Shown in pieces: positions 1-40,056 of a DNA stretch of 40,056 nucleotides. Made by a program: the position numbers and the translations under genes. The DNA is from Bacteroidales bacterium. GTDB taxonomy: Bacteria; Bacteroidota; Bacteroidia; Bacteroidales; F082. The first letter of the stretch is position 1, and the number at the start of each line of letters is the position of its first letter. The stretch is taken from positions 1 through 40,056 of the forward strand of contig JALVZH010000064.1 in NCBI GenBank assembly GCA_027022105.1. The letters are read 5' to 3'. The notes under the pieces are model-generated. The model had not been told where the DNA came from. It saw nothing but the letters and a program-made list of their open reading frames with translations, and ran no database searches.

Positions 1-1268
1 TTAAAAAAGGAACTCCCCAAGGATTAACACGGATGCGTGTAAGGCTGACAGGACCCGACGAGATGCTTTCGGCCTATGGCAATACCGAATACGGTGAAGC
101 GGAAGATTATTCGTTGTACATTGCCGACTGGCTCAGCATCAATCCCGACCATGATACCATTGCCCCGGGAGATTCGGTAACGGTTCAGGTTAAGTTTAAT
201 GCAACAGGCATGTCAACGGGTACTTACAACTCGTCTATAAATCTGGTAACCAACGATATGAACAATCCTTCCGTTCAGCTTCCCGCCACCATGAATGTGA
301 CAGACCTGATGGTAACCGGAAACGCAACTCCCGATACGGTTTGCCGGGGCGGCGAGGTTCAGCTCTCAGTAACACCTTCGGGAGGTACGGGAAGTTATAC
401 TTACTCGTGGACTTCAATCCCCGAAGGATTTACTTCTACGGAACAAAATCCGGTGGTAGTACCTGAGGAAAACACAACTTATATTGCCGAAGTGAATGAC
501 GGAATTATCAGTATGTTCGACACCATTGCGGTGACCGTGCTGGCGGTTCCTGCTGTTGACCTCGGTGACGATCAGACATTGTGCGGTGTTAACGAAGTTG
601 AACTTGATGCCGGAACCGATGGCACCTCCTATTTGTGGTCAACGGGTGAGACTACGCAAACCATTACCGCCACGGGCGAAGGAATAAATGATTTTTGGGT
701 AACGGTAACAAACGACAACGGATGTAGTGCTTCCGACACGGTCACCGTTAATTTTGCTGCAATTCCCGAAATCGACCTTGGCGGCGATACCGTTGTTTGC
801 GGCGGTGTTGTTTATACCCTCGACGCCGGTAACGAAGGTGCCGATTATCTTTGGTCAACCGGTGAAACCACACAAACAATCCAACTTGATACTACCGGTT
901 TTGGTTACGGAGTGCAAAATGTTTCGGTAGAAGTAACTTCACAGTACGGTTGTGTCAATACTGCAGAAGTAAATGTGGAATTTATCAACTGTACGGGCAT
1001 TGAAGAGCTTAACAACGAAACAATTTCGTTATTCCCCAATCCGGCTACCGGAAAAGTCTGGTTGCGGATACCTTCGGCAGGAAACGGAGTTGTTAATGTA
1101 AAGGTGATGAATACCGGCGGTTCGGTTGTATATTCGCAGCAAAAAGTTGAGATTAAAGAGAATCAACCTGTTATGCTGAATCTTTCCGGCCTTACCAACG
1201 GGGTTTATTATTTTGTTGTGGAAACCGGAAACAAAACATTATCCAAAAAGCTGATTATTAAGAAATAA
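1..1268 (+). CDS. T9SS-secreted GEVED/PKD-like surface protein, C-terminal part (5' end outside window)
   Basis: The reading frame is open to the left edge, so the first ATG at 33 is internal and the gene starts upstream. The first visible residues (RMRVRLTG, then YGEAEDYSLYI) match the end of a GEVED domain. Next come a beta-sandwich segment of the ASPM/SPD-2/Hydin or BACON type (about residues 32-90 counted from the ATG at 33), an Ig-like domain, and two tandem repeats. Each repeat has a DLGxD...C...LDAG...YLWSTGETTQTI core. The last ~80 residues (LFPNPATGKVWL ... GVYYFVVETG ... KKLIIKK) are a type A C-terminal sorting domain. In this family that domain directs export through the type IX secretion system to the cell surface. 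Function is probably adhesion or substrate binding; the catalytic part, if any, is upstream of the window. Confidence 0.9.
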   Translation, partial: KKGTPQGLTRMRVRLTGPDEMLSAYGNTEYGEAEDYSLYIADWLSINPDHDTIAPGDSVTVQVKFNATGMSTGTYNSSINLVTNDMNNPSVQLPATMNVTDLMVTGNATPDTVCRGGEVQLSVTPSGGTGSYTYSWTSIPEGFTSTEQNPVVVPEENTTYIAEVNDGIISMFDTIAVTVLAVPAVDLGDDQTLCGVNEVELDAGTDGTSYLWSTGETTQTITATGEGINDFWVTVTNDNGCSASDTVTVNFAAIPEIDLGGDTVVCGGVVYTLDAGNEGADYLWSTGETTQTIQLDTTGFGYGVQNVSVEVTSQYGCVNTAEVNVEFINCTGIEELNNETISLFPNPATGKVWLRIPSAGNGVVNVKVMNTGGSVVYSQQKVEIKENQPVMLNLSGLTNGVYYFVVETGNKTLSKKLIIKK

Positions 1269-1335
1269 TACCGGTTACACACATCGAAAAACGATGCGAA
1301 TTTAATTTGCCCGTTTTGGTATAATAACCAATGTG

Positions 1336-1374
1336 AAAAATCCCGAATTTCCTAACCGGAAATTCGGGATTTTT
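1336..1374. terminator. Strong intrinsic terminator after the T9SS protein gene
   Basis: Perfect 17-bp inverted repeat with a 5-nt loop (1336-1352 and 1358-1374). It begins with five A and ends with five T, so it could terminate transcription from both sides. It lies 68 bp after the stop codon. Confidence 0.9.
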
Positions 1375-1414
1375 ACTGGTATTAATTGGAACTTTTTGTT
1401 TTTCGTTTTCGCAT

Positions 1415-1649
1415 CCTAATTCCGAGACATCTACAGGTTGGCCTTGTGGGATGGAATAGCGAAGGAATCTTATACCGGTTCTGATAGGACATGTTGGCAA
1501 TAGCCATCCGGATAGGCAGAGTCGTACTACTAACTCCTCATAATTCAGAGGCATCAACAGGCTGACATCGTGGTTAAGAATGCCGATGAATCTCATTCTC
1601 GTACTTCTTTTTCAATTTGCAATACAGTATTGATAATAGGGGGCGGTGC
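1415..1649 (+). repeat. Family A repeat, copy A1 (degenerate, doubled core)
   Basis: Shares the family A core: AATTCCGAGACATCTACAGG, then GGAATAGCGAAGGAATCT, then CTTCTTTTTCAATTTGC. The core occurs twice within this copy (about 1420-1475 and 1545-1620), separated by a degenerate hairpin module. It is followed by the second half of a family B repeat. The 1269-3363 interval contains no gene I can support; it is filled by repeats A1-A4, B1-B3 and a GC-rich repeat. Confidence 0.7.
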
Positions 1650-1735
1650 AAGATTTGGATTTTGATTATTGGTTATTGTTTGGGATTTGGAATTTCGACA
1701 TTGGAATTTCTTTTTTACCGGATTGTTTTTATGAG
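1650..1735 (+). repeat. Family B repeat, copy B1 (right half only)
   Basis: AT-rich sequence with GGATTTTGATTATTGGTTAT followed by GGAATTTCGACATTGG and a T-run ending TTTTTTACCGG. It matches the right half of B2, B3 and B4 almost base for base. The left half found in the other copies is missing. Confidence 0.7.
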
Positions 1736-1774
1736 ATAGCCGGAATGTATCGTTTTTCCTTTCATTTCTTTTAT

Positions 1775-1990
1775 CGAAAAGAAACGAAACAAAGAAAGCG
1801 ACCCAAAACGATTTCCTGCCCGCTCTGCCGAAAGGCAACGGCTACGGCAAAAGAGTCGGAATCAAACGCCACCCCACCGGCCAACCTCATGGTTTGAAGC
1901 CGAAACGCAAGCGTTTTTGCTCGTTTCCGTAGCCTTTCGGCATTCACGCCGCCCCCATCCTCCCGTTTTGGGCGGCCTGCCCGCAAGTAG
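1775..1990. repeat. GC-rich structured intergenic repeat
   Basis: Much more GC-rich than its surroundings and full of self-complementary pieces. These include an imperfect inverted pair (GCCGAAAGGC near 1828 with GCCTTTCGGC near 1931), a perfect AAACGC-AA-GCGTTT hairpin, and GCCGCCC paired with GGGCGGC. From memory, sequences starting with a similar AAAGAAACGAAACAAAGAAA lead are common between genes in Bacteroidota. No protein is supported. Confidence 0.5.
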
Positions 1991-2091
1991 TTTTAGAAGC
2001 TTGCAGGTTCGGGTTCTTGCCCGGAAACAGGAATGAGTATGGCAGCTCTTTTATTGCTGAAAATTGATTATTCCGGTACTTCTGTACCAAC

Positions 2092-2340
2092 CCTCTTTTT
2101 TTCCGCACCGCTCCGTACGGTGCTAATGATATTTCACCCTTTCAGGGTGAACCAAAACCTGACGGATTGAACGCTGATTTGAGCGCAAGACTCCGTCAGG
2201 TTGAGAAAAAATCCCACTCTCCCGCGTCCCAATTCCGGGACATCTACAGATTGGACATAAGGTTGGAATGGCGATGGAATCTCTGTTTGTGCTTCTTTTT
2301 AATTTGCGATGTTATACCGATAATTTGGGGGTGGTGCAGT
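2092..2340 (+). repeat. Family A repeat, copy A2
   Basis: Modules in order: hairpin GCACCG/CGGTGC (2105-2123); hairpin TTCACCCT-TTC-AGGGTGAA (2133-2151); a long stem with 11-bp perfect arms AACCTGACGGA/TCCGTCAGGTT (2156-2202) holding an inner CGCT/AGCG stem; then the core (AATTCCGGGACATCTACAG, GGAATGGCGATGGAATCTC, TGTGCTTC). It runs directly into family B at about 2340. Confidence 0.8.
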
Positions 2341-2612
2341 ATTTCAAATTCCAATTTTCAAATTACGAATTCCAAACAAATCTCAATATTTTAATATTCA
2401 ACACCCAAAAAACCGGGGTCATTTAAAAAATACTTTATTAAAACATTAGCCGGAAGGTTTTAAGTTTTGGATTTTGATAATTGGTTATTTGGGATTTGGA
2501 ATTTCGACATTGGAATTTCTTTTTTTACCGTGTTGTTTTTACAATGGCGTTGTTTGTGTGGTTTCTGACTTGCTCATTGCTCATTGAGCGTTGATTATTG
2601 CTTATTATAAAC
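2340..2612 (+). repeat. Family B repeat, copy B2
   Basis: About 270 bp, AT-rich. The left part (AATTCCAATTTTCAAATT ... CAATATTTTAATATTCAAC) and right part (GGATTTGGAATTTCGAC ... TTGGAATTTC) are partly inverted versions of each other, so the unit can fold back. It ends with TTGCTCATTGCTCATTGAGC. Nearly identical to B4 over its whole length. Confidence 0.8.
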
Positions 2613-2618
2613 CTTTGC

Positions 2619-2900
2619 AACCGGTTTTGTCACGATTTTTGCCTTCGAGGGCAAAAATCCCGCCAAAACCTGATTTCATTCCTTTACCGCACCGCACTGC
2701 GTACGGTGCTAATGATATTTCACCCTTTCAGGGTGAATCTTTGCACCGGCTTTGTACGCCGGCTGACTCGTACTCCTCTCCCGCGTCCCAATTCCGAGAC
2801 ATCTACAGGCCGGACATAGTGCTGGAATGGCGACGGAATCTCTGCTTGTGCTTCTTTTTCAATTTGCGATATTATACCGATAATTTGGGGGTGGAGCAGT
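2619..2900 (+). repeat. Family A repeat, copy A3 (most complete short form)
   Basis: Starts with AACCGGTTTTGTCACG. Hairpins in order: ATTTTTGCC/GGCAAAAAT (2635-2658), GCACCG/CGGTGC (2689-2709), TTCACCCT/AGGGTGAA (2719-2737) and CCGGC/GCCGG (2746-2762). The core follows (CCCGCGTCCCAATTCCGAGA, GGAATGGCGACGGAATCTC, TTCTTTTTCAATTTGCG). It joins B3 through GGGGGTGGAGCAGTATTTC. Confidence 0.8.
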
Positions 2901-3117
2901 ATTTCAAATTCCAATTTTCAAATTTCAAATTCCAAACGTGTCTGCCTCCGGCTGATAAATCTCAATATTTTAATATTCAACACCCAAAAAAACCAAGGTG
3001 ATTTAAAAAGCACGTTATTAACGCACTGACCGGAAGGTTTTGAGATTTGGATTTTGATAATTGGTTATTTTTTGGAATTTGGAATTTCGATATTGGAATT
3101 TCTTTTTTTACCGGGTT
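2900..3117 (+). repeat. Family B repeat, copy B3 (right end truncated)
   Basis: Same AT-rich unit as B2 and B4, but it stops at the TTTTTTTACCGGGT point and lacks the last ~60 bp. A short GC-rich insert (TGCCTCCGGC near 2941) interrupts its left half. Confidence 0.75.
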
Positions 3118-3318
3118 TCTCCTTTCCCCTTTCCGTCCTTTCAGGACTCCACCCGCCCGGCCAACCGCGACCTGAAAGGACATCCCGACGCTGCTTCTCT
3201 CCCGCGTCCAAATTCCGGGACATCTACAGGCCGGGCATAGGGTTGGAATGGCGACGGAATCTCTGCTTGTTCTTGTTTTTCAATTTGCGATAGGGGGCTG
3301 ATAATTAGGGGGTGGGTA
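3118..3318 (+). repeat. Family A repeat, copy A4, ending at the Rhs cassette
   Basis: Carries a private long hairpin with perfect 11-bp arms, GTCCTTTCAGG/CCTGAAAGGAC (3135-3145 and 3171-3181). The normal core follows (AATTCCGGGACATCTACAGG, GGAATGGCGACGGAATCTC). It ends with GGGGGTGGG at 3308-3316. In A2 and A3 that position leads straight into family B; here the toxin-immunity cassette begins instead. Confidence 0.75.
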
Positions 3319-3363
3319 CACAAGCGACACAATTGTGATAGAATTTGGAAACAAATATTTTTA

Positions 3364-3564
3364 TTAAACGTCTTTCCAAAAATTAATAGGAACCCCATAT
3401 TCTTCTAAGGCTATTTCTTTACATATATCAATATTGTCTTGTAATATATCTTTTATACATTTTCCTTCTTTGTAAACATAAAGATAAGCACCCACTTCAG
3501 GGTAATCTTCTTCTATTTTGAAAGTTAATCCTTTATATTCTGCTTTTAAAGTTCTAAAATTCAT
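3364..3564 (-). CDS. Putative immunity protein for the Rhs toxin
   Basis: I do not recognise this 66-residue protein. The start is taken at 3564 because that ATG overlaps the toxin stop codon (ATGA), which implies translational coupling. The longer reading upstream would lie inside the toxin gene. It is small and acidic-to-neutral, rich in aromatic residues, with no signal peptide or membrane segment. In polymorphic toxin systems the gene directly after the toxin tip is almost always its immunity protein; the assignment here rests on that position. Base composition is AT-rich, like the toxin tip. It lies 46 bp from the end of repeat A4. Confidence 0.6.
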   Translation of the reverse strand: MNFRTLKAEYKGLTFKIEEDYPEVGAYLYVYKEGKCIKDILQDNIDICKEIALEEYGVPINFWKDV

Positions 3565-4673
3565 TTGATTTTGGGATAAATTCTGTGTATATTTGTAGCA
3601 CCTTTCCATTTTTCATTTATTTTTTGTTCTAAATGAATATGGGGTTTATCTCCATGCGAGTTTTTAATATCAAATCGCATTTTTCGCATACCATCTTTTG
3701 ATATAAAAATATTATCTCCTGCTTTATTTGTAATTGCTTTATAATCTTTTCCTAACCAATTTTTTGCACTATTAGCTGCATTATCAACATTTTTCGAGAT
3801 ACTTCTGAGTTTAGGTGAATAACCAGCTACTCCAGCGGATAAACCCGCGACTACTAATTCCGGATTTGTCCACTGACTCAATACCTCCTTTAATACAAAT
3901 TTGATACCTGCACTTGTTTCCCCTGTCTTCCAATAATCTATAGCCGCTTTTCTGGACCAATCCGAGTTTATAGAGCTTAGCAGACTTTCCTGCTTTTCTG
4001 ATAGTTCAAAACCTAAAGCATACTTTTTCATCGTTTTATTCCAAGCGACATCATCAGTGTTTTCCGTTCCTTTAACTGCTGCATCAAAACCTTTTCGTTT
4101 ATCATCAGTTATTTTTATAACAGCATCACTTCCGTCATTTGTTTCTAATAAAAGATTTCCCTTTTCATCTTCGTATTTTGTATCCAAAGCCCCATCCGGA
4201 TCAATTCTACTAACAGAATTGTTTTGAGCGTAATTATATGGGGTTAAATAAACTCTTTCGTCTGCGAGCGGATCAACACCTGTAAACCTCCCCAACCCAG
4301 CATCATAAAACCTCGCTCCATAATCATACCACCCCAGCTCGAAATCATCCTGCAGCTCTTTGCCGTTGTAGAGGTATTTGTTGTCGTGGTATTCTTCCGG
4401 CTGGGGAAGGCCGGCCATGAGCATGCCGAAGGGATAGTAGCCGTTTTGTTGCAGGGTTTTGCCGGTCTGGCTCAACACTACGCGGGTGTTGCCGAGGTGG
4501 TTCACGCCAGAGGCGGATTTACGCTTCGCTTCAACTTTTAAAAAATATTGATATTCAAATCCTTTTTTCATCGGCGGGGCTTTTCCTTCGGGGGTGAAGA
4601 TGTGTTTCAGTTTCCCGTTTTCGGTTTCAAAGGTAGTAAAATACCGGATACTTTTTTGAATTATACTGAACAA
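3561..4673 (-). CDS. Orphan Rhs-core fragment with C-terminal toxin domain
   Basis: Contains the conserved Rhs-associated core (HLGNTRVVLSQTG, YYPFGM, YLYNGKELQDDFELGWYDYG, ARFYDAGLGRFTGVDPLAD, YNYAQNNSVSRIDPDG) at about residues 60-160, then a variable ~200-residue tip. The tip ends with MRFDIKNSHGDKPHIHLEQK and HRIYPK. The conserved His residues (HGD, HIH) are plausible catalytic positions of a nuclease toxin, and I have a weak recollection of similar tips labelled 'polymorphic toxin type 24', which I could not check. Full Rhs proteins have over 1000 residues with many YD repeats. Here only the end remains, with no signal peptide, so this is a displaced or truncated cassette rather than a complete gene. 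A ~12-residue insertion breaks the usual LKDHLGNTR motif. The true start may be an internal Met. Codons are more AT-rich in the tip than in the core. Confidence 0.75.
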   Translation of the reverse strand: MFSIIQKSIRYFTTFETENGKLKHIFTPEGKAPPMKKGFEYQYFLKVEAKRKSASGVNHLGNTRVVLSQTGKTLQQNGYYPFGMLMAGLPQPEEYHDNKYLYNGKELQDDFELGWYDYGARFYDAGLGRFTGVDPLADERVYLTPYNYAQNNSVSRIDPDGALDTKYEDEKGNLLLETNDGSDAVIKITDDKRKGFDAAVKGTENTDDVAWNKTMKKYALGFELSEKQESLLSSINSDWSRKAAIDYWKTGETSAGIKFVLKEVLSQWTNPELVVAGLSAGVAGYSPKLRSISKNVDNAANSAKNWLGKDYKAITNKAGDNIFISKDGMRKMRFDIKNSHGDKPHIHLEQKINEKWKGATNIHRIYPKIK

Positions 4674-4680
4674 ATAACCG

Positions 4681-4952
4681 GTATTTCAAATCCCAATTTT
4701 CAAAATACAAATTCCAAACAAATCTCAATATTTTAATATTCAATACCCAAAAAACCGGGGTAATCTAAAAAGAACGTTATTAAAGCATCGTCCGGAAGGT
4801 TTTGAGATTTGGATTTTGATAATTGGTTATTGTTTGGAATTTGGAATTTCGACATTGGAATTTCTTTTTTACCGGGTTGTTTTTACAATGGCGTTGTTTG
4901 TGTGGTTTCTGACTTGCTCATTGCTCATTGAGCGTTGATTATTGCTTATTTA
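4681..4952 (+). repeat. Family B repeat, copy B4, next to the Rhs cassette
   Basis: Nearly full-length copy matching B2, including the final TTGCTCATTGCTCATTGAGC. It begins exactly with GTATTTCAAAT, the sequence that follows GGGGGTGG-type ends in A2-B2 and A3-B3. The remaining 4953-5005 is AT-rich and holds nothing I recognise. Confidence 0.8.
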
Positions 4953-5005
4953 TTAATGTGTTAATATTCAATATACAAAGCTCAATTTTCAAGTTTGTTT
5001 GTTTC

Positions 5006-5278
5006 CTACCTTATTTCAAATCCTGAATATCCCTTGAGCGGAACATACTGTTTTTCAACATCTGTTACCCGCGCCCATTGGGGGCCGGTTTCACACCAGT
5101 TGATAAACTGCTCCAACTGTTCTTTATCGCCTTCTGCCTCAATGTAAACGCTTCCATCGGGCATGTTTCGTATCCAGCCCGAAATTTGCCGCGCAACGGC
5201 CTCATTTTGTGTATAGTACCGGAATCCCACACCCTGTACCCGGCCGTAAATCCTCATTGTTACAGCTCTCTTTTCCAT
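5006..5278 (-). CDS. acyP: Acylphosphatase
   Basis: The 90-residue protein has the usual length for the family, which hydrolyses carboxyl-phosphate bonds in small acyl phosphates in the cytoplasm. The signature GRVQGVGFR places the phosphate-binding arginine at R20, and the catalytic asparagine is N38 in GWIRNMPDGSVYIEAEG. It is the last gene of a tight three-gene operon: its ATG lies one base after the stop codon of the lipid kinase gene. No Shine-Dalgarno sequence is visible, so translation probably depends on coupling. Identification is firm; the physiological substrate is unknown, as for most bacterial members. Confidence 0.95.
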   Translation of the reverse strand: MEKRAVTMRIYGRVQGVGFRYYTQNEAVARQISGWIRNMPDGSVYIEAEGDKEQLEQFINWCETGPQWARVTDVEKQYVPLKGYSGFEIR

Positions 5279-5279
5279 A

Positions 5280-6185
5280 CTATTTCAATTGATTCAAATA
5301 ATAATTGTCGTTATGCGTAATCAAACGGACAGCCCCGGGCAGAATATTAATTTTCAGATGATCGAATTTCCCGATTACCTCGCCGTCCAATTGTAAAAGC
5401 CTCGGTATGTCAAATTCAACTTCTGCATATTCCGTACTTATTACCTTACCGCTTTGGCTGTCGTGAAAACGCTCGTTGAATTTCGACAACCCGGCTTTTA
5501 TAAGTGATGCCGCATTGATCTCCTTTACAATAACCAGTTCGAACCGTCCGTCCATGGGATTTCCGGTAACATTCAAAGGTACTCCGGTTCCGTATTTCCT
5601 CGAATTACAAATTCCCAGCATTACACCGCTCTCTTTTACAATAACACCGTTGGCTTTTATGGTAAATCCGAACTGTTCCTGTCGTTTTAACTGCTCGATA
5701 AAATATTTTGCATAGGTAACCATTCCTCTGTTTTCATCCCTGTCGTAGGCTTCTACAATCTGGGCATTAATCCCCACATCGCCAATATGTATGCTGTAAT
5801 ATTTGTCGTTAACCAAAACCATATCGAGACCTGCCACTACATGCGACATAACAATATCTTTCAATGCTTCAACGGGGTCGGGATTTACCTGCAATTCGAC
5901 CGCCATACCATTTGCCGAACCAAGCGGAACAATGCCCATGGGGTAACCCGAGTTAAGCAGTATAATTGAAGTAAAAAGCGTTGTGCCGTCGCCTCCCACC
6001 GATACCACCTTGTCCGGTTTTACTTTTTTCAGTGTCAATTTCAACCTTCTTTCATCATCTATTCCTTCGGTTCGGAATATTTCATAATCAATACCGTAAC
6101 GTTTTAACAACTTTCCCGCTTTTTTCAAAAAAGGTTCTTTATCAATTCCTCCCGAAATGGGATTTACAACCATTAATATTTTCAT
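5280..6185 (-). CDS. Diacylglycerol/sphingoid-base kinase family protein
   Basis: 301 residues with the DAGK catalytic fold. The nucleotide-binding motif NPISGG is at residues 8-13 and the GGDGT motif at 64-68, followed by a glycine-rich PLGSANGMAVEL segment. Family members phosphorylate diacylglycerol or a related lipid at the inner membrane face using ATP; the exact lipid cannot be told from sequence. It sits between an APP1-type phosphatase (10-bp gap) and acylphosphatase (1-bp gap). Kinase and phosphatase of opposite direction are therefore made from one mRNA, which suggests control of a phosphatidate/diacylglycerol-like pool. Confidence 0.9.
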   Translation of the reverse strand: MKILMVVNPISGGIDKEPFLKKAGKLLKRYGIDYEIFRTEGIDDERRLKLTLKKVKPDKVVSVGGDGTTLFTSIILLNSGYPMGIVPLGSANGMAVELQVNPDPVEALKDIVMSHVVAGLDMVLVNDKYYSIHIGDVGINAQIVEAYDRDENRGMVTYAKYFIEQLKRQEQFGFTIKANGVIVKESGVMLGICNSRKYGTGVPLNVTGNPMDGRFELVIVKEINAASLIKAGLSKFNERFHDSQSGKVISTEYAEVEFDIPRLLQLDGEVIGKFDHLKINILPGAVRLITHNDNYYLNQLK

Positions 6186-6195
6186 GGTTTCAGTT

Positions 6196-7134
6196 TTATA
6201 TTTGTTTTATCAATTCATTCAACTTTTCCTGTTCCTGCACCACATCGGTATCTTTCGTAAAAAGCACCGACCGGGCAAAAACCGACTGCAATGTTTTCCA
6301 CTGATGCAGTTTTTTTCTGTTTAGTTTCCGTTTTGTCCGGCGGATATATATTTTAACAATTCTGCCGGGGTATTTTTTTACCAATGAAGTATAAATCTCC
6401 ATATCCATTTGCGTATCATCGCCAAAAAGCACAAACTTCTTATCACCGGAGTTTTTTATAATAAAATCGATGTTATTCAACTTAAAATCTTTCTCTTTTT
6501 TTTCGGTCATCAATTTGAGCAAAGTACGATAGGGGGTTAGCAACAGCAGCCCGGACGGAAGACCATTGTGTTTGATAAAGGATGTAATAACATCGAACAG
6601 GTTGCTTTCGCTTTTGGAAACAAAATACACACCTCCTCTTTCTTTATGAATCTGATCTATAAGCATTTTTGTAAAATAAATTGCTTTTCGTTTAAACGGA
6701 GAAACGAAAAACAGGGTACTCACACGTTTGGCGCTGTTGGCTGTATGCGACAGCAAAATTGTATCGTCAATATCGGAAATCACTCCGATCTTTTCTTCAC
6801 CGTACGGGAAAAACAGGGGGTAATTCTGCTCAATTTTCAACCGCTTTCCCTCATGAAAAATTCCCAATACCGGTTTGGATGACAAAGAATAATCCAAAAC
6901 CACATTAAATGTCCCGTTTTCGTCAGTTATGGCCGGTATGTTCTGATTGTTAATTCGCAATTCTATTTCCGCATGTGCCAAGGGTCTTATGAAATAGGAT
7001 AAAAGCAGTCTGGCAAAACCGGATAACCTGCCACCGACACCTCTGCCCGCAACCGAAGCCGAAGAAAGCAATACCCCGGATACCATGGTTTTATCTTTAA
7101 ATGATGCTACCGAAACCTGCCAAACGTATGCCAT
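6196..7134 (-). CDS. APP1-family (DUF2183) phosphatidate phosphatase-like protein
   Basis: 312 residues. The C-terminal two thirds are the APP1 catalytic domain of the HAD superfamily: nucleophile motif DIDDT at 121-125, a serine in YFVSKSES around 173, and the acidic motif GDDTQMD at 238-244. The first ~100 residues form a small beta-rich N-domain typical of bacterial members. Yeast App1 removes phosphate from phosphatidic acid. Bacterial activity is inferred, and no signal peptide or clear membrane segment is seen. It is first in the operon with the lipid kinase and acylphosphatase. An alternative start is Met17. Confidence 0.85.
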   Translation of the reverse strand: MAYVWQVSVASFKDKTMVSGVLLSSASVAGRGVGGRLSGFARLLLSYFIRPLAHAEIELRINNQNIPAITDENGTFNVVLDYSLSSKPVLGIFHEGKRLKIEQNYPLFFPYGEEKIGVISDIDDTILLSHTANSAKRVSTLFFVSPFKRKAIYFTKMLIDQIHKERGGVYFVSKSESNLFDVITSFIKHNGLPSGLLLLTPYRTLLKLMTEKKEKDFKLNNIDFIIKNSGDKKFVLFGDDTQMDMEIYTSLVKKYPGRIVKIYIRRTKRKLNRKKLHQWKTLQSVFARSVLFTKDTDVVQEQEKLNELIKQI

Positions 7135-7171
7135 ATTACTGAGTTGAATTACACCTGCAAATTAACAACAA

Positions 7172-7676
7172 TTCCCGGTTTTGTCACGTTCCGATCCGCC
7201 TTTGGCGGATTCATCGTGAGCTCTGTCGCTCAAGGCCTTCCTGTTGGCTCACTCTGAACCGGCCAAAACCTGAATCATTCCCCATTTCGCACCGCTCCGC
7301 AAAGCTTCGTACGGTGCTACACATATATCACCCGCCTCAGGCGGGTGACCCCAACACTCCCATGCACCGGCTGACTCTTGCCACTCCGCCGCGTCCCAAT
7401 TCAGAGGTATCGACAGGTCAGCCATGTGGGATGGAATGCCGAAGAATCTCCCCTCGTGCTTCTTTTCCAATTCAACATATGGTACGGACATCATTTCGGG
7501 GATTCATCGGGCGCACCGGCCCTTTGGCCTGCCTGTTTGCACCCTCTGAATTATGGGGTAAGAAGTATGTATATAATCCCTCCCCACACTTGCTCATTGA
7601 TTACTTCTCCACCTCGGGCTGATATCATATCAAACATAATACATCAAACATATCACATCAAAAATATCACATCCTA
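7172..7676 (+). repeat. Family A repeat, copy A5 (long form)
   Basis: Starts CCCGGTTTTGTCACG. Hairpins: TCCGCC-TTT-GGCGGA (7195-7209), GCACCG/CGGTGC with a 17-nt loop (7289-7317) and TCACCCGCC-TCA-GGCGGGTGA (7328-7348). The core follows, then a right extension shared only with copy A6 (CTCTGAATT, CACTTGCTCATTGATTACTT, ACCTCGGGCTGATATCA). It ends in short imperfect repeats of ACATCAAACATATC, which run into the stop codon of the next gene. This explains the whole 7135-7666 gap, where I see no gene. Confidence 0.8.
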
Positions 7677-8161
7677 ACACCCTCTCTCTCCATTATCGCA
7701 TGAACCGCCTGAATCAATTTTTTTGGCCGGCGGGTTTGCAATACCACTTTCTTACCCGATGTAAGTCTCAAAAACAAAACATTATTGTCTTTTTTTCCGG
7801 ATTTTCTTTTGCTGACATTTTTAATAAAATACTTTTCTATTTCCGTTTTGGGAATCAAATGACCTTTTCGTTCGACAGGCAGCATACGATACCGGACACC
7901 TTCCTTTTCAACAGTTGTCTTTACCTTAATAAACAAAAGCAACAATGTGAATATCAGAAAAATAAGATATATCAGGGAAACTCCGATAAAAGAGATGGGA
8001 ATATGAATCTGTTTTAAGCCGTCGATAAATCTGCTGGCAATGATAAAGAGATAGATGAGTGTTTCCAAAATAACCGTAACAATTACAAATCTTCGCGGAA
8101 AAACAACAGATTCGCTGTATAATACCTTTGAAACCGCATTAGTTTCCTGAGTGTGTGCCAT
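7667..8161 (-). CDS. Small membrane protein with bPH-like cytoplasmic domain
   Basis: 164 residues, not recognised with certainty. Two membrane helices are visible at about 25-48 and 57-79. They are followed by a basic, beta-rich cytoplasmic part (KTTVEKEGVRYRMLPVE, LIPKTEIEKYFIKN, VLFLRLTSGKKVVLQTRRPK). The layout of two helices then a KTxVxxxGVxYRxxP segment resembles the DUF6141/bacterial PH-like group of unknown role. It is divergent from idi with a 72-bp spacer. Its last codons and stop lie in the tail of repeat A5, so the repeat may have replaced the original 3' end. Confidence 0.6.
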   Translation of the reverse strand: MAHTQETNAVSKVLYSESVVFPRRFVIVTVILETLIYLFIIASRFIDGLKQIHIPISFIGVSLIYLIFLIFTLLLLFIKVKTTVEKEGVRYRMLPVERKGHLIPKTEIEKYFIKNVSKRKSGKKDNNVLFLRLTSGKKVVLQTRRPKKLIQAVHAIMEREGVRM

Positions 8162-8171
8162 TTAATTCTTA

Positions 8172-8203
8172 TTTGGTCTTTTTAGAAATTATATATACTT
8201 TTG
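8172..8203 (+). promoter_or_regulatory. Bacteroidota-type promoter for idi
   Basis: TTTG at 8172-8175, a 20-bp spacer and TACTTTTG at 8196-8203. This matches the TTTG-N19-21-TAnnTTTG consensus. The predicted transcript starts near 8210, about 25 nt before the idi ATG at 8234, which rules out the TTG at 8201 as start. Confidence 0.65.
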
Positions 8204-8233
8204 CTTTTTTATTTTTTTGTAAAAATAGATAAA

Positions 8234-8773
8234 ATGCAGGTTGAATATGTAATCCTTGTAAATAAAAACGATTTGCCACTGGGTACCATGGAGAAGATGG
8301 AAGCGCATGAAAAAGGCGTGTTGCACAGGGCATTTTCGGTATTTATATTTAATTCGGAGGGTAAAATGCTGCTTCAGCGCAGGGCTTTGGAAAAATATCA
8401 CTCGCCGGGATTATGGACCAATACGGTGTGCAGCCATCCCCGGGCAGGTGAAAAGACTTTGGATGCAGTACACCGAAGAATGAAGGAAGAAATGGGTTTC
8501 GATTGTGATGTGGAAGAGGCTTTTTCGTTTGTTTACAATGCCAATGTGGGTGACGGCCTGCGCGAACATGAATACGACCATGTATTTGTCGGCGTTTCCA
8601 ACAGCATTCCCAAACCAAACCCCGAAGAGGTGGGCGACTGGAAATACATGGATTTTAATGAGGTACTGGACGACATCAAAACAAATCCGGATAACTATAC
8701 GGAATGGTTTAAAATAGCCATGAAAGAGTTGGCAAAAAACAGAGATAAGATTCCGGGGCACGGTGCAAATTAA
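8234..8773 (+). CDS. idi: Isopentenyl-diphosphate delta-isomerase, type I
   Basis: 179 residues of the Nudix fold. It interconverts isopentenyl and dimethylallyl diphosphate for isoprenoid synthesis in the cytoplasm. Visible residues match the E. coli enzyme: metal ligands H25, H31 and H68, catalytic Cys66 in TNTVCSHPR, Nudix-type RRMKEEMGF, and acidic residues E111 and E113 in REHEYDH. The start at 8234 is chosen because the upstream TTG overlaps the promoter. The gene ends convergently with the ABC ATPase gene, the two stop codons sharing TTAA at 8770-8773, so there is no room for a separate terminator. Confidence 0.95.
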   Translation: MQVEYVILVNKNDLPLGTMEKMEAHEKGVLHRAFSVFIFNSEGKMLLQRRALEKYHSPGLWTNTVCSHPRAGEKTLDAVHRRMKEEMGFDCDVEEAFSFVYNANVGDGLREHEYDHVFVGVSNSIPKPNPEEVGDWKYMDFNEVLDDIKTNPDNYTEWFKIAMKELAKNRDKIPGHGAN

Positions 8774-9684
8774 CCCTCTTTTTCTCCAACTACTTTCAAA
8801 AAGATATCATTTACGCTGGGCAGGACTTCACTGAACGAAACCACATCTGCTTCTTTAATAAATTCCGAGAGCAATTGATTGTTGTGAACACCAGAATACG
8901 ATTTTATTTTAGATGTATAAACGCCATTCTTTTTAACGGTTTCTACAATTTCAAAAATATTACTGTTTGCCGTCAGCGGCGAATCGCTCCGGTAAGTCAA
9001 CTGGTAAATATTGGATTTGAATCTTTGTTTTATCTCATGAATTTCACCCGACAGAACCGTCTTTCCGTTATCAATCAATGCTATATTATCACAAAGCTCT
9101 TCAACCGATGCCATATTGTGGGTTGAAAAAATAATGGTGGCACCGTTTTTCTTCAGGTTCAGAATTTCATCTTTAATTAAGTTGACATTAATGGGGTCGA
9201 AACCGCTGAACGGTTCATCAAATATAAGCAATTCCGGTTCATGTACCACCGTAACGATAAATTGCACCTTTTGCTGCATGCCTTTTGAAAGTTCCTCCAC
9301 CTTTTTGTCCCACCACGAAGCGATTTCAAATTTTTCGAACCAGTACTTCAGCTTTTTAACGGCTTCCGCTTTGGGCATTCCTTTCAGCCGTGCCAGATAG
9401 AGAGCCTGCTCGCCCACCTTCATTTTTTTATAGAGGCCGCGTTCTTCGGGCAGGTAACCGATACGAAAAACATCCTCTTTTCTAAGCGGTGCACCATCCA
9501 TAAGCACTCTGCCGCTGTCGGGCCCGGTTATCATGTTGATGATACGGATTAAAGTGGTTTTACCTGCCCCGTTGGGACCAAGCAGCCCAAACACCGAATG
9601 ACCGGGCACGGCAACGGAAACATTATCCAATGCTTTGTGTCCGATAAAGGTTTTGGTTATATCAACAACTTCCAGTTTATTCAT
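8770..9684 (-). CDS. ABC transporter ATP-binding protein (NatA/EcsA-like)
   Basis: 304 residues. Walker A GPNGAGKT at 36-43, Q-loop region YLPEERGL near 78, signature LSKGMQQ at 132-138, Walker B LLIFDEP at 152-158 and the H-loop histidine at 189. The C-terminal ~80 residues are a DUF4162-type extension typical of ATPases paired with ABC-2 permeases. It couples ATP hydrolysis to transport or extrusion of an unknown substrate at the inner membrane. Unusually, no permease gene is adjacent. It starts 3 bp after dnaJ ends, which makes it the third gene of the grpE-dnaJ transcript, and on its other side it meets idi. The partner permease must be encoded elsewhere or the complex assembles in trans. 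Confidence 0.9.
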   Translation of the reverse strand: MNKLEVVDITKTFIGHKALDNVSVAVPGHSVFGLLGPNGAGKTTLIRIINMITGPDSGRVLMDGAPLRKEDVFRIGYLPEERGLYKKMKVGEQALYLARLKGMPKAEAVKKLKYWFEKFEIASWWDKKVEELSKGMQQKVQFIVTVVHEPELLIFDEPFSGFDPINVNLIKDEILNLKKNGATIIFSTHNMASVEELCDNIALIDNGKTVLSGEIHEIKQRFKSNIYQLTYRSDSPLTANSNIFEIVETVKKNGVYTSKIKSYSGVHNNQLLSEFIKEADVVSFSEVLPSVNDIFLKVVGEKEG

Positions 9685-9687
9685 GGC

Positions 9688-10839
9688 TTACGAAAAAAAT
9701 TCCCTCATTCTGTCGAAATAGCTCTTATCCTGAGAGGTAGGATTGGGTTTAAAATTACCCGATTTTTGTAATTTTTCAAGCAAATGTTTTTCCTCTTTGC
9801 TCAGATGTTTGGGTGTCCATATGTTTACATTTACCAGCAAATCGCCTTTTCCGTATCCATTCACATCGGGTAGTCCTTTGCCTTTCAGTCGCAACACCTT
9901 ACCTCCCTGCGTTCCTGCCGGTAATTTTATCCTTGCTTTTCCGTCAACGGTGGGTACTTCGGTAGTAACGCCAAGTGCTGCGTCGGGAAAACTGATATAC
10001 AAATCGTAAATAAGATTATTTCCGTCTCTGACAAGCTCTTTGTGCGGTTCTTCTTCAATCAGGATAATTAAGTCGCCATTGATACCACCCCTTGCAGCAG
10101 CATTTCCTTTGCCGCTCAGGCTAAGCTGCATTCCTTCGGCTACTCCGGCCGGTATTTTAATGGTAACAACCTCTTCGTCGCGGACAATCCCGTTGCCGTG
10201 GCAAACCTCACATTTGTCGGTAATTATCTGTCCTTCACCACCGCACTGCGGACAAGTGGAAGTAGTTTGCATCTGTCCCAGAAAGGTATTTGTAATCCGG
10301 TTTACCTGCCCTGTACCTCTACAGGTAGGACATGTGGAATAGGAACTTCCGTGCCGGGCTCCGGTTCCGTGACAGGTTTTACAGGCCACATATTTCTTCA
10401 GCTTTATCTTTTTCTCCACTCCGTGGGCAATCTCATCCAGGGTAAGTTTTACCCTGACACGTAAATTAGATCCTTTGTTTACCCTCCGGCGTCCTCTTCC
10501 CGAAGAGCCGCCGAAGCCGCTGCCAAAACCAAAGTGTCCGCCAAAGATGTCACCGAAATGAGTAAAAATATCTTCCATACTCATTCCTTCTCCGTAACCC
10601 TGACGGGAAGCCCCGCCCACACCGGCATGGCCAAACTGGTCGTACCTTGCACGTTTTTTTTCATTACTCAGCACTTCGTAGGCCTCTGCCGCTTCCTTGA
10701 ATTTCTCTTCCGACTCTTTGTCCCCCGGGTTTTTATCAGGGTGATATTTCAAAGCCAGTTTCCTGTATGCCTTTTTAATTTCCGTCACCGTGGCGTTTCT
10801 CGACACCCCGAGTACATCGTAATAATCTCGTTTGCTCAT
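9688..10839 (-). CDS. dnaJ: Chaperone DnaJ
   Basis: 383 residues, type I J-protein that delivers substrates to DnaK and stimulates its ATPase. Order: J domain (1-70) with HPD at 33-35; Gly/Phe-rich linker ([17 protein letters not shown]); zinc-binding domain with four CxxCxGxG motifs ([32 protein letters not shown]); C-terminal substrate-binding domains. All key residues are intact. It follows grpE after a 105-bp spacer that holds a long RNA hairpin, and precedes the ABC ATPase by 3 bp. dnaK is not in the window. Confidence 0.98.
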
Positions 10840-10872
10840 CTATTCAGGATCTAATGTATTAATACCATAAAT

Positions 10873-10910
10873 GCTGCTTGCAGTCCGTCATCCGACAGAC
10901 CACAAACAGC
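10873..10910 (-). ncRNA. 17-bp mRNA hairpin between grpE and dnaJ
   Basis: In the minus-strand transcript this segment folds into an unbroken 17-bp stem with a GGAU loop. Four of the pairs are G-U; on the plus strand they would be A-C mismatches, so pairing works only in the mRNA sense. There is no U-run after it, so it is not a normal terminator. It may be a processing or stability element that sets different levels of GrpE and DnaJ. Role is inferred. Confidence 0.55.
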
Positions 10911-10944
10911 GCTATTTCATAAATATTACCGGCTTGTGCCGTTA

Positions 10945-11562
10945 CTATTTTCCAACCACTACTTTGGCATACCTCAACACCTTGCCGTTCAGCAGATAAC
11001 CCTGCTGTATTACATCCACAACCTTGCCTTTCATATCCTTATTCGGCGCCGGTATTTCGGTAATGGCTTCATGATAATCGGTATCAAAAGGTTTACCTAT
11101 CTCATCCATAGGTTCCAACCCTTTTTTCTTTAGCGTATTCATCAGTTTGTTGTAGATAAGCTCAATGCCTTTTTTGGCTTCATCGCTTAAATTGTGCTCT
11201 TCAAAAGCTTTTATGGCTCTTTCAAAATCATCCAATATGGGCAACAAATCCTCAATAAGCTCTTTTGATGCCGATTTTTGAAGCTCAATACGCTCTTTTG
11301 CCGACCTTTTTCTGAAATTATCGAATTCAGAATAAAGCCGCAGGTATTTATCATTCAGTTCTGCCGTTTTTTCTTTCAGTTCTTCAATCTCCTTTTGTGT
11401 CCTGGAAGAGGTCTTTTTCTTTTTTGAATTTTTACCACCCTTGTTTTTATTTCCCTCAAAAGTCACATCGTCAACATTTTCAACGTCTTCCGCATTTCTT
11501 TGCTGTTCCTTTACCTCTTCGTTTTCCTTGTTTTTTATATCTTTATTTTCACTCATTTTCAA
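10945..11562 (-). CDS. grpE: Nucleotide exchange factor GrpE
   Basis: 205 residues (or 203 if the second ATG at 11556 is used). It releases ADP from DnaK. The first ~65 residues are a charged, low-complexity tail (many K, E, N). A long coiled-coil region follows (TQKEIEELKEKTAELNDKYL, RLYSEFDNFRKRSAKER), then the beta-domain ending ..KVVDVIQQGYLLNGKVLRYAKVVVGK, the usual family signature. It is first in the grpE-dnaJ-ABC operon. I found no CIRCE element and no clear promoter in the 82-bp upstream gap. Confidence 0.97.
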   Translation of the reverse strand: MKMSENKDIKNKENEEVKEQQRNAEDVENVDDVTFEGNKNKGGKNSKKKKTSSRTQKEIEELKEKTAELNDKYLRLYSEFDNFRKRSAKERIELQKSASKELIEDLLPILDDFERAIKAFEEHNLSDEAKKGIELIYNKLMNTLKKKGLEPMDEIGKPFDTDYHEAITEIPAPNKDMKGKVVDVIQQGYLLNGKVLRYAKVVVGK

Positions 11563-11644
11563 ACATATTTAATTGTTTCGCAAAGCGGTTACAAAATTTT
11601 TGCCACGCGATAAAAACAGCCAAATTGACAGCATCCGTAAAAAA

Positions 11645-12337
11645 TCAGGATAATTTTTTTTCAAAAAATTTCCATAAGGGGTCATCCGGTACGGGCGCTT
11701 CAATTTTAAGAGGTTCTTTTTTTACCGGATGAACAAATGAAACCGACCGGGCATGCAGGCTGATGGAAGCATCGGGATTGCTTCTCGGGAAACCGTATTT
11801 TAAATCTCCCTTGATGGGTGACCCGATGGCAGCAAGTTGTGCCCTGATTTGATGATGCCGTCCGGTGTGCAAATCAATTTCCAGCAAATGATACTGATCG
11901 GAAGAGGCAAGATACCGGTAAGACAAAACGGCCTCTTTGGCACCTTCGGTGTTTTTTTTCGAAACAAAAGATTTATTCTTTTTCTCGTTCCTCACAAGGT
12001 AATGATTTAATGTTGCTTCGCGCTGAGCAGGCATATTTTTCACAACAGCCCAATAGGTTTTCTTCATCTCCCTCTTTTTAACGAGTTCATTCATTCGCGA
12101 CAGTGCTTTTCCCGTTTTGGCAAACACCACAACACCGCTCACAGGTCTGTCGAGGCGATGAATAACACCAAGAAAAACATTCCCGGGTTTTGCATATTTT
12201 TCTTTTAAAAACAGCTTTACCTCCTCACTCAGCGGAACATCACCCGTTTTATCCCCCTGAATTATTTCGGAAGCAAGTTTATTAACAACAACAAGGTGGT
12301 TGTCTTCGTACAGAATCCGGGAGGCAAGGTTTTTCAT
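11645..12337 (-). CDS. RluA-family pseudouridine synthase
   Basis: 230 residues. It isomerises specific uridines in rRNA or tRNA. The conserved motif HRLDRPVSGVVVF holds the catalytic aspartate at D63, and the later segment LLEIDLHTGRHHQIRAQLA is the second family motif. No S4 domain is present, so it belongs to the short RluA/RluD-like or TruC-like group. Which RNA position it modifies cannot be told. It starts 32 bp after panB and is probably co-transcribed with it. Confidence 0.92.
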   Translation of the reverse strand: MKNLASRILYEDNHLVVVNKLASEIIQGDKTGDVPLSEEVKLFLKEKYAKPGNVFLGVIHRLDRPVSGVVVFAKTGKALSRMNELVKKREMKKTYWAVVKNMPAQREATLNHYLVRNEKKNKSFVSKKNTEGAKEAVLSYRYLASSDQYHLLEIDLHTGRHHQIRAQLAAIGSPIKGDLKYGFPRSNPDASISLHARSVSFVHPVKKEPLKIEAPVPDDPLWKFFEKKLS

Positions 12338-12369
12338 GGTACGTTTATCCTCTGAAAACCGTTTTTAAT

Positions 12370-13185
12370 TTAATACTGCTCTTTACTGTTGGGGAAATCA
12401 ACATTTTTCACATCGTGAATGTATGCAAGAAATGCCTTGATGATTTCATCGTGCAGATTGTGGTATCTTCTTAAAAACCTTGGGGAGAATTCCTGGTTTA
12501 TACCCAGCATATCGTGCAAAACAAGCACCTGACCGTCAACTTCATGCCCGGCGCCAATCCCTATGGTGGGTATTTTAACCGATTTTGTAACTTCGGCAGC
12601 AAGTTTGGCCGGTATTTTTTCAAGGACAACACCAAAACATCCCGCCTCTTCAAGAATCTTTGCATCGCGCATCAATTTATCGGCTTCCTTTTTTTCGGTT
12701 GCTCTTACCACATAGGTTCCGAATTTATTAATGGATTGCGGAGTAAGCCCGAGGTGTCCCAAAACGGGGATACCGGCACTCAATATCCTGTCAACCGATT
12801 CGACAATCTCCTCTCCGCCTTCCAGCTTAATGGCGTTGGCTCCCGATTCTTTCATAATTCTGATGGCAGAGTTCAATGCCTCTTTGGAGTTGCCCTGATA
12901 GGTTCCGAACGGCAAATCGACCACCACCAAAGCACGTTTTACACCACGCATTACCGACGACGCATGATAAATCATCTGATCGAGAGTGATGGGCAGGGTA
13001 GTGGCATGACCGGCCATTACATTGGAAGCGGAATCGCCCACCAAAATTACATCGATACCCGCTTCATCAAGCAAACGGGCCATGGAGTAATCGTAACCCG
13101 TTAGCATGGCTATCTTTTCACCTTTCAGCTTCATTTCCTGAAGCACATGGGTGGTAATCTTAGGTAAGTCTCTTGTTGAGTACAT
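12370..13185 (-). CDS. panB: 3-methyl-2-oxobutanoate hydroxymethyltransferase
   Basis: 271 residues from the ATG at 13185. It adds a hydroxymethyl group from methylene-THF to alpha-ketoisovalerate, the first committed step of pantothenate and CoA synthesis. Motifs: [29 protein letters not shown] with the metal-binding aspartate, [41 protein letters not shown]. The longer reading (Met at 13221) would begin upstream of the predicted transcript start, so 13185 is preferred. panC and panD are not nearby. Confidence 0.95.
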
Positions 13186-13209
13186 AATTTTTTGATTATA
13201 AACCGGCTG

Positions 13210-13217
13210 CAAAAGTA
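13210..13217 (-). promoter_or_regulatory. -7 element of the panB promoter
   Basis: TACTTTTG on the minus strand, a full match to TAnnTTTG, 24 bp upstream of the panB ATG. Transcription would start near 13205. No good TTTG is seen 19-21 bp upstream, only TTTC. Confidence 0.5.
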
Positions 13218-13248
13218 ACAATTAGTTTAATGGTAAGGGAAAGATTTT

Positions 13249-13823
13249 GGATGTGATATGTTTGATGTATTATGTTTGATGTAATATGTTTAATGTGATA
13301 TCAGCCCGAGGTAGAGAAGTAATCGATGAGCAAGTGGGGTAGGGAAACATAACATACACTACACCCGGCAATTCAGAGGGCACATACACGTAAGCATAAG
13401 GGCAGGTGTGCCTGATGAATCTCCGGAATGATGTCGGTACTGTATGTTGAATTGGAAAAGAAGCACGAGGAGAGATTCCGTCGCCATTCCAACCCAAAAG
13501 GCCTCCCTTTCGATGGCTTGGAATAGGGACGCGGGAGAGGGGGTACAAGTCAATCGGTGTACAAGGCCAGTGCAAATATTCACCCTGAAAGGGTGTAATA
13601 TCATTAGCACCGGAGGCAGTGCGGTGCGGAAAGGAAAGGAATGATGTCAGGTTTTGGCGGGTTCTGAGTGAGCCGACAAGAAGGCCTGTGAAGGAAGCGG
13701 CTTACGAAGAATCTACGATTGATTTAATCACCTGTATGTTGATTTGCGACAAAGTGTTTATTAAGAAAAGTGTGAGGGAGATTCCTCCCCGCCTCAAGCG
13801 GGTCGGAACGTGACAAAACCGGT
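13249..13823 (-). repeat. Family A repeat, copy A6 (long form, inverted relative to A5)
   Basis: Read on the minus strand it starts ACCGGTTTTGTCACGTTCCG. It carries CCCGC/GCGGG, GCACCG/CGGTGC (13607-13627) and CACCCT/AGGGTG (13581-13595) hairpins and the same core and right extension as A5, ending in imperfect ACATCAAACATA repeats. It has ~100 bp not found in A5 (about 13690-13790). No real gene is visible in 13186-14120. Confidence 0.8.
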
Positions 13824-13859
13824 ACATCAATGTAAGATATTCGACATAAGACATTAGAA

Positions 13860-13985
13860 TTAAGAACGGGAAGTTGCGGCAGGGATGGGAGCGGTAGCCC
13901 TGCCGGTGAGGACTACAAGCGGACAGCAGATTGCGATGCCCGAAGGCATGCAACTGCAAGCCTGCCCGGCCGCCCAAATTAAAAA
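13860..13985. repeat. GC-rich structured intergenic repeat
   Basis: Contains GGCAGGG/CCCTGCC (7-bp stem around 13874-13900) and a TTGCgATGCC-CGAA-GGCATGCAA hairpin. From memory it resembles the GGGATnnnAGCGG-type elements common between Bacteroidota genes. The next ~80 bp, read on the minus strand, encode a coding-like stretch (NEYRAGTDKNPADNKENIF) that could be the remnant of a lost gene. Confidence 0.45.
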
Positions 13986-14063
13986 TATTCTCTTTATTGT
14001 CTGCCGGATTCTTGTCCGTACCTGCCCGATACTCGTTGAAAACCGCCGAATAGTAGTTGGTGC

Positions 14064-14094
14064 TTGACAACGCATGAGTTTCGATGTACTTTTA
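14064..14094 (+). promoter_or_regulatory. Candidate promoter for the beta-helix protein gene
   Basis: TTG at 14064-14066, a 20-bp spacer and TACTTTTA at 14087-14094, one mismatch from TAnnTTTG. The leader would be about 20 nt. Confidence 0.35.
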
Positions 14095-14120
14095 TTCAAT
14101 ATTAACCAAATGTATAAAGA

Positions 14121-15839
14121 ATGAAAACTTCCGCCTGCTATGTGCTGTCAATATTTTTGTTCCTTTTGATACCGGAATCCAAAGCGGCTCTTTTTACGGT
14201 TTCCACAGCTTCGGCAATTCAAACGGCCTTAAACACAGCCGCATCGAACGGTGAAAGCGACACCGTATTAATACAAAACGGCACCTACCACCTTACCGCA
14301 TCACTTACCTACTCGTCTTCCGAAGGTTATTCCATTACGGTTATGGGGCAGACCTCCACCGTTTTGAACGGAAACGACAATGTGCGGCCGCTGGATATAA
14401 GAACCACCGTTGACAATGCCGATATTTTTGTTAAGAACCTGACCATAGAACATGGCCGCGGCGATTATGGCGGTGGAATCTATCTGGAAACCACCACAGC
14501 AGACATTGTCATGAGCAATTGTACGGTAAATGACAACACGGGAACCGTTATTTGCGGAGGGGCCGATATCTATTCGGATTCGGGTGATATTACGGTTACC
14601 AATTGTTCTTTTGAACGAAATTCGGCTCCCAACACCACGGGATATCCCAACGGTACTGCCGGAGGGCTTTTTGTGCAGACCGATCAGGCAGGGACGACCA
14701 TTGAGCTGAAAAACTCCTATTTTGCCCACAACAGTGCCCACCGTGATGCCGGAGGGGCTATGCTGTATCCCACAGGGCCCAATTCAACCGTTACAGCCGA
14801 CAGTAATACCTTTGAAAACAATACGGCACTCGAATACGGTGGCGGATTTTGGGTACGGTGCCCCAACAGCAATGCTGCGGTTACTTTTACCCACAACACA
14901 CTTACGGGAAACGAGGCCTCCGGTGCCGGTAGTGGCGGAGGCAGTTATTTTGAACTGGAAGGCGGACAACTGACGGCATACGGAAACAGGCACAGCAACA
15001 ACAATGCCGCATGGCAGGGAGGCGGTATGTGGGTGACGCACATCGGAGGCACCATAAATGTACACAACAATACTTTTGACGGCGACACCTGTACACAGGG
15101 CGGCGGGGCGTTGTATATTTACATAGAAAGCGGTACGGCAACGGTAAAATACAACAGCATGATAAACAGCTCTGCATCTTCGGGAGGAACGGGGGGCGGA
15201 CTGAGTATTGCAACCACTTCGGCAGCACTTAACGTGTACAAAAATACGCTTTATAACAACTTTGCCGATGAAGGTGGTGATGCCTATTTTTATTTTGATG
15301 CCGCTTCGGCAAGCATTTCGTTTTACGAAAATATCTTGTGGGGAAGTTCGTCGCCGGCTCTGGCCTGTTCGGGAGCCGTGTCGGTAACGGCAACCTATTG
15401 CGATATAGAGGGAGGGACGGGAGAATCGTGGTTTGGTACGGGATGTATCGACAGCAACCCCCTTTTTGCCAATGCAGCCAATGGAGATCTGAACTTAACC
15501 TGGGCCAATTACCCTTCAGCCGACGGTACAAAATCACCTTGTATTGATACCGGAAACCCTTCGTCGCCGGAAGATGCCGACAGTTCAAGGGCCGATATGG
15601 GGATGTACTATTTTGAGCAATACAATATCTGGCAGGGAAATGTAAGCAGCAACTGGAACACTGCCACCAACTGGAGCCGGAACCTTGTGCCCTTTGATAA
15701 TCTGTCCGTTGAGATTCCGGTAGTAACAACCAATTACCCAAACGTTACAACTCAGGGAAACAGTTGTAAAAAACTAACCCTCAAAAGCGGTGCTCAACTG
15801 ACCATCAGCAGTTCGGGCAGTCTTACGATTTTGGAATGA
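14121..15839 (+). CDS. Secreted parallel beta-helix protein with PMP-like GG-I/FxxN repeats
   Basis: 572 residues. A signal peptide (MKTSACYVLSIFLFLLIP..SKA, cut near 22) is followed by a right-handed beta-helix of about 400 residues. The helix has many coils in which GGG(A/I/F/M) alternates with N(T/N)FxxN, as in YGGGIYL, NTFENNTALEYGGGFW and NNTFDGDTCTQGGGALY. This layout is shared with polymorphic outer-membrane proteins and surface polysaccharide-binding or -cleaving proteins. The end (SNWNTATNWSRNLVPFDN ... LTISSSGSLTILE) is a domain that is usually followed by more repeats and a T9SS sorting domain. Here the gene stops without one, so it may be truncated or exported to the periplasm only. 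Confidence 0.8.
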   Translation: MKTSACYVLSIFLFLLIPESKAALFTVSTASAIQTALNTAASNGESDTVLIQNGTYHLTASLTYSSSEGYSITVMGQTSTVLNGNDNVRPLDIRTTVDNADIFVKNLTIEHGRGDYGGGIYLETTTADIVMSNCTVNDNTGTVICGGADIYSDSGDITVTNCSFERNSAPNTTGYPNGTAGGLFVQTDQAGTTIELKNSYFAHNSAHRDAGGAMLYPTGPNSTVTADSNTFENNTALEYGGGFWVRCPNSNAAVTFTHNTLTGNEASGAGSGGGSYFELEGGQLTAYGNRHSNNNAAWQGGGMWVTHIGGTINVHNNTFDGDTCTQGGGALYIYIESGTATVKYNSMINSSASSGGTGGGLSIATTSAALNVYKNTLYNNFADEGGDAYFYFDAASASISFYENILWGSSSPALACSGAVSVTATYCDIEGGTGESWFGTGCIDSNPLFANAANGDLNLTWANYPSADGTKSPCIDTGNPSSPEDADSSRADMGMYYFEQYNIWQGNVSSNWNTATNWSRNLVPFDNLSVEIPVVTTNYPNVTTQGNSCKKLTLKSGAQLTISSSGSLTILE

Positions 15840-15936
15840 TAATTCAGGACGATTTTTCTGTAATATGGGGTTTTTGCAGAAATTTTTCCGCCATTTTTAA
15901 AATTTATTTTTAAATTTGGCGGGAAAATTGTAAAAT

Positions 15937-17100
15937 ATGGTTAAGAGATATTTACAGAAAGAAGTTATAAAGCGGCTGAAGCATTATCCTGCAACAGGCA
16001 TTATCGGGGCAAGGCAAACAGGAAAAACCACATTGGCAAAACAAATATCCTCAACAATAGATAAAGATGTTATTTACCTTGATTTGGAGTCTGTGGCTGA
16101 CTATCAAAAGCTGGAAAATCCTGAATTGTATTTCGAACAGCACAGAGATAAATGCATAATAATTGACGAAATACAAAACAAGCCGAATTTATTTCCTGTT
16201 TTAAGATCAATTATCGATAAAGACAGAAAGCCAGGCCGTTTTCTTATTCTTGGCTCAGCTTCACCGGCACTACTAAAACAAAGTTCCGAATCGCTTGCAG
16301 GGAGAATTTCTTATGTCCGGTTAGACCCTTTTAATTTTATTGAAATTGACGGAAAACACAATTTATTCAGCCATTGGTTTTTAGGAGGGTTCCCGCCGGT
16401 ATTTTTAAATACTGATTTTGAAATGGCAAAACAATGGTTAAACGATTTTATAAACAGTTATACGCAACGAGACCTGCCGGCATTGGGACTTCCTGCAAAT
16501 CCGGTTATGATTAAGCGTTTATGGATAATGCTCGCACATTTAAGCGGACAAATCCTGAATTATTCCGACGTCGCAAAGTCATTGCAAGTAACTTCGCCAA
16601 CAATTAAAACATATATTGACTTCTTCGAAAACTCTTTTCTAATCAGAAGACTTCAACCCTATTTTTTTAACATTAAAAAGCGAATAATTAAATCCCCAAA
16701 AGTATTTTTAACTGATACGGGAATAATGCACCGTTTATTAAACCTTCCCGATGTTGAGTCGTTATATGCTTATCCTTTGGTTGGAAATTCGTGGGAGAGT
16801 TATGTTGTCAATCAAATTATATCGTTGGCAACACCCGATACCGAATTGTTTTATTACAGAACAAAAGAGGGTAGTGAAGTTGATATTGTATTTGTAAAAG
16901 GTTTAAAACCTGTGGCAACGGCTGAAATAAAATTTTCTTCTTCACCTTCTTTGTCGGCCGGTAATACGAGGGCAATAAAAACACTTGAAACCGGAATCAA
17001 TTTTGTAATTACACCACAATCTGAAGATTATCTTATTCGGGAAAACGTCAGAGCGTGCAGTTTGTCCGACTTTTTATCCAAATATTTACCTGATATTTAG
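15937..17100 (+). CDS. AAA-type ATPase with DUF4143 domain
   Basis: 387 residues. The N-terminal AAA_14 ATPase has P-loop GARQTGKT at 24-31, Walker B CIIIDEIQ with D77-E78 and sensor segment LILGSASP near 104-110. The C-terminal DUF4143 part (about 180-340) includes a winged-helix-like segment and ends with an E-V-D (314-316) ... E-I-K (330-332) pattern typical of the PD-(D/E)XK nuclease-like fold. The cellular role of this widespread family is unknown; it is often found in accessory regions. It stands alone, more AT-rich than the ribosomal cluster that follows. TAAATTTG at 15911-15918 could be its -7 element, without a good partner upstream. Confidence 0.85.
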   Translation: MVKRYLQKEVIKRLKHYPATGIIGARQTGKTTLAKQISSTIDKDVIYLDLESVADYQKLENPELYFEQHRDKCIIIDEIQNKPNLFPVLRSIIDKDRKPGRFLILGSASPALLKQSSESLAGRISYVRLDPFNFIEIDGKHNLFSHWFLGGFPPVFLNTDFEMAKQWLNDFINSYTQRDLPALGLPANPVMIKRLWIMLAHLSGQILNYSDVAKSLQVTSPTIKTYIDFFENSFLIRRLQPYFFNIKKRIIKSPKVFLTDTGIMHRLLNLPDVESLYAYPLVGNSWESYVVNQIISLATPDTELFYYRTKEGSEVDIVFVKGLKPVATAEIKFSSSPSLSAGNTRAIKTLETGINFVITPQSEDYLIRENVRACSLSDFLSKYLPDI

Positions 17101-17203
17101 CGCCGGAGTAATTGAAACGGGGTTGCCGTTGCATAGGGCAGAGACCAGGACTTGCTCAGAAAGATATTTTTTTCAAAAAAATTTTTTGTTTCAATCATTT
17201 CAT

Positions 17204-17211
17204 TATTTTTG
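17204..17211 (+). promoter_or_regulatory. -7 element upstream of rpsU
   Basis: TATTTTTG fits TAnnTTTG and lies 58 bp before the rpsU ATG. The nearest TTTG (17185-17188) is 15 bp away, shorter than normal, so the -33 part is weak. Confidence 0.4.
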
Positions 17212-17269
17212 CCGCCCGAAATAATCATTTATTTTTAATTATTAACTAAAAAGAAAGTAGGTATTTAAG

Positions 17270-17464
17270 ATGATTATTATTCCTGTAAAAGAGGGCGAAA
17301 ACATCGACAGAGCTTTAAAGCGTTACAAACGCAAATTTGAAAAAACGGGCACCATGCGTGCTTTGCGTGAAGGACAGCGGTTTGTCAAACCGTCGGTAAG
17401 AAGAAGGGAACAGCGTTTGAAAGCGATTTACATCCAAAAGCTCCGTCAGGCCGAACAAGGCTGA
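17270..17464 (+). CDS. rpsU: Ribosomal protein bS21
   Basis: 64 residues, basic, with the family pattern VKEGENIDRALKRYKRKFEK..RALREGQRFVKPSVRRR. It is part of the small subunit near the anti-Shine-Dalgarno end of 16S rRNA. Structural work on Flavobacterium johnsoniae ribosomes showed that bS21 helps hide that end. The leader has AAAGTAGGT seven bases before the ATG, one mismatch from a full Shine-Dalgarno sequence. This is noteworthy because autoregulation of rpsU through an SD has been reported in this phylum. It is the first gene of the conserved rpsU-recombinase-hpf-tuf cluster. Confidence 0.97.
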   Translation: MIIIPVKEGENIDRALKRYKRKFEKTGTMRALREGQRFVKPSVRRREQRLKAIYIQKLRQAEQG

Positions 17465-17497
17465 TTTTTTTGCTTTTTTTAGGATTTTTCTTTGCAA

Positions 17498-17551
17498 GAA
17501 ACTTTGAACCGGACAGATTTTTTTGTATCTTTGGTTCAAAGTTTCTTTTTT
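17498..17551. terminator. Inverted repeat after rpsU, terminator-like, overlapping the recombinase promoter
   Basis: Perfect 13-bp arms GAAACTTTGAACC (17498-17510) and GGTTCAAAGTTTC (17533-17545), a 22-nt loop with a possible inner AGAT/ATCT pairing, then six T. This could end the rpsU transcript. The loop is longer than usual, so an operator is also possible. Confidence 0.5.
17503..17533 (+). promoter_or_regulatory. Promoter of the xerC-like recombinase gene, inside the inverted repeat
   Basis: TTTG at 17503-17506, a 19-bp spacer and TATCTTTG at 17526-17533: a full match to the phylum consensus. The -33 box lies in the left arm of the inverted repeat and the last G of the -7 box is the first base of the right arm. 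The transcript would start near 17540, leaving a leader of only ~12 nt before the ATG at 17552. Confidence 0.7.
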
Positions 17552-18448
17552 ATGAGCATATCGCTTTTCATTAAATATATTGCTTACGAAAAACGGTTTT
17601 CAGAACATACCCAAAAAGCCTACGAATCAGACCTGAACAGCTACTGCCAATACCTGAAAGAACATTTTGACCTGATAAAACCGGAGGAGGCAACCACCGA
17701 AATGATTCGCTCGTGGGTAGCCCGAATGATGGATGAGGGTTATAATACTTTGTCGGTAAACCGGAAACTCAGTACCATAAAATCGTTTTACAGGTTCTTG
17801 CAATTGGAAGGTATTATAAAAAACAATCCCGCACACAGTATTCACTCGTTAAAAAAACCTGGAAGAATACCCGGATATGTAAAAAAAGACTCAATGGAAA
17901 GGTTGATTGAAGAGGTTTCGGAAAATACTTCCACCCGCGATTTTCGTGAATTCAGGGATGCTCTGGTTATCGACTTGCTCTATTCAACCGGTATGAGGCT
18001 GTCGGAACTCATCAATCTCACCGAAGACTCTTTTGATTTTGCAACAAATACTCTGAGAATAAAAGGAAAAAGAAAAAAAGAAAGGTTGGTTCCGTTTACC
18101 GGTTCACTCAAAAATGAGGTAAAGGATTATCTTGCACTAAAAGAAAAAACATTCGGCTCTGACAATACACCTTATATTATAGTAACCAATAAAGGAAACA
18201 AAGCCTACCCGAAAATGATTTACCGTATTGTTACAAAAACACTGTCTGCATACACGCAGGGCAAAAAGAGCCCGCATGTTTTGCGGCACACTTTTGCCAC
18301 CCACATGCTTAACAACGGAGCCGGATTACAAACCATAAAAGAATTGCTGGGTCATGCCAATCTTTCGACAACACAGATTTATACCCACACAACCATCGAA
18401 CAGTTAAAATCAATATATTCCCGGTCTCATCCAAGAGCCGGATTCTAA
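17552..18448 (+). CDS. xerC: Tyrosine recombinase, XerC/XerD-like
   Basis: 298 residues with an N-terminal SAM-like core-binding domain (1-100) and a C-terminal catalytic domain. Catalytic residues are all present: R149 (STGMRLSEL), a lysine in the KGKRKKERLVP hairpin (about K173), H242 and R245 (HVLRHTFATHML), H268 (LGHANLSTTQ) and nucleophile Y277. Xer proteins resolve chromosome dimers at dif. Which Xer type this is cannot be settled by eye, so the symbol is provisional. The start at 17552 is chosen because the upstream TTG (17492) lies before the promoter. The position between rpsU and hpf is conserved across the phylum. Confidence 0.88.
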   Translation: MSISLFIKYIAYEKRFSEHTQKAYESDLNSYCQYLKEHFDLIKPEEATTEMIRSWVARMMDEGYNTLSVNRKLSTIKSFYRFLQLEGIIKNNPAHSIHSLKKPGRIPGYVKKDSMERLIEEVSENTSTRDFREFRDALVIDLLYSTGMRLSELINLTEDSFDFATNTLRIKGKRKKERLVPFTGSLKNEVKDYLALKEKTFGSDNTPYIIVTNKGNKAYPKMIYRIVTKTLSAYTQGKKSPHVLRHTFATHMLNNGAGLQTIKELLGHANLSTTQIYTHTTIEQLKSIYSRSHPRAGF

Positions 18449-18456
18449 TCATTTAT

Positions 18457-18467
18457 AAAAAGGAGGT
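18457..18467 (+). promoter_or_regulatory. Full Shine-Dalgarno sequence before hpf
   Basis: AAAAAGGAGGT ending five bases before the hpf ATG, fully complementary to the 16S 3' end. Most genes in this window have no SD, so this site stands out. Confidence 0.8.
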
Positions 18468-18472
18468 TTATT

Positions 18473-18769
18473 ATGAACGTAAACATTAGTTCGCTGCATT
18501 TTAAAACCGATTCGAAGCTTGAAGACTTTATTCAAAAGAAGTTGAACAAGCTTACCGGCAGATATGACGGCGTTTTGGGTTCGGATGTTATTCTTAAACT
18601 GGACAAATCCGACAGTCATGAAAACAAAGTAGCAGAGATTAAACTCAATTTAAAAGGGATGGAATTGTTTGCCAAGAAGCAAAGTAAGACTTTTGAAGAG
18701 GCTACCGACATGGCTGTTGACGCCCTTAAAAAGCAGATAGAGAAGCACAAAGAGCGCTTCAAAAAATAA
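18473..18769 (+). CDS. hpf: Ribosome hibernation-promoting factor, short form
   Basis: 98 residues of the HPF/RaiA family (N-terminal beta-alpha-beta-beta-beta-alpha domain only). It binds the small subunit at the mRNA/tRNA channel during slow growth and stabilises inactive ribosomes. Signature segments: LHFKTDSKLEDFIQKKLNKL, DVILKLD and FEEATDMAVDALKKQIEKHK. The C-terminal dimerisation domain of long HPF is absent. It is preceded by an unusually strong Shine-Dalgarno sequence 24 bp after the recombinase gene, and followed by an intrinsic terminator. Confidence 0.93.
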   Translation: MNVNISSLHFKTDSKLEDFIQKKLNKLTGRYDGVLGSDVILKLDKSDSHENKVAEIKLNLKGMELFAKKQSKTFEEATDMAVDALKKQIEKHKERFKK

Positions 18770-18791
18770 TTGAAATTTTTTTTAGAATTAG

Positions 18792-18823
18792 TTTGGTTAT
18801 TAAAACTAAACTATATATTTTTG
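18792..18823 (+). promoter_or_regulatory. Promoter for the tRNA-tuf-secE-nusG transcript
   Basis: TTTG at 18792-18795, a 20-bp spacer and TATTTTTG at 18816-18823, a full consensus match. The first base of the terminator stem follows immediately at 18824, so transcripts from here start within the left arm and escape the hairpin. Confidence 0.65.
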
Positions 18824-18854
18824 CAGACCTTTTTAACGAGAGGTCTGTTTTTTT
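18824..18854 (+). terminator. Intrinsic terminator after hpf
   Basis: CAGACCT (18824-18830), a 10-nt loop, AGGTCTG (18841-18847) and seven T (18848-18854). It is placed to stop transcription coming from hpf just before the tRNA genes. Confidence 0.8.
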
Positions 18855-18997
18855 ATGCAGAAGTTCTAAAAGTGTTGTAAAACAAGGCAAACAGAGCCGA
18901 GTCGAAAATTGCGTTTGGCGTGTAAATTTAACGATTGATTTACATTGAGCCATACCGGACGAGCAAAAAATAAGCGTTACCGTTAAAAAGTAACAAT

Positions 18998-19071
18998 GCC
19001 AGTATAGCTCAGTTGGCCAGAGCAGCTGATTTGTAATCAGCCGGTCGGGGGTTCGAATCCCTCTACTGGCT
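18998..19071 (+). tRNA. tRNA-Thr (TGT)
   Basis: Cloverleaf with acceptor GCCAGTA/TACTGGC, D-arm TAGCTCAGTTGG, anticodon loop TTTGTAA (anticodon TGT) and T-loop GTTCGAATCC. CCA is not encoded. First of four tRNAs before tuf. Confidence 0.95.
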
Positions 19072-19098
19072 CGTTCATAAACATAATGAAAAAAACCG

Positions 19099-19183
19099 GG
19101 GGGGATACCGAAGCGGTCAAACGGGGCAGACTGTAAATCTGTTGGCTTAGCCTTCGGAGGTTCGAATCCTCCTCCCCCCACCA
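19099..19183 (+). tRNA. tRNA-Tyr (GTA)
   Basis: Class II tRNA, 85 nt with encoded CCA. Acceptor GGGGGGA/TCCCCCC, anticodon loop CTGTAAA (GTA), a long variable arm (GTTGGCTTAGCCTTCG) and T-loop GTTCGAATC. Confidence 0.95.
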
Positions 19184-19275
19184 AAGCAAGGAAAAAGTTT
19201 AAAGTAAAAAGGAAAAAGCGAAATCAATACTTTTTCAAACTTTAAGTTTTAAACTTTAAACTTTTGACTTGAAAA

Positions 19276-19348
19276 GCGGGAGTAGCTCATCTGGTAGAGC
19301 GACAGCCTTCCAAGCTGTAGGTGGCCGGTTCGAGTCCGGTTTCCCGCT
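19276..19348 (+). tRNA. tRNA-Gly (TCC)
   Basis: Acceptor GCGGGAG/TTCCCGC with one G-T pair, anticodon loop CTTCCAA (TCC) and T-loop GTTCGAGTCC. CCA is not encoded. The 92-bp gap before it is AT-rich, with repeated AAGTTTAAA/TTTAAACTT pieces able to fold. Confidence 0.95.
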
Positions 19349-19355
19349 CAAGGCT

Positions 19356-19427
19356 GCCGGGGTAGCTCAGGGGTAGAGCACTTCCTTGGTAAGGAAGGGG
19401 TCACGAGTTCAATTCTCGTCCTCGGCT
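19356..19427 (+). tRNA. tRNA-Thr (GGT)
   Basis: Acceptor GCCGGGG/CCTCGGC with one G-T pair, anticodon stem CTTCC/GGAAG with loop TTGGTAA (GGT) and T-loop GTTCAATTC. Directly precedes tuf. Confidence 0.95.
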
Positions 19428-19493
19428 CAAGAGAGAGATAAAAGGAAAGAATAAGGAAACAAATTAACATTTAACTTTTTAATATTATTTAAT

Positions 19494-20681
19494 ATGGCTA
19501 AAGAAAAATTCGAACGTTCCAAACCGCACGTAAACATTGGGACTATTGGTCACGTCGATCATGGAAAAACCACTTTAACTGCTGCCATCACACTCACACT
19601 GCAAGAGGAAGGTTTGGCAGAGTTTAAGTCTTTCGATAGTATCGACAACGCACCTGAAGAAAAAGAAAGAGGTATTACTATTAATACTGCTCACGTTGAG
19701 TATCAGACGAAAAACCGTCACTATGCTCACGTTGACTGCCCCGGTCACGCCGACTACGTTAAGAACATGGTAACAGGTGCTGCCCAGATGGACGGCGCTA
19801 TCCTTGTTGTAGCCGCTACCGACGGCCCCATGCCTCAAACCCGTGAGCACATCCTTCTTGCTCGTCAGGTTGGTGTACCGCGTATCGTTGTTTTCATGAA
19901 CAAAGTTGACATGGTTGACGACGAAGAGTTGCTCGAACTGGTTGAGATGGAAATCAGAGACCTGTTGAGCTTCTACGATTTCGACGGCGACAACACTCCT
20001 GTTATTCAGGGATCGGCTCTCGGTGCTTTGAACGGTGAACCGAAATGGCGTGAAAAGATTTTTGAACTGATGGATGCTTGCGACACATGGATTCCTTTGC
20101 CGGAGCGTGATGAAGACAAACCGTTCCTGATGCCCATCGAGGACGTATTCTCCATTACAGGTCGTGGTACCGTTGCTACCGGTAGAATTGAAACGGGTAT
20201 AATCCACACCGGAGACCCCGTTGAAATTATCGGAATGGGTGCCGAAAAACTCAAATCGGTTGTTACCGGAGTTGAGATGTTCCGCAAAATCCTTGACGAA
20301 GGTATGGCAGGTGACAATGCCGGTCTGTTGCTCCGTGGTATCGACAAAAACGAAATCCGCAGGGGTATGGTAATTGCAGCTCCCGGTTCGGTTACTCCTC
20401 ACAACCATTTCAAAGCCGAGGTTTATATCCTGAAAAAAGAAGAAGGCGGACGTCACACTCCTTTCCACAACAAGTACCGTCCCCAGTTCTACTTCAGGAC
20501 AACCGACGTTACCGGTGAAATCATTCTTCCCGAAGGCGTTGAAATGGTAATGCCCGGTGATAACCTTACCATTGAGGTAAAACTGATTGCCGACATCGCC
20601 ATGAGCAAAGGTTTGCGCTTCGCTATTCGTGAAGGTGGCCGTACCGTAGGTGCCGGACAGGTAACTGAAATTCTCGACTAA
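19494..20681 (+). CDS. tuf: Translation elongation factor Tu
   Basis: 395 residues. It carries aminoacyl-tRNA to the ribosome with GTP. G1 motif GHVDHGKT at 19-26, switch [10 protein letters not shown] at 81-88, NKVD at 136-139, then beta-barrel domains 2 and 3 to the conserved [13 protein letters not shown] end. The leader from tRNA-Thr to the ATG is 66 bp, AT-rich and lacks an SD. Linkage to a tRNA cluster upstream and tRNA-Trp-secE-nusG downstream is the usual order in this phylum. Confidence 0.99.
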
Positions 20682-20709
20682 GTTTTAGTCACAACATAAA
20701 CGGTATTTA

Positions 20710-20742
20710 AAAGGTTTCCCCGATATTTTCGGGGAAACCTTT
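20710..20742 (+). terminator. Hairpin between tuf and tRNA-Trp (partial terminator)
   Basis: 14-bp perfect stem AAAGGTTTCCCCGA/TCGGGGAAACCTTT with a 5-nt loop, extendable by GGTA/TACC. No long T-run follows, so it may only lower transcription into tRNA-Trp-secE or act as a processing site. Confidence 0.6.
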
Positions 20743-20762
20743 GGTACCTTAATAAAAAGGAT

Positions 20763-20835
20763 ACGGGTGTAGCTCAATTGGTAGAGTAGCGGTCTCCAAA
20801 ACCGTTGGTTGTGGGTTCGATTCCTACCACCCGTG
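20763..20835 (+). tRNA. tRNA-Trp (CCA)
   Basis: Acceptor ACGGGTG/CACCCGT, anticodon loop CTCCAAA (CCA), T-loop GTTCGATTC and discriminator G. The CCA end is not encoded. It lies 17 bp before secE. Confidence 0.96.
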
Positions 20836-20852
20836 CAAAATAAATAGAAAAG

Positions 20853-21050
20853 ATGGCAAAATTCAGTTTTTCAAATTACATCAGAGAAAGTTATCTGGAG
20901 TGGTCGCAAAAAGTGACCTGGCCAACCTGGAGTGAGCTGCAGAATAGTGCAATAGTAGTATCCGTTGCTTCCCTAATAATCGCGCTTGTCGTTTATTTGA
21001 TGGATATCTCGTTTTCGACCATTTTGGAAAAATTCTACGGAATGTTCTAA
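20853..21050 (+). CDS. secE: Preprotein translocase subunit SecE
   Basis: 65 residues, the single-helix bacterial form. An amphipathic N-terminal part with the conserved WPTWSELQNS segment is followed by one membrane helix (about 32-54). It clamps SecY in the translocation channel of the inner membrane. It sits between tRNA-Trp and nusG as in most bacteria. Confidence 0.95.
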   Translation: MAKFSFSNYIRESYLEWSQKVTWPTWSELQNSAIVVSVASLIIALVVYLMDISFSTILEKFYGMF

Positions 21051-21116
21051 AAGGGTTTGTGCTATTCTAAACTATTATATATTAACTGTTAACATTATTA
21101 AGAACTCCCCTGCAAG

Positions 21117-21662
21117 ATGAGCGTAGAATCAGGAAATAAATGGTATGTGATAAGAGCCATCAGCGGTAAGGAAAAGAAGGTGAAAGAATACCTCGAAAGT
21201 GAGATTAAACGACTTAACTTAGAGGACAAAATTTCACAGGTTCTTATCCCCACCGAGAAGGTGTATCAAATCCGTAAAGGAAAGAAAATCAGCAAGGAAA
21301 GGAACTATTTTCCGGGTTATGTGCTGATTGAAGCCGATTTAAGCGGAGAAACGCCTCACATCATTAAAAACATTCCCGATGTACTCGGTTTTTTGGGTAC
21401 AAAAGGAAATCCTGAACCGATGCGCCCGGCAGAAGTAAAAAGAATTCTGGGTAAGGTTGACGAACTTGCCGAACAGGGCGAAGATGTCAACATTCCGTTT
21501 ATCGTTGGTGAAACCGTTAAGGTAATCGATGGCCCGTTCAACAGTTTCAACGGTGTTATCGAAGAGATTAACGAAGAGAAGAAACGATTGAAAGTGATGG
21601 TGAAGATATTCGGAAGAAAAACCCCGCTGGAATTGAACTTCATGCAGGTGGAAAAAGAATAA
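21117..21662 (+). CDS. nusG: Transcription termination/antitermination factor NusG
   Basis: 181 residues. The NGN domain (WYVIRAISGKEKKVKEYLES ... YFPGYVLIEADL ... GFLG) binds RNA polymerase at the clamp. The C-terminal KOW domain (VGETVKVIDGPFNSFNGVIE) contacts Rho or S10. Length and order are normal. It lies 66 bp after secE and 36 bp before rplK. Confidence 0.98.
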   Translation: MSVESGNKWYVIRAISGKEKKVKEYLESEIKRLNLEDKISQVLIPTEKVYQIRKGKKISKERNYFPGYVLIEADLSGETPHIIKNIPDVLGFLGTKGNPEPMRPAEVKRILGKVDELAEQGEDVNIPFIVGETVKVIDGPFNSFNGVIEEINEEKKRLKVMVKIFGRKTPLELNFMQVEKE

Positions 21663-21677
21663 GTTAACGCATTTTTA

Positions 21678-21700
21678 ATTTTAAACAATGGGTTTAAAAT
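21678..21700 (+). promoter_or_regulatory. Inverted repeat covering the rplK start codon
   Basis: Perfect 9-bp arms ATTTTAAAC/GTTTAAAAT around a 5-nt loop. The last two bases of the right arm are the A and T of the rplK ATG. It could hide the start codon in the mRNA, but the stem is mostly A-U and therefore weak. Confidence 0.4.
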
Positions 21701-22142
21701 GGCAAAAGAAGTAAGTGGATTAATAAAATTACAGATTAGGGGTGGAGCCGCAAACCCATCACCTCCCGTAGGACCGGCACTCGGTGCAAAAGGGGTGAAT
21801 ATCATGGAGTTTTGTAAACAGTTTAATGCCCGTACACAGGATCAGGCCGGAAAGGTTATCCCTGTAATCATTACTGTTTACAAAGACAAATCTTTTGATT
21901 TCATCATCAAAACACCGCCGGTAGCAGTACAAATTATGGAGGCTACCAAACTGAAAAAAGGATCGCCGGAACCCAACAGGGTAAAGGTGGCCAGCATTAC
22001 CTGGGATCAGGTAAGAACCATTGCCGAGGCAAAAATGAAAGACCTTAACGCTTTCACTGTTGAATCTGCAATGAAAATGGTAGCAGGTACTGCACGTAGT
22101 ATGGGGGTTACGGTGAAAGGCGAATTCCCCGCAAACAATTAA
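21699..22142 (+). CDS. rplK: Ribosomal protein uL11
   Basis: 147 residues. The N-terminal domain with proline-rich [22 protein letters not shown] and the C-terminal RNA-binding domain ([20 protein letters not shown]) are complete. It binds the GTPase-associated centre of 23S rRNA. It forms the L11-L1-L10-L12 series with the genes that follow. Confidence 0.98.
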
Positions 22143-22154
22143 TAATCTGTTAAA

Positions 22155-22162
22155 CGGAGGAG
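22155..22162 (+). promoter_or_regulatory. Strong Shine-Dalgarno sequence before rplA
   Basis: CGGAGGAGAAT precedes the rplA ATG, with GGAGG about seven bases upstream. Neighbouring rplK, rplJ, rplL, rpoB and rpoC lack such a site. Confidence 0.65.
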
Positions 22163-22165
22163 AAT

Positions 22166-22861
22166 ATGGCAAAATTGACAAAGAAACACAAAGAAGCATT
22201 AGCCAAATTCGACAAAAATCATGAGTACTCCATAGCAGAAGCCGTTGATTTGGTAAAGAAAGTTACGTACACAAATTTCGACGCTTCGGTTGACTTAAGC
22301 ATACGCCTCGGCGTTGACCCCCGTAAAGCCAATCAAATGGTAAGAGGTTCGGTAACCCTGCCTCACGGAACGGGAAAAGAGCTTAAAGTCCTGGTGCTTT
22401 GTACGCCTGATAAAGAAGAAGAAGCTAAAAATGCCGGCGCCGACTATGTTGGTCTTGACGAATACATTCAAAAGATCAAAGGTGGTTGGACCGATGTGGA
22501 CGTAGTAATTACCATGCCCAGCGTTATGCCAAAAGTTGGCCAGTTGGGACGTATTTTGGGACCCCGCGGCCTGATGCCGAACCCCAAAACCGGTACTGTT
22601 ACTATGGAAGTAGGAAAAGCTGTTGAAGCGGCAAAAGCAGGTAAAATCGACTTTAAAGTTGATAAATACGGTATTATCCATTCGCCTGTTGGAAAAGTAA
22701 GTTTTAATGATAACCAACTTATCGAAAATATCAAGGAGTTGGTGACTACCATCATTAAAATGAAACCTTCGGCAGCTAAAGGAACTTATGTAAAAAGCCT
22801 TTACATTTCCAGTACCATGAGTCCCGGCATTAAAGTTGATCTTAAATCGATTACAGCTTAA
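22166..22861 (+). CDS. rplA: Ribosomal protein uL1
   Basis: 231 residues, with [39 protein letters not shown] and the C-terminal [16 protein letters not shown] typical of L1. It forms the L1 stalk of the large subunit; in other bacteria it also represses translation of its own operon. The start follows rplK by 23 bp with a clear SD, unusual for this window. Confidence 0.98.
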
Positions 22862-22884
22862 TTGGCTAAAAACATGCATTTGTT

Positions 22885-23406
22885 ATGAGAAAAGAAGACA
22901 AGAAAATACTCATCGATTCATTAACCGAACAGCTCAAAGAAAGCAGCAACTTCTATTTAACCGATATTTCGGAACTCAATGCCGAAAGTACCGGTAATTT
23001 AAGAAGACTCTGCTTTAAATATGGCATTAAGATGCAGGTGGTTAAAAACACCCTGTTGAAAAAAGCCATGGAGAATTCGGAAAAGGAATACGATGAACTG
23101 TATGGGATTCTGAAAGGAAACACCGCTTTGATGTTTACCGAAAAGGGGAATGCCCCGGCTAAACTGATCAAAGAGTTCAGAAAAAAATCGGATCGTCCGA
23201 TTTTGAAAGGTGCTTTCATTGAAGAGACCACCTATATCGGTGACGAGATGCTCGATTTCCTCGCAGCAATTAAATCGAAAGACGAATTGATTGCCGATGT
23301 AATCGCATTGCTCCAGTCTCCCGCTAAGAACGTTATTTCGGCACTTCAATCCGGTGGTCAGAAACTATCCGGAATTCTGGAAACCTTATCTGAAAAAAGC
23401 GAATAA
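22885..23406 (+). CDS. rplJ: Ribosomal protein uL10
   Basis: 173 residues. The N-terminal rRNA-binding domain (FYLTDISELNAESTGNLRRL, KYGIKMQVVKNTLLKKAME) and the C-terminal helix that holds L12 dimers are present. It is the base of the L12 stalk. It follows rplA by 23 bp without an SD. Confidence 0.98.
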   Translation: MRKEDKKILIDSLTEQLKESSNFYLTDISELNAESTGNLRRLCFKYGIKMQVVKNTLLKKAMENSEKEYDELYGILKGNTALMFTEKGNAPAKLIKEFRKKSDRPILKGAFIEETTYIGDEMLDFLAAIKSKDELIADVIALLQSPAKNVISALQSGGQKLSGILETLSEKSE

Positions 23407-23466
23407 GGAAATTAAAATCAATTAATATTTAATAAACGAATTAATTAACATTAAAACATAAACAAA

Positions 23467-23844
23467 ATGGCAGATTTAAAAGCATTTGCAGAACAATTGG
23501 TAAACTTGACCGTTAAAGAAGTTAACGAACTGGCTGAAATTTTAAAAGAAGAATATGGTATTGAGCCTGCAGCTGCTGCAGTTGCAGTTGCCGCTCCCGG
23601 AGCTGCCGAAGGTGGCGCCGCTGCTGAAGAGCAAACCGAATTCGACGTTATTTTGAAAGCTCCCGGTCAATCGAAATTAGCTGTTGTAAAACTGGTTAAA
23701 GAACTTACAAGCCTCGGCTTGAAAGAATCGAAAGAACTGGTTGACTCTGCACCGAAAGCAATTAAAGAAGGCGTATCGAAAGATGAAGCCGAAGCCCTGA
23801 AAGCACAGCTCGAAGAAGCAGGTGCCGAAGTGGAAATAAAATAG
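23467..23844 (+). CDS. rplL: Ribosomal protein bL12 (L7/L12)
   Basis: 125 residues: N-terminal dimerisation helices, an Ala/Gly-rich hinge ([20 protein letters not shown]), then the factor-binding C-terminal domain ([20 protein letters not shown] ... [12 protein letters not shown]-like segment). It recruits translation GTPases. The 60-bp gap after rplJ is very AT-rich. Confidence 0.98.
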
Positions 23845-23864
23845 TTTTCTATTTTCTAAAATAA

Positions 23865-23903
23865 GCCGCAACCTCTGCCCTTTTAGGGTCAGAGGTTTGT
23901 GGC
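23865..23903 (+). promoter_or_regulatory. Long hairpin in the rplL-rpoB spacer
   Basis: Outer arms GCCGCAACCTCTG and CAGAGGTTTGTGGC pair through 13 positions with one bulged T and one G-U, then a mismatch and a short inner stem. It is followed by AT-rich sequence but not by a clean T-run. The position corresponds to the partial attenuator/RNase III region of the E. coli operon; the same role here is inferred. Confidence 0.5.
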
Positions 23904-23990
23904 TATATGTTCTTATTTTTCTAACGTTTTATTTTTATCCGGCTTGAGTGGTCGAGCCGATATTTTTACAAATCTTAAAACTATTTTGCC

Positions 23991-26900
23991 TTGGCTGAAA
24001 TCAAAACCGAAAGAATCAATTTCGCAAGAACAAAAAATTTGATGCCTTATCCGGATTTTCTGGATGTCCAGTTAAAGTCTTTCCAAGACTTTTTCCAACT
24101 GGAAACAAATATGGAAAACCGTAAAAATGAAGGCCTTTACAAAGTTTTTGCCGAGAACTTCCCTATTACCGATGCCAGAAATAATTTCGTCCTGGAATTC
24201 CTGGATTATTTTATTGATCCCCCGCGCTATACCATGGAAGAGTGCATTGAAAGGGGACTGACTTACAGTGTTCCGCTCAAAGCCAAATTAAAACTTTATT
24301 GTACCGATCCGGAACATGAAGATTTTGAAACAATCATTCAGGATGTCTATCTCGGGCAAATCCCGTATATGACACCTAAAGGTACCTTTATTGTTAATGG
24401 TGCCGAGCGTGTTATTGTTTCACAGCTGCATCGCTCACCCGGTGTTTTCTTCGGACAACACCGTCATGCCAACGGAACCCAGCTGTTTTCGGCACGTATT
24501 ATTCCTTTTAAAGGGTCGTGGATGGAATTCTCCACCGACATCAACAATGTGATGTATGCCTACATCGACAGAAAGAAAAAATTACCTGTAACTACCCTTC
24601 TGCGTGCAATCGGTTATGAAACCGATAAAGATATTCTTGAGATTTTCGACCTTGCAGAAGAGATAAAAGTAAGTAAAGCAGGATTGAAAAGAGTTTTGGG
24701 AAGAAAACTGGCAGCACGTGTCGTACGGTCATGGTTTGAAGATTTTGTTGACGAAGATACCGGTGAAGTTGTTTCTATCGAACGTAACGATGTGATTATT
24801 GAGCGTGAAACGGTTCTTGAAAGCAAACACATCGAAATGATTATTGATGCAGGCGTTAAAACAATTCTGCTGCATCGTGAAGATGCCAACCTTGCTGATT
24901 ACTCCATCATTTTGAATACGCTGCAAAAAGACACCACCAACTCGGAAAAAGAGGCTGTGGAATATATCTACTTCCAGCTGAGAAACGCACTTCCCCCCGA
25001 TGAAGAAACTGCAAGAGGTATTTTTGAAAAACTGTTCTTCTCCGACAAACGTTACGATTTGGGTGAAGTTGGCCGGTACAGAATTAATAAAAAGCTGGAA
25101 ATCAACACCCCCATGGATGTGAGGGTATTGACAAAAGAAGATATTATCTTAATCATTAAGAACCTGATTAAGCTGGTTAACCAGAAAACCATTGTGGATG
25201 ACATTGACCACCTGAGTAACCGAAGGGTTCGTACCGTAGGCGAGCAGCTATATTCACAATTCGGCGTGGGTTTGGCCCGTATGGCAAGAACTATCCGCGA
25301 GCGTATGAACGTTCGCGACAATGAGGTTTTTACTCCTACCGACCTTATCAATGCAAAAACCCTTTCATCGGTAATCAACTCTTTCTTTGGTACCAATGCT
25401 TTGTCGCAGTTCATGGATCAAACCAACCCGCTGTCGGAAATCACACATAAAAGAAGGATTTCGGCTTTGGGACCCGGCGGTTTGTCGCGTGAGAGAGCCG
25501 GTTTTGAGGTTCGTGACGTACACTACACACACTACGGAAGATTGTGTACCATTGAAACACCTGAGGGCCCAAACATCGGCCTTATCTCTTCATTGTGTGT
25601 TTATGCAAAAATAAACCATCTCGGGTTTATTGAAACTCCATACCGTAAAGTGGTAGAAGGTGTTATTGATTACAAAGTTGATCCTATTTACCTCAGTGCA
25701 GAAGAGGAGGAGGACAAGATTATTGCACAGGCAAATACAGTTGTAGCTGACGACGGCCGGTTTGTGAACGAAAAGGTAAAAGTTCGTTATCAGGCCGACT
25801 ATCCCATTACACCGCGTGAAAAGGTTGACCTGATTGATATAGCACCTAATCAGATTGCCTCAATTGCAGCATCGCTAATTCCGTTTTTGGAACATGACGA
25901 TGCCAACCGTGCTTTGATGGGATCGAACATGATGCGTCAGGCCGTTCCGTTGCTCAATGCCGAAGCTCCTATTGTAGGTACCGGTATAGAAGGACGGGTT
26001 GCCCGCGACTCACGTGTCCTTATCAATGCCGAAGGCGACGGAATTGTTGAATATGTTGACGCTAAGAAAATCATCATCCGCTATTCCCGTGACGAAACCG
26101 AAAAACTTGTAAGTTTCGATGACGACATTAAAGAGTATCACCTTACCAAATTCAGGAGAACCAACCAGAATACCACCATCAACCTGCGTCCCATTGTACG
26201 CACAGGCGATAAGGTTACAAAAGGACAGGTTCTTTGTGAAGGTTACGGAACACAGGGAGGCGAACTGGCACTGGGAAGAAACCTGAAAGTGGCATTTATG
26301 CCCTGGAAAGGTTACAATTACGAGGATGCCATTGTTATTTCCGAAAGAATTGTTAAAGAAGACCTGTTTACATCGGTTCATATTGAAGAGTTTACCCTTG
26401 AGGTTCGCGATACAAAACGAGGTATTGAGGAGCTGACAAACGACATTCCCAATGTTAGTGCCGAAGCCACAAAAGACCTTGACGAGAACGGTTTAATCAG
26501 AATTGGTGCCGAGGTAAAAGAGGGTGATATTCTTATAGGTAAAATTACACCAAAAGGAGAAAGCGATCCCACACCGGAAGAGAAACTGCTTCGTGCCATC
26601 TTTGGCGACAAAGCCGGTGATGTAAAAAATGCTTCGCTGAAAGCACCGCCGTCGCTGCAGGGAGTTGTTTTGGACAAAAGACTCTTTTCACGTGCTGTTC
26701 AGGACAGAAGATCAAAGATTAAAGACAAAGACAAGGAGATTATTGAGCAGCTCGAAAAAGAATACAAAGAGGCTTTCGATGAATTAAGAACCAAACTCAT
26801 TCATAAACTTACCGTTTTGGTAATGGGACGAACTTCGCAAGGTGTTACCAACACTTTCGGCGATGTTGTGGTACCTCACAAAACCAAATTTACACAGAAG

Positions 26901-27806
26901 ATTCTTAACTCGTTGGATTACACCATCATTAGCTCAGGTAATTGGACAACCGACAAGGAAAAGAACGACCTTATCAAACAGTTGTTGAACAACTACCTGA
27001 TTAAATACAAAGAGCTTCTTGGTGTTTTTAACAGAAAAGTATTCGTGGCCCAGGCAGGTGACGAGTTACCCAATGGTATTGTTCAGATGGCCAAGGTTTA
27101 TATTGCCAAGAAAAGAAAGCTTAAAGTAGGGGATAAGATGGCAGGTCGTCATGGTAACAAGGGTATTGTAGCACGTATCGTACGTGAAGAGGATATGCCT
27201 TTTATGGAAGACGGGACTCCTGTTGATATAGTTTTGAACCCGTTGGGTGTACCTTCCCGAATGAACCTCGGACAGATTTACGAAACTGTTCTGGGTTGGG
27301 CCGGTAAAGAGTTGGGAATGAAATTCGCAACACCTATTTTCGACGGTGCTACCGACGAGCAAATCAACGAATACATGGAGAAGGCCGGTTTACCGAAAAA
27401 CGGAAGTGTCTATCTTTATGACGGAGGTACCGGTGAGCGTTTCGACCAGCCTGCCACAGTGGGTTACATTTATATGCTGAAACTGCACCACCTTATCGAC
27501 GATAAGATGCACGCACGTTCCATCGGCCCCTACTCACTCATTACTCAGCAGCCTTTGGGTGGTAAAGCCCAGTTTGGAGGTCAGCGTTTTGGTGAGATGG
27601 AGGTTTGGGCTCTCGAAGCATTCGGAGCTGCCAACATCCTGCAGGAGATTCTTACCGTAAAATCGGACGACGTTACCGGACGTGCCAAAGCATACGAAGC
27701 CATTGTAAAAGGTGAAAATATGCCGACACCGAATATTCCGGAATCGTTTAATGTACTTGTTAACGAACTGAGAGGCCTTGGCCTTGAAATTCGCTTTGAT
27801 CAATAA
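23991..27806 (+). CDS. rpoB: RNA polymerase subunit beta
   Basis: 1271 residues. Complete from the N-terminal [20 protein letters not shown] to the C-terminal [20 protein letters not shown] and ending. The rifampicin-region segment [20 protein letters not shown] and switch regions are recognisable. The start is TTG at 23991: an in-frame stop lies five codons upstream and no ATG exists until far inside the conserved N-terminus, so TTG appears to be the true start. No Shine-Dalgarno sequence is present. It lies 146 bp after rplL and 34 bp before rpoC. Confidence 0.98.
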
Positions 27807-27840
27807 TATTAATTTTTTGAAACAATAATAAAACTAAAAT

Positions 27841-30800
27841 ATGGCTTTCAGACAAGACAGTAAAATACCAGGTAGTTTTAATAAAATCACCATTAGTCTG
27901 GCTTCTCCCGAAAAAATTCTGGAGCGCTCATACGGTGAAGTATTAAAACCTGAAACCATTAACTACCGTACATACAAACCCGAACGGGACGGCTTGTTTT
28001 GCGAGCGGATTTTCGGACCGGTGAAAGACTATGAATGCCACTGCGGTAAATACAAACGTATCCGGTATAAAGGTATCGTATGCGACAGATGTGGTGTGGA
28101 AGTTACCGAAAAGAAAGTGCGCCGCGAACGTATGGGACACATCGAACTGGTTGTTCCCGTGGTACACATCTGGTTTTTCCGTTCACTGCCCAACAAAATC
28201 GGTGCACTCCTCGGATTACAAACCAAAAAACTGGAATCAATCATTTACTATGAGCGATACGTAGTTATAAATCCCGGTGTTAAAGAAGCGGACGGAATTA
28301 AAAAGATGGATTTCCTTACGGAGGAAGAATATCTCGACATTCTGGATACACTTCCGGCAGGAAATCAAAGCCTGGAAGATTCCGATCCTCAAAAATTCAT
28401 TGCCAAAATGGGTGCCGAAGCAGTTCACGATTTGCTGGCAAGGCTCGACCTTGACGCCATGTCGTATGAGTTAAGGCACAAGGCTAATACGGAAACATCG
28501 CAACAGAGAAAAGCCGATGCGCTGAAACGATTGCAGGTGTTCGAAGCATTCCGCGATGCAAGAAACCGTGCAGATAACCGTCCCGAATGGATGGTGGTGA
28601 AAATTGTGCCGGTTATTCCTCCGGAGCTTCGCCCGCTGGTACCCTTGGATGGTGGCCGCTTTGCTACTTCCGACCTGAACGACCTTTACAGAAGGGTTAT
28701 CATCAGAAACAACAGGCTGAAACGACTTATCGAAATTAAAGCTCCTGATGTAATTATGCGTAATGAAAAACGTATGCTTCAGGAGGCCGTTGACTCGTTG
28801 TTCGACAATTCAAGGAAATCAAGTGCCGTTAAAACCGAGTCGAACCGCCCTTTGAAATCGTTGAGCGACAGTCTGAAAGGTAAACAGGGACGTTTCCGTC
28901 AGAACCTTTTGGGTAAACGTGTTGACTACTCGGGCCGTTCGGTTATCATCGTGGGTCCCGAACTCAAATTAAACGAATGTGGATTGCCGAAAGCCATGGC
29001 TGCCGAATTGTTCAAACCCTTTATCATCAGAAAACTTCTTGAAAGAGGCATTGTAAAAACAGTAAAATCTGCCAAGAAAATTGTAGAGCGTAAAGATTCG
29101 GTAATATGGGATATTCTTGAAAACATCCTTAAAGGGCACCCTGTATTGCTCAACCGTGCTCCTACTTTGCACCGTCTTGGTATTCAGGCATTCCAGCCCA
29201 AGCTTGTTGAAGGTAAAGCCATTCAGTTGCACCCGCTGGCATGTACTGCGTTTAACGCCGACTTCGACGGTGACCAGATGGCTGTTCACGTACCTCTGGG
29301 AAATGCAGCCGTTTTGGAAGCTCAGATATTGATGCTTGCATCGCATAACATCCTGAACCCTGCCAACGGTGCACCTATTACGGTGCCTTCACAGGACATG
29401 GTATTGGGGCTGTATTACATTACCAAAGCGAGAAAGAGTACCGAAGAACATCCGGTTAAAGGTGAAGGAATGACATTTTACTCACCTGATGAAGTCCGAA
29501 TTGCTTACAATGAAGGTACTGTTGATATGCACGCCATCATCAACGTAAAAGTTGATGTTAAAGAAAACGGCGAAATTGTCAATAAGATGATTGAAACCAC
29601 TGTTGGCCGTGTGTTATTCAATGAGAAAGTACCTGAAGGATACGGTTTTATCAACAAACTGCTCACAAAAAAAGCACTTCGTGATATTATTAGTGATGTA
29701 TTAAAAGCTACCGGAACAGCCGTTACAACCAGGTTCCTTGATGACATCAAGAACCTCGGTTTCATGATGGCGTTCAAAGGAGGACTTTCATTTAACCTGA
29801 ACAACGTTCTTGTTCCCAAAGCAAAAGAAGAGCTCATTGCCAGGGCCAACGAAGAGGTGGAAGAGGTAATGAACAACTACAACATGGGATTTATTACCAA
29901 CAACGAGCGTTATAACCAGATTATTGATATTTGGACACATACCAACTCGCACCTTACCAATATTCTTATGAAAGAACTGGCATCTGACGATCAGGGCTTC
30001 AATCCTGTTTACATGATGCTCGATTCGGGTGCCCGTGGTTCCAAAGAGCAGATTCGTCAGCTTTCCGGCATGCGTGGTCTGATGGCCAAACCGCAAAAGT
30101 CGGGTGCCACCGGAGGTGAGATTATCGAAAACCCGATTTTGTCGAACTTTAAAGAGGGGCTTTCGGTACTTGAGTATTTTATTTCCACACACGGTGCCCG
30201 TAAAGGTCTTGCAGATACAGCGCTTAAAACTGCGGACGCCGGATACCTTACCCGTCGTCTTGTGGATGTTGCCCAGGATGTTATTATCAAAGAAAAAGAC
30301 TGCGGTACTTTAAGGGGACTGACAGTAACTGCGCTTAAGAAAAACGAAGAGGTGGTAGAATCGTTGTACGACAGGATTCTCGGTCGTGTTACAGTTCACG
30401 ATATATACCATCCGCTTACCAATGAACTGATTGTTAAAGGCGGGGAAGAGATTACGGAAGAGATTGGAAGGAAGATTGAAGAGTCACCCATTGAAGAGGT
30501 TGAAATCCGTTCGGTACTTACCTGCGAATCGAAACGGGGTGTATGTGCCAACTGTTACGGACGTAACCTTGCTACCGGACGTCTGGTTCAGAAAGGTGAA
30601 GCGGTAGGTGTAATTGCTGCCCAGTCTATCGGAGAACCGGGAACACAGCTTACACTGCGAACTTTCCACCAGGGAGGTACAGCTTCCAACATTGCCGTTA
30701 GTGCAAAAATAGAAGCAAAACACGATGGTATCTTTACTGCTGAAGAGTTGCGTACCGTACCTTATGAAAAAGACGGTAAGAAATATGAGATTGTTGTAGG

Positions 30801-32136
30801 ACGTTCAGCAGAAATGAGACTCGTTGATGAAGAAACAGGTATTGTTCTTTCCTCAGCCAATATTCCTTATGCTTCCAACCTTTATAAAAAAGAGGGCGAA
30901 AAAGTCAAAAAAGGTGATATCATTGCCGACTGGGATCCTTACAATGCTGTAATTCTTTCGGAAGTTACCGGTACCATTCAGTTTGAAAACATTGTTGAAG
31001 GACAAACATTCCGTGTTGAATCGGATGAGCAGACCGGTTATTTTGAAAAGGTTATTATCGAAACCAAACAAAAGGCAAAGAATCCCATTATCAAGATACT
31101 TGATAAAGACGGTAATCTGATTCGTTCGTATGACCTCCCGGTAGGTGCCCATATTCTTGTAAACGAGGGCGATACCATTAATGCAGGTGAGGTACTTGTT
31201 AAAATACCGCGTTCATTCGGTAAAGCCGGTGACATTACCGGTGGTTTGCCGAGGGTTACCGAGTTGTTTGAGGCAAGAAATCCCTCGGAACAGGCTGTTG
31301 TTTCCGAAATCGACGGTGTTGTTTCCTTTGGAAAGAAACTGAAGAGAGGTAACCGTGAGATTATAATCACCTCTAAAACAGGTGAAGAGAAAAGGTATCT
31401 CGTACCTACTTCCAAACAGATTCTTGCTCAGGAAAACGACTTTGTGAAAGCCGGAACCCCGCTTTCGGACGGCGCCATGACTCCGGCCGACATTCTGGCC
31501 ATTAAAGGGCCCATGAAGGTTCAGGAGTATATTGTAAATGAGATTCAGGAAGTTTACCGCTTGCAGGGTGTAAAAATTAACGATAAGCACTTTGAGGTAA
31601 TTGTCCGTCAGATGATGCGTAAGGTTCAGGTTGAAGATCCGGGTGATACCCGCTTCCTTGAAGGAGAACTGGTTAACAAAGTTGACTTCCAGGAGGTGAA
31701 TGATGATATCTTTGGTAAAAAGGTTATTATGGATCCGGGTGATTCCGAAGTATTTAAACCGGGTCAGATTGTTAGTGCACGTCAATTGCGTGATGAAAAT
31801 TCACGCTTGAAACGTCGCGACATGAAACTCGCCGAAGCAAGGGATGCGCAGCCTGCAACAGCACGCCAGGTTCTGCAGGGTATTACCAAAGCATCGTTGC
31901 AAACAAACAGCTTTATCTCTGCAGCATCATTCCAAGAAACCACCAAAGTTCTTACGCTGGCTGCCATTGCAGCTAAGACTGACGAACTGGTGGGTCTTAA
32001 GGAAAACGTCATTGTCGGACATAAGATTCCTGCCGGTACCGGCCTTCGTGAATACGATGACATTATTGTAGGTTCCAAAGAAGAATACGATGCCATGATG
32101 GACAGTATGAACAAGGAACCGGATATAGAAGAATAA
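27841..32136 (+). CDS. rpoC: RNA polymerase subunit beta'
   Basis: 1431 residues. N-terminal zinc site C66, C68, C81, C84; the clamp; the active-site loop NADFDGDQM (from about residue 472) whose three aspartates hold catalytic magnesium; the bridge helix ([20 protein letters not shown]); the second zinc region ([13 protein letters not shown]); a C-terminal domain with sandwich-barrel inserts. Complete and normal for Bacteroidota. Its mRNA ends at a strong hairpin 12 bp downstream. Confidence 0.99.
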
Positions 32137-32147
32137 TTCAAAAACAA

Positions 32148-32187
32148 AAAAAGCGGAATAGTTAAACGTTGATTATTCCGCTTTTTT
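32148..32187 (+). terminator. Intrinsic terminator after rpoC
   Basis: AAAAGCGGAATA/TATTCCGCTTTT stem with a 13-nt loop, followed by a T-run to 32187. The next gene starts only 19 bp later, so some readthrough must occur or that gene's promoter is inside this element. Confidence 0.85.
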
Positions 32188-32205
32188 ATTAAAACACAAA
32201 ATACC

Positions 32206-32520
32206 ATGGAAGATCAAACAAAAAAGAACCAGATTAACATTGAACTCACTGATGATATTGCAGAAGGAGTTTACTCAAATCTTGCTATTATTACCCACTC
32301 ACATGCGGAATTTATTATTGATTTTATAAAAATGATGCCGGGCACACCCAAGGCAAAAGTAAAATCGAGGATCATTCTTACACCGGAACATGCCAAAAGG
32401 CTTTTTAAAGCATTGCACGACAACATCCGGAAATTTGAGCAAATGCACGGGCCCATCAAGGAATCGAAAGACGGCGGCACACCGCCGTTTACCATGGGAG
32501 GCCCCACTGCACAAGCATAG
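32206..32520 (+). CDS. DUF3467 family protein
   Basis: 104 residues, with INIELTDDIAEGVYSNLAII, HSHAEFIIDF and SRIILTPEHAKRLFKALHDN typical of DUF3467. Function is unknown. The family is regularly found directly after rpoC in Bacteroidota, so a link to transcription is suspected but unproven. No membrane segment or signal peptide; the C-terminus is Gly/Pro-rich. A strong terminator follows. It has no visible promoter of its own in the 19 bp after the rpoC terminator. Confidence 0.88.
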   Translation: MEDQTKKNQINIELTDDIAEGVYSNLAIITHSHAEFIIDFIKMMPGTPKAKVKSRIILTPEHAKRLFKALHDNIRKFEQMHGPIKESKDGGTPPFTMGGPTAQA

Positions 32521-32554
32521 AGAAGAGATAAGATTAATGTTTTTTTGTTTCCTT

Positions 32555-32590
32555 AAAAATAAACCGCACTTGTTGCGGTTTATTTTTTTT
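32555..32590 (+). terminator. Intrinsic terminator after the DUF3467 gene
   Basis: Perfect 11-bp stem AATAAACCGCA (32558-32568)/TGCGGTTTATT (32574-32584) with a 5-nt loop and a T-run. It closes the polymerase transcript. Confidence 0.9.
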
Positions 32591-32642
32591 ATGGGGATTT
32601 AATATTTAAATCATTTAGTCTTAGTAAAACAATGAAAATTAG

Positions 32643-32650
32643 TATCTTTG
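32643..32650 (+). promoter_or_regulatory. -7 element of the mtnA promoter
   Basis: TATCTTTG, a full TAnnTTTG match, with TTAG 18 bp upstream as a weak -33 candidate. The leader would be about 50 nt. Confidence 0.5.
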
Positions 32651-32708
32651 TTTCATTAAAAATTATTATTCAGTAAATCAAAACCATTATTACCACCTTA
32701 ATCTGCAA

Positions 32709-33752
32709 ATGTTAGTCAACGATAAATCATATCAAACGGTTTGGATGGAAGGGACATCGGTATTCATGATTCAGCAAAACCTGTTACCCTTTCAGTTTGA
32801 AATTCACGAATGCAAAACATATTGGGATACCTGCATGGCCATCACCGATATGGTTGTCAGAGGTGCGGGTGCCATAGGGGCAGCGGCGGGTTTTGCCATG
32901 GCACAGGCTTTTCTTGCTTCGCAAAGTAAGGAAAAGGCACTGCTGATAAGGGAAGCCCGACAGGATATAGAATCGACACGACCCACGGCAAAAAACCTTT
33001 TTTATGCTGTTGACAGGGTCTATCGGGCAGGATTAATTTCGCCCGAGAGTGCTGTCCTCGAAGCCATGCGAATAGCACGCGAAGACGCTCAGTCGTCTAA
33101 AGACATAGGAGAACATGGCAACAAACTGATTGGTAAAAAAGCCAACATACTTACCCATTGCAATGCCGGATGGCTGGCATTTGTTGATTACGGAACGGCT
33201 CTGGCACCGGTATATCTTGCCAAAAGAGACGGCAAAGAGGTGTTTGTGTATGTTGACGAAACCCGTCCCCGCAGTCAGGGCGCACGACTTACAGCCTGGG
33301 AATTGAAAAACGACGGCGTTGACCATGTGATTATTCCCGATAATGCGGCAGCCAGTTTAATGGCCAAAGGTAAAATAGATATGGTAATTGTGGGAGCCGA
33401 CAGAATTGCTGCAAACGGCGATGTAGCCAATAAAATAGGAACCCTCGGAAGGGCTGTATTAGCCAAAGAATTTAATATTCCTTTTTATGTTGCAGCACCA
33501 ACTTCAACTTTCGATATGGAGTGCAAATCGGGAAAAGAGATTCCCATAGAAGAACGGTCGCCCGATGAGGTACTGTATCAAACGGGTACCGATGCCAACG
33601 GAAATCTGGTAAAAGTACTGGTGGCTTCCCCGGGATCTCCGGCCTATAACCCCGCTTTCGATGTGACTCCGGCAAAATACATCTCGGGTATCATTACGGA
33701 AAAAGGAATTATTAAAGCCCACCACCGTTCCATCAGGCAACTTTTTGAATAA
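32709..33752 (+). CDS. mtnA: S-methyl-5-thioribose-1-phosphate isomerase
   Basis: 347 residues of the eIF2B-alpha-like family. RGAGAIG at 51-57, catalytic Cys151 in THCNAG and Asp231 in VGADRIAANGDVANKIGT mark it as the methionine-salvage aldose-ketose isomerase rather than an initiation-factor relative. It converts methylthioribose-1-phosphate to methylthioribulose-1-phosphate. Other methionine-salvage genes are not nearby. A membrane protein gene follows after 11 bp. A related ribose-1,5-bisphosphate isomerase activity cannot be fully excluded. Confidence 0.92.
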   Translation: MLVNDKSYQTVWMEGTSVFMIQQNLLPFQFEIHECKTYWDTCMAITDMVVRGAGAIGAAAGFAMAQAFLASQSKEKALLIREARQDIESTRPTAKNLFYAVDRVYRAGLISPESAVLEAMRIAREDAQSSKDIGEHGNKLIGKKANILTHCNAGWLAFVDYGTALAPVYLAKRDGKEVFVYVDETRPRSQGARLTAWELKNDGVDHVIIPDNAAASLMAKGKIDMVIVGADRIAANGDVANKIGTLGRAVLAKEFNIPFYVAAPTSTFDMECKSGKEIPIEERSPDEVLYQTGTDANGNLVKVLVASPGSPAYNPAFDVTPAKYISGIITEKGIIKAHHRSIRQLFE

Positions 33753-33763
33753 AGCCGCTAAAA

Positions 33764-34606
33764 ATGCCGAAAAGAAACTCACTGAAACCGGTTAATCTTG
33801 CACTGAACTTTTTTAGTTCCCTTATTGCAGGCGCTTTCGGTTTCTGGTTTATCTATCTCATGCAGGGCTTGGTAACACTCTATTTCAGTTATGATTTCGA
33901 TATCTCTGCAAAATTTACCGTGGACGGTGTACATTTCGGCACTCCGTTCACCTCTCCGTTATGGACAAAAGATGCGATTGTAACTGTTTTTCTTGCCCCT
34001 CCGATATTTTTCTTTTTCAGCGGTTTGTTGTTTCTGTTTTTGCTTGCATTTATCAAAAAGAAAAGCTCTTCCTTGCTGTTTTTTCTGTTATGGATGGCTA
34101 TTGCATCAAATAGTGCCGCATTCGGTACAATGATAGAAGAAGGGGTTGCTCACAGCGGATTGTACAGGGTTACCGAAGCATTAAATCTGGGGCTGGTTTT
34201 GCTGGTGATATCCGTATCGGTTTCCATCTATTTTCTTTACCTTACAGGGGTTATAACAGGTAAACTTATTCTGTTAAATATTGATGATTCGTGGAAAAAC
34301 AATGGAGGTATAAAAACAGAAGTATTCATTATTTTACTGCTTTTACCCTTTCTGATAAATCTCATTCTGTTTTTAATCTATGCAAATTTAAATATTGCGC
34401 AAACAATTATTTTTTCCATGTCGTTCATCATTCTTTTTCCTGTTTTGTGGGTGGTCCCACCAAAGAAAAATAATTTCAATACTGAACCTCCGGGAAAATT
34501 TAATTTTCTTGACGGAATAACGGTTCTTCTTCTTTCCATATTGGTGATTCTGATTTATATCTCAATCAATCACGGAATTGAGTTGCCATTGACTTTTCTC
34601 CGGTAA
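33764..34606 (+). CDS. Multi-pass membrane protein of unknown function
   Basis: 280 residues, not recognised. About seven hydrophobic helices are visible (near 18-40, 72-95, 103-122, 135-160, 185-207, 210-230 and 248-268), joined by short loops. One extracytoplasmic-looking loop (40-70) is rich in aromatic residues. No enzymatic motif is seen. The 11-bp gap after mtnA suggests co-transcription, but mtnA gives little clue to its role. Its stop codon abuts that of the convergent TPR gene with no bases between. Confidence 0.7.
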   Translation: MPKRNSLKPVNLALNFFSSLIAGAFGFWFIYLMQGLVTLYFSYDFDISAKFTVDGVHFGTPFTSPLWTKDAIVTVFLAPPIFFFFSGLLFLFLLAFIKKKSSSLLFFLLWMAIASNSAAFGTMIEEGVAHSGLYRVTEALNLGLVLLVISVSVSIYFLYLTGVITGKLILLNIDDSWKNNGGIKTEVFIILLLLPFLINLILFLIYANLNIAQTIIFSMSFIILFPVLWVVPPKKNNFNTEPPGKFNFLDGITVLLLSILVILIYISINHGIELPLTFLR

Positions 34607-36586
34607 TCATTTAGTACAAAAGCGTTTAATAATGCTGTACGACTCCTCTATTCCCAGTTCACCGGCTTTGCTCAGGTCTTTGCAGGCCAGTTTGTTTTCT
34701 TTGAGGTAAAGCAACACCAAAGCCCGGTTAAAATAGGCTTCGGCAAGGTTCTTATCAAGCTCTATTGCATGCGAATAATCGTCGATGGCCCGCTGAAACT
34801 TTCGCAGTGCCGTTTTCAAATTTGCACGGTTATAATATAAACAAGGTAATGCGGGATAGTGTCTGACCAATGAATCGTAATCTCTGCTTACCAAAACATG
34901 AGTGGGTGGCGGTAATGTTTGTCCGTGTGGCGAAAAGCCTGATTTACTGATTCCTATGGAACCGGAATATTGCATATCGGCCCAAAGTTCATTGTTGTAT
35001 TCAAAACGGACTACTCCCCTGTTTAAAAGCGCATATACAAAAAAACGGTTTACCATCAGGGTACTGTCGTAATAAGCAATGGAGCTTTTCAAATCGCCAC
35101 GGACATAAGCTACCATGCCTTTTATAAAATAATATCCGGCCGTATCTCCTGTTTTTAGTACGGCACCGGCTTTTATTAAATATGTGTCATATTCTGAACT
35201 TTTTATGCTGTTATTCCGGTTTGCCGTAAAAGCAAGATGAATTCCTATATCATTGTCACTGTTAAAACGAACAATTTGAGAATCATAATAATATCGTACA
35301 GATTGAGGGTTGCGCAGCTCATCTTCGGTAACAAGCATAACCTGTATATCGGGTTTGGGCTCAATAGCAATTCTGTTAAATTGTATTTTACCCCTTTTCA
35401 TATCACCGCTCAAAAAATCACTTTCAAAACGGATGATTTTACTGAAATATACCGAATCGGCATACCGTTTATACAGACCGGCACGGTTTCCTTTCGTATT
35501 TACTGCATTAATAATGGATTGTGCTCTTTGTCTGTCGCGCAAGGCACCATTGCGATCGCCCAAATACTGTCGGGCCACCGAGCGATTAATATATCCGCCG
35601 GAAAATTCCGGAAAAAGTGTAACCGTTTTGGTAAAATCATATTCCGCAGAAGCATAATCCTCCGTTTCCATATGAATAATGCCGCGGTTATACCAGGCGT
35701 ACAGATTATCGGGATTGATGTATAAAACCTTTTCAAGGTCAGACAGTGCGCCATCATAATCCTTTTGCGCCGCTTTGATAAGCGACCGGTTGTAATAGGT
35801 AAGTGCATTGCTGCTGTCCAGTTCCAAAACCTTATCATAATCTTTTATTGCAGCCAGCGTATCGTCCATCTGCAACAGGGTAATGGCACGCTGAAAATAA
35901 GCAAAAGGAGAATCTTTATTAAGCTCAATGGCTTTGTTGTAATCATTGATCGACTTATCCAGACTGTCCAGTTCATAATAAATCATCCCTCTTTTCAGAA
36001 AGGCATCCGGATTGAAAGGATTCAACAATATGGATTTATTCAAATCGGATAAGGCAGCACGTTCTTTTCCCCATAAGTGGTTGGCTACACCCCTGCTCAG
36101 CAAAAGAGCAAAATCATTTTTCTTAAGCCTCAAAGCTGTGGTGAAATCGTCCACCGCTCCTTTAAAATCCCTGATTTGCACTTCTACTTCACCCTTTGAT
36201 GCATAAACATCCACATCAAAGGGATCCAATTCCAGGGCTTTGTCAAAATCTTTAAGAGCAGCCTCAAAATTGTAAAGTTTGCCGTAACTTATCCCTCTGT
36301 ACAGGTAGGCTCTTGTATAAAGCGGGTGGAGATGAACCGTTTGAGTAAAATCGCTAACCGCCCCACTGTAATCACCAAGACTGTATTTGGCAATGCCCCG
36401 CAAAAACCAGGCTTCAAAACCGTTTTTGTGGGAAGAAAGGGCAATGTTAAATTGATTTATGGCGCCCGTATAGTTCTCCTTTGAAAGCTCCGTTTGTCCG
36501 GCCATTAAGAAGTGGTTGTAATTAATTTGCGCACTGACAATCAAAGCGTTGGTAATAAAAGAGAGAAATAGCAACATTATCTTCAT
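34607..36586 (-). CDS. Secreted TPR-repeat protein
   Basis: 659 residues from the ATG at 36586, which opens a clear signal peptide (MKIMLLFLSFITNALIVSAQ) and has a purine-rich GGGGGAAG just before it; the longer reading adds an unlikely 18 residues. About ten tandem TPR units cover residues 25-360 (pattern AYxxRGxxxxxLxxxxxAxxDxxxAxxLxP). A non-TPR middle part with beta-like character follows, then two or three more TPRs near the C-terminus (NRANLKTALRKFQRAIDDYS, AYFNRALVLLYLKENKLACK). It is likely a periplasmic scaffold. Partners are unknown. Confidence 0.85.
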   Translation of the reverse strand: MKIMLLFLSFITNALIVSAQINYNHFLMAGQTELSKENYTGAINQFNIALSSHKNGFEAWFLRGIAKYSLGDYSGAVSDFTQTVHLHPLYTRAYLYRGISYGKLYNFEAALKDFDKALELDPFDVDVYASKGEVEVQIRDFKGAVDDFTTALRLKKNDFALLLSRGVANHLWGKERAALSDLNKSILLNPFNPDAFLKRGMIYYELDSLDKSINDYNKAIELNKDSPFAYFQRAITLLQMDDTLAAIKDYDKVLELDSSNALTYYNRSLIKAAQKDYDGALSDLEKVLYINPDNLYAWYNRGIIHMETEDYASAEYDFTKTVTLFPEFSGGYINRSVARQYLGDRNGALRDRQRAQSIINAVNTKGNRAGLYKRYADSVYFSKIIRFESDFLSGDMKRGKIQFNRIAIEPKPDIQVMLVTEDELRNPQSVRYYYDSQIVRFNSDNDIGIHLAFTANRNNSIKSSEYDTYLIKAGAVLKTGDTAGYYFIKGMVAYVRGDLKSSIAYYDSTLMVNRFFVYALLNRGVVRFEYNNELWADMQYSGSIGISKSGFSPHGQTLPPPTHVLVSRDYDSLVRHYPALPCLYYNRANLKTALRKFQRAIDDYSHAIELDKNLAEAYFNRALVLLYLKENKLACKDLSKAGELGIEESYSIIKRFCTK

Positions 36587-36661
36587 CTTCCCCCGAAGGA
36601 AATAATAACAAACCGAAAGATGTACCGGGTGTCGTTTCACTATACAGATTGTTTAATCCTC

Positions 36662-36669
36662 CAAAAGTA
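36662..36669 (-). promoter_or_regulatory. -7 element upstream of the TPR gene
   Basis: TACTTTTG on the minus strand, 76 bp before the chosen start. No clear -33 partner. The rest of the 217-bp divergent gap to 36803 shows no structure I can name. Confidence 0.35.
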
Positions 36670-36803
36670 AACTATATTTCAGTAAAGAACCACTCAGGGT
36701 ATTTAAGCAATAAATTATTAATGTTTTCGGGAACTGTAACTTTTATCAACGGGTAACCGTCATAAGAGAGAAATTTGTTACGAACCCAAAAATTTAAAAT
36801 ACC

Positions 36804-38384
36804 ATGAAAAGATTTGTTTTATTACTTATTGGAATTGTTGTTTTTTCTTTGAATCCGGCTTTTGCACAAAGAGGAAACGGAAATATTATTAAAGTTGAAC
36901 AGGAAATGCCGCCGTTTACAGGCATTAAAACGTCAGGCATTGACGATGTTGTTTTAATCTCAACCGGTACTCCATATACCGTAACCGTGGAAACCGATGA
37001 GAACCTGCAGGATAAAATAAAAGTAACGGTAAGGAATTCGACCCTTAGATTTTCGTACTCGGGCGTAAAACCCAAAAAATTAAGATTTTACGTATCAGTT
37101 CCAAATCTTGAAAAATTAGAAGTGTCAGGGGCATCAAACATTAAATCGGCAGACACGGTAAGGGTAAATACGTTGCATGTTGATGCCAGCGGTGCCGCTG
37201 ATTTGCGACTGGGGCTAAAAGGCGAAACCATAAATATAGAAGCCGGTGGTGCTGCCGACATACACCTCTCGGGAAAAGCGCAAAAATTATATATCTCGAG
37301 TGACGGTGCAGCCGATATTAAGGCGGGAAAATTAATCGTCGATTCGGCATTTGTGCAGGCTTCCGGTGCATCCGATGTAAGAATAAGTCCGATACACTAT
37401 CTGCATAAAAAAGTTACGGGAGTTGCAGATGTCAAAATAATTTCCGGTACAAAAGAGATGGTTTCGATTGAAACGGGAGACGATAATAAAAAGGTAATAA
37501 TCCTTGAAAACGAAGATGACCATACCGTAAACTATTATTCCGACACTACCAAAATAAAAATTGGCGGACTGGGAGTGGAAGTAATTGACGCCGATACCGT
37601 AAAAATAAAAGTAGGACATCATGTTCTGGTGGTGGACGACGACGGCGATGTGGAATGGAACCGTTGTAAAACCCCTTGGTTTAACGGTCACTGGGGTGGT
37701 GTTGAGTTGGGTATTAACGGATATGTAACACCGGACTTCAATACTACTTTCGGAAAAAAATATGATTTTCTGGCATTGCGCTACGAAAAATCCATGACGG
37801 TTAACCTGAATATTTATGAACAAAATTTCGGACTTAACCGGGCAAAAACCATTGGCCTGATCACAGGTGTGGGATTTTCATTTAACAACTACCGGTTCAG
37901 TCAACCGGTATATCTTTCACCCGACAGCATTAATTTATCTGGATTTTACATGCGTAATGTCTCGGTAAGAAAATCGAAACTCACAGCTGCTTACATTACC
38001 GTACCGCTGCTTTTTGAGATACAATCGAAAAACGACATCCATTCAAAAAGGTTCCATATTGCTGCAGGCGGTATTTTCAGTGCCCGCATCGGAAGTCATA
38101 CTAAAATTTATTTCAATGAAGCTAATAAACAGTACAATCTTGAGGATCCGGCAACCGGTCAACTGCTTCCGGGATATTACACTACCCCAAACAGAATTGA
38201 CAGAAATATTGTAAAGAGTTTTAACAGTTTCAGTTTGCAACCCCTCCGTGTTGATGCCACATTCCGCGTGGGATACGGCCCGCTTAATCTGTTTGCTACC
38301 TACTCTCTGACGCAAATGTTCCAGAAAAACCGCGGCCCCGAGCTCTATCACTGGACCGTGGGAATAACGCTTGTGGGATGGTAA
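36804..38384 (+). CDS. Outer-membrane protein with GIN-type (DUF2807) domain and beta-barrel
   Basis: 526 residues with a signal peptide (MKRFVLLLIGIVVFSLNPAF-AQ, 1-22). Residues ~30-215 form a DUF2807 'head GIN' beta-solenoid with repeated GAADI/GASDV turns (SGASNIKSADTV, DASGAADLRLG, EAGGAADIHLSG, SSDGAADIKAGKL, QASGASDVRIS). After a linker, residues ~295-526 have alternating strands ending in a typical barrel terminus (ELYHWTVGITLVGW). GIN domains are common, poorly understood surface modules in Bacteroidota. The combination with a porin-like barrel suggests an outer-membrane anchor displaying the head. A strong terminator follows. Confidence 0.85.
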   Translation: MKRFVLLLIGIVVFSLNPAFAQRGNGNIIKVEQEMPPFTGIKTSGIDDVVLISTGTPYTVTVETDENLQDKIKVTVRNSTLRFSYSGVKPKKLRFYVSVPNLEKLEVSGASNIKSADTVRVNTLHVDASGAADLRLGLKGETINIEAGGAADIHLSGKAQKLYISSDGAADIKAGKLIVDSAFVQASGASDVRISPIHYLHKKVTGVADVKIISGTKEMVSIETGDDNKKVIILENEDDHTVNYYSDTTKIKIGGLGVEVIDADTVKIKVGHHVLVVDDDGDVEWNRCKTPWFNGHWGGVELGINGYVTPDFNTTFGKKYDFLALRYEKSMTVNLNIYEQNFGLNRAKTIGLITGVGFSFNNYRFSQPVYLSPDSINLSGFYMRNVSVRKSKLTAAYITVPLLFEIQSKNDIHSKRFHIAAGGIFSARIGSHTKIYFNEANKQYNLEDPATGQLLPGYYTTPNRIDRNIVKSFNSFSLQPLRVDATFRVGYGPLNLFATYSLTQMFQKNRGPELYHWTVGITLVGW

Positions 38385-38408
38385 ACACTTTCAATGAGTC
38401 ACAAAATG

Positions 38409-38439
38409 AAAAAGCCGGTATTATTCCGGCTTTTTTTTT
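38409..38439 (+). terminator. Intrinsic terminator after the GIN/barrel gene
   Basis: AAAAAGCCGG and CCGGCTTTTT arms around a 7-nt loop, then a run of nine T (38431-38439). Confidence 0.9.
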
Positions 38440-38458
38440 ATGTTTATTAATAACAAAA

Positions 38459-38510
38459 TAGGGAAGTTTAGTGCCCTAATTTTTAAAAATTAGGGAAGTT
38501 TGGTGCCTTA
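38459..38510. repeat. 22-bp palindrome inside a two-copy direct repeat upstream of the PIN pair
   Basis: TAGGGAAGTTTAGTGCC (from 38459) and TAGGGAAGTTTGGTGCC (from 38491) are spaced 32 bp apart. Between and overlapping them lies a perfect palindrome CCCTAATTTTT/AAAAATTAGGG (38474-38495). It could be an operator for the toxin-antitoxin-like pair or a recombination scar; it lies ~90 bp before the candidate promoter. Confidence 0.6.
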
Positions 38511-38561
38511 TTCTATGACATTCATTTTATTTTTAATAACAATTTGCCTTTTTACTAATCT

Positions 38562-38594
38562 TTTGAGATAATAATAAAAAAATGTATAACTTAG
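38562..38594 (+). promoter_or_regulatory. Candidate promoter of the PIN operon
   Basis: TTTG at 38562-38565, a 21-bp spacer and TAACTTAG at 38587-38594 (one mismatch). The transcript would start ~20 bp before the PIN ATG. Confidence 0.4.
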
Positions 38595-38617
38595 CACTTG
38601 GCAAGATATAAAAATAA

Positions 38618-39058
38618 ATGAAAATATATTTGGATAATTGTGCTATACAAAGACCTCTTGATGACAAATCAAACCTAAGAAATCGCATTGAGTCAGAGGC
38701 CGTTATGGGATTAATTGAACTTTTTGAACAAAAAAAGATAGAAATAGTTAATTCTGATGTATTAATTTATGAACTTAATAATACACCGGATATTGAAAGA
38801 ATTTATTTTGGAAGAAAGGTGTTATCATTATGCACTGTGACATTAAAAATAAATAATTATGTTAAAGAAAAAGCTTTAGAATTTGAAAAGACAGGAATAA
38901 AACCAATAGATGCATTGCACTTATCTTTAGCAGTTGTAAATGAAATTAAATATTTATGTACTTGTGATGATAAATTTATTAGAAAAGCACAGTCTATAAA
39001 AAACATCAATACAAAAGTAATCCTTCCAACGGATTTAATAAAGGAGGTAATTAAATGA
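38618..39058 (+). CDS. PIN-domain ribonuclease, probable toxin
   Basis: 146 residues with PIN-fold acidic residues in the expected order: D6 (YLDNC), E52 (VLIYELNN), D98 (KPIDALHL) and D117 (CTCDDKF). These residues hold metal for RNA cleavage in VapC-type toxins. The gene is strongly AT-rich compared with its neighbours and overlaps the next small gene by ATGA, the usual toxin-antitoxin coupling, although the nuclease comes first here. Its target is unknown. The sequence upstream carries a palindrome and direct repeats. Confidence 0.82.
   Translation: MKIYLDNCAIQRPLDDKSNLRNRIESEAVMGLIELFEQKKIEIVNSDVLIYELNNTPDIERIYFGRKVLSLCTVTLKINNYVKEKALEFEKTGIKPIDALHLSLAVVNEIKYLCTCDDKFIRKAQSIKNINTKVILPTDLIKEVIK
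39040..39048 (+). promoter_or_regulatory. Full Shine-Dalgarno sequence before the PIN partner gene
   Basis: AAAGGAGGT, nine bases fully complementary to the 16S end, six bases before the ATG at 39055 and located inside the end of the PIN gene. Confidence 0.8.
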
Positions 39059-39255
39059 GCATTATGTTAACATTAAATGAAATAAACAGAGAAGCGTACG
39101 AGGTTCTATATAAAGAACTCGGAGTTAGCAAAACATTAAGGTTCTTAAGCCAATTCAGCTTAGGAAGAGGAGATTACACACATCTGAAATCAGAACTATA
39201 TAAAGGAAAAACGGTAAGCGATCTGGTTAGAGAAATAGAGAAAAGCAAAACTTAA
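39055..39255 (+). CDS. Small antitoxin-like partner of the PIN protein
   Basis: 66 residues, no known domain that I can name firmly. Pattern: LTLNEINREAYEVLYKELGV, then TLRFLSQFSLGRGDYTHLKS, then a C-terminal GKTVSDLVREIEKSKT helix. It resembles small proteins seen beside PIN nucleases in Bacteroidota and cyanobacteria (helical part, then an ExLYxxKTVxDLxxEI-like tail that may bind the toxin). It overlaps the PIN gene by 4 bp and has its own perfect SD, which would let it be translated well, as expected for an antitoxin. No DNA-binding domain is evident. Confidence 0.65.
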   Translation: MSIMLTLNEINREAYEVLYKELGVSKTLRFLSQFSLGRGDYTHLKSELYKGKTVSDLVREIEKSKT

Positions 39256-39261
39256 ACTCTT

Positions 39262-40056
39262 TTATCTGTTCCCGTACATCTCCTCATAATATTTCTGATA
39301 ATTCCCTGAGGTTACATTGTTCAACCACTGTTCGTTGTTCAGGTACCAGTCAACGGTTTTTTCCAGACCTTCTTCAAACTGCAGCGACGGTTTCCAGCCC
39401 AGTTCACGTTGCAATTTACCTGAATCAATAGCGTAACGCAGGTCATGGCCGGCGCGGTCGGTTACATAGGTAATCAGTTTTTCCGATGTTCCCGGTTCAC
39501 GCCCCAGTTTTTTGTCCATAATTTTACACAGCAGTTTTATCAAATCGATATTGCGCCACTCGTTATGACCTCCGATGTTGTATGTCTCTCCGTCGGGCCC
39601 GTTATGATAAATCACGTCAATGGCGGCAGCATGGTCAACCACATATAGCCAGTCACGGACATTCTCCCCTTTTCCGTAAACCGGCAACGGTTTGTTGTGA
39701 CGTATATTATTGATAAAGAGCGGAATCAATTTCTCAGGAAACTGGTTTGGGCCGTAATTATTGGAACAGTTGGATATAATGGACGGTAATCCGTAGGTAT
39801 CGTGATAAGCCCGTACAAAGTGGTCGGAACTTGCCTTTGAAGCTGAATAGGGACTGTGGGGGTCGTAAGGTGTCTCCTCGGTAAAAAAGCCCTCTTTGCC
39901 GAGAGTTCCGTAAACTTCGTCGGTGGAAACATGGTAAAACCGTTTCCCTTCCCAATTATCTTTCCAGATGTTTTTGGCAGCATTCAGCAGATTTACCGTA
40001 CCAATCACATTGGTCATAACAAACTCGGTAGGATTGGTAATGGAACGATCGACATG
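39262..40056 (-). CDS. rmlB: dTDP-glucose 4,6-dehydratase (5' end outside window)
   Basis: The frame is open to the right edge of the window; codons before the Met at 40017 read HVDRSITNPTEFV, a conserved RmlB segment, so the gene starts beyond 40056. The visible part has the catalytic STDEVYG motif and YSASKASSDHFV with the Tyr-Lys pair, then NCSNNYGPNQFPEKLIP and GxGxNVRDWLYVVDH typical of RmlB. It converts dTDP-glucose to dTDP-4-keto-6-deoxyglucose for rhamnose and other surface sugars. It ends 7 bp from the convergent PIN partner gene. Confidence 0.95.
   Translation of the reverse strand, partial: HVDRSITNPTEFVMTNVIGTVNLLNAAKNIWKDNWEGKRFYHVSTDEVYGTLGKEGFFTEETPYDPHSPYSASKASSDHFVRAYHDTYGLPSIISNCSNNYGPNQFPEKLIPLFINNIRHNKPLPVYGKGENVRDWLYVVDHAAAIDVIYHNGPDGETYNIGGHNEWRNIDLIKLLCKIMDKKLGREPGTSEKLITYVTDRAGHDLRYAIDSGKLQRELGWKPSLQFEEGLEKTVDWYLNNEQWLNNVTSGNYQKYYEEMYGNR

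Follow-up and report, generated by a model that had tools for sequence, protein, structure and literature searches.

A probable rpsU terminator in a Bacteroidales bacterium, with the putative xerC promoter nested between its arms

In a 40,056-nucleotide stretch of DNA from a Bacteroidales bacterium (contig JALVZH010000064.1, analysed at its full length and hereafter called the window), the short spacer between rpsU, encoding ribosomal protein bS21, and xerC, encoding a tyrosine recombinase, carries an inverted repeat that holds promoter boxes within its span. We consider it highly probable that this repeat is the intrinsic (Rho-independent) terminator of rpsU, and that the xerC promoter lies nested between the two arms. 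A polymerase coming from rpsU would transcribe both arms, and its RNA would fold and end in the T tract that abuts the xerC start codon, while a polymerase binding the -33 and -7 boxes would start at about position 17538, inside the right arm. RNA from the nested promoter would lack the left arm and would therefore form no terminator, leaving xerC to be transcribed with a leader of about 14 nt. In this way, about 55 bp would keep the transcription of a ribosomal-protein gene apart from that of a recombinase gene, on our assumption that the two need to be expressed differently.

A promoter and a hairpin on the same bases

The two genes are separated by 87 nt. The features of the spacer and of the genes that flank it are as follows, in window coordinates:

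17270–17464, plus strand: rpsU, ribosomal protein bS21, 64 aa (NCBIfam TIGR00030, 52.2 bits, cut-off 28.95; Pfam PF01165)
17496–17510, plus strand: left (5') hairpin arm, which contains the -33 box (from repeat finding, pairing and covariation)
17503–17506, plus strand: -33 box TTTG of the putative xerC promoter, within the left arm and N19 from the -7 box
17526–17533, plus strand: -7 box TATCTTTG of the putative xerC promoter, its final G being the first base of the right arm
17533–17547, plus strand: right (3') hairpin arm (from repeat finding)
17538–17551, plus strand: predicted xerC mRNA leader AAAGTTTCTTTTTT, with the start placed by setting the -7 box at -12 to -5
17546–17551, plus strand: T tract of six T, the U tract of the putative terminator, abutting the ATG (from the sequence)
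17552–18448, plus strand: xerC, XerC/D-family tyrosine recombinase, 298 aa (TIGR02224, 302.6 bits; TIGR02225, 255.7 bits; PF00589, PF02899)

rpsU is the gene whose transcript the hairpin would terminate. As for the recombinase, its best model is XerC (TIGR02224), at a score below that model's cut-off of 335.15 bits. The inverted repeat consists of two perfect arms of 15 bp, 22 nt apart. An initial annotation of this DNA, made from the letters without database searches, had recognized the repeat, albeit with arms of 13 bp. It had also placed the -33 box in the left arm, the edge of the -7 box in the right arm, and six T followed by the ATG directly behind them, all of which agrees with the coordinates above. 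The repeat thus carries a full promoter, TTTG-N19-TATCTTTG, with the T tract and the xerC start codon next to it. Promoters of the Bacteroidota sigma-A factor have a -33 box TTTG, with their boxes about 19–21 nt apart. The second motif, TAnnTTTG, is the flavobacterial sigma-A -7 box, located at -12 to -5 in a passage of PMC9723704.

When folded as RNA, the hairpin reaches -23.9 kcal/mol, compared to -10.0 ± 2.5 kcal/mol for 200 dinucleotide shuffles (z = -5.5, with no shuffle as low). RNA beginning at 17538, and hence devoid of the left arm, folds no better than its shuffles (z -0.5). The stem is A+T-rich and the unpaired middle is long for a terminator. At the level of sequence, both elements are present and overlap: the two Bacteroidota boxes at an N19 spacing, which recurs in relatives, and a stable, covarying hairpin followed by a T-rich 3' side with a tract of six T. 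This bears out the earlier proposals that a promoter is built into the repeat and that RNA coming from rpsU would contain a terminator. The proposal that the xerC mRNA would be free of the hairpin likewise stands, since its predicted start falls within the right arm; its leader, estimated at ~12 nt in the initial annotation, is now predicted to be 14 nt.

A sigma-70 scan and a short-loop terminator scan had no entry at the rpsU-xerC site, in our view because the promoter is of the Bacteroidota type and the loop is larger than the 3–8 nt considered by the terminator scan. No Rfam family matched the site. Between the rpsU stop and the hairpin (17465–17490), we observed that a motif TTTT[AT]AGGA is kept in 12 of 12 genus members, and that related motifs, e.g., TTAAGGGAA, occupy the same place in some other loci.

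The boxes keep a nearly fixed distance and register to the hairpin

We counted the distances between TTTG and TAnnTTTG in 145 distinct rpsU-xerC spacers of usable length, without requiring a hairpin. The two boxes are 19 nt apart in 47 of these spacers, 14 nt apart in two and 18 nt apart in one, and no other distance between 14 and 24 nt occurs among them. The 19-nt spacing is not a search artefact.

The position of the boxes relative to the hairpin is likewise conserved. In 68 of 149 spacers, we were able to anchor both boxes (using a looser motif, 19 or 20 nt apart) together with a pairing register. A 19-nt spacer with register 37 accounts for 52 of these, followed by a 20-nt spacer with register 38 (n = 7) and a 19-nt spacer with register 36 (n = 5); the remaining combinations are 20/44 (n = 2), 19/38 (n = 1) and 19/35 (n = 1). 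Where the spacer has 20 nt, the register is 38 instead of 37 in 7 of 9 cases, shifting together with the spacer, and 44 in the other two.

The arms are conserved as pairs in the RNA strand

For the analysis of covariation, we aligned the 52 of 68 anchored regions that share the 19-nt spacer and register 37, yielding a gapless alignment of 58 columns. Across its 50 distinct rows, 94.5% of 800 cells pair, a percentage that is flattered because the rows were selected for boxes and pairing, and both sides have changed in 9 of 16 pairs. The covariation score is 0.433, compared to 0.222 ± 0.011 for shuffles and 0.060–0.134 when the arms are slid by 1–3 columns, with the proviso that related rows are counted several times and the sequences are not independent. 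RNAalifold, provided with the alignment as its sole input, recovered 13 of these pairs. The initial annotation had called for a look at the conservation of the arms in relatives; what is conserved is their pairing.

The mismatches within the repeats distinguish between selection on RNA and selection on DNA. In 97 repeats, collected with a finder that treats G-T and A-C alike and unaffected by the above row selection, we counted 1442 Watson-Crick pairs, 51 G-T, 4 A-C and 16 others (binomial P against equality of G-T and A-C, 2e-11, uncorrected for relatedness). The same imbalance was seen in the 68 anchored regions (75 G-T and 1 A-C, the register there being chosen with half credit for G-U), and with one sequence per genus or contig (51 G-T and 0 A-C, where composition alone predicts 62% G-T). 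In regions with an exact TTTG, the base opposite T is A (150) or G (38), and the base opposite G is C (60) or T (4), with 4 exceptions; that is, in 188 of 192 cases the fixed T of the -33 box faces A or G, both of which pair with U in RNA. The two flanks also differ: T averages 5.5 of the 8 nt that follow the right arm, and A averages 2.3 of the 8 nt that precede the left arm (97 regions). Since the departures from perfect pairing are far more often G-U than A-C, the target of selection is the plus-strand RNA, as opposed to a symmetric operator in the DNA. On this evidence, the pairing is retained in plus-strand RNA, i.e., in the RNA that would come from rpsU.

The nested form is the rule in the family and common outside it

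We found xerC in all 12 genus genomes searched (the window's included), the 11 others encoding a protein of 50–59% identity. In each of them it is preceded by a hairpin that holds the promoter with a 19-nt spacer, as found in a search that allowed spacers of 15–22 nt. The arm sequences themselves vary within the genus, reading GAACC/GGTTC in the window and GATTC/GAATC or GAATC/GATTC in most others.

A broader survey covered 168 xerC upstream regions: 12 from the genus, 80 from named genome contigs and 76 from family genomes, with some genomes present twice. In 161 of these regions rpsU lies directly upstream, and in 7 none is in reach; the set comprises 149 distinct spacers. The nested form, with a strict promoter inside a T-tailed hairpin ending at the xerC start, was present in 85 of the 161 regions, and a T-tailed hairpin at the xerC start without a strict promoter motif in 51. 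The rest are divided between 7 tandem arrangements (a terminator, then a promoter), 7 regions with a hairpin only further upstream, 4 with neither and 7 with a spacer length outside the classification range. Loops of up to 8 nt were found in 14 of the 51 motif-less hairpins, and none of these 14 holds a strict promoter motif, though some are long enough to do so. Given the 51 motif-less, 7 upstream-only and 4 empty regions, nesting is therefore not universal in Bacteroidia. Within the family (84 regions), the nested form makes up at least half of the loci in 14 of 15 genera with data; among the named contigs (77 regions), there are 25 nested loci and 39 whose hairpin lacks the strict motif. 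By this classification, the nested form is the rule in the family and common yet not universal outside it. Across most family genera, and in some of the wider Bacteroidia sample, arm sequences have been rewritten with their pairing retained.

The exception among the 15 genera is a sister genus, g14, which exhibits mixed forms. Some of its loci are nested, and 13 are tandem, with a terminator loop of 3–5 nt and a separate promoter downstream, a count that depends on the classification and falls to 7 when the hairpin is forced to the ATG. This forced classification mislabels some g14 loci as well as L017, which is nested by eye, while the other calls L017, L042, L045, L072 and others tandem, a spurious upstream hairpin having scored higher. 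At another locus (L131) the hairpin lies 131 nt upstream, probably as a result of a wrongly chosen start. As the nested and tandem forms both occur within g14 (among L153–L185), their conversion could be traced on a species tree. We also observed a spacer (L024) in which a plain terminator (16-bp stem, loop of 5, T tract) is followed downstream by a nested element, such that both architectures occur together.

The element occupies one place per genome in the genus

In the 12 genus genomes, the arm pattern (CTTTGANNC, 20–22 nt, GNNTCAAAG), a dyad and hence matching on both strands, has a single location per genome, the rpsU-xerC spacer. A regulon was considered and rejected, as the pattern lies solely at xerC in 12 of 12. 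In a scan of 440 kb, covering the window and about 12% of one same-genus genome (in 20 stretches), we found the promoter spacing combined with such a stem only at the two rpsU-xerC sites, and 5 first-order Markov copies of the 440 kb yielded 0 such combinations. The window and 400 kb of same-genus DNA hold 54 intergenic T-tailed hairpins, 31 of them with loops of 4–7 nt; only 2 of the 54 enclose a promoter, both of them at rpsU-xerC.

A covariance model of the element matched 70 of 100 family genomes. In 68 the match lies directly upstream of a scored XerC, at a distance of up to 60 nt except for G053 (130 nt), taking the place with the best E-value in each. Two strong matches (G077:C5 and G079:C109) come from genomes in which no XerC was scored, and three weak matches are located at other places (G079:C372, G014:C91 and G089:C44; E 3e-4 to 6e-3). 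Because rows of the model came from many of the same genomes, the family search mainly shows that the model finds little else. At the level of the order, 16 of 198 genomes matched, the window included; apart from the window, the best site falls in the rpsU-xerC spacer in 10 genomes and elsewhere in 5. At least 2 of these 10 (L215 and L222) are records already in the model (L056 and L045). One of the 5 sites elsewhere, in another family, looks like a second nested case (L220; G192:C119, about 1501–1558, minus strand). Its arms read GTTTTGAAGC...TAGCTTTGCTTCAAAAC, with T behind them and TTTG-N19-TAGCTTTG enclosed, and it precedes a 238-aa ORF and not xerC, with a model E-value of only 8e-5.

Alternative explanations

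The initial annotation had suggested that, as DNA, the repeat could be an operator for the recombinase. In general terms, XerC or another dimeric repressor would bind the repeat and shut the enclosed promoter. The dyad indeed surrounds the promoter, where a repressor would act, and a core ACTTTG...CAAAGT recurs across much of the family; this core, however, consists for the most part of the -33 box and the bases that pair with it, and the inner halves of the arms change in a paired fashion. Symmetric conservation of the DNA, with no preference for G-T over A-C, was not what we found: a DNA palindrome does not predict the strand-asymmetric mismatches, and the arms change between genera, the 3' side is T-rich, and many g14 loci, including the 13 tandem ones, do without the dyad. 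Moreover, the repeat occurs at one place per genome in the genus, and likewise in the family with few weak exceptions. Xer/dif sites comprise two 11-bp half-sites around a centre of 6–8 bp, and the 15-22-15 spacing of the repeat is unlike the 11-6-11 of a Xer core site. With its 15-bp arms, the 22 nt between them and arm sequences that differ between genera, the repeat was also rejected as a Xer/dif site. The mismatches and the changing arm sequence speak against a DNA operator of XerC, and we regard the operator explanation as a whole as exceedingly improbable. It is also very unlikely, in our assessment, that the site is a terminator and nothing more, its boxes being due to chance in A+T-rich DNA and xerC being transcribed through partial read-through from rpsU. 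Short-loop hairpins without a strict promoter do occur just before xerC (e.g., L077, L085 and L090), and Flavobacterium psychrophilum has transcripts that are put down to partial termination in a passage of PMC9723704. Chance boxes, however, would not explain a 19-nt spacing that emerged unrequested, with three spacers for all other distances together, nor a register that moves with the spacer, nor the persistence of the promoter outside the hairpin in g14.

Alternatively, control could be exerted on translation, with the structure burying the xerC start in the read-through RNA and only the short mRNA being translated. In line with this, in all 12 genus members the computed cost of opening the start is higher in the read-through RNA (median 12.0 kcal/mol) than in the short RNA (median 5.0 kcal/mol), a comparison that is partly built in, as the opened stretch includes part of the right arm. 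Taken alone, such a switch accounts neither for the T tract nor for the separate terminators of g14. We consider it quite unlikely as the explanation of the element; it can, however, act together with termination.

Returning to a terminator with a nested promoter, we infer that termination and initiation take place at the positions given above and that the read-through RNA is poorly translated. For Flavobacterium johnsoniae, a passage of PMC9976891 reports separate transcription of rpsU, which is in line with a terminator, the spacer of that species being outside our comparison. A more speculative extension is that each polymerase terminating at the end of rpsU would sit on the xerC start, whereby the output of rpsU would block or feed xerC initiation, and that the arrangement was kept across Bacteroidia for the sake of this regulatory coupling. 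We find this extension doubtful. If it were true, chromosome-dimer resolution, along with the downstream hibernation factor gene hpf by read-through, would be tied to the rate of ribosome synthesis.

Relation to known systems

The element shares with a Rho-independent terminator a stable RNA hairpin and a U tract after a coding sequence, and differs from it in the 22 nt between its perfect arms (in the window), which hold promoter sequence. Like a Bacteroidota sigma-A promoter (-33 TTTG / -7 TAnnTTTG), it has both boxes and a 19-nt spacer, yet here the boxes double as paired arms of an RNA hairpin. In insertion sequences, transposase promoters are formed in terminal inverted repeats, and at rpsU-xerC a recombinase promoter likewise has its boxes in two inverted arms. 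However, only the promoter lies between the rpsU-xerC arms, and there is no sign of mobility. An insertion-sequence end was rejected as well: instead of multiple copies or variable positions, we found a single place per genus genome and the same syntenic place in the family.

In Salmonella, an overlap of terminator and promoter between tufB and secE regulates expression and affects fitness (Brandis et al. 2019, as cited in a passage of PMC7055797, with PMC8046335 as a second source). As described in these passages, the terminator of the upstream operon overlaps the downstream promoter, and the upstream gene serves translation, which is also the case at rpsU-xerC. Unlike tufB-secE, rpsU-xerC has both boxes inside the span of the hairpin, a nearly fixed register and boxes of the Bacteroidota type, and its arms covary across genera; for Salmonella, this comparison follows the published description. 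The effect of tufB-secE on expression and fitness was tested by its authors. We thus view rpsU-xerC as a variant of the known terminator-promoter overlap, whose new feature is that both boxes fall within the hairpin span. Among the literature matches listed, in a search with most subscription journals outside its coverage, we found no treatment of rpsU-xerC or of a promoter within a terminator hairpin in Bacteroidota; a text search for "rpsU" in the main text of the Bacteroides thetaiotaomicron atlas (PMC10994844) gave no hit.

In the arrangement proposed here, one sequence would be used by two machines, with the sigma factor reading it as DNA and the terminating polymerase reading it as RNA. 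At about 55 bp, it suggests itself as a natural promoter part for Bacteroidota with built-in insulation. The element also carries two warnings for annotation, namely that terminator and promoter calls on the same bases can both be right, and that a dyad conserved at a promoter is not necessarily an operator.

Neighbouring genes and the hpf leader

Family searches (NCBIfam, Pfam) further identified an HPF/YfiA protein in the window and a DUF4143/AAA_14 protein upstream. Past xerC, the gene order is hpf, tRNA-Thr, tRNA-Tyr, tRNA-Gly, tRNA-Thr, an ORF, tRNA-Trp and further ORFs. We take the ORFs downstream of hpf to be tuf (before tRNA-Trp), followed by secE, nusG and rplK, and the rpsU-xerC element adjoins the same kind of gene cluster as does tufB-secE.

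The leader of hpf (18473–18769) contains a strong Shine-Dalgarno (SD) sequence, AAAAAGGAGGTTTATTATG, within 18450–18475 of the window. Among the fetched loci, 64 of 92 distinct hpf leaders have GGAGG between -23 and -4, compared to 5 of 224 G001 ORFs (called mechanically from ATG in 400 kb, with a minimum length of 200 aa), 2 of 143 xerC starts and 0 of 89 rpsU starts. In Bacteroidia ribosomes, the anti-SD is hidden by bS21, and hpf might be translated by ribosomes free of bS21. For F. johnsoniae, rpsU is named as the only obvious SD gene in a passage of PMC9976891; in the loci fetched here, the SD gene is hpf and not rpsU.
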